57,370 bases of DNA from Clostridiales bacterium (GTDB lineage Bacteria; Bacillota; Clostridia; Peptostreptococcales; Anaerovoracaceae). Position 1 is the first letter of the stretch. Each line of letters starts with the position of its first letter. The stretch is taken from the NCBI GenBank assembly GCA_012513435.1, contig JAAZCE010000010.1, positions 1 through 57,370 on the forward strand. Reading direction: 5' to 3'. Of the stretch, positions 1 through 57,370 are shown piece after piece. The notes under the pieces were generated by a model, which saw nothing but the letters and a program-made list of their open reading frames with translations, was not told the DNA's origin and did not search any database. The position numbers were made by a program, and so were the translations under genes.

Positions 1-796
1 GTCCTGCTGTATCTATTTGTATATTTCTAGCGACTGCTCCCCCTCGCGTTACATAATATCTATTTCCATTACAATCGGCAAATCCTGCACTCGTTTTGAT
101 TTCCCCAGTATTGACATCTGCATAATACCAAATATCATTCTCTGCACTTTGATATATTCCCTTTACTAAAATGCCATCCGCTCCAAAATAGAAAAATCTC
201 TGGTTTGTCGCATCTGCTGTATCTATTTGTATATTTCTGGCTACTGCTCCTCCTCGTGTTACATAATATCTATTTCCATTACAATCAACAAACCCCGCAC
301 TCGTTTTAATACCTCCAGTATTAGCATCTGCATAGTACCAAATACCATTCTCTGCGCTTTGATATATTCCCTTTACCAAAATACAATCTGCTCCAAAATA
401 GAAAAATCTCTGATTTGTCATACCTCCAGTATCAATTTGTTCATCCTTTGCATACGTCCCATCTTCTTTAATATAATATTTATTTGAGCCATCTTCAATC
501 CAACCCGAAAGTTTTTCTTTCACCGCCGCCGCCGTTACAACAGGTTCACTCATGACCAAAACTTGTTCTTCTGTAACACTCGGTATTACAATTGACTCAT
601 CCGTCCCAACGCTCTGATGTCCCTCGCCTACTATAATTTCATTTTGATCCGCATTTACATTTTCTATCTGCTCACTTTCCATTTCATCTTCATCGGCTAA
701 TACACATGTAGTTGAAATAAGTAAAAACAATGTAATAGTCGCTAAAATCATCAAAGCTTTTTTAATTCTTAGGTTTATTCCTAGATTCGTAATCAT
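1..796 (-). CDS. Secreted cell-wall-binding repeat protein (partial, C-terminus beyond window)
   Basis: The frame is open from an ATG at 796 to the left edge of the window, so only the first ~265 residues are visible. A GGAGGTG ribosome site lies just upstream and supports this start. Residues 1-35 form a signal peptide: basic start, hydrophobic core, then a cut near VLADEDE. An acidic spacer follows to about residue 90. The rest is aromatic-rich repeats with motifs such as IWYYADANTG, GNRYYVTRGGAVARN and NQRFFYFGADGILVKGIYQS. This resembles choline- or glucan-binding repeats of Gram-positive surface proteins. The repeat period is 70 residues. It is probably exported and bound non-covalently to the wall or to the polysaccharide made by the neighbouring locus; that role is inferred. 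No catalytic domain is visible. Confidence 0.8.
   Translation of the reverse strand, partial: MITNLGINLRIKKALMILATITLFLLISTTCVLADEDEMESEQIENVNADQNEIIVGEGHQSVGTDESIVIPSVTEEQVLVMSEPVVTAAAVKEKLSGWIEDGSNKYYIKEDGTYAKDEQIDTGGMTNQRFFYFGADCILVKGIYQSAENGIWYYADANTGGIKTSAGFVDCNGNRYYVTRGGAVARNIQIDTADATNQRFFYFGADGILVKGIYQSAENDIWYYADVNTGEIKTSAGFADCNGNRYYVTRGGAVARNIQIDTAG
4..423 (-). repeat. Two tandem 210-bp coding repeats (70 aa each)
   Basis: The block starting at 4 recurs with a 210-bp offset at 214 at roughly 90% identity by eye. A third, degenerate copy begins near 424. The repeats are in frame and encode the aromatic wall-binding units of the partial surface protein. More copies may lie beyond the left edge. 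Confidence 0.85.
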
Positions 797-852
797 TGCC
801 AAAAAACACCTCCAGATTGCTTGACTATATCCTAATCCCATCTCATATATTT

Positions 853-881
853 ATAATAGCTTAACTTAAGCCTTTAATCAA
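853..881 (-). promoter_or_regulatory. Sigma-A-type promoter for the surface repeat protein
   Basis: On the minus strand TTGATT (876-881) and TATTAT (853-858) are separated by 17 bp, about 55 bp upstream of the ATG at 796. The repeat-protein gene can therefore be transcribed apart from the polysaccharide operon that ends at 968. No clear rho-independent terminator was seen between the two. Confidence 0.65.
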
Positions 882-967
882 TATTTCTTTCTTTTTTCAT
901 CCTCAAGCTCCTAGATTGTAAGGATCTTTTTTGTATTCCAAATTTGATTCACTGCTATTAAGTGACA

Positions 968-2053
968 CTATTTTCTCTTAAAAATAACTCCTATTACCTT
1001 TTCCTTAGCATTTAGCTTTTCTATATAATTGGATAAATTAATATCGGTAATCTCATTCTCTTCCAGCAAGATTAAAATTGCATCTGCATTTGCACTCATC
1101 CATAATGACTCCATAGAAGCATTATATGCTTTAGGGACACTAATTTCTATTGGAAGCTCGCTTCTATTCACAGCATTTTCTAAATCCACCGCAATTTTGT
1201 CTAGCGATGAAATTTTATCCGGCATTACTACCATTAACTTCAGCCTATCACTATACCCATTATATATATATTTTACTATATCATCAAAATCTTTATAATC
1301 GTACTTTTTTTCCAATGTAGAAATTACTTTCAACCCTAAATTTTCTTTTATTTCATTGCTCCCTCTAACTTTTCTGCTAAATACAAAATATATTCCTATT
1401 ATAAAACATACGCTTATTGTTCCAAGCAAAAATATCAATATACCATTTTTGATTAAAGTCATTTTACTATTTTTACTAATGTATGCATCCCAATCTTCTA
1501 TTCCAAAATCTTTATCAGATAAATATTCTTTGTTTATTGATGCTGATAAATCTTCTACCACACTAACGTTTGCCTTTACCTTGCGTGGGGTTATTGGCAA
1601 TTGATTTATCGATAAAGGAATAGACTCCTCTTGCGCTCTCGCAATTCCAAAGGTTAATATACCATCCATAAGAGCACTAGCCTCATTTGCATTATCCGAA
1701 ATAACTGAAACTAATAGTACATCCCCTTGTTTGCTCTCGTCAAAAAATATTTCCTTGCGCAATTCCAAATTTGTTTTTCCAAAATTGTAAAACTCCTTTA
1801 TTTGTTCTATAACTTCATCGCTCAAAAAAATCCGACTAGTCCGTACACCGTATCCTGCTCCTTCAATATTGTTTCCTAAGTATATTAAAGCTTCTGAATA
1901 ATATTGAGGTTCCTCCGATGCTTCATCTCCACTGTTCCTAATATTCATATAAACAAATGCACACGTAATGGTCATCCCTACAATTACAGCAATCCATGTT
2001 TTTCTTAAGACATTTTTTAACAAATCAAATAAATCAACATAGCGCTTCTTCAT
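968..2053 (-). CDS. Wzz/YveK-like polysaccharide chain-length protein with degenerate kinase-like tail
   Basis: A 361-residue membrane protein with the layout of polysaccharide co-polymerases: one helix near residues 17-36, an extracytoplasmic part, and a second helix near 203-226. Such proteins set chain length with Wzy. After the second helix there is a ~125-residue cytoplasmic tail. Its strand/helix pattern (KLMVVMP, ADAILILLEEN, KVIGVIFKRK) resembles a BY-kinase P-loop fold, but no Walker A (GxxxxGKS/T) or tyrosine-rich tail is present. The last gene of the locus, it overlaps the Wzy-like gene by 20 bp. The chain-length role is well supported by layout and context; the pseudo-kinase reading is inference. 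Confidence 0.75.
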   Translation of the reverse strand: MKKRYVDLFDLLKNVLRKTWIAVIVGMTITCAFVYMNIRNSGDEASEEPQYYSEALIYLGNNIEGAGYGVRTSRIFLSDEVIEQIKEFYNFGKTNLELRKEIFFDESKQGDVLLVSVISDNANEASALMDGILTFGIARAQEESIPLSINQLPITPRKVKANVSVVEDLSASINKEYLSDKDFGIEDWDAYISKNSKMTLIKNGILIFLLGTISVCFIIGIYFVFSRKVRGSNEIKENLGLKVISTLEKKYDYKDFDDIVKYIYNGYSDRLKLMVVMPDKISSLDKIAVDLENAVNRSELPIEISVPKAYNASMESLWMSANADAILILLEENEITDINLSNYIEKLNAKEKVIGVIFKRK

Positions 2054-3341
2054 TTTGTTCTTCTCCTTTATAATAAAATATGCATATAAGACATAAAATT
2101 AAAAATGGACCAAATATTATCGGATCTATGATTGAGCCATCATTCAATGAATACAATACGTATATTGTAGCAGTTACGGAAAAAACATATCCTGTTTTTT
2201 TCTGTAATATATCCAGTAAATATAACACAAAAGCAAAGACAAGAAAAGCAATAAAAATACCTACTATGCCAAATCTCATATATCCTTCTGCTATGAATCC
2301 TGTATTAGCATTACAATCTATGTGATTATAATATACAGCACCTATCGTATTTGCAACACCTTCAGGATATTTGGGTTTAAATCCGAATATGCTTCCCCAA
2401 AGTGTTGTTTCTAATCCTATTTTGGGGCGAATGCTAAAAAAATCATAATAATAAAATTTTATTTGAGCAGGCAATAATAATAATCTTCTAACAAATAGAC
2501 TGTATAAAACATAAATATTACACATCCAAAATAGGATTGTAGAGGCCAAAACTCCAAGCGAAAATAAAGAAAAAATTTTAAGGTTTGTGTCGTCATGCTT
2601 TGATATGATATAGCATACTAATATCAAAGGAATTGAAAATAAACTAGTCTTATTCCCCGAGTACAAATATAACACTATTATGCTAAGAAAAGCTATAGTT
2701 GAAAAAGCATATTTTTTTCTTGTTAAGCAATATGATATAATGAACGGTAGGATAACATACATCATCCAAGAATAAATATATCCAATATATTTATTTTGTA
2801 TAAAGAAGTTCTCGCGCCGCAATTCATATACATTATTTATATCCAGTGCCGTAACGGTTGGTAAGCCATTTTTTATAACTACATATACCCATACTACCAT
2901 TATGACAATAGCAAAACACGCAAATATGACAAGATTAATCCCCTGTATTCTAATAGAAAAATTAATTGACACATTGCTAGTAAAACAAAATATTACCGTG
3001 GCCGTTAGAAATGCTGCACATACAGCTAAAAAATATATTGAACTTTCATTACAAAAAGAATAGATAACTGACAATGGTATTATCCCTATAAATAAATGCA
3101 GTTCAAATGCAAGCGATGATATTTGGGATCTATCATGATCTATAAATAAGAACAGTACAATTATGGAAAAAAATCCAACTAAATATTTTATGACATTGAA
3201 ATCTAATGTGTATGATGCGTCAATTGAAACTAAAACTGTCAAGAATCCTATGTCTAAAAGTATTTTATAAAAAATCATTACAATAAAAAGCAATGTACTT
3301 TTTTCATTAATGTGAATTATATTGCCCTCTTTTAAATACAT
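2034..3341 (-). CDS. Wzy-like polysaccharide polymerase
   Basis: A 435-residue protein made almost wholly of hydrophobic segments (10 or more predicted helices). A larger polar loop in the second half contains RRENFFIQNKYIGY and later IGLETTLWGSIFGFKP. This matches the topology of O-antigen/capsule polymerases, which join undecaprenyl-linked repeat units outside the membrane. Wzy proteins share little sequence, so the call rests on topology and on lying between Wzx- and Wzz-like genes. The ribosome site before the ATG at 3341 is weak. The gene starts one base after the Wzx stop, indicating translational coupling. Confidence 0.7.
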   Translation of the reverse strand: MYLKEGNIIHINEKSTLLFIVMIFYKILLDIGFLTVLVSIDASYTLDFNVIKYLVGFFSIIVLFLFIDHDRSQISSLAFELHLFIGIIPLSVIYSFCNESSIYFLAVCAAFLTATVIFCFTSNVSINFSIRIQGINLVIFACFAIVIMVVWVYVVIKNGLPTVTALDINNVYELRRENFFIQNKYIGYIYSWMMYVILPFIISYCLTRKKYAFSTIAFLSIIVLYLYSGNKTSLFSIPLILVCYIISKHDDTNLKIFSLFSLGVLASTILFWMCNIYVLYSLFVRRLLLLPAQIKFYYYDFFSIRPKIGLETTLWGSIFGFKPKYPEGVANTIGAVYYNHIDCNANTGFIAEGYMRFGIVGIFIAFLVFAFVLYLLDILQKKTGYVFSVTATIYVLYSLNDGSIIDPIIFGPFLILCLICIFYYKGEEQNEEALC

Positions 3342-3342
3342 A

Positions 3343-4635
3343 TTACTTTATACCTGTTCTTTTAAACAAATCATATTTGCGTGCAAATATGAAAAACAAA
3401 ATAATTGCCATAAGTGTATATACAAATATACTGGTGCACGCAACACCATATGTACCAAATTTAGGTATAACGACAATATTAATGCTAATTTGCAACACTA
3501 CTCCAATTAGTGAAACTACCATATTATACTTTACCTGACCCATCGCTGATAAGGTGTTCGCCGTTATCATACGCAATCCATTATTAATTAGTGCACCTAT
3601 TAGTATTATTCTCATTAAATTGATAGTGTTCATGTACTTAGCCCCTGCATATACATATATTAAAGGCTTCGCCAATACACATAGGAATCCACCTATTATT
3701 AATACAACCCCTAAATTTACTAGATACACCTTGATAAAATTTGTGCGTACCCATACTTTATTTTTTTCATTTCGTACAAAGTATGGGGTAACAAAAACAG
3801 CAATTGCTGAGCATATTATACCAACATTTGCAGGCCATACATATGCAATTTTATAATCCGCAATAATATCAGGGCTGCATCCTAACTTACTAAGTAAAAA
3901 AACATCAGAAATCATGAACAATGTCCATAATCCATTTGTAATCATATATTGAAATGAATATATGTTAATTTCTTTTTTTTGTTTTTTATCAATTTTATCT
4001 TCTTTAATATTTTTAAAATATCTTTTCTTAACAAATGAGGTTGTAACTGCCCCTCCCGCCATATAAATCGCAACTGTAACTGCTATGATACTTCCAATAT
4101 TCCCAATAAATGCACCAAACACTTTACCAAGGACTACCACGGTTGACACTATAAACGAATATACTGCAAATCTTCTATTCTGAAACATTGCTCGTTCTGT
4201 GGCAAGATTATTCTCAACATTATATTGAAACGGCAGCATAACTAACATAAGTGCCAAAAAAAGGCTAGAATTGGTAAATTCTGCAGGATGCGGATATATA
4301 AATGCACTTACAATAAAAACTATTGAGATTATTATGTTATAAACCCAACTCCTATTATTAATGTACTTATAATATTTCTTTTTTTCACTTAAATCGTTTC
4401 CTAAAACAACATATCTCAACACCGCATTTGATAATCCAAATCCAGCAATCAACAGCACAAATGAGTATAAGTTTTCAACATAGCTTAAAACACCATATTC
4501 ATCTTTGCTTAAAAGCCTTACAATAAATATTGATCCAAATAACGTCACAAATTTTGTTGCAAAAGAACCAATGACTATATATAATGCACCTTTTTGCCAT
4601 AAAACTTTAAGATTTGTTATAATTCTATTAATCAA
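3343..4635 (-). CDS. Wzx-type oligosaccharide flippase (MOP family)
   Basis: About 430 residues with 12-14 hydrophobic helices and the N-terminal pattern of MOP-family polysaccharide exporters (IGSFATKFVTLFGSIFIVRLLSKDE split over the first helix). It would flip the undecaprenyl-PP-linked repeat unit for the adjacent Wzy. An ATG exists at 4662, but an AGGAG site lies 8 bases before a TTG at 4635, just past the upstream stop at 4647. TTG at 4635 is therefore the better start. A second Wzx-like gene at 36844-38103 belongs to the other polymer locus. Confidence 0.85.
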   Translation of the reverse strand: MINRIITNLKVLWQKGALYIVIGSFATKFVTLFGSIFIVRLLSKDEYGVLSYVENLYSFVLLIAGFGLSNAVLRYVVLGNDLSEKKKYYKYINNRSWVYNIIISIVFIVSAFIYPHPAEFTNSSLFLALMLVMLPFQYNVENNLATERAMFQNRRFAVYSFIVSTVVVLGKVFGAFIGNIGSIIAVTVAIYMAGGAVTTSFVKKRYFKNIKEDKIDKKQKKEINIYSFQYMITNGLWTLFMISDVFLLSKLGCSPDIIADYKIAYVWPANVGIICSAIAVFVTPYFVRNEKNKVWVRTNFIKVYLVNLGVVLIIGGFLCVLAKPLIYVYAGAKYMNTINLMRIILIGALINNGLRMITANTLSAMGQVKYNMVVSLIGVVLQISINIVVIPKFGTYGVACTSIFVYTLMAIILFFIFARKYDLFKRTGIK

Positions 4636-4646
4636 ATGCTTTTCTC

Positions 4647-5603
4647 CTATTTGGGTAAACATCTCTTGTAATTTTTAAAATCAATTTTTACATCTGGCAA
4701 TTTTAATAATTTGCCCCACTCGTAATCAAATTCCTCTGGAGTTATTTTCCCGCCTCCGCCCATAGGAATCCATGTGAGCTCCCCAACTACTATCCTTCCC
4801 TCAATATTATACAAATCCACACGCAAAAAAGGGAAATCCTTTGAAAGTCGTTCGGAGATTTCTATCATTTTATTGAAGTTTTCAAAATTCTTATTTCCCA
4901 ATTTTTCATCAGTAGGCCGTCCTAATTCCATAGGTATATACTGTTTATCAATATCGTAAATATTCCTATAAAACAATTCCTCACTTTTTAGTCCATCGCC
5001 AAGCTTAACCGAATCATATACAATATCATAGTACTTCGGCTCTCCATTAAAACAAAAGAAAGCACTGTCAGTAACAATATCAGAATTACTATCTTCTAAA
5101 TATTCTTCACAAATAATTTTTGCTTTTCCTGTATAATAATACGACTCTTCCTTATATCTCTTTCTACATTCAGATAGGTCGTTTATTTCTTGTTGCCATT
5201 TTCGTAGTTGTTCCATGATTTTCTCTTGGGACATTTCTAATTCCCCATTATTTATTATATTATAACCGCATGACTGAGTTATTTTAATTACATATTTTTC
5301 AGGAAATATACTAAAATCAATATCATCAACATCATCATATATTCCATACAATTCAGGCAAATACCCTGGACCTATTTTTTCTTCAATGTACCTACGAGCA
5401 TCAAATTTATCATAACATAATTGCATCACTTTCTTATTCTCTTGTCCATTATAAAGTTTCAGCCAAAACAATTTTTCTGAAAACTTTTTTGGTTCAAATA
5501 AATCTAACTTGCCTCCATGCAAATATCTGTAAACCACTTTTAAGTACAGTGATATTGGCAAAACAGAAAACAAAATACGTCTTATATTGCCTTTTATACT
5601 CAT
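4647..5603 (-). CDS. TupA-like ATP-grasp family protein
   Basis: 318 residues resembling the TupA-like ATP-grasp family linked to teichuronopeptide and capsule synthesis. Family features visible are the opening SLYLKVVYRYLHGGKLDLFEPKKFSEKLFWLKLYNG (split over residues 17-52), YDKFDARRYIEEKIG, EKYVIKITQSCGYN, and RVDLYNIEGRIVVGELTW near the end as the metal/ATP site. ATP-grasp enzymes form amide-like bonds between a carboxylate and an amine, so this one may attach an amino acid to a uronate of the polymer; that is inference. A GAGAGG site precedes the ATG. Confidence 0.75.
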   Translation of the reverse strand: MSIKGNIRRILFSVLPISLYLKVVYRYLHGGKLDLFEPKKFSEKLFWLKLYNGQENKKVMQLCYDKFDARRYIEEKIGPGYLPELYGIYDDVDDIDFSIFPEKYVIKITQSCGYNIINNGELEMSQEKIMEQLRKWQQEINDLSECRKRYKEESYYYTGKAKIICEEYLEDSNSDIVTDSAFFCFNGEPKYYDIVYDSVKLGDGLKSEELFYRNIYDIDKQYIPMELGRPTDEKLGNKNFENFNKMIEISERLSKDFPFLRVDLYNIEGRIVVGELTWIPMGGGGKITPEEFDYEWGKLLKLPDVKIDFKNYKRCLPK

Positions 5604-5618
5604 ATAATAAACCTCTCT

Positions 5619-6764
5619 TTACTTTTTTAAAATTTTTTCATATAGTTTAAATAATTTTTTCTTTTCGTGTTCCCAATTGTATTCTTCAACAATAGCTACA
5701 TGTCCATTCCGGCCCATTTTATAAGCCTCTTTGGTATTATCCTGCAGCCACTCTATTGCTTTTACGATTTCAATAACACTATTGGGATTGACTAAAATAC
5801 CACACTTATACTTTTTAATTATGTCCTCCCATATTTTAAAATCTGTGCACACTACTGGTAATCCTGCCTGCATAAATTCAAAAAGCTTAGTGTTTCCCAA
5901 AGTACCGTCTTTACCTATCCAACCTTTATCATATTCCATCAATGCCAAGCCAATACCGCTCTTAAAATATATTTTATTAATAACCTCTGAATGGCTTATT
6001 ACGCCTAAATATTCTGTTGCATCCCACCCCTTCTGCTGTTGAAGTTCTTGTAGATACTCGCTATCGCTCCTACCTGCCAACAAGTATTTACAGTAGTCAA
6101 CTTTCTCAATTGCACTTAGCACATTCTTGTGATTCCATAAATCGGATATCCCGCCAGCAAAGCATACTGTTCTTGAAAATGGAGAATATTCTTCATATTC
6201 TCTTATGAATGGAACTTCATCTAGCTTTGGATAATTTGATATCAATGCAGTAGTTACACCATATCTTTCTATTCTATTTATAATTTGTGGTGTTACAGAT
6301 ATTATCCCATCCGAATGTTTTACTACCCTTTTTTCATATCTGCATAAAAATTTATAAAAAATCTTTCCAATAAATAATCCATACTTGTTTTTAATTTGTT
6401 CACTTCTATCCATTAAATCGTTTTCATGTAAATCAATAATGACCTTAATCTTTTTCTTTTTTAATTTCGTCACTAATGGTAACAATATAAATTCATGAAT
6501 ATGGCAAACATCTGGATTCTCATTTACTATTTTTCTCTGAACGTCAATTAAATACTTGAAAAAGCGTATGAACCGTTTGTCTACTATGGGGATTACACAT
6601 ATTTTAACGTTTTCTAATTGAGAAAATTTTGTATCTCCATTTCTATCTGATGTTATATATGTTACGTCTGCACCAAAATAATCTTTTAATGCTGCGCACT
6701 CTTTTCTCACTATTCTTCCATCATCAAATCTATGAAAATATCCCACATGAATAATTTTATGCAT
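5619..6764 (-). CDS. GT4-family glycosyltransferase
   Basis: About 381 residues with a GT-B layout. The N-terminal domain opens HKIIHVGYFHRFDDGRIVRK and contains HIHEF; the C-terminal domain has LLAGRSDSEYL and the GT4 donor-site motif GNTKLFEFMQAGLPVVC. A longer reading from 6797 exists, but the ATG at 6764 has GGGAG 6 bases upstream and gives the family-standard N-terminus, so it is chosen. It overlaps the end of the preceding glycosyltransferase by 8 bp. It presumably adds one sugar to the lipid-linked repeat unit on the cytoplasmic side; donor and linkage cannot be told. Confidence 0.85.
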   Translation of the reverse strand: MHKIIHVGYFHRFDDGRIVRKECAALKDYFGADVTYITSDRNGDTKFSQLENVKICVIPIVDKRFIRFFKYLIDVQRKIVNENPDVCHIHEFILLPLVTKLKKKKIKVIIDLHENDLMDRSEQIKNKYGLFIGKIFYKFLCRYEKRVVKHSDGIISVTPQIINRIERYGVTTALISNYPKLDEVPFIREYEEYSPFSRTVCFAGGISDLWNHKNVLSAIEKVDYCKYLLAGRSDSEYLQELQQQKGWDATEYLGVISHSEVINKIYFKSGIGLALMEYDKGWIGKDGTLGNTKLFEFMQAGLPVVCTDFKIWEDIIKKYKCGILVNPNSVIEIVKAIEWLQDNTKEAYKMGRNGHVAIVEEYNWEHEKKKLFKLYEKILKK

Positions 6765-7884
6765 ACTGTTCTCCCAACAATTCGTTGTATAATTCAAAAA
6801 GGTTATTAGATTCTTGTTCCCAATTCATTTTATCTTCATATAATTGAAACCCATTGTTACCTAATTCAGATAAACAATCGCGATTGTTATTTAAATATTT
6901 AATTGCTTCTACCATCTGATTTATATCATCTGGTTTCACTGAAATCCCAAAGTTATGCTCTTTATTTATCTTTTCCGCATATGGGTAATTTGAAATCATC
7001 ACTGGCAATTTCGCTTGGAAATACTCAAAAACTTTAACAGAAAATGTATTTGCTTTAAAATATTGTCCGACATTTAACAATGTTGCTGCCCCTAGGCTCG
7101 CTTCCTTGTATATTCTGCATACCTCATCATAATTACATTGACCTCTATATTCTACACATGCAAATGATTCTTTTCTTTCTAGTTCATTTTTATATTCTTT
7201 TTCGTCAAATGTTCCTGCCAATATTAACTTACACTTTGCCTTATAACAAGCGTCTATTAAATATGTTATCCCTCTATCGTATGTCAATCCACCCACATAG
7301 CAAACCTTAAATTCATCTGGATAACTTTTCTCACCCACATTTCTTTGGACCGGATAATTAGCAATATACACATTTTTTTTGCACCGGCCTTCAAATTGGT
7401 CAAAAGTTCTTCCATTTTCACTGATTGGGCATACTGATACTACTGAATCAATACTTTTACATATATATGTTTCGTAATGATAATACAGTTTTGCTATTAT
7501 CGTTCTTAAAATTTGTGGTAAATACTGTTTTGCTTTTATTTGATCGTAATAATACTCGTGACTATCAAAAATAACTTTCTTATCACATTTTTTTATTTTT
7601 TTTGCAATGGCCAAAAGTTCCGGATCATGCAAATGATAAATTTCCGCATCAATTTCTAAAGCCTTTTTTAAAATATCATTAATTGCCAATATTCTTTTCT
7701 TCCTGCTATTATAACCTACATTTACAGAAGAAATATATACATTATCTATTATCTCATCGCCGCAATCATCATTTACAATCAAGTGTACTTGGTATCCTTT
7801 TTTACTCAACGACATGCATTCTTTCTGAAAAATTCTATCATCATACCTAGTATGAGCACTTGTTACATGACATACTTTAACCAT
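6757..7884 (-). CDS. GT4-family glycosyltransferase
   Basis: 375 residues, GT-B fold. It opens VKVCHVTSAHTRYDDRIFQK, has YHLHDPELL and VIFDSHEYY in the acceptor domain, CYVGGLTYDRGITYLIDA at the domain junction and the donor-site motif SVKVFEYFQAKLPVM. It is a sequence relative of the next gene, which suggests an old duplication. AGGAG precedes the ATG, and the start overlaps the stop of the oxidoreductase gene. It would act in repeat-unit assembly on undecaprenyl-PP; its sugar specificity is unknown. Confidence 0.85.
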   Translation of the reverse strand: MVKVCHVTSAHTRYDDRIFQKECMSLSKKGYQVHLIVNDDCGDEIIDNVYISSVNVGYNSRKKRILAINDILKKALEIDAEIYHLHDPELLAIAKKIKKCDKKVIFDSHEYYYDQIKAKQYLPQILRTIIAKLYYHYETYICKSIDSVVSVCPISENGRTFDQFEGRCKKNVYIANYPVQRNVGEKSYPDEFKVCYVGGLTYDRGITYLIDACYKAKCKLILAGTFDEKEYKNELERKESFACVEYRGQCNYDEVCRIYKEASLGAATLLNVGQYFKANTFSVKVFEYFQAKLPVMISNYPYAEKINKEHNFGISVKPDDINQMVEAIKYLNNNRDCLSELGNNGFQLYEDKMNWEQESNNLFELYNELLGEQYA

Positions 7885-8957
7885 TAAAATTCTCCTGTCA
7901 TATCCATAGTTGAAAAATGTTCGAAAGGAAACTTAACCGCACTCCCAGTCTTCTGGCTTTTATAAATTGCCAGCACTAGTTCTAGTGCATTTCTCCCTGC
8001 AATCGCATCAACATATGGAGCCCTATTATTCTTTATCGCATCAATAACATCTCCAAAAAGACTAGTGTGTCCATTCCCATATACATTGCTAGTTTGCTCA
8101 GTAAGCCCCCTATTTTCCTCATCACCTATAGTCTTATCTGAAAAGTCCCAGACATCAATATTGTTGGTAGACGTTCCACCTATTTTCGCAGTGCCTTTTT
8201 CACCAAACACATATAAAGTCTCTTCTAAATTTTCAGGGTACACATTCGTAGTTCCTTCAATGGTACCTACTGCACCGTTTTTAAATTTAACTACAGCTAC
8301 TCCAACATCTTCTGCCTCTAAATAATCATGAAATTGCTGTCTCGTCGCTCCATACACTTCATCAATATCATCTCCCATCATCCACCTTAGTAAATCTATT
8401 CCATGTATGCATTGATTCATTAAAGCTCCACCATCTTGCTCCCAAGTTCCCCTCCATGGAGCTTGTGTATAATAGTTCTCATTGCGATTCCACCTTACGT
8501 GAATTGATCCATGTGACAACTTCCCAAAACGGCTCATTTCTAACGCTTTTCTTAGCTCTTGTATTGCCAAATTAAACCTATTTTGATGGCATGCAGAAAC
8601 TTTCACATTCTTTTCATTCGCCTCACTTATAATTTTGTTTGCATCATCTATACTCATAGCCATAGGTTTTTCTATAATGAGATTAACTCCTTTACTTATA
8701 CAATATAGGGCAATTTCCGCATGCTTCCCGCTCTCAGTTGCTATACTGACAAGCTCCGGTGACGCTTCTTCTATCATTATTTTATAATCAGTATATTTCT
8801 TAATGTTACTGTCACTTTGCAAATTATTTTTACACAGTATTCCATCCATCTTCTCAACATTGATATCACATACTGCTGAAATTTCAAGATTATTATTAAC
8901 AGCAGCCATTATATGATTTGTTGCAATTCTTCCACATCCTATTAATGCATATTTCAT
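7884..8957 (-). CDS. WlbA/WbpB-like UDP-N-acetylglucosaminuronate 3-dehydrogenase (Gfo/Idh/MocA family)
   Basis: About 357 residues. The N-terminal Rossmann fold begins MKYALIGCGRIATNH; the catalytic loop IIEKPMAM and the DGGALMNQCIHGIDLL helix with its active-site histidine follow. The segments CHQNRFN, VRWNRNENYY and APWRGTW are those I associate with WlbA/WbpB enzymes, which oxidise C3 of UDP-GlcNAcA before transamination. The ATG at 8957 is preferred over 8975 because GAGGAAGG lies upstream and the overlap disappears. It acts with the 6-dehydrogenase, acetyltransferase and 2-epimerase genes further upstream in this locus. The assignment within the large Gfo/Idh family is good but not proven. 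Confidence 0.8.
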   Translation of the reverse strand: MKYALIGCGRIATNHIMAAVNNNLEISAVCDINVEKMDGILCKNNLQSDSNIKKYTDYKIMIEEASPELVSIATESGKHAEIALYCISKGVNLIIEKPMAMSIDDANKIISEANEKNVKVSACHQNRFNLAIQELRKALEMSRFGKLSHGSIHVRWNRNENYYTQAPWRGTWEQDGGALMNQCIHGIDLLRWMMGDDIDEVYGATRQQFHDYLEAEDVGVAVVKFKNGAVGTIEGTTNVYPENLEETLYVFGEKGTAKIGGTSTNNIDVWDFSDKTIGDEENRGLTEQTSNVYGNGHTSLFGDVIDAIKNNRAPYVDAIAGRNALELVLAIYKSQKTGSAVKFPFEHFSTMDMTGEF

Positions 8958-8971
8958 AACACTTACCTTCC

Positions 8972-9925
8972 TCACTTATATTTTAATAATTTTTTAATCT
9001 TAGGTTTCATATATTCAAAAAAACTTAATATACAATTGTTCTTTCTAACATTGTAATAAACTGACGGGCTAGCCCCAAATCCTCTAACAAATCTTTCTAT
9101 GCTTTCAATCATAGAACCTTCAAAATCAAAAACTTTTGAATTATTTGAAGCAAATTTTATTCCCTCCCAAACCAGCAAAGACGTTGCGCCGGAATTTCTA
9201 TAATCGGGGTCTCCACCGCTCATCAAATAGTAACACCTTCTATCATCATAGGCATAATATGTCGCTGAATGAACATTACCTTCTTTATCAACTGCACATA
9301 ATAATTTTCTAGCATTATGCTCCATAAGAACTGTATCTAATTTTCTTATGTCATCGCAGTTATAAGGGAATCTTCTGTTTTGACGGGCAAACGTTTTTTT
9401 CTGCATTTCTATTAACGTTTCAATACTCATATCATCTCTAACAACAACTTTCCCTCGTGCCTTTCTTATATCAGTTCTTATGTTTTCTTTAAGTCCGTCC
9501 CACACTTTATCTACATCTTTTATATCTTCAAGCCTATACGTAAACCTAGGGGAGACGCTAAAGCCCTTCCAAATAAATGGTAATATATAAGCATTATTTG
9601 TATCTAAATAAAAGTCGTAATTGCACTTTTGAGGTAATTGTTCTATGATTTGTTTAAGAATTTTCTTATCTTTTTCCAATTTTTTTGTTAATTTCCCACC
9701 ATTATCCTCAATATATATGCCCAACGTTTGTGTAAATGGTGGCATGGTCAGTATTTTAAAGCCTAGTCTTCTGTCCTTATATATTGGAAATGAAGCGCAT
9801 ATTTCATCATTTTTTTTCTTGACAACAATTTTTTCCCAAGAATTTCCTGCTACAGCATTTAACCACCATTCATTTTCAAAAATCGAATTCGTATGCGTTA
9901 TCATACTATTACTCTTAATATCCAT
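8972..9925 (-). CDS. FemAB/GNAT-like N-acyltransferase
   Basis: 317 residues resembling the FemAB-like arm of the GNAT fold. Visible are NEWWLNAVAG-type opening residues, the central LKENIRTDIRKARGKVVV segment, ATYYAYDDRRCYYLMSGGD, and the C-terminal FDFEGSMIESIERFVRGFG motif typical of this family. Members move aminoacyl or acyl groups to amino sugars or peptidoglycan. In a polysaccharide operon with two deacetylases, it most likely acylates a free amino group of the repeat unit; this is inferred. It lies 3 bp after the deacetylase-like gene. Confidence 0.75.
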   Translation of the reverse strand: MDIKSNSMITHTNSIFENEWWLNAVAGNSWEKIVVKKKNDEICASFPIYKDRRLGFKILTMPPFTQTLGIYIEDNGGKLTKKLEKDKKILKQIIEQLPQKCNYDFYLDTNNAYILPFIWKGFSVSPRFTYRLEDIKDVDKVWDGLKENIRTDIRKARGKVVVRDDMSIETLIEMQKKTFARQNRRFPYNCDDIRKLDTVLMEHNARKLLCAVDKEGNVHSATYYAYDDRRCYYLMSGGDPDYRNSGATSLLVWEGIKFASNNSKVFDFEGSMIESIERFVRGFGASPSVYYNVRKNNCILSFFEYMKPKIKKLLKYK

Positions 9926-9928
9926 TTT

Positions 9929-10729
9929 TCAACCTTTTTCCAATTCTCTAATAGCATCTCTATATGAAATAAATTCATATTTTTCCCCATTAAGCCACTG
10001 TATAGCCCATTTATACCAATCCCTCTCAGACGCATATCCGTCACAAAAAAGATAATCATGAAATAGTATGGTCAAAAATGGCAAGCCTTTTTCTTCAGCT
10101 TCTCTTATAATATTTATAGTTTTTTCTCTCTTTAAAGCGAATTTATGTGGTAAGTATCCGTCCATTATGGTTAATGGAAATTCCCACATGTTCCCAACTT
10201 TATATGGAGATTTTATTAAATAACCCTTTGTTTTATCAAATTCTGTAGTGTCAAATATATATCCACATTTATCCAAATTCATAAAAGTATTCGGGTTAAA
10301 TCTTACATAGTGCATTCTTATTCCAAAATCGCTTTTACTCAACAAAGCTTTGAATTTATTAAATTCAACAATCATCTCTTTATAATTTTCGTAATGAATC
10401 CCATGCACCCCTACATCAAATCCTGATGCATCAACCTTTATTATTACGTCTTTTGCATTTTCTAGGGAGTACGACATACCCAAGCCATTCTCCATCCCAA
10501 AGAAAAAGGTGGAAGGTATTGAATATTCGTTATCAAAGTTCATCACATCTCCAATATGGTGTCTAACTTTGTTAAACGGCGAAAGCATTCTGCTATACCA
10601 TTCTTTTAGACCATATTCTCCTCGAAAAAATTCTATAGTGCTTCTAACCCAAAGTTTAGGATATATCAAATCTTTAAAATGATCACTTCTATATAAATGA
10701 TCTACATCATGAGATACTATTATTTTCAT
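9929..10729 (-). CDS. NodB-like polysaccharide deacetylase family protein
   Basis: 266 residues with the NodB-fold metal triad. The opening IIVSHDVDHL supplies the Asp-Asp pair, and DVGVHGIHYENY the histidines. ILFHDYLFCDG carries the late catalytic histidine. There is no signal peptide, so it probably works in the cytoplasm on a nucleotide- or lipid-linked sugar rather than on finished wall polymer. Removing an N-acetyl group would expose an amine for the downstream FemAB/GNAT-like protein. AAAGGA precedes the ATG. Confidence 0.75.
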   Translation of the reverse strand: MKIIVSHDVDHLYRSDHFKDLIYPKLWVRSTIEFFRGEYGLKEWYSRMLSPFNKVRHHIGDVMNFDNEYSIPSTFFFGMENGLGMSYSLENAKDVIIKVDASGFDVGVHGIHYENYKEMIVEFNKFKALLSKSDFGIRMHYVRFNPNTFMNLDKCGYIFDTTEFDKTKGYLIKSPYKVGNMWEFPLTIMDGYLPHKFALKREKTINIIREAEEKGLPFLTILFHDYLFCDGYASERDWYKWAIQWLNGEKYEFISYRDAIRELEKG

Positions 10730-10751
10730 AAGTTTTTCCTTTAAATAATAA

Positions 10752-11663
10752 TTATTTTCCCCCTGCTAGCTCTTTTAAAAACCTCATAAAGTTTTTATGT
10801 TCAATTGCAAAATTTCCTGTAACATGTTCATCGTCTCCTACACTTTTAGACACTACTGATCCTATACTTACTTTGGCATTATGTCCAATTGAAATTCCGT
10901 TTATAATTGTCACTCCTGGTCCTATCCAAACGTTATCCCCGGTTTCCACTCTTCCAGCTAAACAAGTACATGCTGCTATAAATACTCTCTTCCCCAATTT
11001 ATCTGCATGGGCGATATGCACAAAATTATCCGTTTTAGTTTTTTCACCCACTATTGTGTCATCCCAAGGGTAAATAGCTTTATCAACACAATTGCTTTGC
11101 TGCAATTCAACCCCTTCTTCTAAAATCACGCCACCCAAATGCTTCACTGAAATTATCTCATCATCTAATCGTTTATGCTCAAAGCCTTCTCCACCAATAA
11201 TGGTTCCAGCTCTTATCGTACAATTGTTTTTTATTACTGTATTTTCCTTTACCGCTACAAACTCTTCAATAATTACATTATCTCCAATTATAACATTGTT
11301 TTTTGATATTATGGAACTCTCACTTATGCTACAATCTTTTCCTATTTTCGTTTCAAAACATTCCCTTCTATAAAATGAACTATTTTGCAGAGCGTTATGT
11401 AACATAAAAAAAGTGATCCGGGGATTTTCAACAACACATACTCCTTTGTTGAGCTTCATTAATCTATCTGCTAGTTCTTTATTGGTAAAAATCATCTGTG
11501 CATTTTCGGATAAATCATCAATATATTTTTGATTATCCAAGAATGTGCAAAATTTTAAATTTGTTTTAGCATTAGCTAATGCCAATGTCGCTATTTCTCT
11601 TTCGTTTATTATGTTGTATTTTTCCACAACATTTGTCTTTTCTAACAATAAACTTATCTTCAT
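10752..11663 (-). CDS. LpxD-like left-handed beta-helix N-acyltransferase
   Basis: 303 residues. An N-terminal domain of ~100 residues is followed by hexapeptide repeats from about 105 to 280 (SIISKNNVIIGDNVIIEEFV and similar). The region GGEGFEHKR and the downstream helix resemble LpxD, which adds 3-hydroxyacyl groups to the amine of a UDP-sugar. A Gram-positive cell makes no lipid A, so the substrate is more likely an amino sugar of this polysaccharide. The adjacent MaoC-like hydratase could supply a 3-hydroxyacyl donor. AAGGTG precedes the ATG. Fold certain, exact donor and acceptor unknown. Confidence 0.75.
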   Translation of the reverse strand: MKISLLLEKTNVVEKYNIINEREIATLALANAKTNLKFCTFLDNQKYIDDLSENAQMIFTNKELADRLMKLNKGVCVVENPRITFFMLHNALQNSSFYRRECFETKIGKDCSISESSIISKNNVIIGDNVIIEEFVAVKENTVIKNNCTIRAGTIIGGEGFEHKRLDDEIISVKHLGGVILEEGVELQQSNCVDKAIYPWDDTIVGEKTKTDNFVHIAHADKLGKRVFIAACTCLAGRVETGDNVWIGPGVTIINGISIGHNAKVSIGSVVSKSVGDDEHVTGNFAIEHKNFMRFLKELAGGK

Positions 11664-11675
11664 GTGCTATCACCT

Positions 11676-12089
11676 TTATATCAATTTTAATAACGAAGTT
11701 CCATCCATAACAATGATACCCTTCTGATTAATACACTCTATTTTAACTTCAATTAAACTTTTTTCTTCAATTATTTTTTCTATCTCTACATAGGCCGTTA
11801 CCGTATCCCCAATATAAACAGGGTGCTTATAGTTTAATTTTTCGTTAAGAAATATCGAGCCCTCACCAGGCATATCCATCCCTATTATTTTTGAAATCAT
11901 ACCCAAACAAAACAACCCGTGGGCTATGCATCTTCCAAATTTTGTATTTTCCGCATATCCTTTGTCAATATGTATTGGGTTAAAATCTTCTGAAATCAAT
12001 GTCAAACTCTTTACAACATCTTCTGTCGCAGTCTTCGTGCAAGAAGCCCTGTCTCCTACTTTTATAATTTTGTCATTGCTTCCTACCAT
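11676..12089 (-). CDS. MaoC-like (R)-specific enoyl-CoA hydratase
   Basis: 137 residues with the single hot-dog fold of MaoC/PhaJ hydratases. The catalytic signature is SEDFNPIHID (residues ~33-42, with the active Asp and His) followed by GRCIAHGLFCLGMISKI. These enzymes hydrate trans-2-enoyl-CoA to (R)-3-hydroxyacyl-CoA. Such a gene is unexpected in a polysaccharide operon. It lies 12 bp before the LpxD-like acyltransferase and 19 bp after the WbpD-like gene, so it probably makes a hydroxyacyl group for an N-acylated sugar. GAGGAG supports the ATG at 12089. The function in this pathway is inference. Confidence 0.8.
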   Translation of the reverse strand: MVGSNDKIIKVGDRASCTKTATEDVVKSLTLISEDFNPIHIDKGYAENTKFGRCIAHGLFCLGMISKIIGMDMPGEGSIFLNEKLNYKHPVYIGDTVTAYVEIEKIIEEKSLIEVKIECINQKGIIVMDGTSLLKLI

Positions 12090-12108
12090 TTACTCATATT
12101 CTCCTCGC

Positions 12109-12681
12109 TTAAAATTCATTATCTGTAACTTCTCTAAGGGTTTCATCCTCTATCTCATATTTTCTTCCACATTTTAAGCAAACAAAATTGCTATCCAATT
12201 TTTCCCCACATTCGCAAACCCACCCTATTTGCCTTGCCGGAACCCCTGCCATCAAAGCATAATCCGGGACATTATTTGTTACAACAGCACCTGCAGCAAT
12301 CATGGCCCATCGGCCAATTTCACAACCACATACAACCGTAGCATTCGCACCTATTGAAGTTCCTGTATGCAAAATTGTTTTCACGTACTTTCCACCCTTT
12401 GGGTACTTAGCCCTTGGATTTAAGTCATTAGTAAAAACCATTGAAGGACCACAAAAGATATAATCCTCAAGTTCAACACCTTCATAAACTGAAACATTAT
12501 TTTGGATTCTACACCCTAAACCTATCTTAACATTATTTGCAATATTTACATTTTGCCCAAAAGAACAATTGCAACCAATTTCAGCCCCTGATTGAATATG
12601 ACAAAAATACCATATTTTTGTTCCTTCACCTATTTTTACGTTATCATCAACAACACTTGTTTCATGTACAAAATAACCCAC
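12109..12681 (-). CDS. WbpD/WlbB-like UDP-2-acetamido-3-amino-glucuronate N-acetyltransferase with C-terminal zinc ribbon
   Basis: 190 residues starting at a GTG (12681) with GGAGA 9 bases upstream. Residues 5-155 are hexapeptide repeats of a left-handed beta helix, with YEGVELEDYIFCGPSMVFTN and AAGAVVTNNVPDYALMAGVP typical of WbpD/WlbB 3-N-acetyltransferases. Residues ~160-180 add a CxC...CxxC cluster (WVCECG, CLKCG), probably a small zinc ribbon. The enzyme acetylates the 3-amino group made by an aminotransferase and passes the product to the 2-epimerase encoded just upstream. Confidence 0.85.
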   Translation of the reverse strand: MGYFVHETSVVDDNVKIGEGTKIWYFCHIQSGAEIGCNCSFGQNVNIANNVKIGLGCRIQNNVSVYEGVELEDYIFCGPSMVFTNDLNPRAKYPKGGKYVKTILHTGTSIGANATVVCGCEIGRWAMIAAGAVVTNNVPDYALMAGVPARQIGWVCECGEKLDSNFVCLKCGRKYEIEDETLREVTDNEF

Positions 12682-12698
12682 TTTTATTCTCTCCTTAA

Positions 12699-13778
12699 TT
12701 ATCTATCAAACTTTGAAATTAATTCTGCTATTTTACATGCCGCTTTCCCATCTCCGAATGGCATCAATGCACATGTAAGTGATTGTTCTGTGTTTATTTT
12801 GCTAACAATCTCTTTTCTACAAGGTTTACATAACTGGTTTCTATTATCAATCATAGTCTCCGGCCATACTATATAATCAAATATAGTTATACACTGTTTT
12901 TTAGCAAAAAAGGCTTCTCGCTGCAATCCGCCAGAATCAGTCAATATTTTTTCTGCATTAACCGTTAAGTAAATTGACATCAAATACCCTACCGGTTGAC
13001 AAGCTATTATATTTTTAAAATTATATTTCTGTTTTAACTGTATCACCCGCTCTTTGTTCCGTGGGTGAACTGGGTATACACAGGGGAACTTCAATGAATT
13101 CATAGCATACAGTATTTCTGTTAGTGGTTCATCACTCCCCGCATTTTCTTCTCTATGGCAAGTCATATAGTAGAACTTATCTGGAAAAAAAATCTCCTCT
13201 CCATCAAGTCCTATTATTTTTTCTGGCGCTTTGCTTCCTATTTTGTCTACATAAAAGTTAAATGCATCATACATAGGGTCTCCGACTAAAAACACATTTT
13301 CCGTTTTTCCCTCTAAGCTTAGATTTCTTACGGCAGATTCTGTACAGCACATTAATATAGCAGATACATCGTCTGAAACAATTCTATTAATTTCCTCTGG
13401 ATTTGTGAGTGTGCCAAACCTAACCCCTGCTTCTACATGACATATTGGTATATGCAACTTCACACTGGCCAAAGCACCTGCCAAAGTGGAATTTGTATCT
13501 CCATATATGAGTACCATATCTGGTCTTTCTATCAATAATACCTTTTCAATCTCTATAAGCATTTCACCTGTCATTTTACCATGAGTTCCACCAGATATGC
13601 CTAAATTATAGTCTGGTCTTGGTATTTTTAGTTCATCAAAAAAAACATCTGACATATTATAGTCATAGTGTTGCCCTGTGTGTACAATAATTTCTTCATT
13701 GTTTTTTCTTAGTTGCCTAGAAACGACTGCAGATTTAATAAATTGTGGCCTCGCCCCTACTATTGTTAATACTTTCAC
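12699..13778 (-). CDS. UDP-N-acetylglucosamine 2-epimerase family (WecB/WbpI-like)
   Basis: 359 residues from a GTG start at 13778 (AGGAG upstream). Family landmarks are TIVGARPQFIKSAVVSRQL, HTGQHYDYNMSDVFF, IYGDTNSTLAGAL, HVEAGVR and LTDSGGLQREAFF, the UDP-binding motif. It inverts C2 of a UDP-GlcNAc-type sugar. In most genomes WecB makes UDP-ManNAc. Next to a WbpD-like acetyltransferase it more likely acts as WbpI, making UDP-2,3-diacetamido-mannuronate; the two cannot be separated here by eye. It is 132 bp downstream of the second deacetylase-like gene. Confidence 0.9.
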   Translation of the reverse strand: MKVLTIVGARPQFIKSAVVSRQLRKNNEEIIVHTGQHYDYNMSDVFFDELKIPRPDYNLGISGGTHGKMTGEMLIEIEKVLLIERPDMVLIYGDTNSTLAGALASVKLHIPICHVEAGVRFGTLTNPEEINRIVSDDVSAILMCCTESAVRNLSLEGKTENVFLVGDPMYDAFNFYVDKIGSKAPEKIIGLDGEEIFFPDKFYYMTCHREENAGSDEPLTEILYAMNSLKFPCVYPVHPRNKERVIQLKQKYNFKNIIACQPVGYLMSIYLTVNAEKILTDSGGLQREAFFAKKQCITIFDYIVWPETMIDNRNQLCKPCRKEIVSKINTEQSLTCALMPFGDGKAACKIAELISKFDR

Positions 13779-13910
13779 TTTTGCTCCTTTTTACTTCACT
13801 TTCGCCTATATTGCAAAGCTAGCCTTCATCTCCAATATCTTCTGTCTCAATATCCATACGTAAAATTTTTCTAAAAATATGCTAGCATTTCATCAGCCTT
13901 GTAAAACACA
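13779..13910 (-). other. 132-bp gap holding a possible frameshifted tail of the deacetylase-like gene
   Basis: No independent gene or clear promoter is seen here. From the stop at 13911, a one-base frame change gives an open tail reading DVFYKADEMLAYF with a TAG at 13871-13873. That reads like the natural end of a NodB-like protein, so the annotated stop may be an assembly error or a real frameshift. Confidence 0.35.
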
Positions 13911-14648
13911 TCACCGGACTTCATGAATAGTAACAAGCTCATCAACATTTGTAATATTGTCTGCGACCATTTTATATCTTTCTTTATTTGCCGAATTAAT
14001 GAATTTCTTTGTAGCATCACTAATATTCTCTCCCTCTACACTATATAAAAAGGCATGTGTCAATATATGTAACCTGTTATATTTATTAGATGAAATAATT
14101 TCACATACGTTTTCTCTCCATCTACCTCTGCTATCTGATACATATTTAAACTCTCTAAAGAATTTTTTACTATATGAATTTATTATGCCTTCAAATTGAT
14201 AGTCCATATTTAGAGTTTCCTCTGATGGTCTGTGCATTGAAACCGAACTAACTTTAGTATTTAAAATTGTTCCTAGTATCGTTGCTTCTTTTTGAACCAA
14301 CCCCTCAATACCTTCGTTTGCATTATAACAATCCTCACTATAATTAAGTTCGTCAAAATGCAAGCCTATTTCATGCTTTAGCTTGACAATTTTTTTCAAT
14401 TTTTCTATGTTATTTCTCTCGGCAATATTGTAAAAAGGAGATGTAACCATAACAAAATAGGTAGAAGACACTCCCAAACTAGCTTCAAATTCTGCCAGTC
14501 TTAACCCCTTGTCTATTGACCAATCAATATCATGTCTTAATATTACTGGTTTTAGCTTGTTCTCAAAATTTTTATAATTTGATATCTCATATGCATTATC
14601 ACCAAGTAAAGTTATTAATCTTCCATAACTATTATACGTAAACTCCAT
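13911..14648 (-). CDS. NodB-like polysaccharide deacetylase family protein
   Basis: 245 residues. The metal-binding pair is in VILRHDIDWS (residues ~33-42) and the histidine motif in KHEIGLHFDELNY (~90-102). A later SVSMHRPSEE and LHILTHAFLY provide further conserved histidines. No signal peptide is present, so it is probably cytoplasmic. It differs clearly from the other deacetylase-like gene at 9929. It sits between the nucleotide-sugar dehydrogenase and the 2-epimerase. The C-terminus may be cut by a frameshift. Confidence 0.75.
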   Translation of the reverse strand: MEFTYNSYGRLITLLGDNAYEISNYKNFENKLKPVILRHDIDWSIDKGLRLAEFEASLGVSSTYFVMVTSPFYNIAERNNIEKLKKIVKLKHEIGLHFDELNYSEDCYNANEGIEGLVQKEATILGTILNTKVSSVSMHRPSEETLNMDYQFEGIINSYSKKFFREFKYVSDSRGRWRENVCEIISSNKYNRLHILTHAFLYSVEGENISDATKKFINSANKERYKMVADNITNVDELVTIHEVR

Positions 14649-14658
14649 GATAACCTCG

Positions 14659-15972
14659 CTATAAAACTTCTATGTTATTCCTTATGTCTATATGCTTCAT
14701 CACATTTTTGGTGTCAAATATTGCCCGGGCACCCTTTTGAATCATTTCATAATCAATATTTGTGTGAGCACATGTTATAATCACCAAATCGTAGTTGCAA
14801 ATTTCTTCGCAATCTACTTTTTCGAGCCCTTTATAAACAGTACCGTTTTCATTATACTCTTTAATAAACGGATCATAGAAGTCCACACAGGCTCCATTGT
14901 GTTTCAAAATATTTATAACTGGTAACGCTGGGCTCTCTCTGTAATCATCAATATCTTGCTTGTATGCTACACCTAATACCAAAATCTTTGATCCATTAAG
15001 TGATTTTTGATGTTTATTCAAAATTTTACTGGCTCTTTCCACGCAATATTCCGGCATTTTATCGTTTATCATCATAGAAGACTCAATCATTGAAGTATGA
15101 AAACCAAATTCTCTAGCTTTCCATGAAAGATAATAAGGATCTAAAGGAATGCAATGTCCCCCTAACCCCGGGCCGGGATAAAATGCTTGAAATCCGTATG
15201 GTTTAGTTTTAGCGGCATCTACAACCTCCCACAAACTTATTCCCATCTTATCACATAAGATTGCAAGTTCATTAACAAGCCCAATGTTAATATTTCTATA
15301 AGTGTTTTCTAATATCTTTTCCATTTCAGCCACCGCAGGAGAAGATACCTCATATACATCCCCGTCCAGTACAGTTCTATACATTGCCGAAATAACCTCT
15401 GTTGCATCTTTTCCTATAGCCCCTACGACCTTGGGAGTATTTTTGGTTTTATATACTGCATTGCCCGGGTCAACGCGTTCAGGAGAAAACCCGAGATAAA
15501 AATCCTCTCCACAGTTGAGTCCCGATCCTTCCTCAATAATGGGTTTGATTAACTCCTCCGTAGTCCCCGGATACGTTGTGGATTCAAGAACCACCATAGT
15601 TCCACGAGTCATATGTTTTGATATTTCTATAGTTGAATTTTTTACATAACTTATATCAGGTTGCTGGTGCTCATCTAAGGGCGTCGGGACGCATATCGCA
15701 ATAAAGTCTACATCCTTGACAAAACTAAAGTCAGTAGTTGCAGACAGCATTCCACCCGACACAATTTCCTTTAAGTCCTTATCTACAACATCACCTATAT
15801 AATTTTCCCCTTTATTTACCATATCTACTTTGCTTTTCTGTACGTCAAACCCGATGGTTTTAAACCCTGCCTTTGCTTTTTCCACAGCTAATGGTAAACC
15901 TACATAGCCTAATCCAACAACACCAACCTTGACATTTCTATCCTTGATTTTTCTTAATAAATTTTCTTTCAT
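14659..15972 (-). CDS. UDP-N-acetyl-hexosamine 6-dehydrogenase (WbpA/WecC-type)
   Basis: About 437 residues, the three-domain UDP-sugar dehydrogenase fold. It shows the NAD loop VGVVGLGYVGLPLA, the substrate segment GFSPERVDPGN, and the catalytic cysteine in GPGLGGHCIPLDPYYLSWKA. The C-terminal domain has VLGVAYKQDIDDYRESPA. The HCIPLDPYYL form points to UDP-GlcNAc/ManNAc rather than UDP-glucose dehydrogenases. It makes the uronate that feeds the WlbA-like oxidoreductase. ATG 15972 has GGAGG upstream; the ATG at 15987 has none and overlaps the previous stop. Confidence 0.88.
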   Translation of the reverse strand: MKENLLRKIKDRNVKVGVVGLGYVGLPLAVEKAKAGFKTIGFDVQKSKVDMVNKGENYIGDVVDKDLKEIVSGGMLSATTDFSFVKDVDFIAICVPTPLDEHQQPDISYVKNSTIEISKHMTRGTMVVLESTTYPGTTEELIKPIIEEGSGLNCGEDFYLGFSPERVDPGNAVYKTKNTPKVVGAIGKDATEVISAMYRTVLDGDVYEVSSPAVAEMEKILENTYRNINIGLVNELAILCDKMGISLWEVVDAAKTKPYGFQAFYPGPGLGGHCIPLDPYYLSWKAREFGFHTSMIESSMMINDKMPEYCVERASKILNKHQKSLNGSKILVLGVAYKQDIDDYRESPALPVINILKHNGACVDFYDPFIKEYNENGTVYKGLEKVDCEEICNYDLVIITCAHTNIDYEMIQKGARAIFDTKNVMKHIDIRNNIEVL

Positions 15973-15986
15973 TTCTCCCTCCGACA

Positions 15987-17210
15987 TTACATAGTATCTA
16001 ATAATTTTTTAGCTATACTCCTGTAATTAAATACATTCATAGCAGCATTGTGACCGTTGTTTCCCAGTTTTTTCTTTTCTTCGCACGATATTTCCATCAA
16101 TATATTCAGTCCATCAATCAAATCGTTTTCCGCATTCCCGTTTACCGTAACGCCACAATTGTATTCTTTAATGTAGTTATTTGGAGCATCCACCATATAC
16201 AATATAGGTTTGCCTCCCATCATGGAATCAAAAAGCTTATTCATGCTTATACCGAATCTGAATATTTTCTGGCTCTTGGCCCCCACAAAACTTGCATCTA
16301 CATAATCAAATAATGATGGAATGGATTTTTTGGATATAGGCTCAAAAAAAGCAAACATACTCTCATGGCCCTGAGTTCTTCTTATTAATTCATCTTTGTC
16401 AGTGCCCTTTCCGATAAAAACAACTCTTATATCATCTTTATTTCGGGCAATTATGGCATCTATCAAAACATCAATGTTATATGTTGCATTTATACTCCCA
16501 AAAAAGCATAGATTGAACATTCCATTGTTTCTATTAAATTCCAAGTAATCCTTTACCTCTTTTGGTATTTCCTCCGGAGTTTTCCATTCCTCCAATACTA
16601 CTCCATTGGGGATATGAATGAACTTTTTGGGTGCCATTCCATGCTCTGTAAAATACTCTTTTGCAGCAGGAAGCAGTGAAGCAATAACGTCAGAATTCTT
16701 GCAGAATGAATTCTCCGCCATCTGCATAACTATGATAAATGGGTTGTGCTTTGACATTCCCCCGATTTCCATAGGACTTATAGGCCACATATCGTGCACT
16801 TCATGTATAAGCTTAACTCTTTTCTTGGATTTCTTTCTTATTCTTTGTCCTACATATGTATCAATGGGATATGTAGAAGAACATATTATTACATCCGGGG
16901 CAATTTCTTTTATTATCTTATCCGTATACAACCACAGCTTGCTTACAAACCTTGCCATAGTTACAGCCCTCTTTACTCCGTTGCCTTCATAAGGTCCTGT
17001 TCTTATCCAATGGTAATGAATATCATCTATTAACTCTTCTTGAAAATCCCTTCTTACTTCCGGATTTATCCTACGTAAATGGGAATAATCTCCTGCTATA
17101 ATATCAACTTTATGTCCCGATTTTATCCATTCTCTGGCAAAATAATAGGGTCTGAACTCCATTCCCATTTCGGGAGAGCCTGCATAATGATTTATTATTA
17201 AAATATTCAT
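15987..17210 (-). CDS. WbuB-like GT4 glycosyltransferase
   Basis: 407 residues, GT-B fold. It opens NILIINHYAGSPEMGMEFRPYY, followed by GHKVDIIAGDYSH and HEVHDMWPISP, the pattern of the WbuB/WlbH-like branch of GT4. The C-terminal half has LCFFGSINATYNIDVLIDA and the donor-site region FGISMNKLFDSMMGGKPILY. These enzymes commonly add the second sugar to an undecaprenyl-PP-linked amino sugar. The gene follows the PglC-type initiating transferase by 16 bp, consistent with that step. Confidence 0.85.
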   Translation of the reverse strand: MNILIINHYAGSPEMGMEFRPYYFAREWIKSGHKVDIIAGDYSHLRRINPEVRRDFQEELIDDIHYHWIRTGPYEGNGVKRAVTMARFVSKLWLYTDKIIKEIAPDVIICSSTYPIDTYVGQRIRKKSKKRVKLIHEVHDMWPISPMEIGGMSKHNPFIIVMQMAENSFCKNSDVIASLLPAAKEYFTEHGMAPKKFIHIPNGVVLEEWKTPEEIPKEVKDYLEFNRNNGMFNLCFFGSINATYNIDVLIDAIIARNKDDIRVVFIGKGTDKDELIRRTQGHESMFAFFEPISKKSIPSLFDYVDASFVGAKSQKIFRFGISMNKLFDSMMGGKPILYMVDAPNNYIKEYNCGVTVNGNAENDLIDGLNILMEISCEEKKKLGNNGHNAAMNVFNYRSIAKKLLDTM

Positions 17211-17226
17211 TTTTAATTTGCCTTCC

Positions 17227-17925
17227 TCATTTTAGCACACTCACTACCGTTTGAATCATTAATTTTATGTCTGCGCAAAAATTAAAATCCTTCATGTATT
17301 TCAGATTGTACTCCATTTTCTTTGGTAATACATGCTTGATATACGCCTCGTCTACCTCTACTCCACTCTTTGAGTAATTCAAAAGGATACCATCTTCATC
17401 TTTAAAATTTATACTGGCTAAAGACGTAATTCCCGCAGGAAGCAGTAGTGTTGCCAGCATCTGATTGCTATATTTATCAACGTATTTTTTAACCTCCGGT
17501 CTTGTGCCCACGAATGTCATCTCACCTTTAAGTACATTGAACAACTGAGGTATTTCATCAAGCCTGCATTTTCTAATCTTTGCTCCAACTCTGGTAACTC
17601 TATTATCTTTGCCCACAGTCACAAGGGATCCCATTCTATCTGCGTTATCTACCATAGTTCTGAATTTGAAAATTCTAAAAGGCTTATTTGCTGAAGTTAT
17701 TCTTTCCTGTCTATAAAAAACAGGACCTCTTGAATCTATTTTTATTGCTATAGCTAAAACAATAAATAACCATGATAACAATACTATCATCAATATTGAT
17801 ACTACTATATCAAATATCCGTTTAAACAGTAGCGAAGCCTTCTTATTCAGCAAAATATCATAATAAGCCTTAACTTCTTCGCTTTTCATTTCCTGAGGAA
17901 GTTTATCCCACGAAACAAGCATCAT
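17227..17925 (-). CDS. PglC/WcaJ-type initiating phosphoglycosyl transferase
   Basis: 232 residues, the small monotopic form of the bacterial sugar transferase family. One hydrophobic re-entrant helix lies at about residues 40-63. The catalytic region carries GPVFYRQERI, FRIFKFRTMV and the Asp-Glu dyad in CRLDEIPQLFNVLKGEM, then FVGTRPE. It moves a sugar-1-phosphate from a UDP-sugar to undecaprenyl phosphate and so starts the repeat unit. It overlaps the aminotransferase gene by 4 bp, matching the pgl-type order dehydratase, aminotransferase, transferase. Confidence 0.9.
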   Translation of the reverse strand: MMLVSWDKLPQEMKSEEVKAYYDILLNKKASLLFKRIFDIVVSILMIVLLSWLFIVLAIAIKIDSRGPVFYRQERITSANKPFRIFKFRTMVDNADRMGSLVTVGKDNRVTRVGAKIRKCRLDEIPQLFNVLKGEMTFVGTRPEVKKYVDKYSNQMLATLLLPAGITSLASINFKDEDGILLNYSKSGVEVDEAYIKHVLPKKMEYNLKYMKDFNFCADIKLMIQTVVSVLK

Positions 17926-19142
17926 ATTCCATATTCCTTAAATACTTTTTTTACAACATCTATAATATACTCAACCTGATTATCGGTAAGCTTGCTGTAT
18001 AGAGGCAGCGTAATCTCATTGCTATAGTAATCAAAGGCATTGGGATAGTCCTTAATATCAAAGCCTCCATTGCGATATGCCGTAAGCATTGGTAAGGGTT
18101 TATAATGGACATTAGCTGACACCCCAAGCTCTGCCAATCTATTAATCATATCATTTCGTGTTTTCTCATTTACATCCTTTGGTCTTATGAAGTACAAATG
18201 CCCGCTTGAACAGTGGTTGATATCTTCATGATTCAGCAGCAGCACATTATGTGTCTTAAATGCCCTGTCATATTTATCTATAATATCATGCCTATTAGAC
18301 AACATCCCTTGATATCTTTTTAGCTGTTCCAACCCCATACTAGCCTGAATATCTGTCATGTTGCACTTGTAGGCAGGTGATACAATATCGTATTCCCATG
18401 AGCCTACTTGAGTCTTATTCAGAGCATCCTTGGTCTGTCCATGAAGAGACAGATTCATATATTCCTGATATATCCAATCATCATCTATCCCGTATATTGA
18501 CCTCCAGGTTGCTGCTCCACCCTCTGCAGTAGTAAGGTTTTTCACTGCATGAAATGAGAAGCATGTAAAGTCTGCAAATCTTCCTGACTTTTTATCATCT
18601 CTCATTGCTCCGAAGCCATGAGCAGAATCTGCCATAACTATAGGTCTGTCAAATTTTCTTTGTATTTTATTGCCTTCATTGGAAATGAATTTATCCTTGT
18701 TAATCTCTAACACCTGATAAAGTCTATCGTAATCACATATTATCCCTGCCAAATCTACAGGTATTATTGCCTTCGTTCTCTCGGTTATAACATCATTCAA
18801 TTGGTCATAATCCATCTCAGGACAATCTCTTTGTATATCAACCATTACAGGAGTGGCTCCCACGTGATATATTACGCTACAGCTTGCTGTGTAGGTATAC
18901 GCAGGGACAATCACCTCATCTCCCTGCCCTATTCCCAACAGTCTCAATGTCATCTCCATAGCAGCGGTGGAGGAATTCAAGCAAACAGCCTTGTTAGTTC
19001 CTACATATCCCGCTATTTGTCTCTCAAACTCTTTTGTCTTCGGCCCCGTTGTAATCCATCCCGACCTTAAGGTCTCCACTACTGAATTTATCTCATTTTC
19101 AGTAATGTCAGGAGGAGAAAAGGGAATTAGCTCTTTATTCAA
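17922..19142 (-). CDS. DegT/DnrJ/EryC1/StrS-family sugar aminotransferase
   Basis: About 406 residues, PLP-dependent fold. Landmarks are ITENEINSVVETLRSGWITTGP, ETFERQ-type FERQIAGYVG, GDEVIVPAYTYTASC, MADSAHGFGA and FSFHAVKNLTTAEGG, the last holding the PLP lysine (K of AVKN). It makes a 4-amino (PglE-like) or 3-amino (WbpE-like) nucleotide sugar. A longer reading from ATG 19214 overlaps the upstream gene by 59 bp. TTG at 19142, with AAAGGAG 8 bases before it and overlapping the upstream stop, is the better start. It is the only aminotransferase visible in this window. Confidence 0.88.
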   Translation of the reverse strand: MNKELIPFSPPDITENEINSVVETLRSGWITTGPKTKEFERQIAGYVGTNKAVCLNSSTAAMEMTLRLLGIGQGDEVIVPAYTYTASCSVIYHVGATPVMVDIQRDCPEMDYDQLNDVITERTKAIIPVDLAGIICDYDRLYQVLEINKDKFISNEGNKIQRKFDRPIVMADSAHGFGAMRDDKKSGRFADFTCFSFHAVKNLTTAEGGAATWRSIYGIDDDWIYQEYMNLSLHGQTKDALNKTQVGSWEYDIVSPAYKCNMTDIQASMGLEQLKRYQGMLSNRHDIIDKYDRAFKTHNVLLLNHEDINHCSSGHLYFIRPKDVNEKTRNDMINRLAELGVSANVHYKPLPMLTAYRNGGFDIKDYPNAFDYYSNEITLPLYSKLTDNQVEYIIDVVKKVFKEYGI

Positions 19143-19155
19143 AATACAGTCTCCT

Positions 19156-20976
19156 TTACTGTGGCTTGTAGGTGTCACAAATTTTCTTAATTTCCTGCTT
19201 GATTTCATTTCCATTTTCTTCGGAAGCTTTAATCAGTGCATTGAGCTGCTCCATAAAAATTCCCGAATCCATGTCAATAGGCTGCCCTATATATATCAAA
19301 TCATTACTTGTGCTTTCTAGCCCTTCTTCAGACATAAGAAGCTCCTCATAGAGCTTTTCCCCCGGCCGCAGACCAACTACGTCTATTTTAATATCCTTCT
19401 CAGGGACATAGCCCTTCATTTTTATCAAGTTGACCGCTAGATCATATATTTTAACAGGCTGCCCCATATCTAGAACAAAGACCTCGCCACCCTTTGCCAA
19501 GAGTCCGGCTTGGAGAACAAGAGAAACAGCCTCACTTACTGTCATAAAAAATCTCGTGATTTCTCTATGGGTAAGAGTTACAGGACCCCCCGATTCAATC
19601 TGCTTCAAAAACAATGGTATCACAGAACCATTGCTGCCAAGAACATTGCCAAACCTTACAGCAACAAATTCTGTGTTAGACATCTTACTATAGGTCTGTA
19701 CTATCATTTCGCAAATTCGCTTTGTAGCTCCCATAACGTTGGTCGGTCTGACGGCCTTGTCCGTGGAAATAAGGACAAAGCGTTTCACCTTGTACTTATC
19801 AGCCAACTTGGTCATATTAAGAGTTCCGCCACAGTTGTTTTTGACCGCTTCATTAGGTGAATACTCCATAAGAGGAACATGCTTATGAGCTGCTGCATGA
19901 TAGATGACATCAGGCTTGTATTTTTCAAATATACACTCCAATCTATCATAATCACGAACAGATGCAATAAGCACCCTTATGTCCGCTTCGGGATAGTATC
20001 TATTAAGCTCCATCTGTATCTCATAAGCTCCATTTTCATAGATATCTACTATCAAAAGCCTTCCAGGATGATTGGCCATTATCTGCCTACAAAGCTCAGA
20101 TCCAATAGTTCCACCGCCCCCTGTAACCATAATAGTTCTTCCGGTCACGAATTCCTCAAGGTGCTGATTCCTTATTACCACAGCATCTCTTCCAAGGAGA
20201 TCTTCATAATTTACTTCTCTAACCGTTCTGCTAAGAGAATCTGTGAGGCTTGTAGCTATAGCCGGAAGCCTTTTTACCTTAGCATTGGTCTCCTGGCATA
20301 TGGACACTATATCCCTAATGGCAACCGGAGTAGCCGATGGTATGGCAATAATTATCTCATCAATTCTATATCTATTGGCCATTTCCAAAATTTGCTCTCT
20401 GTTACCTACTATAGGTATGCCATGTATATACTTCTTCTTCTTTGAAGGATTATCGTCTATTATGCACTGTATCCTAAAATCTCCCGGGCCAAATTGAAGC
20501 TCTTTAATAAGAAGTGATGCCGCCGCCCCGGCACCTATTATCATGACGTTCCTTTTATCACCGCTCTTTTCATATTTCTTTTTAAACTGTTTGAAAAGTC
20601 TTACGGAAAGTCTTGATGCTGATATTATTAAAAACAAAAACACCCAGTTAAATACATAATAGCTTCTAAATATGTCCACAAACAAAAGCTGCCTATAGGC
20701 TACAAATAACACCTCCATGGCAATGCTTGCCTTGAATACTGCGACTAGCTCGTCCACTCCTGCATAAGACCATACTCTATTATAAAGCTTAAAAACAGCA
20801 AGAATAACTACAGCTATTACCGCATCTATAGGAAAGCACCTTACCGCAGGCTCCACATACTGCACATCCACAGTAAATACACCAAATCTCAATACCATAG
20901 GTAAAACAGTACAAAATGCCACAGTAAGAACGTCTATTATTATTAAAATCAGTATTCTCAATATCCTTGATTGCAT
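19156..20976 (-). CDS. CapD/PglF-type UDP-GlcNAc 4,6-dehydratase, membrane form
   Basis: About 606 residues. Four N-terminal helices are followed by a CoA-binding-like Rossmann domain (VMIIGAGAAASLLIKEL) and the catalytic SDR domain with TIMVTGGGGTIGSELCRQ, HAAAHKHVPLMEYSP, ISTDKAV and NVMGATKR (Met/Lys triad of this family). It converts UDP-GlcNAc to the 4-keto-6-deoxy sugar for the next-door aminotransferase. Longer ATGs at 21018 and 20997 exist. The -10 box at 21007-21012 puts the transcript start near 21000, excluding 21018, and AAAAGGA precedes ATG 20976, which is chosen. First gene of the leftward locus. Confidence 0.9.
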   Translation of the reverse strand: MQSRILRILILIIIDVLTVAFCTVLPMVLRFGVFTVDVQYVEPAVRCFPIDAVIAVVILAVFKLYNRVWSYAGVDELVAVFKASIAMEVLFVAYRQLLFVDIFRSYYVFNWVFLFLIISASRLSVRLFKQFKKKYEKSGDKRNVMIIGAGAAASLLIKELQFGPGDFRIQCIIDDNPSKKKKYIHGIPIVGNREQILEMANRYRIDEIIIAIPSATPVAIRDIVSICQETNAKVKRLPAIATSLTDSLSRTVREVNYEDLLGRDAVVIRNQHLEEFVTGRTIMVTGGGGTIGSELCRQIMANHPGRLLIVDIYENGAYEIQMELNRYYPEADIRVLIASVRDYDRLECIFEKYKPDVIYHAAAHKHVPLMEYSPNEAVKNNCGGTLNMTKLADKYKVKRFVLISTDKAVRPTNVMGATKRICEMIVQTYSKMSNTEFVAVRFGNVLGSNGSVIPLFLKQIESGGPVTLTHREITRFFMTVSEAVSLVLQAGLLAKGGEVFVLDMGQPVKIYDLAVNLIKMKGYVPEKDIKIDVVGLRPGEKLYEELLMSEEGLESTSNDLIYIGQPIDMDSGIFMEQLNALIKASEENGNEIKQEIKKICDTYKPQ

Positions 20977-21006
20977 GTAAATATTCCTTTTAAACATAAC
21001 TCGATG

Positions 21007-21035
21007 ATTATACCACAACTACATGTCAGTTTCAA
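21007..21035 (-). promoter_or_regulatory. Sigma-A-type promoter of polysaccharide locus 1
   Basis: TTGAAA (21030-21035) and a perfect TATAAT (21007-21012) are separated by 17 bp on the minus strand. The -35 box overlaps the stop codon of the nucleotidase gene at 21032. The predicted start near 21000 leaves a leader of about 25 nt before ATG 20976. It is the only strong promoter seen for the genes from 20976 down to 968. Confidence 0.8.
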
Positions 21036-23029
21036 GAAGTCGCCTTCCTTCTACGCCTTATCATTCTAACTAACATTACTATCCCAATAACTATCAAAAT
21101 CAACGCCAGCACAGCTACCACAGCTATTGCCGCTACCTTATTAGGCTGCTTAAGCATCTCCACTGGGTTCAGGCTGTCTATCTCTAGCTTGCGGTTATGA
21201 GTTTCGCTGTAGTAATCGGGAATTTCATCATTCTCAAAGGAATCTATATATGAGGCGGCGGCATACCATGCCTTGACCTCGTTGCCGTTGTCATCGTAAA
21301 TTATATTTGCTTCATAATCCCTAATAGGGTTGCCTTCTGCATCCTTAGGGTCTATTGCCAAAAGTCCCAAGGACTTAGCCTTGACTGATCCTAGCATCTG
21401 ACAGGAATATAAATCGGCGATAACGCTGTACAGCTTGTCATTTTTCACCTTTTCAATGCTTTCCCCGTCATTGTACTTTATATCTACTGCCCTGTTCAGT
21501 ATCAGCCTGTTTGGGTTCCATGAATATCCGAGCCCACTGCTATATAGTCTTGCCGTTCCCATGAAGTTAGATACACTGGCATCCACCTCAGCTATAGCCT
21601 TAAGTTCCTTGCCTGTAAGGTATACCCTGACAAGAGGATAGCCTGGCTTGCCATCCTTACCATAGCCTAATGACAATGTATTGAAAGCATCGGAGACTGT
21701 AACATCTCCTTTAAAAAAGCTACTTCTTACAACCCCTGAAGGCACTACCGTTACTTGAGCTCCACCTTTATCGGATATCACCTCGCCCCATGCAACGCCG
21801 CCGTCCTCATATCCCTTGATTGCGCCATCTTCAGCTTGAGCTACAGCGTATTTATAGGAATCTGACAATAAATCTCCCAAGGTATCCTCTCCCTGCTGAA
21901 GGCTAAATTCTGTAATGGATGTAAAATCTATGCTGTTGTTGGCTATGCTTTGGTTGGCTTGGTAGCCGTAGTTATTAAAATAATCCTCATCTACGTATTT
22001 TCTGTATTTATCCAGCTCAGCTTCAACGGCCTGATTCTTGTCGAGGAATTCATCTAGCTCAATCACTTCATATTCTTTGGCCTTATATTTATCATCTCTT
22101 TTCGTTATAACTACATGACCCATATTGGCATTGTAGCTACCGCAGGATACTATTGTCGTATCCCCCACCTTCACTTCGCCCTCTAAGACCGTATGGGAAT
22201 GGCCGCTGATAATCACGTCGATATCGGGAACCTTCTCTGCCAATATGTAATCCTCCGATTCTTCCATTGCATCACCTTCCTCCTCAACAGTTCCTGAATG
22301 GGAAAGGCATACTATTGCGTCCACGTCTTCATTTTTCTTTATTTCTTTTACTACCTTGCCTGCTGTTTCCACAGGATCCTTGAAGAGCAGCCCACTTTCA
22401 GGTGCAAAATCAATAGCCTCCAGTCCTATAATGCCAAAGACCGCAATAGATATTCCATCTCGATCCACCACAGTGTAATCCTTTACCCCATAACTTTCAC
22501 AAGCATTCTTCAAAACCTGTGCGTCTTCCTTAAGGTCAGAATCCGCTAATGTCTTCTTCCAATCTATGTTGGCACAAAGCAGGGTCACTCCCTGATCCGC
22601 CGAGCTGTTAAGCATTTTGGCAAGGCCTGTCGCCCTGTAGTCAAACTCATGGTTTCCTAGGGTCGTTGCATCATATCCCATAAATTTGAGCATCTTCATC
22701 TCGGAAGCTTCCTGAGAGAATATCGTCTGATAAGGAGTACCCATAGCAAAATCCCCTGCATCGAGAACAAAGCTGCCGGGATAATCACTCTTCACCCTTG
22801 CCATAGCCGTCTTCAGCTTGGCGAAGCCGCCAACCTCGACGATTTTTCCATCCTTTTCAGCCTTGTCAGCATCCATGTGAGAATGCATATCGTGGGTAAA
22901 TATAATGGATATATCTTTTTCCTCTTCTGATGTCTCCGCCGAGACAAATCCCGTGCAGAGCCCAGACACTGCCAAACTCAGAGAAAGAACACCGACAACC
23001 AGTATTTTCACTCCATAACCCTTTTTCAT
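21032..23029 (-). CDS. Surface-anchored 5'-nucleotidase/2',3'-cyclic phosphodiesterase family metallophosphatase
   Basis: About 665 residues. A signal peptide (residues ~1-32) precedes the metallophosphatase domain with FTHDMHSHMD, DAGDFAMG, LGNHEFDY, and SGHSHT as metal ligands. The C-terminal 5'-nucleotidase domain holds the substrate-stacking region (LGYSWNPN, YNDG). A C-terminal helix (~636-658) and the tail RMIRRRRKATS anchor it in the membrane with the enzyme outside. ATG 23029 has AGGTG 6 bases upstream, overlapping the thrS stop; a GTG at 23038 is less likely. It would dephosphorylate extracellular nucleotides for salvage. Confidence 0.88.
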   Translation of the reverse strand: MKKGYGVKILVVGVLSLSLAVSGLCTGFVSAETSEEEKDISIIFTHDMHSHMDADKAEKDGKIVEVGGFAKLKTAMARVKSDYPGSFVLDAGDFAMGTPYQTIFSQEASEMKMLKFMGYDATTLGNHEFDYRATGLAKMLNSSADQGVTLLCANIDWKKTLADSDLKEDAQVLKNACESYGVKDYTVVDRDGISIAVFGIIGLEAIDFAPESGLLFKDPVETAGKVVKEIKKNEDVDAIVCLSHSGTVEEEGDAMEESEDYILAEKVPDIDVIISGHSHTVLEGEVKVGDTTIVSCGSYNANMGHVVITKRDDKYKAKEYEVIELDEFLDKNQAVEAELDKYRKYVDEDYFNNYGYQANQSIANNSIDFTSITEFSLQQGEDTLGDLLSDSYKYAVAQAEDGAIKGYEDGGVAWGEVISDKGGAQVTVVPSGVVRSSFFKGDVTVSDAFNTLSLGYGKDGKPGYPLVRVYLTGKELKAIAEVDASVSNFMGTARLYSSGLGYSWNPNRLILNRAVDIKYNDGESIEKVKNDKLYSVIADLYSCQMLGSVKAKSLGLLAIDPKDAEGNPIRDYEANIIYDDNGNEVKAWYAAASYIDSFENDEIPDYYSETHNRKLEIDSLNPVEMLKQPNKVAAIAVVAVLALILIVIGIVMLVRMIRRRRKATS

Positions 23030-23038
23030 TGCTATCAC

Positions 23039-24784
23039 CTATATAGCCTTATCAGCAATCTCCTTGAGAAGCTTAGCCTGAAGTTCATCAGAGGTCATCT
23101 CACCTAATTCTCCTGCCTTGCTTGAACGCACTGTAAGGTTTCTGTTTTCCACCTCACGCTCTCCTATTACGCAGATGTACGGCGTTCTCTCGTTTCTGGC
23201 TTCTCTCAGCTTGTATCCTATCTTTTCGTTCCTTATATCCGCTTCCACTCGAAGTCCGGCATCCTCAAACTGTTTTGCCACTTCAAGGGCATAGTCTGCA
23301 AATTTCTCTGTTACCGTCAGCAGCTTGACCTGTACCGGCGCCAGCCAAAGTGGGAATTTTCCTGCAAAATGTTCTATCAGTATACCTATGAATCTTTCAA
23401 TGGAGCCGAATATCACACGGTGTATCATGACAGGCCTATGCTTTTCGCCATCAGGCCCAACATACGTTATGTCAAATCTCTGAGGCATCTGCATATCAAG
23501 CTGAATAGTACCGCACTGCCATGTCCTGCCTATTGAATCCTCAAGGTGAAAGTCCAGCTTAGGGCCGTAGAATGCTCCGTCTCCTTCGTTGACAACATAA
23601 GGGATTCCTATGCTTCCCATGGCTTCCTTAAGAGCTGTTTCCGCAGCTTCCCATTCCCCATTGGTCCCCATGGAATCCTCCGGTCTGGTGCTGAGCTCAA
23701 TGTGATAGTTAAAGCCGAACATTTTGTATACATCGTCAATAAACTTTACAACTCCTATGACTTCATCCTTGATCTGTTCCGGAAGCATGAAGATATGCGC
23801 ATCGTCCTGAGTGAATGTCCTTACTCTCATCAGCCCGTGGAGTGCTCCTGAAAGCTCGTGTCTGTGGACCTGTCCCAACTCACCCATTCTGATAGGGAAT
23901 TCTCTGTAGGACCACATCTTTCTCTTGTACACCAAAAGTGAGCCCGGACAGTTCATAGGCTTGATGGCATAATCCTCGTCATCTATCTTGGTGAAGTACA
24001 TATTGTCCTTGTAATGGTCCCAATGTCCAGATGTTCTCCACAGCTGCTCGTTCATAATGAGAGGCGTCTTTATTTCCTCGTAGCCCCTCTTCTGGTGCTC
24101 ACTTTTCCAGAAGGCCTCTAGTTCATTTCTTATTACCATTCCCTTAGGCATAAAGAATGGGAATCCCGGTCCTTCCTCGTAAAGGGCGAAAAGGTCCATT
24201 TCCTTGCCTATCTTGCGATGGTCTCTCTTCTTTGCCTCTTCAAGCCTAGCCAGATATTCATCAAGCTCTGCCTGGGTTGGAAAGCATGTTCCGTAAACTC
24301 TCTGTAGCATCTTACGCTTTACATCACCTCGCCAATAGGCCCCTGCAACGCTTTGTAATTTAACAGCTTTAATATCTCCGGTCTTAGCCATATGAGGCCC
24401 TGCACAAAGGTCAACGAAATCTCCCTGTTGGTAAAAGGAAATAACCTCTCCTTCAGGAAGGTCTTCTATAAGCTCCACCTTGTAATCCTCACCCTTATCA
24501 GCCATGAATTTAATGGCCTCGTCTCTCGGCAGCTCAAATCTCTCCAGAGGATAGTTCCCCTGTATAACCTTCTTCATTTCCTTCTGAAGCTTCAAAAGAT
24601 CCTGGTCGTTGAGCTTATGCTCCATGTCTATATCGTAATAAAATCCGTTCTCTATAGCCGGACCTATTGCCAGCTTGGCCTCCGGCCACAATCTTTTAAC
24701 AGCCTGAGCCAAAATGTGAGATGTTGTATGTCTATAACATAATTTCACATGTTCATCTTCAAAATTAATTTTTTCCTTTGCCAT
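23039..24784 (-). CDS. thrS: Threonyl-tRNA synthetase lacking the N-terminal TGS domain
   Basis: 581 residues against about 640 for the usual enzyme. The protein begins directly at the editing domain (YRHTTSHILAQAVKRLWP, residues ~12-29), so the TGS module of ~60 residues is missing. The class II core is complete: CPGSLLVYKRKMWSYREFP, VHRHELSGALHGLMRVR (motif 2), IHRVIFGSIERFIGILIEH (motif 3), then the anticodon domain. GGAGAGG precedes the ATG, so this is the real start. No T-box is possible in the 14-bp gap to ddl. Charges tRNA-Thr and edits Ser-tRNA-Thr. Confidence 0.93.
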   Translation of the reverse strand: MAKEKINFEDEHVKLCYRHTTSHILAQAVKRLWPEAKLAIGPAIENGFYYDIDMEHKLNDQDLLKLQKEMKKVIQGNYPLERFELPRDEAIKFMADKGEDYKVELIEDLPEGEVISFYQQGDFVDLCAGPHMAKTGDIKAVKLQSVAGAYWRGDVKRKMLQRVYGTCFPTQAELDEYLARLEEAKKRDHRKIGKEMDLFALYEEGPGFPFFMPKGMVIRNELEAFWKSEHQKRGYEEIKTPLIMNEQLWRTSGHWDHYKDNMYFTKIDDEDYAIKPMNCPGSLLVYKRKMWSYREFPIRMGELGQVHRHELSGALHGLMRVRTFTQDDAHIFMLPEQIKDEVIGVVKFIDDVYKMFGFNYHIELSTRPEDSMGTNGEWEAAETALKEAMGSIGIPYVVNEGDGAFYGPKLDFHLEDSIGRTWQCGTIQLDMQMPQRFDITYVGPDGEKHRPVMIHRVIFGSIERFIGILIEHFAGKFPLWLAPVQVKLLTVTEKFADYALEVAKQFEDAGLRVEADIRNEKIGYKLREARNERTPYICVIGEREVENRNLTVRSSKAGELGEMTSDELQAKLLKEIADKAI

Positions 24785-24798
24785 TTGTCCTCTCCTCT

Positions 24799-25860
24799 CT
24801 ATTTTTCTAACGCAAGTTCTATCAGTTTATCTATCAGCTCACTGTATGGAATTGCAGATGCCTCCCAGAGCTTAGGGTACATGCTTATATTTGTGAATCC
24901 CGGAAGTGTATTTATCTCATTAAAGATAATCCTTCCGCCCTCCTCAAGAAAAAAGTCCACTCTCGCAAGACCACGACAACCCATGGTCTTATAGACCTTT
25001 AGGGCCGTGTCCTTTATTTCCTTTTCCTTTGAAGGGCTTAAATCCTTTACTATTTCTGTAAGGGATGCTTTGTTCTCGTATTTGGCATTGTAATCGTAAA
25101 ATTCATTGGCTGCAAAGATTTCACCAATACAGGAGGCTTTGGGATTATTGTTTCCTAAAACCGCTACCTCTATTTCCCTTCCCACTATGGCTTCTTCAAC
25201 CAGCACCTTGCTGTCCTCTCTAAAGGCCAGCTCCAAAGCCGGCTTTAGCCCCGCTGCACTCTTAACCTTGCTTATCCCCACCGATGATCCTGCATTGGCA
25301 GGCTTAACGAACAATGGAAATTTATTTTGAAAAAATCCTATTATCTCCTTTTCGTCTGCTTCTTTTTTATCCTGGCATACGTAGCACTTAGCCTGACAGG
25401 CAGCCTTTGTCTGCTCAACCATGGCTTTTGTTAACGCCTTATCCATAGAAGCCGCAGATGATGCTGCATCAGAGCCTACGAAGGGCAGACCCGCAATCTG
25501 CAAAAGACCCTGCATAGTGCCATCTTCTCCGTTCTTACCATGAAGAATAGGAAAAACCACATCTACCTTTAATTTGCCGTAAGTGTCCTTTCCTTCCTTT
25601 ACAAGAAGCTCTCCATCATCGCCAAAGGGCGATATAGCAACAGGCTTATTTGTTTTATCTTCTTCCCAGGTGCCATCTAAGATACGAAGAACAGGGGAAC
25701 CTGTTAAGAACCAGTTCCCCTCCTTTGTAATTCCTATGGTACTTATTTCATACTTATTTTTGTCCATATGCTCCAACACTGAGGCTGCAGAGGTTCTGGA
25801 CACCTCATGCTCCGAGGATACACCCCCGAAAAGAACTAAAACTGATTTTTTATTACCCAT
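24799..25860 (-). CDS. ddl: D-alanine--D-alanine ligase
   Basis: About 353 residues, ATP-grasp ligase that makes the D-Ala-D-Ala end of the peptidoglycan stem peptide. Visible are VLVLFGGVSSEHEVSRTSA, HGKNGEDGTMQGLLQIAGLPFVG (split), PLFVKPANAGSSVGISKV and the metal/substrate loop FNEINTLPGFT. ATG 25860 has GGAAGGA 8 bases upstream, while 25899 overlaps the LCP gene by 20 bp without such a site. It belongs to the long leftward chain lcp-ddl-thrS-nucleotidase. Confidence 0.93.
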   Translation of the reverse strand: MGNKKSVLVLFGGVSSEHEVSRTSAASVLEHMDKNKYEISTIGITKEGNWFLTGSPVLRILDGTWEEDKTNKPVAISPFGDDGELLVKEGKDTYGKLKVDVVFPILHGKNGEDGTMQGLLQIAGLPFVGSDAASSAASMDKALTKAMVEQTKAACQAKCYVCQDKKEADEKEIIGFFQNKFPLFVKPANAGSSVGISKVKSAAGLKPALELAFREDSKVLVEEAIVGREIEVAVLGNNNPKASCIGEIFAANEFYDYNAKYENKASLTEIVKDLSPSKEKEIKDTALKVYKTMGCRGLARVDFFLEEGGRIIFNEINTLPGFTNISMYPKLWEASAIPYSELIDKLIELALEK

Positions 25861-25879
25861 AGGCAAATTCCTTCCGTAC

Positions 25880-27334
25880 TTAATATAATCCTGTCTCATA
25901 GGATATGTCTTCGCTTATGTCAAGAACTCTCTGTGTTGGTGTGTAGCCCTCCTGAGCGAAGAACTGCTCATGGAGCTTGGTTACGTTAGTGCTCAGTGTT
26001 ACAGGTGGCCCATACCAAGCATCACCGGAATAGTTGCCTACATCATATGGCCAGCCTACGCTGTCGGTCATGGAGTAGGAATTGAGCTTAAGCACCATTC
26101 CCATCATATCCATGGATGACATATTCGTCTTGATTTCAGGTAATATCTTATTGGATATTCTTTTCAGGCTCCCCACCTTCATTGTCTTAGCCTTTTCAAA
26201 TGCCGCCTGAACTACTATCTTCATTCTCTCATTACGTCTGTAGTCACCCGTAGTGGCATCCTTTCTTATTCTAGCATAGGTTACCGCCTGATTGCCGTTT
26301 AAAGTCTGCATTCCCGCAGATTCAATCAAGGCATTGGAACCGCCTATGTTATAGTACGTGTCCATTATATACTTATTCATCTCTTCTATCTCAGATTCCT
26401 GAATTTCTATGTCAAGACCTCCCAGTGCATCTACAGTATCTGCTACTGATTTCCAGTTTACCACCACGACTTCCTTGATATTCAAATCCAGATTCTTATT
26501 GAGTGTATAAAGAGCCTTGGTAGGTCCTCCGTAATAATATGCATGGGTGGCCTTATCAAGACCTACATCATCTCCTAAGTCAAGCATAGTATCTCTGTAA
26601 ACGGAAAACATCTTGATTTCTCCCGTTTCCTTGTTTATGCTGGCGATTATCATAGCATCACTTCTGACACCTTCATCACTACTCATATCTCTTGCATCTA
26701 TTCCAAGGAGAGCGATATTCCTATAGCCTTTAAGCTGCTCGTCCACATTAGGGTCGATACCGATAAGGTCTGGGTCCAGCTCTATTCTTCCTACGTTATC
26801 GAGGGTATTCTTTACCACGGTAAGACCGGCAGCTATGGTCCCGCCTATTACTAAAACCAGGGCAAGGACAACGATAAGAGCGATTTTAAGACCCTTACCT
26901 TTTTTCCTTCCTCTGCCTCCGGATCCTCCCCCGGATTTTTTCTTTTTAACTTTTCTGCCTGATACAGGCTTGTCCTCGTCTATGATACCCTTGTCGGCCC
27001 TATTCTTCCTACCCTGCCTGGCTATCTTCTGACGTGACGGTTCAGAACGTGACTTCAAGTATTCCTCACGCTCCTGCTGAGGTGAATTGCTGCGGACTTT
27101 ACGCTGACTTGAGTAAGCCTCCATCCGCTGTTTATAATCTGCTTCTTCACGTCTTTGAACACGGCTTTTACTTGAAATATATTCACCATATAAAGTATCG
27201 TCTTTTATGTAATTACCTCTGCCAGGTCTGCTTTCTCTCAATCGCAGATATTCCTGATAAGCCTGCTCCCTGGCACGCTGTTCCTCACTACGATTTGAAT
27301 CTCTGCGACTTCTGTTATATCTGTCGTTGTCCAT
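25880..27334 (-). CDS. LytR-CpsA-Psr (LCP) family cell-wall glycopolymer ligase
   Basis: 484 residues. A long, highly charged cytoplasmic head (~1-148, rich in Arg, Glu, Ser and Lys) precedes one membrane helix (~150-172). The LCP domain outside the membrane has NIALLGIDARD, RSDAMIIASINKETG, MFSVYRDTMLDLGD and YARIRKDATTGDYRRNERM, whose arginines and aspartates bind the pyrophosphate lipid. LCP enzymes move undecaprenyl-linked glycopolymers to peptidoglycan. Its place after CDP-alditol transferase and ligase-like genes fits attachment of the locus 2 polymer. AAAGGAG supports the ATG. Confidence 0.9.
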   Translation of the reverse strand: MDNDRYNRSRRDSNRSEEQRAREQAYQEYLRLRESRPGRGNYIKDDTLYGEYISSKSRVQRREEADYKQRMEAYSSQRKVRSNSPQQEREEYLKSRSEPSRQKIARQGRKNRADKGIIDEDKPVSGRKVKKKKSGGGSGGRGRKKGKGLKIALIVVLALVLVIGGTIAAGLTVVKNTLDNVGRIELDPDLIGIDPNVDEQLKGYRNIALLGIDARDMSSDEGVRSDAMIIASINKETGEIKMFSVYRDTMLDLGDDVGLDKATHAYYYGGPTKALYTLNKNLDLNIKEVVVVNWKSVADTVDALGGLDIEIQESEIEEMNKYIMDTYYNIGGSNALIESAGMQTLNGNQAVTYARIRKDATTGDYRRNERMKIVVQAAFEKAKTMKVGSLKRISNKILPEIKTNMSSMDMMGMVLKLNSYSMTDSVGWPYDVGNYSGDAWYGPPVTLSTNVTKLHEQFFAQEGYTPTQRVLDISEDISYETGLY

Positions 27335-27381
27335 TACATGCTCCTTTCAAACCACAGATTATTATATCAATATATTGGCAT

Positions 27382-29430
27382 TTAATCAACATTTATCACT
27401 GTTTCTACACTTGTCTTGATAGATTTTAACATATCAAAGGCAGATTGTTTATCTTCTCCGTTTATGCAGTAGTAAAATTTTATCTTTGGCTCCGTTCCCG
27501 ATGGTCTTATGGCTACCCATGATTTATTTGTAAATACATATTTAAGAACGTTTGCTTCAGGCAAATCATTTATACCCCGTCTATAATCAAGTGTCTCTAT
27601 AATATTCCCTGCATTGCAGAAAGCTTTACCATTTTTTGCTCTTAATTCTGACATTATCCTCTTGATCTTATCTTCACCAACCTGTCCTTGAAATGTAAAG
27701 GATTCCTGGTCATCTATCCAGTATCCGTATTTTTCATATAATCCGTTTAAAGCATCAATAAGGGTTTTACCCTTTTCCTTATAATAGGCGGCAATCTGAC
27801 ATATAAGAAGTGCAGCGGAAACCCCGTCCTTATCTCTGGCATGTGTCCCTGCAAGATACCCATAGCTTTCCTCGTATCCCATAAAGAAGGTTTTTTCATC
27901 GATTTCATTCATAATGCTTCCAATATATTTAAAGCCGGTTAATGTCCTTATTACCTCTATGCCATAGCTTTCTGCTATAATAGGGCCCATTTCCCCGGTT
28001 ACTATGGTTGTAATGAGCTTCTTTCCCTTAGAGGGTTTAACCTTGGCAATAAAATCAATAAGCAGTGCTCCTACTTGATTCCCAGAAATGTATACCATCT
28101 CGCCCCTGTGCATCACTGCTGCTCCAATCCTGTCACAATCAGGGTCAGTGCCGATTACTATGTCGGCCTTTTTTTTCATAGCTAATTCAGCTGCCAATGC
28201 AAGCGCCTCTTTATCCTCAGGATTTGGCTTTTTTACGGTAGAAAAATTCCCGTCAAAGTTTGCCTGAGACTCTACAATGCTGATATTATTAAATCCATCA
28301 TATCTTAAAAGCTCTTGAACATAATAAAACCCACTACCATGTATCGGAGTGTATACTACGGTTAACTTCTCCTTGGTTAATTTTTCTAAAGCAATTCCTG
28401 CTCTTATTGTATTCCAAATAAAGGCATCTCCAATCTCCTTACCTATCAATGCAATGTTTTTATCTTTTATTGATGTCACAGGTATGGCAAAAGCACTTTT
28501 TATCTTGTCCATATTATCGGCTATGCATTTAGTCAATTTCTCAGTCATTTGGCATCCTGTATTGTCGTATACCTTAAAACCGTTGTATTCCTTAGTGTTG
28601 TGACTGGCAGTAATGACTACACCTGCATCACATTTTAATTCTCTTACAGCAAAAGAAAGAAGGGGGACAGGAGAATAGTCATCAAAGATATGTGATTTTA
28701 TTCCATCGTACGCAAGCACTCTGGCCACTTCATAAGCGTATTCCTTTGAATGGTTTCTTGTATCATAGGCAATGGCTACAGAATCTCCTTTTTTAAGGAT
28801 TTTAGATAGCCCCTTTGCGGCAAGCCTTATAGTATATATGTTTATACGATTTGTTCCAAGGCTCATCACCCCCCGCATGCCTGCCGTGCCAAATTCGAGA
28901 TTTTTATAAAAAGCATCTTTTCGTTCATCTTCAGCCATGTCGGCAAGTGCTTTTCTCTCGTGTTGATTTAAGAATGCGCTGTGCGCCCATTTTTCATAAT
29001 TCTCTTGATATGTCAAAGCTGACTCCCCCTTAAATACAAATAATCTTTGTCCTATATAATTCAATCCCGTGAAAATGACCATACCTACAAGCATTGCTAT
29101 ATTTTCTTGCATTGATTGTGAGCCGCTGGCTAATATCCATATGGCAAATGGCTTAGCCATGCCATATGCAAAGGCGTAGCTAATACCTATATTTATGGCA
29201 AATCTAAATCCACTCTTTACTATCTCTCCGCTATGATTAAAGGTGAAGTTCTTGTTTAAAACATAGCTTAGAATGCTGGTGAGAAAATAATTGGCCGCTG
29301 AAGAAAACCAGTAGGAACACTCAAAGACATTGTATAGGCCAAACATTATGGCCGTGCCAACAATGGTATTAACGACTCCTACTGTCCCGAATTTCAACAG
29401 TTTATTATCAATCAAACTATTCACTTGCAC
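27382..29430 (-). CDS. Fusion of a GtrA-like membrane domain with an alpha-phosphoglucomutase/phosphomannomutase
   Basis: 682 residues. Residues 1-~134 form a GtrA-like domain with four helices (LKFGTVGVVNTIVGTAIMFG, SILSYVLNKNFTFNHSGE, GLNYIGQRLFVFKG). From ~139 to the end is a complete PgcA-type mutase with GTAGMRGVM, VVITASHNTKEYNG (phospho-Ser ~276), GTDPDCDRIG (metal, 429-433), GYEESYG (~518-524) and RPSGTEPKIKFYY. The frame is continuous with no internal stop. GtrA proteins are thought to move undecaprenyl-P-sugars; the mutase makes glucose-1-P. The start is uncertain: GTG at 29430 or 29424, or TTG at 29415. It follows the ligase-like gene with a short overlap. Confidence 0.88.
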   Translation of the reverse strand: MQVNSLIDNKLLKFGTVGVVNTIVGTAIMFGLYNVFECSYWFSSAANYFLTSILSYVLNKNFTFNHSGEIVKSGFRFAINIGISYAFAYGMAKPFAIWILASGSQSMQENIAMLVGMVIFTGLNYIGQRLFVFKGESALTYQENYEKWAHSAFLNQHERKALADMAEDERKDAFYKNLEFGTAGMRGVMSLGTNRINIYTIRLAAKGLSKILKKGDSVAIAYDTRNHSKEYAYEVARVLAYDGIKSHIFDDYSPVPLLSFAVRELKCDAGVVITASHNTKEYNGFKVYDNTGCQMTEKLTKCIADNMDKIKSAFAIPVTSIKDKNIALIGKEIGDAFIWNTIRAGIALEKLTKEKLTVVYTPIHGSGFYYVQELLRYDGFNNISIVESQANFDGNFSTVKKPNPEDKEALALAAELAMKKKADIVIGTDPDCDRIGAAVMHRGEMVYISGNQVGALLIDFIAKVKPSKGKKLITTIVTGEMGPIIAESYGIEVIRTLTGFKYIGSIMNEIDEKTFFMGYEESYGYLAGTHARDKDGVSAALLICQIAAYYKEKGKTLIDALNGLYEKYGYWIDDQESFTFQGQVGEDKIKRIMSELRAKNGKAFCNAGNIIETLDYRRGINDLPEANVLKYVFTNKSWVAIRPSGTEPKIKFYYCINGEDKQSAFDMLKSIKTSVETVINVD

Positions 29431-30784
29431 CTAATTTTTCCTTCATAGCAATAGCCGCTAAACAAATGTAAAATAAAAGCACAGTTATTTTAGCAAAGGG
29501 CAGTACTACTATATCAAATAGTGACGCAATTCCAAAGGCTGTTATTGATAAAACAGCAAAAACTTCGTAAGGTTTATTTTTTCTCATCACAAGTACTCTA
29601 GAAATCACCCAGACTGCACAGGCGAACTCTAAAATAAAGAAGGTTAGCCCTGCAAATACTCCTGACCTATGAAGCAATTCAATTGTCGTATTATGTGTAT
29701 GGTCTTGGGTAATCTCTATCTTCCCTATGTCTTTTTTCAAAACCACACCATTCTCAACGTTATTGCCAAAAATAGAGACATTGTCTAAGCAATATTTCCA
29801 TATACCTATTCTGCCTGAAGATAACGCGTTATAATCGGCCTTTCCATCTTGCCCTTTGGAAATTAGTATTCGTTCTTCAACATCAACAGGAGCATTCTGT
29901 TCCACCGTTGCCTCCGCACTAGCATTATACTGTTTTAGCTCAAAACATTTAGAAAAGACAGGGACAAGCATTGCTACTATCGCTATCATGCACACCAATG
30001 CTATTATCTCATGTAATTTATTATCTTTATTAATCAATATTTTTTTCAAAAGGAAAATGACGGAAAAAACTATAACGATTATAAGCGCCAATAAATTTGC
30101 CCGTGATACCGTCAATATGGTCATAGCAATGGACATAGAAATGATTGGCACCATGGTGTATTTCCATTTGCTTTTAGCAGTGTACAGTATATATATGGCA
30201 CACAAACAAGATACCACTGCTGTCTTAGCTATACCGTTTGGGTCTGATGCCAACCCTGAATATCGTCCTCCTACAAAGCATTCCGGATTCGTCATGGGGG
30301 CCGCTATGCAATTGGCTACGAAATAAATTACAAATAAAGCTACGGAAATAAAAGCAATAGGTTTAAAGAGTGAATCAAAGTCCTTTCTGTTCCCCCATAT
30401 CAATATGTATGCCGGCATAACAAAGGCCATAAATAAACCAAGGCACATATAGCTATACCCTATATAATGATGAATTCCCGAGATAAATACTATTACCCCG
30501 CATAGCATCATAGGGTATAGTATAATTCTTCTGATTCCTATCGGCTTCATTTCGCCGTTTATGCTGAATATCATCATGCCTCCGAAAGCCGCTATGCCGA
30601 CTAAAGTATTAATCATGGCCGGACAAATAAATCCCAGAAATTCATCAATTTGATATACATATGTGGAAATAATTTCTATAGCTAGACAAACAACCATGAG
30701 GACATTCCTCACTTTCTCATTGAGCCTACCTGTAAATTTATATATGAAATTAAGTATTGGTAAATATATTTTTTGCACTATCAT
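29417..30784 (-). CDS. O-antigen ligase/polymerase-like membrane protein
   Basis: 455 residues with about 10-12 helices and one large polar loop (~280-345). The loop contains SSGRIGIWKYCLDN and DHTHNTTIELLHRSG, the WaaL/Wzy_C signature with its conserved Arg and His. Such proteins polymerise lipid-linked repeat units or move them to an acceptor. The gene starts 4 bp inside the end of the epimerase gene with AAGGAGCGG upstream. It is a paralogue of 35475-36842: same length, opening and loop motifs. Confidence 0.8.
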   Translation of the reverse strand: MIVQKIYLPILNFIYKFTGRLNEKVRNVLMVVCLAIEIISTYVYQIDEFLGFICPAMINTLVGIAAFGGMMIFSINGEMKPIGIRRIILYPMMLCGVIVFISGIHHYIGYSYMCLGLFMAFVMPAYILIWGNRKDFDSLFKPIAFISVALFVIYFVANCIAAPMTNPECFVGGRYSGLASDPNGIAKTAVVSCLCAIYILYTAKSKWKYTMVPIISMSIAMTILTVSRANLLALIIVIVFSVIFLLKKILINKDNKLHEIIALVCMIAIVAMLVPVFSKCFELKQYNASAEATVEQNAPVDVEERILISKGQDGKADYNALSSGRIGIWKYCLDNVSIFGNNVENGVVLKKDIGKIEITQDHTHNTTIELLHRSGVFAGLTFFILEFACAVWVISRVLVMRKNKPYEVFAVLSITAFGIASLFDIVVLPFAKITVLLFYICLAAIAMKEKLGASE

Positions 30785-31821
30785 CTATTCTCCGCTCCTT
30801 CCAGATACTTAACTGTCCTCATAAGTCCTTCTTGCAACGAGTACCTCGGCTTCCATCCCAGCTCTCTAAGTTTTTGGCTGTTAAGTATTCCCAGTGTAAA
30901 TGGTGCCGCTCCCGTATTGCCGGTAGTGTTTGGCATGTCAATCACCAGCTTTATATTTCTATCCTTATAGGCATCAACAAGTGTTTCTGCCAGCTCTCTT
31001 ATAGACACTGTAGACTCAGGGCTGGAAATATTATAGGCTATATCATCTGAATTTAGCAATATATAGAATATTGCCGCCACTGCATCGCTTACATAGGTGT
31101 ATGTTCTGATCGGCCTGCCTTCGCTTTTCATTACAATGTCCCTATTATTGACAACGTCTCTCAAAAAGTCCGCCTGAACTCTACCATCGTCTATTGACAT
31201 TCCCGGTCCATATGTATGCGCAAGCCTGGCAATCTTCACATCAAGACCATATTCCTGTGCAAAAGACACGCACATAGTCTCTGCTGCTTTTTTTCCCTCA
31301 GGATAACATGACCTGGCAGACAGCGGGTCTACAAAGCCATAAACATCCTCTGTAAACTCCTTTTGACCGCTGTAAGGCTGTCCGTAAATTTCTCTTGAGG
31401 AAATAAAGAGATATCCTTTGGCTTGGCTTTTTCTCGCAAGCTCCAGTGTATAATATGTCCCAAGAACATTAGCAGCTATTGTTTCGACGGGGTTGTCCTT
31501 CATAATCAAAGGACTGGCAGGGCCCGCCGTGTGTATTATATAGTCAAAGCTTACATCGGTTTTTATGGGCTCGTCAACACTCTGATTTATTATAGTGACT
31601 TTTTCTCTTATATCGCCCGGAAGCTTCTCAGGATGCCTGACGAGCACGTATACCTCTATTCCCCATTGGTTTTCGGCTTCAAGCTGTAATAATGTTCTCG
31701 TAATATAGCTGCCCATCATGCCTGCTGCTCCTGTAACGAGTACCGTTGCCTTCCTAAGTTTATCCCACTTGATATTCTGTTCTATAGCCTGCTTAGCATC
31801 CTCAAGTAAAATATTCCTCAT
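30781..31821 (-). CDS. NAD-dependent epimerase/dehydratase (extended SDR family)
   Basis: 346 residues. The NAD loop is VLVTGAAGMMGSYITR (~28-43), followed by IIHTAGPASP, and the catalytic set SSREIYG with YPEGKKAAETMC (Tyr and Lys of the YxxxK motif). The overall pattern is close to UDP-glucuronate decarboxylase-like SDRs, but the true substrate may be a CDP- or UDP-sugar. It lies directly after the IspD/TarI-like cytidylyltransferase gene, so a CDP-linked precursor is possible. GGAG precedes the ATG. Confidence 0.8.
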   Translation of the reverse strand: MRNILLEDAKQAIEQNIKWDKLRKATVLVTGAAGMMGSYITRTLLQLEAENQWGIEVYVLVRHPEKLPGDIREKVTIINQSVDEPIKTDVSFDYIIHTAGPASPLIMKDNPVETIAANVLGTYYTLELARKSQAKGYLFISSREIYGQPYSGQKEFTEDVYGFVDPLSARSCYPEGKKAAETMCVSFAQEYGLDVKIARLAHTYGPGMSIDDGRVQADFLRDVVNNRDIVMKSEGRPIRTYTYVSDAVAAIFYILLNSDDIAYNISSPESTVSIRELAETLVDAYKDRNIKLVIDMPNTTGNTGAAPFTLGILNSQKLRELGWKPRYSLQEGLMRTVKYLEGAENR

Positions 31822-31832
31822 CTATTCATCTC

Positions 31833-32594
31833 CTATTTTTGCAGGGTTTTCAATATATCCTTTTCCGATAATCCAAGAGCCTGCTGATTTTCTTTATACT
31901 CAAGCATCCCTCTGAACACGTAGAGGTCTTCCGGTGTAGTGACCTTGATATTTCCCCTGTTGCCCTCTACCATGTACACTTCCTTGCCTTGGCTTCTCAT
32001 CAATGTGCACGTATCGATTATACCCTCATAGTTCTTATCTTTTTCTCTAGTCTTCCTATGTGCTTCAATTACATCTTTCAGCAAAAATGTCTGAGGCGCC
32101 TGAGCAGTGTAAAATCTTTTCCTGTCAAGGGATTCATCCACAATATCGCCTTCACGACTTGTTATAGGCGTTTCAAAAAACTTATTACAGGTTACTGCAG
32201 AGCCTTTTTCTTTTGCCGTTTTTATGTTTCCATCTATGGTTTCGGAAGTAACGCAAGGTCTGACCCCATCGTGAATCAATACTATGTTATCTCCGCCTTC
32301 TTCATTGTAAGCAGCAGATAATACTCTGTATATGGAATCCTGACCTGTCACGCCCCCTGAAACTATTTTTTTTACCTTAGTAATCATAAACATCTTGACC
32401 AATCTCTCCAATTTGGGAATATAGTCTTCTTTGCAGGCAATATAAATCCCATCGATAAGAGGATGTTCTTCAAACAGTTCCAAAGTGTGAATGATTATGG
32501 GTTTCCCTGCAACTTCAATAAACTGTTTTGGTATGCCTGAGCCCATTCTTTGACCGCTGCCGCCGGCAAATATTATGGCTATATTTTTACTCAT
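31833..32594 (-). CDS. IspD/TarI-family cytidylyltransferase
   Basis: 253 residues. The CTP-binding opening IFAGGSGQRMGSGIPKQF, VLIHDGVRPCV, and TTPEDLYVFRGMLE near the end are the IspD-family hallmarks. Some members make CDP-methylerythritol (IspD), others CDP-ribitol (TarI) or related CDP-alditols. Its position between a TagF-like polymerase and a sugar epimerase, and not next to ispF, favours a wall-polymer precursor role. No TarJ-type alcohol dehydrogenase is nearby, so CDP-ribitol is not proven. The gene overlaps the TagF-like gene by 8 bp; AAGGGAG precedes the ATG. Confidence 0.82.
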   Translation of the reverse strand: MSKNIAIIFAGGSGQRMGSGIPKQFIEVAGKPIIIHTLELFEEHPLIDGIYIACKEDYIPKLERLVKMFMITKVKKIVSGGVTGQDSIYRVLSAAYNEEGGDNIVLIHDGVRPCVTSETIDGNIKTAKEKGSAVTCNKFFETPITSREGDIVDESLDRKRFYTAQAPQTFLLKDVIEAHRKTREKDKNYEGIIDTCTLMRSQGKEVYMVEGNRGNIKVTTPEDLYVFRGMLEYKENQQALGLSEKDILKTLQK

Positions 32595-34245
32595 TTACTA
32601 GTTCTCCCTTCAAAAGGATGTCATCAATAACTCTATCTGATGCATTGCCTTTATAGCCTCCAAAATTATCTATAACAAATTGTTTGATTTTTTCTTCCTC
32701 AAAATCTCCGTTTTCCAAGCTTTCCATTAATTGGATAAATGTATCGCATACCTTGCCCGGAGCATTATCCTTTATACTTCGATGAACGCCTCTTGTAAGC
32801 TCATAAATTTCTCTGTCGTATGTGTAAAAAAGAACAGGTCTCTCAAGCAAGGCGTATTCAAAATAATTAGAAGAATAATCGGTAATAAGAATATCGGTAA
32901 CATAGTATAAGTCATTAATATTTGAATACTGGGAAAACTCATATATAGAATCTCTGTATTCCTCCGGTATCATTATAAGCTCCTTTACAAAAGGATGCAT
33001 CTTTATGAGAAAAGCATAATTTTCTTTCTTGCAAAAGTCATATATTCTCTTTAAATCTATCTTATCGTAATCGTAGTAGGCTAGCTTCTGCTCGGCACCG
33101 CGATAGGTTGGAGCAAATAAAATAATTTTTTTCTCCCTAAGATACGGGTATTCTTTGTAAAATCCGTCCTTAAAATCCGATATATATACCTGGTCTAAAA
33201 AACCATCAAGCCTTGGCATTCCCACAGGATAAAAAGCCTCACTTTCTATGGCGAAAACTTCCCTGAAAACGTCTATCAGATGCTCAGAACCTGTAATAAC
33301 ATGAGTATACTGCTTATGACAAGACCCTTGAGGGAAAGGACTACCGTCCTTTCCAAAACGGCTGTATCCTACTGATTTAAATCCTTCTCCTGCATGCCAC
33401 ACTTGAATAAGCCTGGTTTTTTTCCCTAAATTAAAAAAGCCAAAAACAGGAGCGTAATCATCTATAAATATATAGTCCTGCGCTGCTATTTTTGTCACTA
33501 CTTTCATCCAGCTGAAGATATCTTTAAAGCTCTGATGCCTTCCCGCTGTACTTCTATATGAATACTCTATTTTAAATACTTGGTCAAGTCCCCTCCCCTT
33601 TAGCCTGTCATCTATATATTTGAGGTTCCCCCAAAGAGCGTCTTTAGTTTCACTCATGATTAAAATATGATTTCCCCTTTTGGGGATTGCAAAATACAGC
33701 GCATAATAATATGCTCTTATCAACAAAATCGAAGCAAGCATGAAAAAACGCTTAAATTTATCCTGAAAGCTTCTCACTTCTTTAACATATCTGCGCCTCT
33801 TCCACTTTTTATTTTCAATCATAAAATTGCTGTCAATGTAAAAAATTAAAGCTTTCTCATCTTCTGACAAAACACCAAAGGAAACAGTATATGCCATTTG
33901 TTCTTCTGCATACCTGAATATCCTGGAATAATCGTCTAGCTTATATGCTTCATTGGAAGTAATATGACATACATACTCTTCAAGTTCACCTGCAGTTTTC
34001 CTTAATTTAGCAACAATAAACCATCTGCCGTTTTCCAAAAAACTCCTATTTTCTACGCAAGCCATATTTATGGATATGTGAAAGAACTCCCCTTCTTTTT
34101 TCCCTGAAAGTGGTATTTCTTTTCCTTCCGAATTTCTCAAAAAGTACTCTCCGTCACATTCAGCAAAAGGCTCTATTACCAGGTTAAAAAAAATTCTTTC
34201 CCAATATATTTTATTTATTACAAATGATTTTACCTCTGTCAGCAT
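32587..34245 (-). CDS. CDP-glycerol/CDP-ribitol glycerophosphotransferase family protein (TagF/TarL-like)
   Basis: About 552 residues. An N-terminal domain (~1-170) precedes the glycerophosphotransferase domain, with IQVWHAGEGFKSVGYSRFG, ILFAPTYRG, FLIKMHPFV and the CDP-binding ITDYSSNYFEYALLERPV. It adds alditol-phosphate units from CDP-alditol to a lipid-linked chain at the inner membrane face. ATG 34245 has GGGAG upstream; a reading from 34284 would start only about 16 nt past the expected transcript start and lacks a ribosome site. First gene of the leftward chain from the back-to-back promoters. Confidence 0.88.
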   Translation of the reverse strand: MLTEVKSFVINKIYWERIFFNLVIEPFAECDGEYFLRNSEGKEIPLSGKKEGEFFHISINMACVENRSFLENGRWFIVAKLRKTAGELEEYVCHITSNEAYKLDDYSRIFRYAEEQMAYTVSFGVLSEDEKALIFYIDSNFMIENKKWKRRRYVKEVRSFQDKFKRFFMLASILLIRAYYYALYFAIPKRGNHILIMSETKDALWGNLKYIDDRLKGRGLDQVFKIEYSYRSTAGRHQSFKDIFSWMKVVTKIAAQDYIFIDDYAPVFGFFNLGKKTRLIQVWHAGEGFKSVGYSRFGKDGSPFPQGSCHKQYTHVITGSEHLIDVFREVFAIESEAFYPVGMPRLDGFLDQVYISDFKDGFYKEYPYLREKKIILFAPTYRGAEQKLAYYDYDKIDLKRIYDFCKKENYAFLIKMHPFVKELIMIPEEYRDSIYEFSQYSNINDLYYVTDILITDYSSNYFEYALLERPVLFYTYDREIYELTRGVHRSIKDNAPGKVCDTFIQLMESLENGDFEEEKIKQFVIDNFGGYKGNASDRVIDDILLKGELVNE

Positions 34246-34274
34246 AAATTTCTCCCTCACTGAGATATTAAGTA

Positions 34275-34303
34275 ATAATACCATAAAAATGTTGAAAAAA
34301 CAA
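34275..34303 (-). promoter_or_regulatory. Leftward sigma-A-type promoter of locus 2
   Basis: On the minus strand TTGTTT (34298-34303) and TATTAT (34275-34280) are separated by 17 bp. The -35 box directly abuts the -35 box of the rightward promoter at 34292-34297. It is positioned to drive the TagF-like gene and those after it. Confidence 0.7.
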
Positions 34304-34320
34304 CGGTTTCTTGATATAAT
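34292..34320 (+). promoter_or_regulatory. Rightward sigma-A-type promoter
   Basis: TTGAAA (34292-34297) and TATAAT (34315-34320) are 17 bp apart, with GGGAGG at 34331-34336 before the ATG at 34342. The two divergent promoters share the segment 34275-34320, so one RNA polymerase bound here should block the other. Confidence 0.8.
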
Positions 34321-34341
34321 CTACTGAACCGGGAGGACCTT

Positions 34342-35478
34342 ATGAGTATAATAATTAACATTGGAAAAGCCATGCTGAATTTCATATATTGTTTTTTTAA
34401 GCTTATTCCCGTAAAAAAGAAAATTACAATAATAAGCAGGCAAAGCGATAGCCCCTCCCTCGACATTACCATGCTTGCAGAGAAAATCAAAGAGCTTCAT
34501 CCTGATTATGAGGTTACAATCCTCTGCAAAACTCTAGGTCATAACCTTTTTGGCAAAATTTTCTACGTTCTTCATATGTTTTCTCAAATGTATCACCTCA
34601 CCTCGTCAGAGGCTGTACTCCTTGATTCATACTGTATTTTAGCAAGCATTCTCAATCACCGCAAAACCCTTTTTATAATACAAATGTGGCATTCAATAGG
34701 CACCATGAAAAAATTTGCCTACAGCATTCTGGATAAGCCTGAAGGCAACTCTTCAAAGATTGCTCATTTGATGAAAATGCATGCCAATTACGATTACATT
34801 CTGGCTGCAGGAGATGGCTATCATTCTCATTTGGCCGAAGGCTTTAATTATTCTGAGGATAAAATAGTTACCATGCCCCTGCCACGAGTAGAAGCATTGA
34901 AAAGTTATGAATACAGTGAAAAAGCCAGGGCCGAAATACTTTTACATTACCCTGAGCTTAAAGACAAAAAAAACGTAGTGTACGTTCCAACCTTTAGAAA
35001 GGTCGGCGATAATGCTTTCTTGGAAGCCGTTGCCAATCTGTGCCACTCTTTTGACTATGATAATTATAATCTAATAATAAAAGCCCACCCTTTAAGTGAT
35101 TTAGGTAAGCTTGACAGTTCATTGGCAATAGTAGATACGACGTTTTCCTCCTTTGAAATGTTGTTCATAGCTGACATTGTAATCAGTGATTATTCCTGCA
35201 TCATGTATGAAGCCGCTGTATTAAAGAAGCCCATATATTTGTACGCTTACGACTACAACGAATATATGTCAACCCGTGATATCTATATGGATTATAAGTC
35301 AGAGGTTCCGGGGCCTATTTGCAATGATGCCAATTCCCTTGTAGATTCCATATCCTCTGGTATATATGATTACGAAAAGCTGGATGCCTTTCTCAATAAA
35401 TACGTATATATGAGTAGCAACCATGAAACTGAAGATATGGTGAACTTTATATTTAGACATAAAAAAACTCTCCCCTAG
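34342..35478 (+). CDS. CDP-alditol phosphotransferase family protein (TagB/TagF-like)
   Basis: 378 residues and a single gene read rightward. It contains the glycerophosphotransferase domain without the long N-terminal extension of its neighbour: FIIQMWHSIGTMKKFAYS, NVVYVPTFRKVGD, IKAHPLSDL and VISDYSCIMYEAAVLKKPIY. Its size is that of TagB-like primases, which add the first glycerol-phosphate, so the pair could be primase plus polymerase; this is inference. GGGAGG supports the ATG. The gene ends 4 bp inside the convergent ligase-like gene. Confidence 0.85.
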   Translation: MSIIINIGKAMLNFIYCFFKLIPVKKKITIISRQSDSPSLDITMLAEKIKELHPDYEVTILCKTLGHNLFGKIFYVLHMFSQMYHLTSSEAVLLDSYCILASILNHRKTLFIIQMWHSIGTMKKFAYSILDKPEGNSSKIAHLMKMHANYDYILAAGDGYHSHLAEGFNYSEDKIVTMPLPRVEALKSYEYSEKARAEILLHYPELKDKKNVVYVPTFRKVGDNAFLEAVANLCHSFDYDNYNLIIKAHPLSDLGKLDSSLAIVDTTFSSFEMLFIADIVISDYSCIMYEAAVLKKPIYLYAYDYNEYMSTRDIYMDYKSEVPGPICNDANSLVDSISSGIYDYEKLDAFLNKYVYMSSNHETEDMVNFIFRHKKTLP

Positions 35479-35488
35479 TCGAGTTTTT
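35461..35488. terminator. Bidirectional hairpin between convergent genes
   Basis: AAAAACTC (35463-35470) pairs with GAGTTTTT (35481-35488) around a 10-nt loop, giving a T-run in both directions. The hairpin lies inside the last codons of both convergent genes, which overlap by 4 bp, and probably ends both transcripts. Confidence 0.7.
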
Positions 35489-36842
35489 CTTTATATTTCA
35501 ATTGGCTCACAAACATCGGAGCCAAGGCTATGAAAAACAAAAATATATGCACTTTCTCAACCGGATAAATTGCCCTTTCTAAATTTGACAAAACTCCAAA
35601 GGCCATAACCGCCATTGGTATTAACGACAATTTAATATCAAAGAGCTTCTTCCCAAACAAAAATCTAAAAGTATATACGGCAGAATATATTGCTATCCAC
35701 CCGTATAACAACCCAGCAAATATACCACTGCGGTATGCAATCTCTAAATATGTATTGTGTGCTGCCATTTTTATACCAGAAGACGGAATATATAGTCCAT
35801 CATTACCACGTTCATTACCAATAATATTTAATTTGCTTATATACTCTTTCCAAATTGTAATTCTTCCTGATGAAAATGTATTTACATCATCGCCTTTTTG
35901 GAATTTATCTATCAAATATGAACTCCCTTTGACGTCTGTAACCATCTTATCGTCAAGTTGTTTATCAACGGATTTCGCAACAATAGCACTACTGATTTGG
36001 GGAGTCACATTCACTAATACATACTTATATCCTACTATCGAAATCAACACAACTATAATGACAACAGCAAACATTATTGTCTTTCTAATTATCTCTGGTT
36101 TTTCCTTATCAAGCCCCCTAAAACAACAAATTGCAAAGACAACAAAAGAACAAAATCCAGCAATGACACTAGCTCTTGAGGCAGATAAATATATCATAGT
36201 ACATGACATACCAAATACAACACAATATACCCACAACCGTTTTTTTTCAGTGCACATAAGCTGTAATGATGATATAACTCCAGCTACTCCCAAAACCCCT
36301 ACTGAATTAGGATTTACCGAAATCCCAAAATATGCTTCTGCTCCTTGATAAGGTGATGTCACTAAACATATTACAAAATATATTACAGTCATTGTAATGA
36401 TTGATTCGCTGCAAATATTAAAAAGGGTCATATAATCCTTACGATTGTTCCACACAAAAAACAAACATGGATATATGATAACCATGAGTCCTGCAAAGAA
36501 CAGAAACGCTCCTGTAACATTATGATGAATGCCCGTTGCAGCAACTAATAGTGCAAATATAAACCAAGGCATATATATTGCCTTATTCCATTTGACTACA
36601 CATAAAGGAGCTTTCACACTAAACATTATTGCTATCATCAATAACACTGTATTAACGATGAATAATTTAGCATAGCCAAAAGGTATACCATATTTTTCAT
36701 AAGTTGTATAAAGAAAAATTTGAGACATGATAAGAAACATACAAATAAAAATAACCACATTTCTATGTTTTTCATTTATCCTCCCCGTGACTATAAATAT
36801 CGGATTTAATACCAACATATAAAATCTCTGCAACCACTCCAT
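35475..36842 (-). CDS. O-antigen ligase/polymerase-like membrane protein (second copy)
   Basis: 455 residues, about 11 helices, with the opening YMLVLNPIFIVTGRINEKHRN and the polar-loop motifs SSGRITIWKEYIS and AAHNTYLEIAYRSGIFAG (Arg and His of the Wzy_C loop). It matches the ligase-like protein at 29417 in length and layout, so the two are duplicates that have since diverged. It lies directly after the second flippase gene with GAGGAAGG before its ATG. Whether one acts as polymerase and the other as ligase cannot be told from sequence alone. Confidence 0.8.
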   Translation of the reverse strand: MEWLQRFYMLVLNPIFIVTGRINEKHRNVVIFICMFLIMSQIFLYTTYEKYGIPFGYAKLFIVNTVLLMIAIMFSVKAPLCVVKWNKAIYMPWFIFALLVAATGIHHNVTGAFLFFAGLMVIIYPCLFFVWNNRKDYMTLFNICSESIITMTVIYFVICLVTSPYQGAEAYFGISVNPNSVGVLGVAGVISSLQLMCTEKKRLWVYCVVFGMSCTMIYLSASRASVIAGFCSFVVFAICCFRGLDKEKPEIIRKTIMFAVVIIVVLISIVGYKYVLVNVTPQISSAIVAKSVDKQLDDKMVTDVKGSSYLIDKFQKGDDVNTFSSGRITIWKEYISKLNIIGNERGNDGLYIPSSGIKMAAHNTYLEIAYRSGIFAGLLYGWIAIYSAVYTFRFLFGKKLFDIKLSLIPMAVMAFGVLSNLERAIYPVEKVHIFLFFIALAPMFVSQLKYKEKLD

Positions 36843-36843
36843 A

Positions 36844-38103
36844 CTACTTACCTTCCTCGTTGTCTATGTGATTAAATTCATCTTTGAATTTCCAACAATA
36901 CCCTAACCTAAAGCTCATAAGGCATACTTCTGTAAAACTCTTCATCAAGGCTACCAACAAAATCGTAAAATTATCGGTTAAACCTAAAATAACTAAGCCC
37001 GTTATTTGAACTATTGCAGCTCCCAATGTTGTCTTTGTGGTTTCCTTTGCCTTACCCAAGGCTCCAAGAGTAGGCCAGCCAAACAGCATAGCAGGGAAGC
37101 TAAACAATAATACAGGAACAAGACACCGCATTACTGGTGCTGCCGCTGCGTATTTTACCCCTCCTGCTATAGACAAGATAGGCTCGGCAAAAACCATAAC
37201 GATTATGCAACCTCCTATAACTATAGGCAGGAATATCTTAATCACTTTTTTAATAACATTGATGTCTTTAGTTTTAATCATTTGTGGGTAGATACCGTTA
37301 TTGATAGGAGTATACATTGCCCTTACTGCCGAAACTAGCTGTAAACAAACAGCCCAATATGCCACATCAACTCTGTCCATAAAAATCCCCACAAGAATAG
37401 TGTTGAGAGCACCAAATACTGTAGTAGCTGCTTCAGAAACAAAATACACACTTGATATCTTTAATGATTGCCATCCACTTTTTACCGAATTGACAAAGCT
37501 TATCTTGATTCCCAGCCTCTTCACTTCAATCAATGTAAGTATAATTGCCACTAAAGAACTTAATATATCCAGTATAGGAATCCACAATATATCTTCATTA
37601 CCTCTCACAAGTACAAGGGTAAGCCCTACAGATATAGTCTTCATAATGACATACCTAATTGTAATTATATGCATAAGTTCCATGCCTCTAAACAGAAACT
37701 CCAGCAAAAATGTAGATAAGGCTATAGGAATAAACGCCAATATAGTATATAGCATATTTTCCCTTAGTATTTCTATAAAAAAGGCCGCTGTAATAATGAC
37801 AGCAAAAGCAGCCAAGGACAATGTCCCTTTAGCCGCAATAATGTTCCCGGTTATTTGACCAATTTTAGTTAGACTTTCCCTAGCCTCCGTAATGGCTTTT
37901 ACTCCGGAAAGCATAAACCCAAAGTCCACTATAAGCTGAGCATATACCATAGTTGCTTTAACGTATGAAACCACACCATAACAATCCACTGACAGCACCC
38001 TCGTTAAATAAGGTAAAGTTATCAGTGGAAAAATCAACTTAGCAATATTCATAATGTAAAGCATGCTCACATTAAAAGCTATGCCTTTTCTCTGTTTCTT
38101 CAT
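36844..38103 (-). CDS. Wzx-type oligosaccharide flippase (second copy)
   Basis: 419 residues with 12 or more helices. The opening GIAFNVSMLYIMNIAKLIFP and TLPYLTRVLSVDCYGVVSY are typical of RfbX/Wzx exporters of the MOP family. It is not close to the Wzx at 3343-4635, supporting two separate export systems. With the ligase-like gene 2 bp downstream it forms a two-gene unit. The ribosome site before 38103 is weak, and I saw no convincing promoter in the 50 bp upstream. Confidence 0.85.
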   Translation of the reverse strand: MKKQRKGIAFNVSMLYIMNIAKLIFPLITLPYLTRVLSVDCYGVVSYVKATMVYAQLIVDFGFMLSGVKAITEARESLTKIGQITGNIIAAKGTLSLAAFAVIITAAFFIEILRENMLYTILAFIPIALSTFLLEFLFRGMELMHIITIRYVIMKTISVGLTLVLVRGNEDILWIPILDILSSLVAIILTLIEVKRLGIKISFVNSVKSGWQSLKISSVYFVSEAATTVFGALNTILVGIFMDRVDVAYWAVCLQLVSAVRAMYTPINNGIYPQMIKTKDINVIKKVIKIFLPIVIGGCIIVMVFAEPILSIAGGVKYAAAAPVMRCLVPVLLFSFPAMLFGWPTLGALGKAKETTKTTLGAAIVQITGLVILGLTDNFTILLVALMKSFTEVCLMSFRLGYCWKFKDEFNHIDNEEGK

Positions 38104-38152
38104 GAATTTATCTTTCGAATTTAATCTAGGTGTTCATTTTACAACATTTCTT

Positions 38153-38776
38153 TTACGTTTGCAACCTCTCAACCCTCCCCACTGATACTTCATAGGCTGT
38201 CTTCACCGTCATTTGGCCTTCTTCCGTATATTTGCGGTATTCACGGCTTTGGAGGCGGCCTTCCACGGCTACCTTATCACCGACGGAAAGACTCCCGGCA
38301 AAGGTGGCATTTCTGCCCCAGGCGATGGATGGTATGTAGTCTGATTTGTTGTAAAGCCTATTCACCGCAATCATCATGTCGCAAATCTCGCGTCCCAAGG
38401 GCGACGTACGGTGTATAGGTTCTTTGCAGATGAATCCTTCAAGGCATACAATGTTTTCATAGGTGAAGCCTTCTCTTCTGCAATAGCTCATTTCATGGAC
38501 AAAAACCGTGATTTCCAGCTTGTTGCGCCCTTCCTTTTCTTTGTTATAGGTTCGCACCTGCCCTCTCACTTCCAAAAGCTCGCCTTCTCTGGGAGACCTC
38601 CCCCCTAGAAGCCTTTCCGATATTAGGAGCTTGATCTTGTCCTCGTATCCGCTCCTTCTGAATATTCCCAGGGTGATTGCATAAAAAGCCTCACCATAGG
38701 TCTTATGGTTAAACAATGGTCCTGTAAGCACGCGGCCTGCAAGGCTAACATCATTGCTCTGCAATATATTTTCCAT
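38153..38776 (-). CDS. Double-OB single-stranded DNA-binding-like protein
   Basis: 207 residues with two OB-like halves: VSLAGRVLTGPLF to about residue 90, and CLEGFICKEPIHRTSPLGRE to the end. The second half has the SSB pattern DYIPSIAWGRNA and VGDKVAVEGRLQSREY. It lacks the acidic C-terminal tip (DDDIPF-like) that bacterial SSB uses to bind partners, so it is not the main replicative SSB. I recall similar two-OB proteins in other Clostridia, without a defined role. AAGGGGG precedes the ATG. Confidence 0.75.
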   Translation of the reverse strand: MENILQSNDVSLAGRVLTGPLFNHKTYGEAFYAITLGIFRRSGYEDKIKLLISERLLGGRSPREGELLEVRGQVRTYNKEKEGRNKLEITVFVHEMSYCRREGFTYENIVCLEGFICKEPIHRTSPLGREICDMMIAVNRLYNKSDYIPSIAWGRNATFAGSLSVGDKVAVEGRLQSREYRKYTEEGQMTVKTAYEVSVGRVERLQT

Positions 38777-38866
38777 AAAAAATCCCCCTTAAGGTACATA
38801 CTATTAAAAGATATGCACCTGCAAGAGGGTTTTATACTCACTTTATTCGATTTTCAACGACACACC

Positions 38867-39319
38867 CTAAAGCTCCAGCAGCATTACCTCGGGATGACAG
38901 TCTACCCCGTACTGAGGACAGGTGAGGCACTCGAAGAAGTTTGGAGCATCCTTTCTTTCCACGGTAACAAAGCCCTGCTTTTTAAAGAACTCGGGTGCCC
39001 TTGCCACAAGGTATATACGCTCGCCTCCTTGCTTGAGAGTCTCTTCGATTCCCCGCTCCAGCAAAGCCTTCCCCAGCTTATACTTCCTGTACTTCGGGTC
39101 TATTGCAATACCGTCTACAATAAACTCGCCCTCGCGTTTGGCCAGCACAAAACCACCAATAAGCTTGACATATTCCCGGCCGTCTCCCTCAGTTATCTCC
39201 CAGCACTTGACGATATCCGTAGGCACCGGCTCATCTTCGCTGAATTCCAGTTGGTTCTCTATAAAAAACGGTACCAGCTTTTCATAATCCGTAGTTTCAC
39301 TAATTTTAAAATTAATCAT
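38867..39319 (-). CDS. GNAT-family N-acetyltransferase
   Basis: About 150 residues, GNAT fold. The acetyl-CoA loop is in AIDPKYRKYKLGKALLERGI, followed by RIYLVARAPEFFKKQGFVTVER. The C-terminal LTCPQYGVDCHPEVMLLEL carries two cysteines, typical of a clostridial GNAT branch related to ArgA-like N-acetylglutamate enzymes; the substrate is not certain. ATG 39319, about 12 bases after AGGAG, is chosen over 39343. It overlaps the end of the lipid kinase gene by 8 bp. Confidence 0.78.
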   Translation of the reverse strand: MINFKISETTDYEKLVPFFIENQLEFSEDEPVPTDIVKCWEITEGDGREYVKLIGGFVLAKREGEFIVDGIAIDPKYRKYKLGKALLERGIEETLKQGGERIYLVARAPEFFKKQGFVTVERKDAPNFFECLTCPQYGVDCHPEVMLLEL

Positions 39320-40226
39320 AATGCCATGTATCTCCTGATACAAATACCTCCAATCTTTCGTGGAGCACGCTGAAATGCAGCGGCAGCTTCTCTCCGTGCT
39401 CGCCGTCTATATCGGTGCTGATGTCCTCCGGTGATTCAATGGTCATAGACTCCGTCTGAAAGCACAGCACATTTCTGTTGTTAGGATGTCTGCCGTTAAC
39501 CACCTCAAAGAGCAGTGGTGCCAGCTCGACCATAGGCATCTTCTTAAAAGCGATAACATCTAACAGCCCGTCGTTCATCGAGGACTGAGGCGACAGCTTC
39601 CTGAAACCTCCCGCCGATTCTCCGTTCATTACCACCATGAAATATACTTCCCCCTCATAGGTCTTTTCCGGTGTTATCAGCTTAACCGGCAAAGCTCTTA
39701 TCTGAGGAATTTCCGTCAGTGCCTTGAGGTAATATGCCAGAACACCTATAGCGTTCTTCAAGGTCGGGTCCGTCTTCTGGCTCACGTCAATGAGGGCGCC
39801 CATAGCAGCAACGTTTATAAAGTTCCTGTTGTTCACTACTCCCACATCCACCTTTGTAGACTTTTCACCCAGTGCTACATCCAGTAGCAGCTCCATGTCC
39901 GAGGGCAGCTCGAAATAGTATGCGAAGTCATTGGCTGTCCCTGCCGGCAGTATTGCCAAAGGCAGATTGATATCGTTCTTTACCATTGCGTTTACACAAA
40001 GGTTGATAGTCCCGTCCCCTCCGGCGGCAATTATTCTGCTGAACTCCGTCTGGTCTATGTCCTCAAGGACCTTGCTTATAATTCTTCCCTTCGCAGCTCT
40101 CACAGGCACTACCTGATAGCCCGCCCGCTGGCATCGCTCCACGATACGGTCAAGATTGTTCTTAAAAACACCGCTTCCGGAATAAGCATTATAATAAAGC
40201 AATATCTTGTTTTTCTTCTTTTCCAT
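39312..40226 (-). CDS. Diacylglycerol kinase-family lipid kinase (YegS/DgkB-like)
   Basis: 304 residues. The nucleotide site is IIAAGGDGTINLCVNAM (GGDGT at ~66-70), with LPLAILPAGTANDFAYYF and a C-terminal beta-sandwich (MVVMNGESAGGFRKLSP, DGLLDVI). These soluble kinases phosphorylate diacylglycerol or similar lipids; in Gram-positives DgkB recycles the diacylglycerol left by lipoteichoic acid synthesis. AAGGAGG precedes the ATG, and the gene overlaps folC by 38 bp. Confidence 0.87.
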   Translation of the reverse strand: MEKKKNKILLYYNAYSGSGVFKNNLDRIVERCQRAGYQVVPVRAAKGRIISKVLEDIDQTEFSRIIAAGGDGTINLCVNAMVKNDINLPLAILPAGTANDFAYYFELPSDMELLLDVALGEKSTKVDVGVVNNRNFINVAAMGALIDVSQKTDPTLKNAIGVLAYYLKALTEIPQIRALPVKLITPEKTYEGEVYFMVVMNGESAGGFRKLSPQSSMNDGLLDVIAFKKMPMVELAPLLFEVVNGRHPNNRNVLCFQTESMTIESPEDISTDIDGEHGEKLPLHFSVLHERLEVFVSGDTWHYD

Positions 40227-41505
40227 CCCTCAAAGCCCTCCTTATCTCTCCTACCAAATACAGGGAGCCTGCAACCAGAACAACATCATAATCCGTGCTG
40301 TTTCTCACAAGCTCTGCGCATTTTTCAGACTCTATAACCGCTCTTACCTTTATTCCTCTATCTGCAATGCACTGTGCCAGCTCCTCCTTGGTAAGCTTCC
40401 TCGGATTGTCCGGCTCCGTTGCAACTACATCCCTTGTTATCTTCAGCAGGTGGTCCAAAATCCTCTCTACCTGTTTGTCTCTCAGTATTCCTGTCACAAG
40501 AAGAACCTTCTTATCATGGAAAAGGTCTTTCATGGTCTCCTGTAAAGCCTCGGCTCCCGCCTCGTTATGGGCACCGTCTAGTATTATGGCAGGCTCTCCC
40601 CTTATTATCTCAAAGCGTCCGGGCTGCACGGCCTTCTTCAATCCCGTGTAAAGTCTGCTGCGTTCCACCTTGATTTTGCCTTGCTTCCTGAGAACCTCTA
40701 TTATGGCAAGAGCTGTCTTCAGGTTTTCACCTTGATGCTTGCCCTCCATGGAAATCTCAACGCCTCTGTATTCCGTCCCGTAAAGCTCCATATCCACGGT
40801 TTGACCTTGAGTAGTTTCCTTTGTAGTTCTTACGGGAATACCTGAAATATCGTAAAGCCTGCTGCTTTTTTCATAGGCTTTTCTTGCAATGACCGCAGCC
40901 GCTTCGTTACTCGAAACGTTGGATATTACAGGCACTCCTTCCTTGATTATGCCCGCCTTATCTCCTGCGATTTCTGTCAGGGTGTTTCCCAGTCTGTCCA
41001 TATGATCATAGGAAACGGATGCTATGGCGCAGGCCAACGGCTGGCTTATTACGTTAGTGGAATCTCCGCTGCCTCCAAGTCCCACTTCCAGAACGGTGAT
41101 GTCAGCGCCTTTTTCCTTAAAGTAAAGGAAAGCGATAGCCGTGACCACCTCAAATTCCGTAGGAGAATCAAGCCCTTCTTCAACCATTTCCCTAACGGCA
41201 GCCAGGACTTTGCCTGTAAAAAGTTCTAGGTCTTCATTGGAAATCTTCTCTCCTGCCAGCTGTATTCTTTCGTTAAAACTTTCTATAAAGGGCGACGTGT
41301 AAAGGCCTACCTTGTAGCCGCAGGCCATCAAGCCTTCTGCCAAAAATTTGCATACTGAACCTTTGCCGTTGGTGCCGGCTACGTGGATAACCTTCAGGCC
41401 CTCATGGGGGTTCCCCAATTTGTCAAGCAAAACGTTCATCCTGTCCAGTCCCAGTATGCTTCCGAACCTGTCGAATTCGTGTATTTTGTCTATAGCTGTT
41501 GACAT
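40189..41505 (-). CDS. folC: Folylpolyglutamate synthase/dihydrofolate synthase
   Basis: 438 residues, Mur-ligase-like fold. The P-loop is HVAGTNGKGSVCKF (~41-54); ASVSYDHMDRLGNTLTEIAGDKAGIIKEG (split) and DGAHNEAGAEAL complete the family signature. It adds glutamate to folates so they stay in the cell and bind folate enzymes such as Fhs and FolD encoded 6-9 kb away. It follows valS after a single-base gap, suggesting co-transcription. Confidence 0.93.
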   Translation of the reverse strand: MSTAIDKIHEFDRFGSILGLDRMNVLLDKLGNPHEGLKVIHVAGTNGKGSVCKFLAEGLMACGYKVGLYTSPFIESFNERIQLAGEKISNEDLELFTGKVLAAVREMVEEGLDSPTEFEVVTAIAFLYFKEKGADITVLEVGLGGSGDSTNVISQPLACAIASVSYDHMDRLGNTLTEIAGDKAGIIKEGVPVISNVSSNEAAAVIARKAYEKSSRLYDISGIPVRTTKETTQGQTVDMELYGTEYRGVEISMEGKHQGENLKTALAIIEVLRKQGKIKVERSRLYTGLKKAVQPGRFEIIRGEPAIILDGAHNEAGAEALQETMKDLFHDKKVLLVTGILRDKQVERILDHLLKITRDVVATEPDNPRKLTKEELAQCIADRGIKVRAVIESEKCAELVRNSTDYDVVLVAGSLYLVGEIRRALRDGKEEKQDIALL

Positions 41506-44277
41506 TTATTTATTGACCTTCTTTTCAACTGCTGCCATCCTGTCGCAAACCTTGGCAAGCATTTCCTCGTACTTAACTTGCTTTGCTTTTTCTTCTTCAA
41601 TTACCTTCTCCGGAGCCTTGCTTATGAAGCCCTGGTTCCCTAGCTTGCCGGCTACTCTCTTGACTTCGCCCTCCAGCTTCTTCTTTTCCTTGGTGAGTCT
41701 TTCAAGCTCTGCTCCGTAATCCATAATGTCGTCTGTCGGTATGAAGATTTCTGCTCCGTCTACTACTGCCGACATTACTTCTTCAGGGACTTCTTCTTTG
41801 GATTTTGCAAAGGTTATATCCGTGATGTTGGCCAGCTTCTTAATATATCTTCCGCCAGCTTTAACAATCTCTTCCTTGCCGTCTTTACTGACTATATAGG
41901 CACTAAGCTTCTTGCTAGGTGCAGCATCGGCTTCTGCTCTGATGTTTCTTATGCTTCTTATTACAGCCATTGCCATCTCCAGCCTCTCGGCTTCTTCCGG
42001 GAAGGTCAGTACTTCGTCCGCTACAGGCCAGTTTCCCTTGATCAGAAAGCCCTGAGGATTATCCTTTGTCGGGTTCTCCTTCGGCAGATATGTCCAGATT
42101 TCTTCGGTAATATACGGCATGAATGGATGAAGCAGTCTGAGCATATCCTTCAAAGCCTTTACAAGAACTGCTCTCGCTACCTTCTTGTCTTCTTCATTGT
42201 CTCCGTAAAGCCTGCCTTTAACGATTTCTATATACCAGTCGCAGTACTCATTCCAAATAAGGTCATAAGCCCTCTGTCCTGCCAGTGCCAGGTCGAATTT
42301 TTCCATAGCCTGAGTGATATATTTAACTGCATCGTTTACTCTCGATATTATCCATTTGTCTTCGTCTTTCAGCCTCTCTTTGCCGGCGCCCTGTGCGCCG
42401 ACGGAAGGTGTTTTGCCGGTGCCTTGTGCACCGGCGCTGCCTGCGTCCAGCAGGCTTTCCATATCAGCCATAGGCAGGAAGCTGCCGTCTTCGTCCTGAA
42501 GGTTCATTATAACGAATCGTGATGCGTTCCAAAGCTTGTTTGCAAAGTTTCTCGCTGACTCCAGTTTATCTGTCTTGAACCTCATATCGTTCCCCGGCGT
42601 GATTCCTATGGTCAGCATGAATCTGAGGGCGTCGGCTCCGTATTGGTCTATGATTTCCAGCGGGTCGATGCCATTACCCAGGGATTTGCTCATCTTGCGG
42701 CCCTGCGCATCTCTTACCAGACCGTGTACATATACGTATTTAAAAGGCACTTCTCCTGTCATTTCAAGTGCTGAAAATACCATCCTTACTACCCAAAAGA
42801 ATATGATATCATAGCCTGTTACTAGAACATCTGTTGGATAAAAATATTTCAACTCCTCTGTTTCCTCCGGCCAGCCCAGTGTCGAAAAAGGCCACAATGC
42901 CGACGAGAACCATGTGTCAAGAACGTCTTCATCCTGTTTGATATTGGTGCTTCCGCACTTGGCACACTTACTAGGGGCTTCTTCTGATACCATCAGCTCC
43001 CCGCACTGCTGACAATAGTATGCTGGTATTCTGTGCACCCACCAGAGCTGTCTTGATATACACCAGTCCCTGATTTCCTCAAGCCAGTGGAGATAGATCT
43101 TCTCAAACCTGTCTGGAACGTGTTCTAGATTGCCTTTCTTGGCTACCTGGATAGCCGGCTTTGCCAGATCTTCCATCTTTACAAACCACTGATCCGAAAG
43201 CATAGGCTCAACAACCGTGCCGCATCTATAGCAGCCGCCTACAGGGATAACCTTTTCTTCTGTCTTTACGAGATAGCCTGCGTCTTCAAGGTCCTTGACC
43301 CAGGTCTTCCTGCATTCGTATCTATCCATGCCTTCGTACTTGCCTGCTAGCTCATTCATGGTGGCGTCAAGGTTGATGCATGACGGTGCATCAAGTCCGT
43401 GCCTCTGGCCTACTTCAAAGTCGTTAGGGTCATGAGCCGGTGTTATCTTAACTGCGCCTGTACCCTTCTCAGGGTCCGGGTACGGGTCAGCAATGACAGG
43501 TATTTCCTTGCCTACCAGGGGCAGAACCACATTCTTGCCAACCATATCCTTGTATCTTTCATCACTTGGGTGGACTGCTATGGCAATGTCACCAAACATG
43601 GTTTCAGGTCTTGATGTAGCAACTATTATGCCGTCGCCCCCTTCCGCTGCCGGGTATCTGAAGTACCAGTACATTCCATTTTTGTCTTCGTGTTCAACCT
43701 CTGCATCAGAAAGAGATGTTCCACAATCGGGGCACCAGTTGATAAGTCTGTTCCCTCTATATATCAGCCCCTTTTCGTAGAGCTTAACGAAGAAATGATT
43801 TACTGCTTTGTTGCAGCCCTCATCCATGGTAAAGCGTTCTTTTTCCCAGTCGCAGGAGTCTCCTAGCTTGCGGCACTGCTTAGTAATCTTACCGCCGAAT
43901 TCTTCCTTCCATGCCCAGGCGCGTTTAAGGAATTCCTCTCTCCCCAGGTCTTCTTTTTCTTTACCTTCTGTTTCTCTTATTCTGTCAACTACCTTTACCT
44001 CTGTGGCAATGCTTGCGTGGTCACTGCCGGGAAGCCACAATGCGCTGTACCCTTGTAGTCTCTTGAATCTAGTAAGTACATCCTGTAATGTCTGGTCCAG
44101 TGCGTGGCCCATATGAAGCTGCCCCGTAATGTTTGGAGGCGGCATTACGATTGTAAATGGTTTTTTGTCAGGGTCAACGTGAGCCTTGAAGGCTCCGCCT
44201 TTTTCCCACATATCGTATATTCTGTCCTCGAATTTCTTGGGGTCGTAAGTCTTTGCTAAGTTCTTCTCTATCGTCAT
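41506..44277 (-). CDS. valS: Valyl-tRNA synthetase with an in-frame repeat insertion
   Basis: About 923 residues, class I synthetase. It has [17 protein letters not shown] (HIGH motif), the CP1 editing domain ([16 protein letters not shown] and zinc-like CxxC pairs), [12 protein letters not shown] and a C-terminal coiled coil. A longer ATG at 44355 overlaps the upstream gene; ATG 44277 with GAGGAAA upstream gives the normal N-terminus. Between the catalytic core and the anticodon domain lies an extra Gly/Ala-rich stretch with two 11-residue units, [11 protein letters not shown] and [11 protein letters not shown], where related enzymes have a short linker. No T-box is present upstream. Confidence 0.94.
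42382..42435 (-). repeat. Two 21-bp hairpin-forming repeats, 33 bp apart, inside valS
   Basis: GCCGGTGC-CTTGT-GCACCGGC (42415-42435) is a perfect 8-bp stem with a 5-nt loop. 42382-42402 is a near copy with one mismatched pair. The 33-bp period encodes an 11-residue unit in frame with ValS. Confidence 0.8.
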
Positions 44278-44278
44278 T

Positions 44279-44845
44279 TTAATTTTCCTCTTTGTCTTCC
44301 TTTTTGTCTTCTTCCTTGCATTCTGGTTCAGCTCCTTCGCCTTCTTCATATTCAAAGTCTTCCAGATCTTCCTCCGGACCGTCCTTTGACACTTCTTTTT
44401 CCATGTCTTTCTTCATGGCCGCAACCATTTCGGCGCCAAAGACAACATTATCGCTCATAGGATTGATTACAAATCCTGCTACGGAATTCTGTGGCTGAAG
44501 AAGCATGGCTGCCAAATCGTCGAAGTTGATTATCAGGCTGCGCTGATTCTCATCCACCTCGCACTTGAGCATTTCCTCTCCATCGGTAAAGACGGGATAA
44601 TACAAATCGCCGTTGTCTGCTGATATAAGCTCGAAGCTGATTGCCGTGTCCTTTTCAAGGATTACCTCCCCTGTTTCCTTGTCGTATTCAGGGTCCTTAT
44701 CCATAGACACCGGGGCCAGCAGTCTTGCTCTGACCACTTCGTTTAAAAACTTAACGGAATTTTCCATTCCGGAATTTTCCTTTGCCTTAACAATTGCGTC
44801 CTTCAATGCAGGATTCTTTACTGGGCTGATGTTTTGTGTATCCAT
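44279..44845 (-). CDS. SseB-like protein
   Basis: 188 residues. Residues ~20-140 resemble the SseB N-terminal domain ([53 protein letters not shown]). The last ~40 residues are nearly all Glu, Asp and Lys, probably a disordered acidic tail. SseB was named for an effect on serine sensitivity in E. coli; its molecular role is not settled. It starts at the stop of the LarC-like gene (TAATG) and ends 1 base before the valS start. Confidence 0.7.
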
Positions 44846-45627
44846 TACTCCACCTCATCAATTATTTTTTCTGTTGCGACTGTTGATATTACATCTGTTG
44901 TATCTGTTGCAATTTTCAAAATGTATGCTTTCAGTCCGCCTCTTCCTGTACTTCGGCTTCCTGTGGCTTCTGTGTGCTTCATAATTATCACCGAAGGAGC
45001 CGTCTCATCAATACCTTCCAATGCGTCTGCTAGCCCCTTAACGTTGGAATCTGGCTCAGCTCCTATTCCCATAAGGCTTGCAAGCCCCGAAGGAGTAACC
45101 ATTTCTGTATCTATATCTGCTGTCCTGAATTCAAAGCTACTCTTTTCCATCAGCGCTTTGACAGCAGGGACGGGTACTGGTATTCGCCCGTGGCTGCATA
45201 ATATGTAGCCACGTCCATCGCAAATTGGCGATGTTACTGTTAGATCAGGGGCTATATCCTCCATGGCCATTCCTATACCCAAGGCATTCTTGATGGCCTC
45301 GTCCCTTCCCACCTCATGAAAGTGCACTGTTTCAAGGGTCGCTCCATGAACCTTGGCCTCAGCGTCAGCTATATAGGCATAAATATTTTCAGCCACTTCC
45401 TTGGCTCTAAGCGAAAATCCGCTTGCGCCAATTAACCTTTGGACTTCCTCATAGCTACGTCCATGATGGCCCTCCGAGTCATGATGATGATCGTCAAAAC
45501 CAGACTTAAAGTCCGCCTCTTTCATGGCAGCCTTTATCTGCTCACCGCAGTCGCTCAAATCCATGAGCGCCTTTAGCATCATATCGCCGCTTATTCCGTT
45601 TTCACAATTAAAATATAATACTTCCAT
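44845..45627 (-). CDS. LarC-like protein, N-terminal (LarC1) part only
   Basis: 260 residues. It opens EVLYFNCENGISGDMMLKAL, has a histidine-rich segment FDDHHHDSEGHHGRSYEE (~44-61), ETVHFHEVGRDEA and VTPSGLASLMGIGAEPD, the hallmarks of LarC/TIGR00299 proteins. Full LarC (~400 residues) inserts nickel into the pincer cofactor of lactate racemase; in some species it is split by a programmed frameshift. Here the frame ends with TAA and the next gene is SseB-like, so no LarC2 half follows. No larA, larB or larE is in the window. No ribosome site precedes the ATG; the -10 box is 8 nt away. Confidence 0.78.
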   Translation of the reverse strand: MEVLYFNCENGISGDMMLKALMDLSDCGEQIKAAMKEADFKSGFDDHHHDSEGHHGRSYEEVQRLIGASGFSLRAKEVAENIYAYIADAEAKVHGATLETVHFHEVGRDEAIKNALGIGMAMEDIAPDLTVTSPICDGRGYILCSHGRIPVPVPAVKALMEKSSFEFRTADIDTEMVTPSGLASLMGIGAEPDSNVKGLADALEGIDETAPSVIIMKHTEATGSRSTGRGGLKAYILKIATDTTDVISTVATEKIIDEVE

Positions 45628-45635
45628 ATTTGATT

Positions 45636-45664
45636 ATTCTACCACAAAAATACAGTTATTTGAA
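45636..45664 (-). promoter_or_regulatory. Promoter of the LarC-like gene, implying a leaderless mRNA
   Basis: TTCAAA (45659-45664) and TAGAAT (45636-45641) are 17 bp apart on the minus strand. Only 8 bases separate the -10 box from the ATG at 45627, so transcription should start within 1-2 nt of the start codon. Confidence 0.55.
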
Positions 45665-45677
45665 TACGTTTTTGTTG

Positions 45678-45706
45678 TTTACATTTTAAGGGTTATATGG
45701 TAATAT
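45678..45706 (+). promoter_or_regulatory. Promoter of the PD-(D/E)XK-like gene
   Basis: TTTACA (45678-45683) and TAATAT (45701-45706) are separated by 17 bp, followed by AAGGAGG at 45716-45722 and the ATG at 45734. It is divergent from the promoter of the LarC-like gene. Confidence 0.6.
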
Positions 45707-45733
45707 TTTACATATAAGGAGGTGCTCCATCCA

Positions 45734-46519
45734 ATGCTTGTCAATTATTTGGAAATCCACTTGAAACATTTATTGAAAAAAGAAGCAATATATCTACGTA
45801 GGCTTGAAGAACGTTATAATAAAATGCCTCAAGGAAAGCTTGCAGTCAGAAAAAAGAATTCTTACCTTTGCTATTATTTAGTCAACAACGGCAATGAACG
45901 TGGAATAGGCCGCAATAAAGAGCTTATTAATGCCCTTTGCGAGAAAATATCTCTTGAATCAGAAATTGCAATTGTAAATTACAATTTAGCAACATTAAAA
46001 AAAGCTCTACTGACCATTGGATGTTTTTTTAAAAAGCTCGAAGAAAAAAATAGCACTTCCAATTCACGTATTACCAGTCTTATTGCAGAAGGCTTACTTT
46101 CAGAGCCTAACCTAATGTTTCGATGGTCAAAGGTATCCTTTGAAAGTAATTCTGGCTGGTCTGACGATCTAAAGTACAAGACTCCCGGTGGCACTATAGT
46201 CAGAACAAAATCCGAATATTTTATTGCAATTTTTTTGGAAAAATATCATATTCCATATAGATATGAAGCAAAGCTTGCAATTAATGGCGAAATATTTTAC
46301 CCGGATTTCACTCTATATAAGCCTGACGGCACTTTTATTGTATGGGGGCATCTAGGTCTATATGGGGATCCCAACTATGACCAAAGGACCTTAAAAAAAC
46401 TTATATCCTATCGAGCCGCAGGATACGTTGAACATACTAATCTCATTTGCACCTACGAAGGTGATATTGCTGCAGAAGAGAGACTCCTAGAGATCCTTAA
46501 TAGGTATTACTATTGTTAA
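45734..46519 (+). CDS. Uncharacterised protein with a PD-(D/E)XK nuclease-like C-terminal domain
   Basis: About 261 residues. The first half is helical and charged, without a recognised domain. The C-terminal ~110 residues follow a restriction-endonuclease-like pattern: RTKSEYFIAIFLEKYHIPYRYEAKL (Glu of motif I, split), FYPDFTLYKPDG (Asp), then VWGHLGLYGDPNYDQRTLKKLISY. Relatives I recall carry WEH at the third site; here the Glu is replaced by Gly. A GTG at 45722 is also in frame but overlaps the AAGGAGG site, so ATG 45734 (spacing 11) is preferred. A lone gene between a divergent promoter and a terminator. Confidence 0.6.
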   Translation: MLVNYLEIHLKHLLKKEAIYLRRLEERYNKMPQGKLAVRKKNSYLCYYLVNNGNERGIGRNKELINALCEKISLESEIAIVNYNLATLKKALLTIGCFFKKLEEKNSTSNSRITSLIAEGLLSEPNLMFRWSKVSFESNSGWSDDLKYKTPGGTIVRTKSEYFIAIFLEKYHIPYRYEAKLAINGEIFYPDFTLYKPDGTFIVWGHLGLYGDPNYDQRTLKKLISYRAAGYVEHTNLICTYEGDIAAEERLLEILNRYYYC

Positions 46520-46905
46520 ATTGGCTACTAATTGACCACTAGATGTAGTTTTGCCGATATACTAAAAAATGCCGGCGATTCCGGCATTTTTATTCCCAAT
46601 AAGCACATATCCATTGTACTTTCGCCGAAACAAGTGAGAATGATATCATTATTCGGCAAAACTCTACTTTTTCACTATCCTTAACCCATACTAATTAATA
46701 TTATAGTTTCATTACTTGCCTTTTTTGCCAAATATAACATATCTCCAATCATATTCGGCAATGCTTGCTTTCTTATTACATGGTTCAACTGATTTTTGCC
46801 GATAATGACTCTATATCCGGATATCTGCGGCATTTTTTGTACAGCAAACGGTATGCAGACGCAGCAGCCACCGCTATGAACAACAAATTGCATGGCCATG
46901 AAAGC
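46520..46905. other. Non-coding gap rich in TTGCCGA inverted repeats
   Basis: 386 bp without a credible gene. It holds the terminator at 46564-46591 and five GCCGA-centred motifs in mixed orientation: 46553, 46624 and 46798 on plus, 46653 and 46755 on minus. AGTTTTGCCGA at 46547-46557 is perfectly inverted at 46653-46663. A nested dyad at 46620-46661 surrounds the palindrome AATGATATCATT. TGCCG and CGGCA flank another palindrome, ATATCCGGATAT, followed by a T-run near 46840. It could be a small mobile-element relic or paired terminators. Confidence 0.5.
46564..46591 (+). terminator. Rho-independent terminator
   Basis: AAAATGCCGG and CCGGCATTTT pair around the 5-nt loop CGATT, 45 bp after the stop at 46519, and a T-run follows. 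It is nearly symmetric and could also act on the opposite strand. Confidence 0.85.
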
Positions 46906-47847
46906 CTATCTGCCGGCGGCCTCTGCCACGTGCTTCATAAGCACTGCCGTTGTCACGCTTCCCACTCCTCCAGGAACAGGGGTTATTGCTGCAGGGTGCC
47001 CGTCAGCCGCCCCATGAGCAGGGTGCCCGTCAGCCGCCCCATCGGTAGCGTTCCCAACAACAGCCCCGTTGGCAGCCCCATCAATAGCAACTGCTGTCAC
47101 TTCATCGAAGTCCACATCTCCGCAAAGCTTGCCATCTTCGTCCACATTGATTCCCACATCTATAATTGTCTGTCCGCGGCCTAGCATGGATGCCTTGACC
47201 ATTTTAGCCTTGCCTAGAGCGGCTATTACAATGTCAGCATTAGATCCGGCGGCAGCAAAATCTTCTTTGGTCGTTCTGCTGTGAAGCATTGTCACCGTTG
47301 CGTTACGTTTCATTGCCATCATTGCTACAGGCTTGCCGATTACAAGGCTTCTGCCAATTACAGTCACTTTTTTACCTGACAGCTCTATGCCGTAGTAGTC
47401 GAGAAGTTCGATACAGGCTTCAGCCGTGCAAGGCGGAAACCCCTGATCCGTTCCCATAAACACGCCTGCCATTGAGCCTGCGGTAATACCGTCCATATCC
47501 TTTGACGGCGCCAGTGTATCGCATATCAGCTGTTCGTCTATATGGCCCGGGAGAGGTCTGAATATTAGAACGCCATGAATGGACTCGTCAGCGTTGATTC
47601 TTTCTATTGCCAAAACAAGCTTCTCCTGAGACCTATTGACATCGTAAATAAATTGCTTTACTTGTATTCCCGTCTCTGCGGCACGTTTGCGAGCGCCTTT
47701 TTCATAGGAAATATCCCCCGGATTTTCGCCCAGTCTGACTATAGCCAGAGTAGGCACGATGCCACGAGCTTTCAAAGCCTTTACTTTCTCAGATGTCATC
47801 GCGGTTAAATTATCTGCTACAGCTTTGCCTTTGAGTAACTGTGTCAT
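46906..47847 (-). CDS. folD: Methylenetetrahydrofolate dehydrogenase/cyclohydrolase with repeat insertion
   Basis: 313 residues against about 285 for the family. Visible are LAIVRLGENPGD, GVLIFRPLPGHIDE, SKDMDGITAGSMAG, the NADP loop VIGRSLVIGKPVAMM, and ITPVPGGVGSVTTAVLM. The usual active-site YxxxK reads YEKGARK, with the first lysines at +2 and +6 rather than +4. Before ITPVPGG there is a ~35-residue Gly/Ala/Asp-rich insertion with the duplicated unit GAADGHPA. It interconverts methylene-, methenyl- and formyl-THF. Third gene after fhs and fchA; AAAGGAGG precedes the ATG. Confidence 0.9.
   Translation of the reverse strand: MTQLLKGKAVADNLTAMTSEKVKALKARGIVPTLAIVRLGENPGDISYEKGARKRAAETGIQVKQFIYDVNRSQEKLVLAIERINADESIHGVLIFRPLPGHIDEQLICDTLAPSKDMDGITAGSMAGVFMGTDQGFPPCTAEACIELLDYYGIELSGKKVTVIGRSLVIGKPVAMMAMKRNATVTMLHSRTTKEDFAAAGSNADIVIAALGKAKMVKASMLGRGQTIIDVGINVDEDGKLCGDVDFDEVTAVAIDGAANGAVVGNATDGAADGHPAHGAADGHPAAITPVPGGVGSVTTAVLMKHVAEAAGR
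46991..47044 (-). repeat. 27-bp tandem repeat inside folD
   Basis: 46991-47017 and 47018-47044 share their first 25 bases exactly, giving two nine-residue units (GAADGHPAH, GAADGHPAA). A more diverged Gly/Ala-rich stretch precedes them in the protein (47045 to about 47090). Confidence 0.85.
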
Positions 47848-47916
47848 TTTTGCCTCCTTTTGTACGCACTGTCATGTTGCCGGCCTCTGTCTCATGCCAT
47901 GTTACCTAACTCTATC

Positions 47917-48558
47917 TTATGCCTCGTTGGTCTGCAATCTATGGGATACATATCCGAAAACGCCCTCTGCCAGCGGCGTATACATCATCAAATGTCTTGC
48001 ACAGACATTGTTAAGTGACTCTGTCTTCTCCGAGTTTTTCATCATGGAAGTATTGATGTAAACGTTGAGGCTGGCCGCTTCTATCGCTGACTTGCAGAGG
48101 ATGGCACCGGCAGCCGCATCACTGACAGCTATACGATTGCCTTTTTCCGCAAAGAGCTTACAAAGCTCCACAACACGACCGCACTTACCCATTACCATAA
48201 TAGGCACCGAGCAAGCCTCTTCAAGCGCCACCTCAAGCAGCTCCTCCTTTTTCTTTGTTTCCTCTTCCGTTTCCGGCTTCATAGCCAAGATCTTGGAAAT
48301 TGGTTCGAATATTTCTATATCCTTCTGGACAAGCTCTATAAGGTCCTTCTGCAAAAGACTGACTTCGTTCATGGCATCCCGTATTTCCTCTGCCACTGCC
48401 GAATACTTTTTCTTCTCCACAGTCAAGGCTCCTACCATATCTCCCAAAGCAGCGCCCAAAGCGCCTACCAGAGCGGCTACACTTCCGCCGCCCGGTACAG
48501 GGTCCTGACTAGCAAGTGATTCTATGAACTGTCTACAGCTTACATCTGTATATTTCAT
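47917..48558 (-). CDS. fchA: Formimidoyl/methenyl-tetrahydrofolate cyclodeaminase family protein
   Basis: 213 residues, mostly helical. The family signature DPVPGGGSVAALVGALGAAL (residues ~19-38) is followed by long amphipathic helices. Alone, without the formiminotransferase half, this domain is the clostridial FchA type, which releases ammonia from formimino-THF or acts as methenyl-THF cyclohydrolase. It lies 12 bp after fhs and 69 bp before folD, so the three act in one pathway from formate to methylene-THF. GGGAGGAG precedes the ATG. Confidence 0.88.
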   Translation of the reverse strand: MKYTDVSCRQFIESLASQDPVPGGGSVAALVGALGAALGDMVGALTVEKKKYSAVAEEIRDAMNEVSLLQKDLIELVQKDIEIFEPISKILAMKPETEEETKKKEELLEVALEEACSVPIMVMGKCGRVVELCKLFAEKGNRIAVSDAAAGAILCKSAIEAASLNVYINTSMMKNSEKTESLNNVCARHLMMYTPLAEGVFGYVSHRLQTNEA

Positions 48559-48570
48559 TTGTGCTCCTCC

Positions 48571-50247
48571 CTAAAACAGGCCTGTAATCCTGCCGGTTCT
48601 GTCTACATCAATATTTTCTGCTGCCGGCTTCTTAGGAAGTCCCGGCATGGTCATAATATCTCCCGTGAGAGCTACGATGAAGCCTGCTCCTGCGGAAACC
48701 TTAATATTTCTTACTGTTAATACAAAGCCTTTAGGCGCACCCAGCATTTTCCCATCGTCGGAAAAACTATATTGCGTCTTAGCCATGCAAATAGGCAGCC
48801 CTCCAAAGCCAAGGGATTCCAGCTGCTTAAGCTGCTTCATTGCTGCAGGCAAGATGTTAATATCATCAGCGTGATATATTTTCTGAGCTATTGCTCTTAT
48901 TTTCTCTTCAATGGTCATGTCCAGCTCATATGTGTATTTCATCTGGCTAGGCTCCTGACAAAGCCTTACAATTTCTTCAGCCAAAGCAACACCGCCTTCT
49001 CCGCCTTTGCCCCAAACCTCGCTGAGGGCAACATTGACACCAAGCTCTCGACATCTCTTCTCCACGAGAGCAAGCTCAGCTTCGCTGTCCGTTGGGAATC
49101 TGTTGATGGCTACCACTGCCGGAAGACCGAAGCCCTTGGTAATATTCTCCACGTGCTGCAAAAGATTAGGAAGCCCTGCCTCAAGCGCAACCAGATTTTC
49201 CTGACCAAGTTCTGTCTTTGCGACTCCTCCGTGGTGCTTAAGTGCTCTAACCGTTGCAACTATCACTACTGCCGAAGGCGTGATGTCAGCCATGCGGCAC
49301 TTGATATCCAGGAATTTTTCTGCACCCAGGTCCGCACCGAATCCTGCCTCCGTAACGACGTAATCTGCCATCTTCATTGCCATCTTAGTCGCCATTACCG
49401 AGTTGCACCCGTGAGCTATATTTGCAAAAGGTCCGCCGTGGATAAATGCCGGAGTCTTTTCGAGAGTTTGAACAAGGTTCGGTTTAAGCGCATCCTTAAG
49501 AAGCGCTGCCAAAGCGCCCTGAGCCTTAAGCTGTCCAGCAGTTACAGGTTCATCATCATAGCTGTATCCTACGATAATCCTTGCAACTCTTACCTTCAAA
49601 TCCTCAATATCGTTGGAAAGACAGAGAATAGCCATTATTTCGCTGGCTACTGTAATGTCAAATCCATCCTCTCTCGGTGTTCCGTTCACCTTACCTCCAA
49701 GACCATCTGTTATGAAACGAAGCTGCCTGTCGTTCATGTCGACACAGCGTTTCCATGTTATTTTCCTAGGGTCGATGCGAAGAGCATTTCCCTGCTGAAT
49801 GTGGTTATCTAGCATAGCCGCCAGCAAATTGTTGGCTGCCCCTATTGCGTGCATATCTCCCGTAAAATGAAGATTTATATCCTCCATAGGAACCACTTGT
49901 GCATAGCCACCGCCGGCAGCTCCGCCCTTTACACCGAAAACAGGTCCAAGTGACGGCTCTCTCAGCGCAACTAAAACATTCTTATCAATTCTTTTTAAAG
50001 CGTCTGCGAGACCGACAGTAGTAGTAGTCTTTCCTTCTCCCGCAGGTGTAGGTGAAATTGCAGTAACGAGAATAACCTTGCCGTCAGGAGTAGCCTTCTT
50101 TTCTTCAAGAATATTGTAATCTATCTTTGCTTTATAGTTGCCGTAAAGTTCCAAATATTTTTTGTCTATTCCGGCTTCTTCGGCAATAGTATTGATGTCT
50201 TCCATCTTGGTTCCCTGAGCAATTTGAATGTCGCTTTTAAGTTCCAT
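48571..50247 (-). CDS. fhs: Formate--tetrahydrofolate ligase
   Basis: About 558 residues. The ATP site is [44 protein letters not shown] (split), [30 protein letters not shown] and [20 protein letters not shown] are the usual FTHFS segments. It activates formate with ATP onto THF, the first step of the folate C1 branch. ATG 50247 has AAGGAG at 7 bases; ATGs at 50253 and 50265 sit too close to or upstream of it. A ZTP-type riboswitch precedes the gene, linking it to purine and folate status. Confidence 0.95.
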
Positions 50248-50301
50248 TTTCATTCTCCTTTTCAATCTTTATCTTGCCTGCGCGTCCTCTGCACAGATTA
50301 T

Positions 50302-50330
50302 AAAAAGAGCCAACAATCCGGACTCTTGGC
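50302..50330 (-). terminator. Intrinsic terminator in the fhs leader (riboswitch expression platform)
   Basis: On the minus strand GCCAA (50326-50330) can pair with TTGGC (50309-50313), or AAGAGTCC with GGCTCTT, followed by five T at 50302-50306. The stem shares bases 50328-50330 with the aptamer's conserved 3' segment, as expected for a switch in which ligand binding prevents termination. Confidence 0.65.
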
Positions 50331-50400
50331 CCAGACGGTCGGCTCGCTTCTTTCATTATACTTCATGTGGTTAATTCCACTTTCCCGTCAGTCGTATAAC
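50328..50400 (-). promoter_or_regulatory. ZTP (pfl-type) riboswitch aptamer
   Basis: On the minus strand: TATAC (50394-50398) pairs with GTATA (50357-50361), enclosing GACTGACGGGA and a GTGG/CCAC hairpin (50377-50380 with 50367-50370). The 3' domain GAGCCGACCGTCTGGGCC (50328-50345) contains the CCG-C/T-CTGGGC core that I know from ZTP riboswitches. Known members sense ZTP/AICAR derivatives, which build up when formyl-THF is short, and turn on fhs, folD and purH genes. Its place before fhs-fchA-folD fits. Recognised by eye, not by covariance search. Confidence 0.8.
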
Positions 50401-50406
50401 AATTTC

Positions 50407-50435
50407 ATAATATCATCTGCCACTGCGGGAAGCAA
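50407..50435 (-). promoter_or_regulatory. Promoter of the fhs-fchA-folD operon
   Basis: TTGCTT (50430-50435) and TATTAT (50407-50412) are 17 bp apart on the minus strand, just beyond the rnhB stop. The expected start (~50400) coincides with the 5' edge of the riboswitch. Confidence 0.6.
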
Positions 50436-50443
50436 GCCTTTGC

Positions 50444-51079
50444 CTATAAATTTTTCAAAAAACTACGCCTATGTATAGGGCATATCCCGTAAGTCCTAAG
50501 GCCCTGGTAATGAGCTGCCGTTCCGTATCCTTTGTTCTTTTCAAAGGCGTAGCCAGGATACTCTTTGGCAAACTCCACCATCATCCTGTCCCTTGTCACC
50601 TTGGCGACTATGGATGCCGCCGCAATGGCCAGCACCTTGCTGTCCCCCTTGACTATGCCCTGCTGGGGAATACTTAAATTTTCCAGCTCTACCGCATCAA
50701 AAATCACATAGTCCGGCTGAGGTTCAAGCCTTGTTATTGCCTTTCTCATGGCTTTCTTAGTCGCCTGAAGGATGTTGATGTCGTCTATGACCTCATGATC
50801 CTCCATTCCTATAGCTACGGCCACCGCCCTCTCCATTATAATATCGTAAAGTTCTTCTCTTTTTTTCTCGGAAAGTTTTTTGGAATCATCCACGCCCGGA
50901 ACGTCGAAGTCCTCCGGCAGTATTATTGCCGCCGTGACCACAGGCCCGGCTAAAGGTCCTCTGCCTACTTCATCTACACCTGCTATAAGCTTATAACCCT
51001 TTTCGTGCAAAGCCGCCTCAGGTTCTTTCATTTCGGCCAGCCTTGCAAGCTGCTTAGCAATTCGTTCTTCCTTTGTCAT
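50444..51079 (-). CDS. rnhB: Ribonuclease HII
   Basis: 211 residues. The catalytic opening is IAGVDEVGRGPLAGPVV (Asp-Glu pair), followed by DSKKLSEKKREELY, INILQATKKAM, YVIFDAVEL and ASIVAKVTRDRMM, which carry the other acidic residues. It cuts RNA in RNA-DNA hybrids and misinserted ribonucleotides. The ATG overlaps the rbgA stop (ATGA), so the two are translationally coupled. A 25-residue charged N-terminal extension precedes the core. Confidence 0.94.
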   Translation of the reverse strand: MTKEERIAKQLARLAEMKEPEAALHEKGYKLIAGVDEVGRGPLAGPVVTAAIILPEDFDVPGVDDSKKLSEKKREELYDIIMERAVAVAIGMEDHEVIDDINILQATKKAMRKAITRLEPQPDYVIFDAVELENLSIPQQGIVKGDSKVLAIAAASIVAKVTRDRMMVEFAKEYPGYAFEKNKGYGTAAHYQGLRTYGICPIHRRSFLKNL

Positions 51080-51936
51080 CAGTGCTTTTCCTCCGGTCCA
51101 TCCTCCGGCATCTCTAACGTTATTCTTCCGATTTTACCGCCACGAAATTCATCGAGAACCAACCTGGCGATTCTTTCGTAGTCTATCCTTTTCCCCGGTA
51201 ATATGCATCCTCGCTTCATTGCCATGTTCTCCATATTTTCAAGGGGCGTTTCTGCCAGCTCCTCCAGCTTATATCTCTCAGCCAGAAGATTAGCATACCT
51301 TGCCGACAGCATGCCAATAAGCTCCATTCCAAGAGTGGGTATATCCATTATCTCGTCCTTTATGGACCCGCAAAAGGCCAGGTTCACTCCTGCCTTAGGG
51401 TCTTCAAACTTAGGCCATAGTATTCCCGGTGTGTCCAAAAGCTGCATATTGTTCTTCAGCTTCAGCCACTGCTTGCCCTTGGTTACTCCGGGTCTATCTC
51501 CCGTCTGAGCGCTTTTTCTCCCTGTCATCCTGTTGATGAGAGAGGATTTGCCTACGTTGGGAACGCCTACTATCATGAGCCTGAAAGGCTTTTGCATAAT
51601 GCGAGATTCATTCTTCTCAGCAGCCATGGTTTCCAGCAGATTAAACAGCTCCTTGGTTCCCGATCCGCTCATACAGTTCATGGAAAGAACTGAGTTGCCG
51701 TCAGCTTTAAATTTTTCTTCCCACTGCTTGCCGGCTCTTTCATCGGCCAGGTCGCTTTTGTTCAGCACTATTATCCTCGGCTTATTCCTTACCAGCCCAT
51801 CTATAATGGGATTTCGGCTAGAAAAGGGTATTCGTGCATCTATAACTTCTATAACGGCGTCCACCATCTTAAGGTTCTCTTTGATGAGCTCCTTGGTCTT
51901 CTTCATATGCCCTGGATACCAGTTTATGTTTTCCAT
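51079..51936 (-). CDS. rbgA: Ribosome biogenesis GTPase YlqF/RbgA
   Basis: 285 residues with circularly permuted GTPase motifs: NKSD (G4, ~59), then GVPNVGKSSLINRM (G1, ~128), then DTPGILWPKF (G3, ~173). INWYPGHMKKTKELIKENL opens the protein, as in YlqF. The C-terminal domain contacts the 50S particle late in assembly. It lies next to rplS, a pairing seen in many Firmicutes, but the terminator between them gives each its own transcript. AAGGAG precedes the ATG. Confidence 0.93.
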   Translation of the reverse strand: MENINWYPGHMKKTKELIKENLKMVDAVIEVIDARIPFSSRNPIIDGLVRNKPRIIVLNKSDLADERAGKQWEEKFKADGNSVLSMNCMSGSGTKELFNLLETMAAEKNESRIMQKPFRLMIVGVPNVGKSSLINRMTGRKSAQTGDRPGVTKGKQWLKLKNNMQLLDTPGILWPKFEDPKAGVNLAFCGSIKDEIMDIPTLGMELIGMLSARYANLLAERYKLEELAETPLENMENMAMKRGCILPGKRIDYERIARLVLDEFRGGKIGRITLEMPEDGPEEKH

Positions 51937-51984
51937 TTTAACATCTCCTTATGACGAACGCTTTACCACAATAAACCAAAAGTA

Positions 51985-52009
51985 CAAAAAAGGGACCCAA
52001 TCGGTCCCT
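51985..52009 (-). terminator. Rho-independent terminator after rplS
   Basis: AGGGACC (51991-51997) and GGTCCCT (52003-52009) form a 7-bp stem with a 5-nt loop, followed on the minus strand by a run of T. It lies just past the rplS stop at 52016 and separates rplS from rbgA. Confidence 0.88.
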
Positions 52010-52015
52010 CTCTCA

Positions 52016-52363
52016 TTATTTGTTTATCTTAACCTTAATCTTAGCAGATTTACCGGTTCTCTCACGCATATAGTGAAGTCTTGCTCTTCTAACCTTACCT
52101 TCTCTAACCACTTCAATTTTCTCAACAAGTGGCGAATGAAGCGGGAATGTCTTTTCTACGCCTATTCCTGATGCAATTCTTCTTACTGTGAAAGTCTCTC
52201 CAATTCCGCCATTCTGTCTCTTCAAAACAAAACCTTCAAAGATTTGGATTCTTTCTCTGCTTCCTTCTTTAATTTTAACGTGTACCTTTACAGTATCTCC
52301 AACGTTAAATGCAGGGATATCAGTCTTGATATATTCCTGTGCAACTGAGTTCAATACGTCCAT
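52016..52363 (-). CDS. rplS: 50S ribosomal protein L19
   Basis: 115 residues, the normal length. [44 protein letters not shown] (split), [29 protein letters not shown] (split) and a basic C-terminus identify L19, which sits at the 30S-50S interface. GGAGG lies about 12 bases before the ATG. A promoter and a ~100-nt structured leader precede it, and a strong terminator follows. Confidence 0.97.
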
Positions 52364-52463
52364 TGCTATTTAGTTCCTCCTTCCCTCCAAGACGTTCTTG
52401 TATGACCGGTCTGTATCTTTAATACAGCTCTCCATTACAGAGGACCATCCGTATTTCACAATC
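52364..52463 (-). promoter_or_regulatory. Structured rplS leader, possible L19 autoregulatory RNA
   Basis: Between the predicted start (~52463) and the ATG, the minus-strand leader can form GGTC/GACC enclosing CTC-loop-GAG and CTGTAT-TAAAG-ATACAG, a three-way junction. L19 leaders that bind their own protein are known in Firmicutes; this one is a candidate by position and shape only. Confidence 0.45.
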
Positions 52464-52469
52464 CATAAT

Positions 52470-52498
52470 AGTATATACTAAAAAAATCGCCTTTGCAA
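52470..52498 (-). promoter_or_regulatory. Promoter of rplS
   Basis: TTGCAA (52493-52498) and TATACT (52470-52475) are separated by 17 bp on the minus strand, about 107 bp upstream of the rplS ATG. Confidence 0.7.
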
Positions 52499-52539
52499 GC
52501 ACTTTTTACACGTTCCCAGGCTCTCTCCACCCTATGTTC

Positions 52540-53421
52540 TCAGGCTCTGGGATGGGTCTTGTTATATACATCCTTAATCCTGTTTTTCGTCACTGCCAGA
52601 TACACCTGAGTCGCCGAAATATCCTCGTGGCCCATAAGTTCCTGAAGGGATTTTAAATCCGCTCCGTTCTGCAGCATATGTATGGCAAAGGAATTCCTGA
52701 TAACGTTAGGTGTAAGACTTTGCTTGATGCCTACCTGACGTCCGTATTCCTTTAACACTTTCCATAAGCCCTGCCGTGTAATTCTCTTGCCGTAGTAGTT
52801 CACAAAAAGAGCACGCTCCTCCGTATTTTCCTTTAAAAGAGCATCTCTGGCGTCGAAGATGTAGTTTTCTATAGCAACTCTGGCGGGTCTTCCCAAAGGC
52901 ACTATACGAGCTTTGTTGTGGTCTCCCTCGCAGGTGATGAATCCCATTCTCAGGTTGATATCCTCCAGATTGGCGTCTATAAGCTCGCTAACTCTGATTC
53001 CCGTAGCGTAAAGGACTTCAAGTATAGCTTTGTCCCTTATGCCCTTGATACTGTCGTCGGGAGCCTCAATCAGCTTATTGATTTCTTCTATTGTGAGATA
53101 CTCCAGTTTCTTACGCTCTATTTTTGGCGACTTGATTCCGGCGGTAGGATTGCTCTCTATCAGCTTCTGGTCCATAAGAAAATTAAAAAATGCACGGACA
53201 GACGCCAGCTTCCTGTTCACCGTTGCTGCCGATTTGCCCGCCCCTTTCAAATTGTGAAGAAAGGCTATGATTTCGGTGCTGGACACCTCAAGAAGGTTTG
53301 TGAATCCTCTTGACCCTTCAAATCCCACAAATTCCTGAACATCTCTGTTGTATGCCTCCAACGTATTGGCAGACATCTTTTTTTCTTTCTGCAGATAATC
53401 TACAAATTCTTTCGTATACAT
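52540..53421 (-). CDS. xerD: XerD-like tyrosine recombinase with an altered HxxR box
   Basis: About 293 residues. A SAM-like core-binding domain (~1-85) precedes the catalytic domain with YATGIRVSELIDANLEDI (first Arg), GDHNKARIVPLG (Lys), LMGHEDIS (His) and the nucleophile in QVYLAV. The HxxR box reads NVIRNSF, so its histidine is Asn. XerD resolves chromosome dimers at dif. Start is ATG 53421: the -10 box lies 6 bases upstream, so the reading from 53472 is excluded and the mRNA appears leaderless. The xerD, spoIIM and nudF neighbourhood is common in Firmicutes. Confidence 0.87.
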   Translation of the reverse strand: MYTKEFVDYLQKEKKMSANTLEAYNRDVQEFVGFEGSRGFTNLLEVSSTEIIAFLHNLKGAGKSAATVNRKLASVRAFFNFLMDQKLIESNPTAGIKSPKIERKKLEYLTIEEINKLIEAPDDSIKGIRDKAILEVLYATGIRVSELIDANLEDINLRMGFITCEGDHNKARIVPLGRPARVAIENYIFDARDALLKENTEERALFVNYYGKRITRQGLWKVLKEYGRQVGIKQSLTPNVIRNSFAIHMLQNGADLKSLQELMGHEDISATQVYLAVTKNRIKDVYNKTHPRA

Positions 53422-53427
53422 ATTTAA

Positions 53428-53456
53428 ATTATAACTCAATAACCTTTGGTTGACAA
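53428..53456 (-). promoter_or_regulatory. xerD promoter, implying a leaderless mRNA
   Basis: TTGTCA (53451-53456) and a perfect TATAAT (53428-53433) are 17 bp apart on the minus strand. Six bases separate the -10 box from the ATG at 53421, and no ribosome site is visible. Confidence 0.7.
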
Positions 53457-53465
53457 TAAATAATT

Positions 53466-53509
53466 GAATCAATCTTTACTGCAAATCGAATCAATCTGTA
53501 CTACAAATC
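53466..53509. repeat. 22-bp tandem direct repeat between xerD and spoIIM
   Basis: 53466-53487 and 53488-53509 match at 20 of 22 positions (GAATCAATCT-T/G-TACT-G/A-CAAATC). The pair lies upstream of both divergent genes, just beyond the xerD -35 box, and may be an operator for a dimeric regulator. Confidence 0.75.
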
Positions 53510-53547
53510 AAAACTTCCTCATAATATATTACTGGGAGGATACGCGT

Positions 53548-54153
53548 ATGAAAAAGGTTTTGATGATTTTTATATTCATTTTCATGACAGGATTGTTCGC
53601 AGGTCTTTTTTTTAGTACCAACCTGTCCGAAGAAAACAGTTCAGGTCTATCCGGTCTGCTCCTGGCAAGTTTTGACCCAGTGTGCGAAATACCCGCCGCC
53701 TTTGTTTACGTGCTAATTTCAAATATGGCACTTACTGCGGTCATGGTTCCGGCCGTTTTTTCTAAGTACCTTTCGCCTCTGCCACCTCTGGTTCTCCTCT
53801 TCAAAAGTTTCACCATAGGATTTTGCTGCGGTCTGGTTTACGTCAGCACCCCTGATAATCCTTTCCTTCTTTCCTTCGTAAAGCTTTTTCCGCAAAATAT
53901 TTTTTTCATACCTGCCTTTATTCTTATGGCGGTAGTAACATTTTGCATCTCTACATCTGGCTCCCCTACCGGCCAACTATCTCGTAAATCTGGTATGTCT
54001 CATCGACACAGCAGTGTCGCTGCCCTGCTCCCCTCGCATAAAAACAGGCTCCCGAAATCCGGGAACCCGCTCATTTACATACTTATCACAGCAACCGCCC
54101 TTATACTGGCAGGCTCTCTTACGGAAGCACTTCTTCACCAAGTTGTTCTTTAG
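53548..54153 (+). CDS. spoIIM: SpoIIM-like stage II sporulation protein
   Basis: About 201 residues with five or so membrane helices (VLMIFIFIFMTGLFAGLFF at the start, MALTAVMVPAVF, FIPAFILMAVVTFC, ILITATALILAGSL). Length, topology and position between xerD and nudF match SpoIIM, part of the SpoIID-SpoIIM-SpoIIP complex that drives engulfment of the forespore. ATG 53548 has GGGAGG 8 bases upstream; the longer reading from 53464 runs through the repeats. The middle (about 140-175) holds an unusual polar stretch rich in Ser, His and Pro. Its 3' end overlaps nudF by 35 bp on the other strand. Confidence 0.72.
   Translation: MKKVLMIFIFIFMTGLFAGLFFSTNLSEENSSGLSGLLLASFDPVCEIPAAFVYVLISNMALTAVMVPAVFSKYLSPLPPLVLLFKSFTIGFCCGLVYVSTPDNPFLLSFVKLFPQNIFFIPAFILMAVVTFCISTSGSPTGQLSRKSGMSHRHSSVAALLPSHKNRLPKSGNPLIYILITATALILAGSLTEALLHQVVL
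54040..54067 (-). terminator. nudF terminator embedded in spoIIM coding sequence
   Basis: On the minus strand GGTTCCCG (54060-54067) pairs with CGGGAGCC (54047-54054; one G-T pair) around a 5-nt loop, followed by a T-run at 54040-54044. It lies past the nudF stop at 54119 but inside the oppositely oriented spoIIM gene. Confidence 0.6.
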
Positions 54154-54667
54154 CCATCAAAAGAGCTGCCACCGTCTTGGCATCTACCAGTCTGCCTCCG
54201 GCCGCCATTTCGTAAATCTCCATAAATGGATATTCCACTACCTCCAGCGCCTCATCATCATCAAGATCCTGCTGCCCCAAGGTCAGAGAACACATAGCAT
54301 AAATGTGAATAACCTCCTCCGAATACGCTACGCTGGTGTTGATTTTCCCAAGGTACTTGATTTTACCTGCCGTATATCCGGTTTCTTCCTTGAGCTCGCG
54401 CACAGCGGCCTTCAAAGGGTCACTCTCACCCTTGTCTATTTTGCCGGCGGGAATCTCAAGAACACTTCTGCCACAAGCATATCTGTACTGTCTGACCATA
54501 ACTATTTTCTGTTCATCTGTTATTGCCACCATTGCCACAGCGCCGTTATGCTCTATTATCTCCCTGTATGCCTGTCCCTTGACAGCCGTTACAGTGTCTC
54601 TTCTCACGTTGAGGATGGCCCCTTCGTATATCCTGTGACTGTCTATTTTCTTTTCCTCAAAAATCAC
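54119..54667 (-). CDS. nudF: Nudix hydrolase, ADP-ribose pyrophosphatase type
   Basis: 182 residues from a GTG at 54667 with GGGAGG 6 bases upstream. The Nudix box reads GKIDKGESDPLKAAVRELKE followed by ETGY (GX5EX7REUXEEXGU). VMVRQYRYACGRSVLEIPAG before it is typical of ADP-ribose pyrophosphatases, which clear free ADP-ribose. It is the third gene of a proB-proC-nudF chain (17 bp after proC). Confidence 0.88.
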   Translation of the reverse strand: MIFEEKKIDSHRIYEGAILNVRRDTVTAVKGQAYREIIEHNGAVAMVAITDEQKIVMVRQYRYACGRSVLEIPAGKIDKGESDPLKAAVRELKEETGYTAGKIKYLGKINTSVAYSEEVIHIYAMCSLTLGQQDLDDDEALEVVEYPFMEIYEMAAGGRLVDAKTVAALLMAKEQLGEEVLP

Positions 54668-54684
54668 GTACGCCTCCCGTCTTT

Positions 54685-55497
54685 CTAGTTCTTTTCCTTG
54701 GTCATTTCCATGGAACGATTCACTGCTGCCTGAAAGCCTTCCTTGACATCCTCCATGAATCCGTTTTCTATAAGCCTGTCTACGGCTTCGATGGTAGTGC
54801 CATTAGGCGAACAGACATTGATGCGCAGCTGTTCAACTGACTCTCTGCTCTCAAGGGCCATCTTAGCTGCCCCTAGTACCGCCTGAGCTGCAAAGATTCT
54901 GGCCTTGTCCGGCTCCATGCCGTTAGCCTCCGCCGCCTCTGCGAGAGCCTGAATATACATATAAGTATAGGCCGGACTACTTCCGCTAACACCAATTACA
55001 CAGTCTATTAACGATTCGTCCACCTCTTCCGCCTTTCCCACGGAATTAAATATATCCATGACAAGTGCAAAATCTTCGTCATCCACATTACTGTTTCTGC
55101 AAACCGCCACCATTGCCTCCCCTACCATTGCCGGTGTGTTTGGCATTATCCTGACAATTTTGGCATCCATGCCCAGGTGTTTTTCAAGAAAAGCCAAACT
55201 GATTCCCGCAGCCATAGAAACAACAACCATATCCTTATGGCAGGCCGGAGCGATTTCCTCAAGAACTCCCTTCATAATCTGAGGCTTTACTCCCAGAACA
55301 GCTATGTCCGAAGCTTTCATAAGCTCGCTGCCGCTTTTGCAAAGGGTCAGGCCTTCTATTTGCTGCTGTTTTTCTTCGCACTGACTGCTGCTCTTGTCGA
55401 AGGCCAGCAGATTGTGTGCTGACGACGACGATGAACGGGCAAAGCCTGAGAGAATGGCGCCGCCCATATTTCCTATTCCTAAAAATCCGATTTTCAT
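54685..55497 (-). CDS. proC: Pyrroline-5-carboxylate reductase
   Basis: 270 residues. The NADPH loop is KIGFLGIGNMGGAILSGFA, followed by AVLGVKPQIMKGVLEEI, VVSMAAGISLAFLE, RIMPNTPAMVGEAM and the C-terminal helical segment VIGVSGSSPAYTYMYIQALAEA (split), the proline-family signature. It makes L-proline from pyrroline-5-carboxylate. It lies 7 bp after proB. No proA (glutamyl-phosphate reductase) is in the window, so the middle step must be encoded elsewhere. The ribosome site (AGGT) is weak, which suggests coupling to proB. Confidence 0.93.
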   Translation of the reverse strand: MKIGFLGIGNMGGAILSGFARSSSSSAHNLLAFDKSSSQCEEKQQQIEGLTLCKSGSELMKASDIAVLGVKPQIMKGVLEEIAPACHKDMVVVSMAAGISLAFLEKHLGMDAKIVRIMPNTPAMVGEAMVAVCRNSNVDDEDFALVMDIFNSVGKAEEVDESLIDCVIGVSGSSPAYTYMYIQALAEAAEANGMEPDKARIFAAQAVLGAAKMALESRESVEQLRINVCSPNGTTIEAVDRLIENGFMEDVKEGFQAAVNRSMEMTKEKN

Positions 55498-55504
55498 ATT
55501 CTAC

Positions 55505-56311
55505 CTATCTTTCTATGGTTCCTAAAAAAAGAGTGCCCTTGCCCTTTCCTTCCATGCTTTCTGTAATAATGTTTTCTTTTGTGCCGTTGAGAAGTATCAT
55601 TGGGATTCCAAACTTATTTACTCTTTCTGCCGCTTCTATCTTTGTTTCTATTCCCCCTGTCCCGAAGGAGCTTTTTTCACCTATCGAAATGGAGCCCTCC
55701 AGCGTATGAGCATTGTCTACCAGCTCAATGAGCTTCGCATCCTGGCTTGCCTTGGGGTCCTTGTCGTAAACTCCGTCTATATCGCTTAACACTATCATCA
55801 AATCGGCATTCCACAAAGTAGTGGTCAACGCCGCCAAGGTGTCGTTATCTCCGATTTTTATTTCGTCTACGCTTACGCTGTCGTTTTCATTTATTACAGG
55901 AACCACGCCTTCATCTATGAGGGTGAACATGGCGTTTCTTATGTTGAGAGTCCTGTGAGGATCCTTAAAATCATCTCTCGTAAGGAGAATCTGAGCCACG
56001 TGGACACCGTAATCCCCGAAGTACTCCTTATATGCCATCATCAGTTCCACCTGTCCTATGGCGCAGAGAGCCTGCTTATAATTAATATCGTTTCGCCGGC
56101 TCCATTTGTTTATGGCGCCTACTCCGCAGATTCCTGCTCCAGATGAAACCAGAATAACCTGTTTCCCCATGCCTATAAGGCCGTTGACCTGTCCCACTAT
56201 ATTGTGAAGAACTTTTTTGTTCACACTGCCACTTCTGCCTGCAAGCACATTGCTGCCTATCTTTATTACTATCTTCTTACTGTCCTTTATGGTTTGACTC
56301 AACTGTTTCAT
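55505..56311 (-). CDS. proB: Glutamate 5-kinase, short form without PUA domain
   Basis: 268 residues, amino-acid-kinase fold: KIVIKIGSNVLAGRSG, QVILVSSGAGICGVGAI, PVINENDSVSVDEIKIGDNDTLAALTT (split), VLSDIDGVYDKDP and GTGGIETKIEAAERV. The usual ~370-residue enzyme has a C-terminal PUA domain, which is absent here. It phosphorylates glutamate for proline synthesis and is normally feedback-inhibited by proline. CAGGAGG precedes the ATG. Confidence 0.93.
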   Translation of the reverse strand: MKQLSQTIKDSKKIVIKIGSNVLAGRSGSVNKKVLHNIVGQVNGLIGMGKQVILVSSGAGICGVGAINKWSRRNDINYKQALCAIGQVELMMAYKEYFGDYGVHVAQILLTRDDFKDPHRTLNIRNAMFTLIDEGVVPVINENDSVSVDEIKIGDNDTLAALTTTLWNADLMIVLSDIDGVYDKDPKASQDAKLIELVDNAHTLEGSISIGEKSSFGTGGIETKIEAAERVNKFGIPMILLNGTKENIITESMEGKGKGTLFLGTIER

Positions 56312-56341
56312 TTGCTGCCTCCTGTCAATCTAAAAATTATA

Positions 56342-56373
56342 CAAAAAAAGGGCTGATACTTCAACCCCTTTTG
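56342..56373 (-). terminator. Rho-independent terminator after spoVS
   Basis: On the minus strand AAAAGGGGTTGA pairs with TCAGCCCTTTT around a 4-nt loop, with G-T wobbles, and a run of T follows. It sits 18 bp past the spoVS stop. Confidence 0.8.
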
Positions 56374-56390
56374 AATATGCTTTTCGTTGA

Positions 56391-56651
56391 TTATCTCGGC
56401 TCTACGATAAGTTTGATAGCCGTTCGTTCCTCTCCCTCTATCATTATGTCCGTAAATGCTGGAACAGAAATCAAATCTATTCCTCCCGGAGCTACAAACC
56501 CCCTTGCTATAGCAATTGCTTTAACGGCCTGATTTAATGCACCTGCACCTATTGCCTGAATCTCTGCTCCACCTTTTTCTCTTAAAACTCCGGCTAATGC
56601 CCCTGCTACTGAGTTTGGATTGGACCTGGCTGATACTTTCAAAACTTCCAT
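56391..56651 (-). CDS. spoVS: Stage V sporulation protein S
   Basis: 86 residues, the standard SpoVS length, when started at ATG 56651 with GGAGG 8 bases upstream (an ATG at 56666 would add five residues). MEVLKVSARSNPNSVAGALA, EIQAIGAGALNQAVKAIAIARG (split) and ISVPAFTDI are highly conserved in the family. SpoVS is a small Alba-like-fold protein needed for normal spore coat and septation events. It is single, with its own terminator. No clear promoter was seen. Confidence 0.96.
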   Translation of the reverse strand: MEVLKVSARSNPNSVAGALAGVLREKGGAEIQAIGAGALNQAVKAIAIARGFVAPGGIDLISVPAFTDIMIEGEERTAIKLIVEPR

Positions 56652-56816
56652 TTTTAATTCCTCCATTAATCTTTACAATGTTAAAAATTACTTGGGTTTC
56701 CCCTCCTTGTCAAATAAATTATATATACCTTTTCCCCGTTTTTATATCACTTTTCACCGACAATTCACATCAAGCTTCGACAGGAAAAAATTTTTTTAGA
56801 AATTTCCTCCTTTTAC

Positions 56817-56846
56817 TTGACATTCTATTACATAATCCCCTATAAT
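56817..56846 (+). promoter_or_regulatory. Strong sigma-A-type promoter of a small RNA
   Basis: TTGACA (56817-56822) and TATAAT (56841-56846), both perfect consensus, are separated by 18 bp. No open frame with a ribosome site follows before the terminator at 56906-56933. Confidence 0.8.
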
Positions 56847-56852
56847 TTGTAT

Positions 56853-56933
56853 TGTGGTTATCCCCCTGATAACCTCATTAATCTCTAATCCCAATACCCC
56901 TTTTAACAAAAAAGACCTTTTGGTCTTTTTTGT
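56853..56933 (+). ncRNA. Candidate small RNA (~80 nt), C-rich
   Basis: A transcript from the consensus promoter would start near 56853. It folds at once into GGTTATC-CCCCT-GATAACC (56856-56874), a perfect 7-bp stem with a C-rich loop. An unpaired stretch without any G follows (56875-56913), holding CCC and CCCC patches, and it ends in a strong terminator hairpin. C-rich loops of this sort are used by Firmicute small RNAs to pair with Shine-Dalgarno sequences. No protein of useful length is encoded. It matches no family that I recognise. Confidence 0.65.
56906..56933 (+). terminator. Rho-independent terminator of the small RNA
   Basis: ACAAAAAAGACC (56906-56917) is perfectly complementary to GGTCTTTTTTGT (56922-56933), with a 4-nt T loop. 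Its distal arm overlaps the -35 box (56930-56935) of the next gene. Confidence 0.88.
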
Positions 56934-56958
56934 TTTACATTGTCTTATATGGTATAAT
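56930..56958 (+). promoter_or_regulatory. Promoter of the YprB-like gene, implying a leaderless mRNA
   Basis: TTGTTT (56930-56935) and TATAAT (56953-56958) are 17 bp apart. Six bases separate the -10 box from the ATG at 56965, with no ribosome site between. Confidence 0.7.
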
Positions 56959-56964
56959 AGGCTC

Positions 56965-57370
56965 ATGAAACATCTGACGGAAAATTTAAAAACGAAAATA
57001 TATACAAACGCCCTCTACGACTTTTATTTTAAAGACTCCAGGGTCGGTGTGCTGGATATTGAGACCACCGGATTAAACCCTTCGGTCAACAAATTTGTTT
57101 TGGGAGGTCTCTACAACTGTCAGGATATGGTTCTCCACCAGTTCTTTGCCGAAAAGAGAGCTGAAGAATCGGCCGCACTTTTATCCTTCGTCAAAGAAGT
57201 CCATAGCCTAGACCTGGTCATTACATATAACGGCAGACACTTCGATATGCCTTTTATCGAGAAACGCATGAAGGCTCTTTTCGGAAGCTGCCTGCAGCTG
57301 CCCTACAATCTGGATTTATATCTGGTATTAAACGGTCATTCGCCTATTAAAAAGCTGGTTCCCAATCTCA
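56965..57370 (+). CDS. YprB-like ribonuclease H-fold exonuclease (partial, C-terminus beyond window)
   Basis: The frame is open from ATG 56965 to the right edge (135 codons visible). VGVLDIETTGLNPSVNKFVL gives the first two acidic residues of a DEDD exonuclease, and LVITYNGRHFDMPFIEKRM the next Asp. This matches the RNase_H_2/YprB family, thought to act on DNA or RNA ends in repair. The N-terminus is shorter than in B. subtilis YprB. The mRNA appears leaderless. Confidence 0.82.
   Translation, partial: MKHLTENLKTKIYTNALYDFYFKDSRVGVLDIETTGLNPSVNKFVLGGLYNCQDMVLHQFFAEKRAEESAALLSFVKEVHSLDLVITYNGRHFDMPFIEKRMKALFGSCLQLPYNLDLYLVLNGHSPIKKLVPNL

Follow-up and report, generated by a model that had tools for sequence, protein, structure and literature searches.

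A conserved C-rich small RNA gene with a putative Spo0A box in its promoter in Peptostreptococcales and related clostridia

Anatomy of the small RNA gene

The window, by which we mean the whole 57,370-nt stretch of DNA from a Clostridiales bacterium that was analysed, carries between a divergent spoVS gene and yprB an intergenic segment (56817–56936) that, judged by the anatomy of its transcription signals and by its conservation, is almost certainly a complete small RNA (sRNA) gene. The segment and its flanks contain the following features.

56776–56782, minus strand: TTCGACA, which on the opposite strand reads TGTCGAA, the core of the Spo0A box; it begins about 77 nt ahead of the predicted start of transcription
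56817–56822, plus strand: −35 element TTGACA, read directly; TTG is the majority triplet (70–85% per position) in 157 distinct loci
56841–56846, plus strand: −10 element TATAAT, separated from the −35 element by an 18-bp spacer; majority bases (60–80% per position) in the 157 distinct loci
56853–56936, plus strand: predicted sRNA transcript of about 84 nt, with a predicted start 7 nt after the −10 element and a predicted end in the T-run
56856–56874, plus strand: 5′ hairpin GGTTATC-CCCCT-GATAACC with a C-run loop, stem arms 56856–56862 and 56868–56874
56882–56904, plus strand: G-free, C-rich conserved single strand TCTCTAATCCCAATACCCCTTTT, the proposed pairing region, based on alignment, counts and predicted openness
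56905–56936, plus strand: intrinsic terminator with a 13-bp stem, a TTTT loop and a T-rich 3′ arm, based on sequence, folding and comparison
56953–56958, plus strand: TATAAT belonging to a distinct extended −10 promoter for yprB, whose ATG (56965) follows after 6 nt

Direct reading bore out most of what the initial annotation had described here, namely the TTGACA and TATAAT hexamers with their 18-bp spacer, the perfect GGTTATC/GATAACC hairpin around a CCCCT loop, and a G-free segment with CCC and CCCC patches, which follows the hairpin at 56875–56904 (TCATTAATCTCTAATCCCAATACCCCTTTT). The terminator stem is likewise perfect, although it is 13 bp long and the 12 bp given earlier fell one short; its arms, AACAAAAAAGACC (56905–56917) and GGTCTTTTTTGTT (56922–56934), enclose the TTTT loop. 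Matching the consensus at 12 of 12 positions, the promoter was the sole one of that quality among five promoter-like sites in 55500–57370, where shuffled sequences lead one to expect 3.8 sites. A simple terminator scan of the same region reported no terminator, the 13-bp stem of the sRNA included. Folding of the predicted transcript gave −25 kcal/mol, a low energy that is owed mostly to the terminator; shuffled sequences averaged −7.3 (z −8.4), and none of 200 was as low. Averaged over the 157 distinct transcripts, the unpaired probability was 0.80 for the tail CCCAATACCCC and 0.97 for the hairpin loop. With a promoter and an intrinsic terminator to itself, conservation that reaches beyond the species and no coding frame that is kept, the locus has the properties of an independent intergenic sRNA gene.

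The gene had been called unannotated, and this held in a search of Rfam 15, which at gathering score returned no match over the sRNA in the window or in eight related loci; the only matches seen there were ZMP–ZTP, T-box and tRNA, all elsewhere. A lax Rfam search of the window yielded chance-level matches only (best E 0.67) and none to RsaE. Elsewhere in the window, a ZMP/ZTP riboswitch (Rfam RF01750) lies at 50322–50405 on the minus strand, upstream of a long frame (48571–50265) that by eye looks like a formate–tetrahydrofolate ligase.

Conservation and distribution

DNA matches of the 161-bp region (E up to 0.01) were found in 77 of 100 relatives, covering 29 of 41 genera, a few of these 77 being partial or terminator-only, and a covariance model matched 74 of the 100. 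Across the order, the model matched 207 of 297 genomes in 98 of 135 genera. Across the whole class it matched 15 of 391 genomes, 13 of them from the window's order (own genome included); the matches outside the order were one in a genome of another family (G236) and a weak, probably chance one in G205. A pattern scan of named genomes matched at least 119 stretches, and among the matches listed were Anaerovorax odorimutans, Emergencia timonensis, Romboutsia, Tissierella, Sedimentibacter, Alkaliphilus and Anaerosalibacter. We take the range of the sRNA family to be the clostridia around Peptostreptococcales and Tissierellales.

The covariance model was built from an alignment of 59 cores differing beyond their first three bases. 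These derive from 90 distinct cores in 186 occurrences, in which some loci are counted twice because they come from two genome collections; one of the 90, from an actinomycetote (L139), was excluded as a chance pattern match. The aligned cores were chosen by a pattern that demands CCCAATACCC, so the invariance of the alignment is partly built in, and loci fetched by score provide the fair count: of the 70 loci fetched by BLAST, 66 had CCCAATACCC and 60 the whole 16-mer TCCCAATACCCCTTTT; the corresponding counts among the 19 fetched by the model were 17 and 13. Beyond TCCCAATACCCCTTTT the sequence is variable among loci. A terminator stem with a T-run was found in 155 of the 157 distinct loci, formed by 107 different 5′ arms, against 8 of 60 in simply shuffled downstream sequence. 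The 5′ hairpin is kept as well (88% of alignment cells paired), with modest covariation: its four two-sided pairs were matched in number by 97 of 500 shuffles, its covariation score was equalled by 5 of 500, and the RNAalifold covariation term was −0.28. Promoter, hairpin, C-rich core and terminator are thus conserved together in relatives, and the sRNA gene proposed from the window alone stood up to the comparison.

By the covariance model, most matched genomes carry one copy. Some carry two to five, mostly in one family (f4), and up to five matches were seen in one genome (G668). Tandem copies, each with its own promoter, occur in L163 (three, 2554–3009) and L181 (two, 3814–4072). G460 has, at about 3190–3300 on the minus strand of L204, a further locus that is divergent but again C-rich and RNA-like with a hairpin; its promoter has the same layout, with TGTCG between the −35 and −10 elements, and it may be a paralogue of the sRNA. 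Family f4 contains Romboutsia-like copies (g45) and also a divergent copy, read in G390, one of eight genomes (3.9–4.8 Mb) of a genus that is probably Clostridioides.

Association of a Spo0A box with the promoter

The core of the Spo0A box is given as TGTCGAA in PMC3485338, which describes specific contacts at G2, C4 and G5. A Spo0A_C domain was found in 37 of the 100 relatives. The 85 nt upstream contained TGTCG or its complement in 19 of 29 loci from Spo0A-positive genomes against 2 of 33 from Spo0A-negative ones (G071 and G078), with shuffled expectations of 1.0 and 2.1, respectively. This test comprised 62 loci; L041, L047 and L208 were excluded as pattern misfits, and L020, L022, L034 and L051 (short upstream sequence) and genomes beyond G099 also stood outside it. 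Because clades differ, a comparison within the window's genus is fairer, and here 37 of 49 members could be used, the rest having no hit, lying at a contig edge or not having been fetched. Counting any Spo0A_C match, GTCGAA or TTCGAC was present in 8 of 10 Spo0A-positive and 0 of 27 Spo0A-negative members, the positive group including three genomes (G005, G030 and G039) whose short matches are probably not Spo0A. Counting only clear full-length Spo0A, all 7 of 7 positive members had GTCGAA and 1 of the 30 others did; it was the best associated of 1,019 six-mers, in upstream regions that have otherwise diverged and are only 24–73% alike.

The box lies between the −35 and −10 elements in several other families and directly upstream of the −35 element in Anaerovorax-type loci; a position inside the core promoter suggests repression. 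The σH −10 consensus contains GAAT, and TGTCG was considered as such an element and rejected for the site between the boxes, where GAAT is not kept while TGTCG is. As in a Spo0A regulon, then, the promoter box is tied to the presence of Spo0A, and we consider it probable, from these genome comparisons, that the sRNA is under Spo0A control through the putative box.

The sRNA was present in 32 of 37 relatives with a Spo0A match and in 42 of 63 without one, many of these genomes being incomplete. Its retention where Spo0A was not found indicates that sporulation is not its sole purpose. The initial annotation had read a possible sporulation or growth-phase role from the adjacent spoVS; the Spo0A-box cores in the promoter do favour such a role, but adjacency to spoVS is not the reason, and the persistence of the sRNA in genomes without a found Spo0A limits it.

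Pairing with G-rich ribosome sites

We lean towards a reading in which the C-rich sRNA acts in trans, by pairing with G-rich ribosome sites, and is itself regulated by Spo0A. A σA-type promoter would start the approximately 84-nt stand-alone RNA and the intrinsic terminator would end it. The loop of the hairpin and the almost unchanging TCCCAATACCCCTTTT tail would then stay open as two C-rich single strands, and these would pair with G-rich Shine–Dalgarno regions and lower translation; on this pairing as the mode of action, a candidate one, we are evenly divided. In Spo0A-bearing species, Spo0A would bind the promoter, as the comparative data favour, and shift the sRNA level at the sporulation transition, the effect presumably being repression in families with the box between −35 and −10. 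Since the RNA is kept where Spo0A was not found, its main job is probably not confined to spores and lies in cells that are growing or in stationary phase.

Pairing in the window's family would presumably proceed without Hfq. A match to Hfq (PF17209) was found in 0 of 61 genomes of this family, and of the 39 other relatives from the order 25 had one; the sRNA is well conserved in the Hfq-less family, whose genomes thus do not offer the protein that an Hfq-dependent sRNA would need.

Searches for targets by sequence pattern gave little. Long near-complements of the tail did not exceed the control in the window's own genome (34/34 against 42/54); the flanks of 29 fetched loci were checked, and none was convincing. 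AAGGGGTATT before ATG occurred 0 times in the own genome; its sums were 129 against 97 for the control in 74 genomes with the sRNA and 28 against 28 in 26 genomes without it, an excess that is at most weak and too weak to use. AGGGGGAT before ATG was far above control in genomes with the sRNA (1,151 against 279) and in genomes without it (340 against 52), and was rejected as a target signal, its enrichment being no greater where the sRNA is present and thus a property of ordinary ribosome sites. Overall, the genome-wide pattern scans for ribosome-site targets gave no clear sRNA-specific enrichment; the blocking of Shine–Dalgarno sequences to which the initial annotation had pointed is a plausible, candidate mode of action.

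The candidate target spo0A

The question of spo0A as a target was raised by the precedent of SpoY (nc020) of Clostridioides difficile, which according to PMC10267692 binds a G-rich motif resembling a ribosome site and blocks the ribosome site of spo0A. A G-run of at least five in the ribosome-site region of spo0A, the complement of the C-run loop of the sRNA, was present in 22 of 26 genomes with the sRNA and 10 of 31 without it (Fisher p 0.00013, uncorrected for relatedness, for a G-run that had been spotted in the same data before being counted); the sRNA-lacking Clostridia of the window's own order had it in 1 of 5. Among genes at large in named sRNA-bearing loci, 48 of 589 had such a run. 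In one spo0A set 27 of 29 loci gave a start (the exceptions being G184 and G176) and G050 was moved to the sRNA-bearing group; G088 yielded no count and G084 was counted by eye. These counts are suggestive of spo0A as a target. The window's own spo0A is without the G-run, and spo0A is therefore only a candidate, and not for the window's species. Ribosome sites of spo0A with a G-run are frequent in Clostridia even without the sRNA (loci L321–L354), and those in sRNA-lacking genomes may point to other C-rich regulators.

A more specific proposal is a double-negative switch, in which the sRNA acts on the G-run Shine–Dalgarno sequence to keep spo0A from being translated and phosphorylated Spo0A represses the sRNA. 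The higher frequency of the G-run in genomes with the sRNA, its excess over genes at large and the location of the Spo0A box, which several families have between −35 and −10, all fit this proposal. Against it, the spo0A site of the window (gaagaggagagggctt) and those of three more sRNA-bearing congeners have no G-run, sRNA-lacking Clostridia also exceed the gene baseline (p 0.0002), and of 20 spo0A leaders only two (G090 and G076) were predicted to pair with the tail better than with 99% of its shuffled versions; in the counts themselves, start codons were chosen by script and some proteins from sRNA-lacking genomes may be paralogues. We therefore hold the switch as a tentative and rather doubtful possibility, and regard as improbable its broadest form, an ancient, order-wide switch in which a Spo0A-repressed C-rich sRNA covers the G-run site of spo0A. 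If true, activated Spo0A would free its own translation and lock in the sporulation decision, and lineages losing Spo0A would have lost only the Spo0A box and kept the RNA for its remaining targets.

A protein-binding RNA

Rather than seeking Shine–Dalgarno sequences, the C-rich strand could be the site of an RNA-binding protein, making the RNA a sponge, a scaffold or a housekeeping RNA. The tail hardly varies, as the 60 of 70 BLAST-fetched loci with the full 16-mer illustrate, and this constancy exceeds the usual demand of short-seed pairing and could hint at a protein ligand. That the target scans turned up no specific mRNA and that most matched genomes have a single copy also agree with a protein-binding role. 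Such an RNA, however, has here no elaborate conserved fold besides one hairpin and the terminator, and its conserved part is predicted to be open; we consider a protein-binding RNA unlikely and retain pairing with ribosome sites as the preferred reading.

Neighbouring genes and coding potential

The gap between spoVS and yprB, in which the gene had been placed, is only half general. A divergent spoVS was found upstream in 19 of 113 distinct loci with enough flank, and yprB followed in the same orientation, no more than 1.2 kb away, in 56 of the 101 distinct loci that had room for it; in the other 45 no yprB was detected over this distance, the query being the partial protein from the window, which distant yprB genes may have escaped. 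The yprB side is thus common and the spoVS side is not, and a spoVS that is usually not adjacent is a weak clue to function.

The frequent yprB neighbour would suit a 5′ leader or attenuator of yprB rather than a free RNA. However, the sRNA ends in a terminator in 155 of 157 loci, 45 of 101 loci had no yprB detected within 1.2 kb by the partial query, and in the window, as in the 12 relatives looked at, the yprB ATG is directly preceded by an extended −10 promoter of its own. By its sequence, yprB looks leaderless and separate from the sRNA, and a leader is very improbable. An extended −10 element (TGNTATAAT-like) stands ahead of the yprB ATG at a similar distance in L004, L006, L011, L012, L013 and L019.

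A small peptide is scarcely credible: a GTG-started frame does span the RNA in the window and run on into yprB, and 61 of 204 occurrences have a 34-codon frame open to the end of the 103 nt examined, but, in keeping with the initial annotation, which saw no frame with a ribosome site here, no Shine–Dalgarno sequence precedes the GTG frame, core length modulo 3 is not kept (52, 25 and 12 of 89 distinct cores), 16 of the 204 occurrences have no start in the first 60 nt, and in 21 the longest frame is only 4 codons. The lack of a kept frame and the extended −10 promoter of yprB thus argue against a peptide and against a yprB leader.

Relation to known small RNAs

By analogy, the sRNA would work most like RoxS/RsaE (RF01820) of Bacillales, its pairing being predicted. 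Both are short and have C-rich strands, those of the sRNA being predicted to be open; C-rich regions of RoxS, with CCCCU in CRR3, can pair with G-rich target sequences according to PMC5419742, and RsaE/RoxS is described as conserved between genera (PMC4409812). The two differ in hairpin, promoter control and phylogenetic range, and the related copy in L203 reached 21.1 bits against the RF01820 gathering score of 79, so that the sRNA fails that family's score. SpoY would resemble the sRNA in its action if spo0A proves to be a shared target. It is described, however, as derived from a 5′ UTR, sharing the start of CDIF630_00827 (PMC10267692), and by that stated location the homologue of our sRNA lies elsewhere: in the presumed Clostridioides genome it stands between a cysteine-desulfurase-like gene (identified by eye) and an amino-acid ABC transporter. 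As precedents for C-rich RNAs acting on G-rich sites, SpoY and RoxS were counted, by analogy, in favour of the pairing reading.

Three further C. difficile RNAs, RCd6, SpoZ (n00620) and SpoX (nc038), are, as the sRNA probably is, tied to sporulation or Spo0A. RCd6 is reported to be about 2-fold down in a spo0A mutant (PMC3649979) and is set apart by its stated location between CD0469 and CD0470; SpoZ, described in PMC10602386 as activated by RgaR, differs by that description. SpoX, which is partly antisense to nc037, is set apart by description as well. Another sporulation-tied small RNA, CsfG of Bacillus, is conserved in endospore formers and made under forespore sigma factors, which distinguishes it by description from the sRNA with its σA-type promoter. 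Among the papers listed in literature searches with the core sequence there was no clostridial sRNA paper, and among those listed by topic there was no Spo0A-controlled sRNA of this kind; it is quite possible that the Clostridioides copy is already a numbered candidate in published sRNA lists, whose supplementary tables lay outside the search. What appears to be new is a Spo0A-box core, recognized by comparison, in the promoter of a deeply conserved sRNA family absent from Rfam and from the literature searched.

Small RNAs usually drift fast; this one has a core that has hardly changed across at least 98 genera. Should spo0A be a target, the sRNA would add a conserved feedback to the poorly understood sporulation decision of clostridia. 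An sRNA that bears a putative Spo0A mark and yet is kept without Spo0A would make a good starting point for studying post-transcriptional control in clostridia of the gut and the environment, the Hfq-less ones included.
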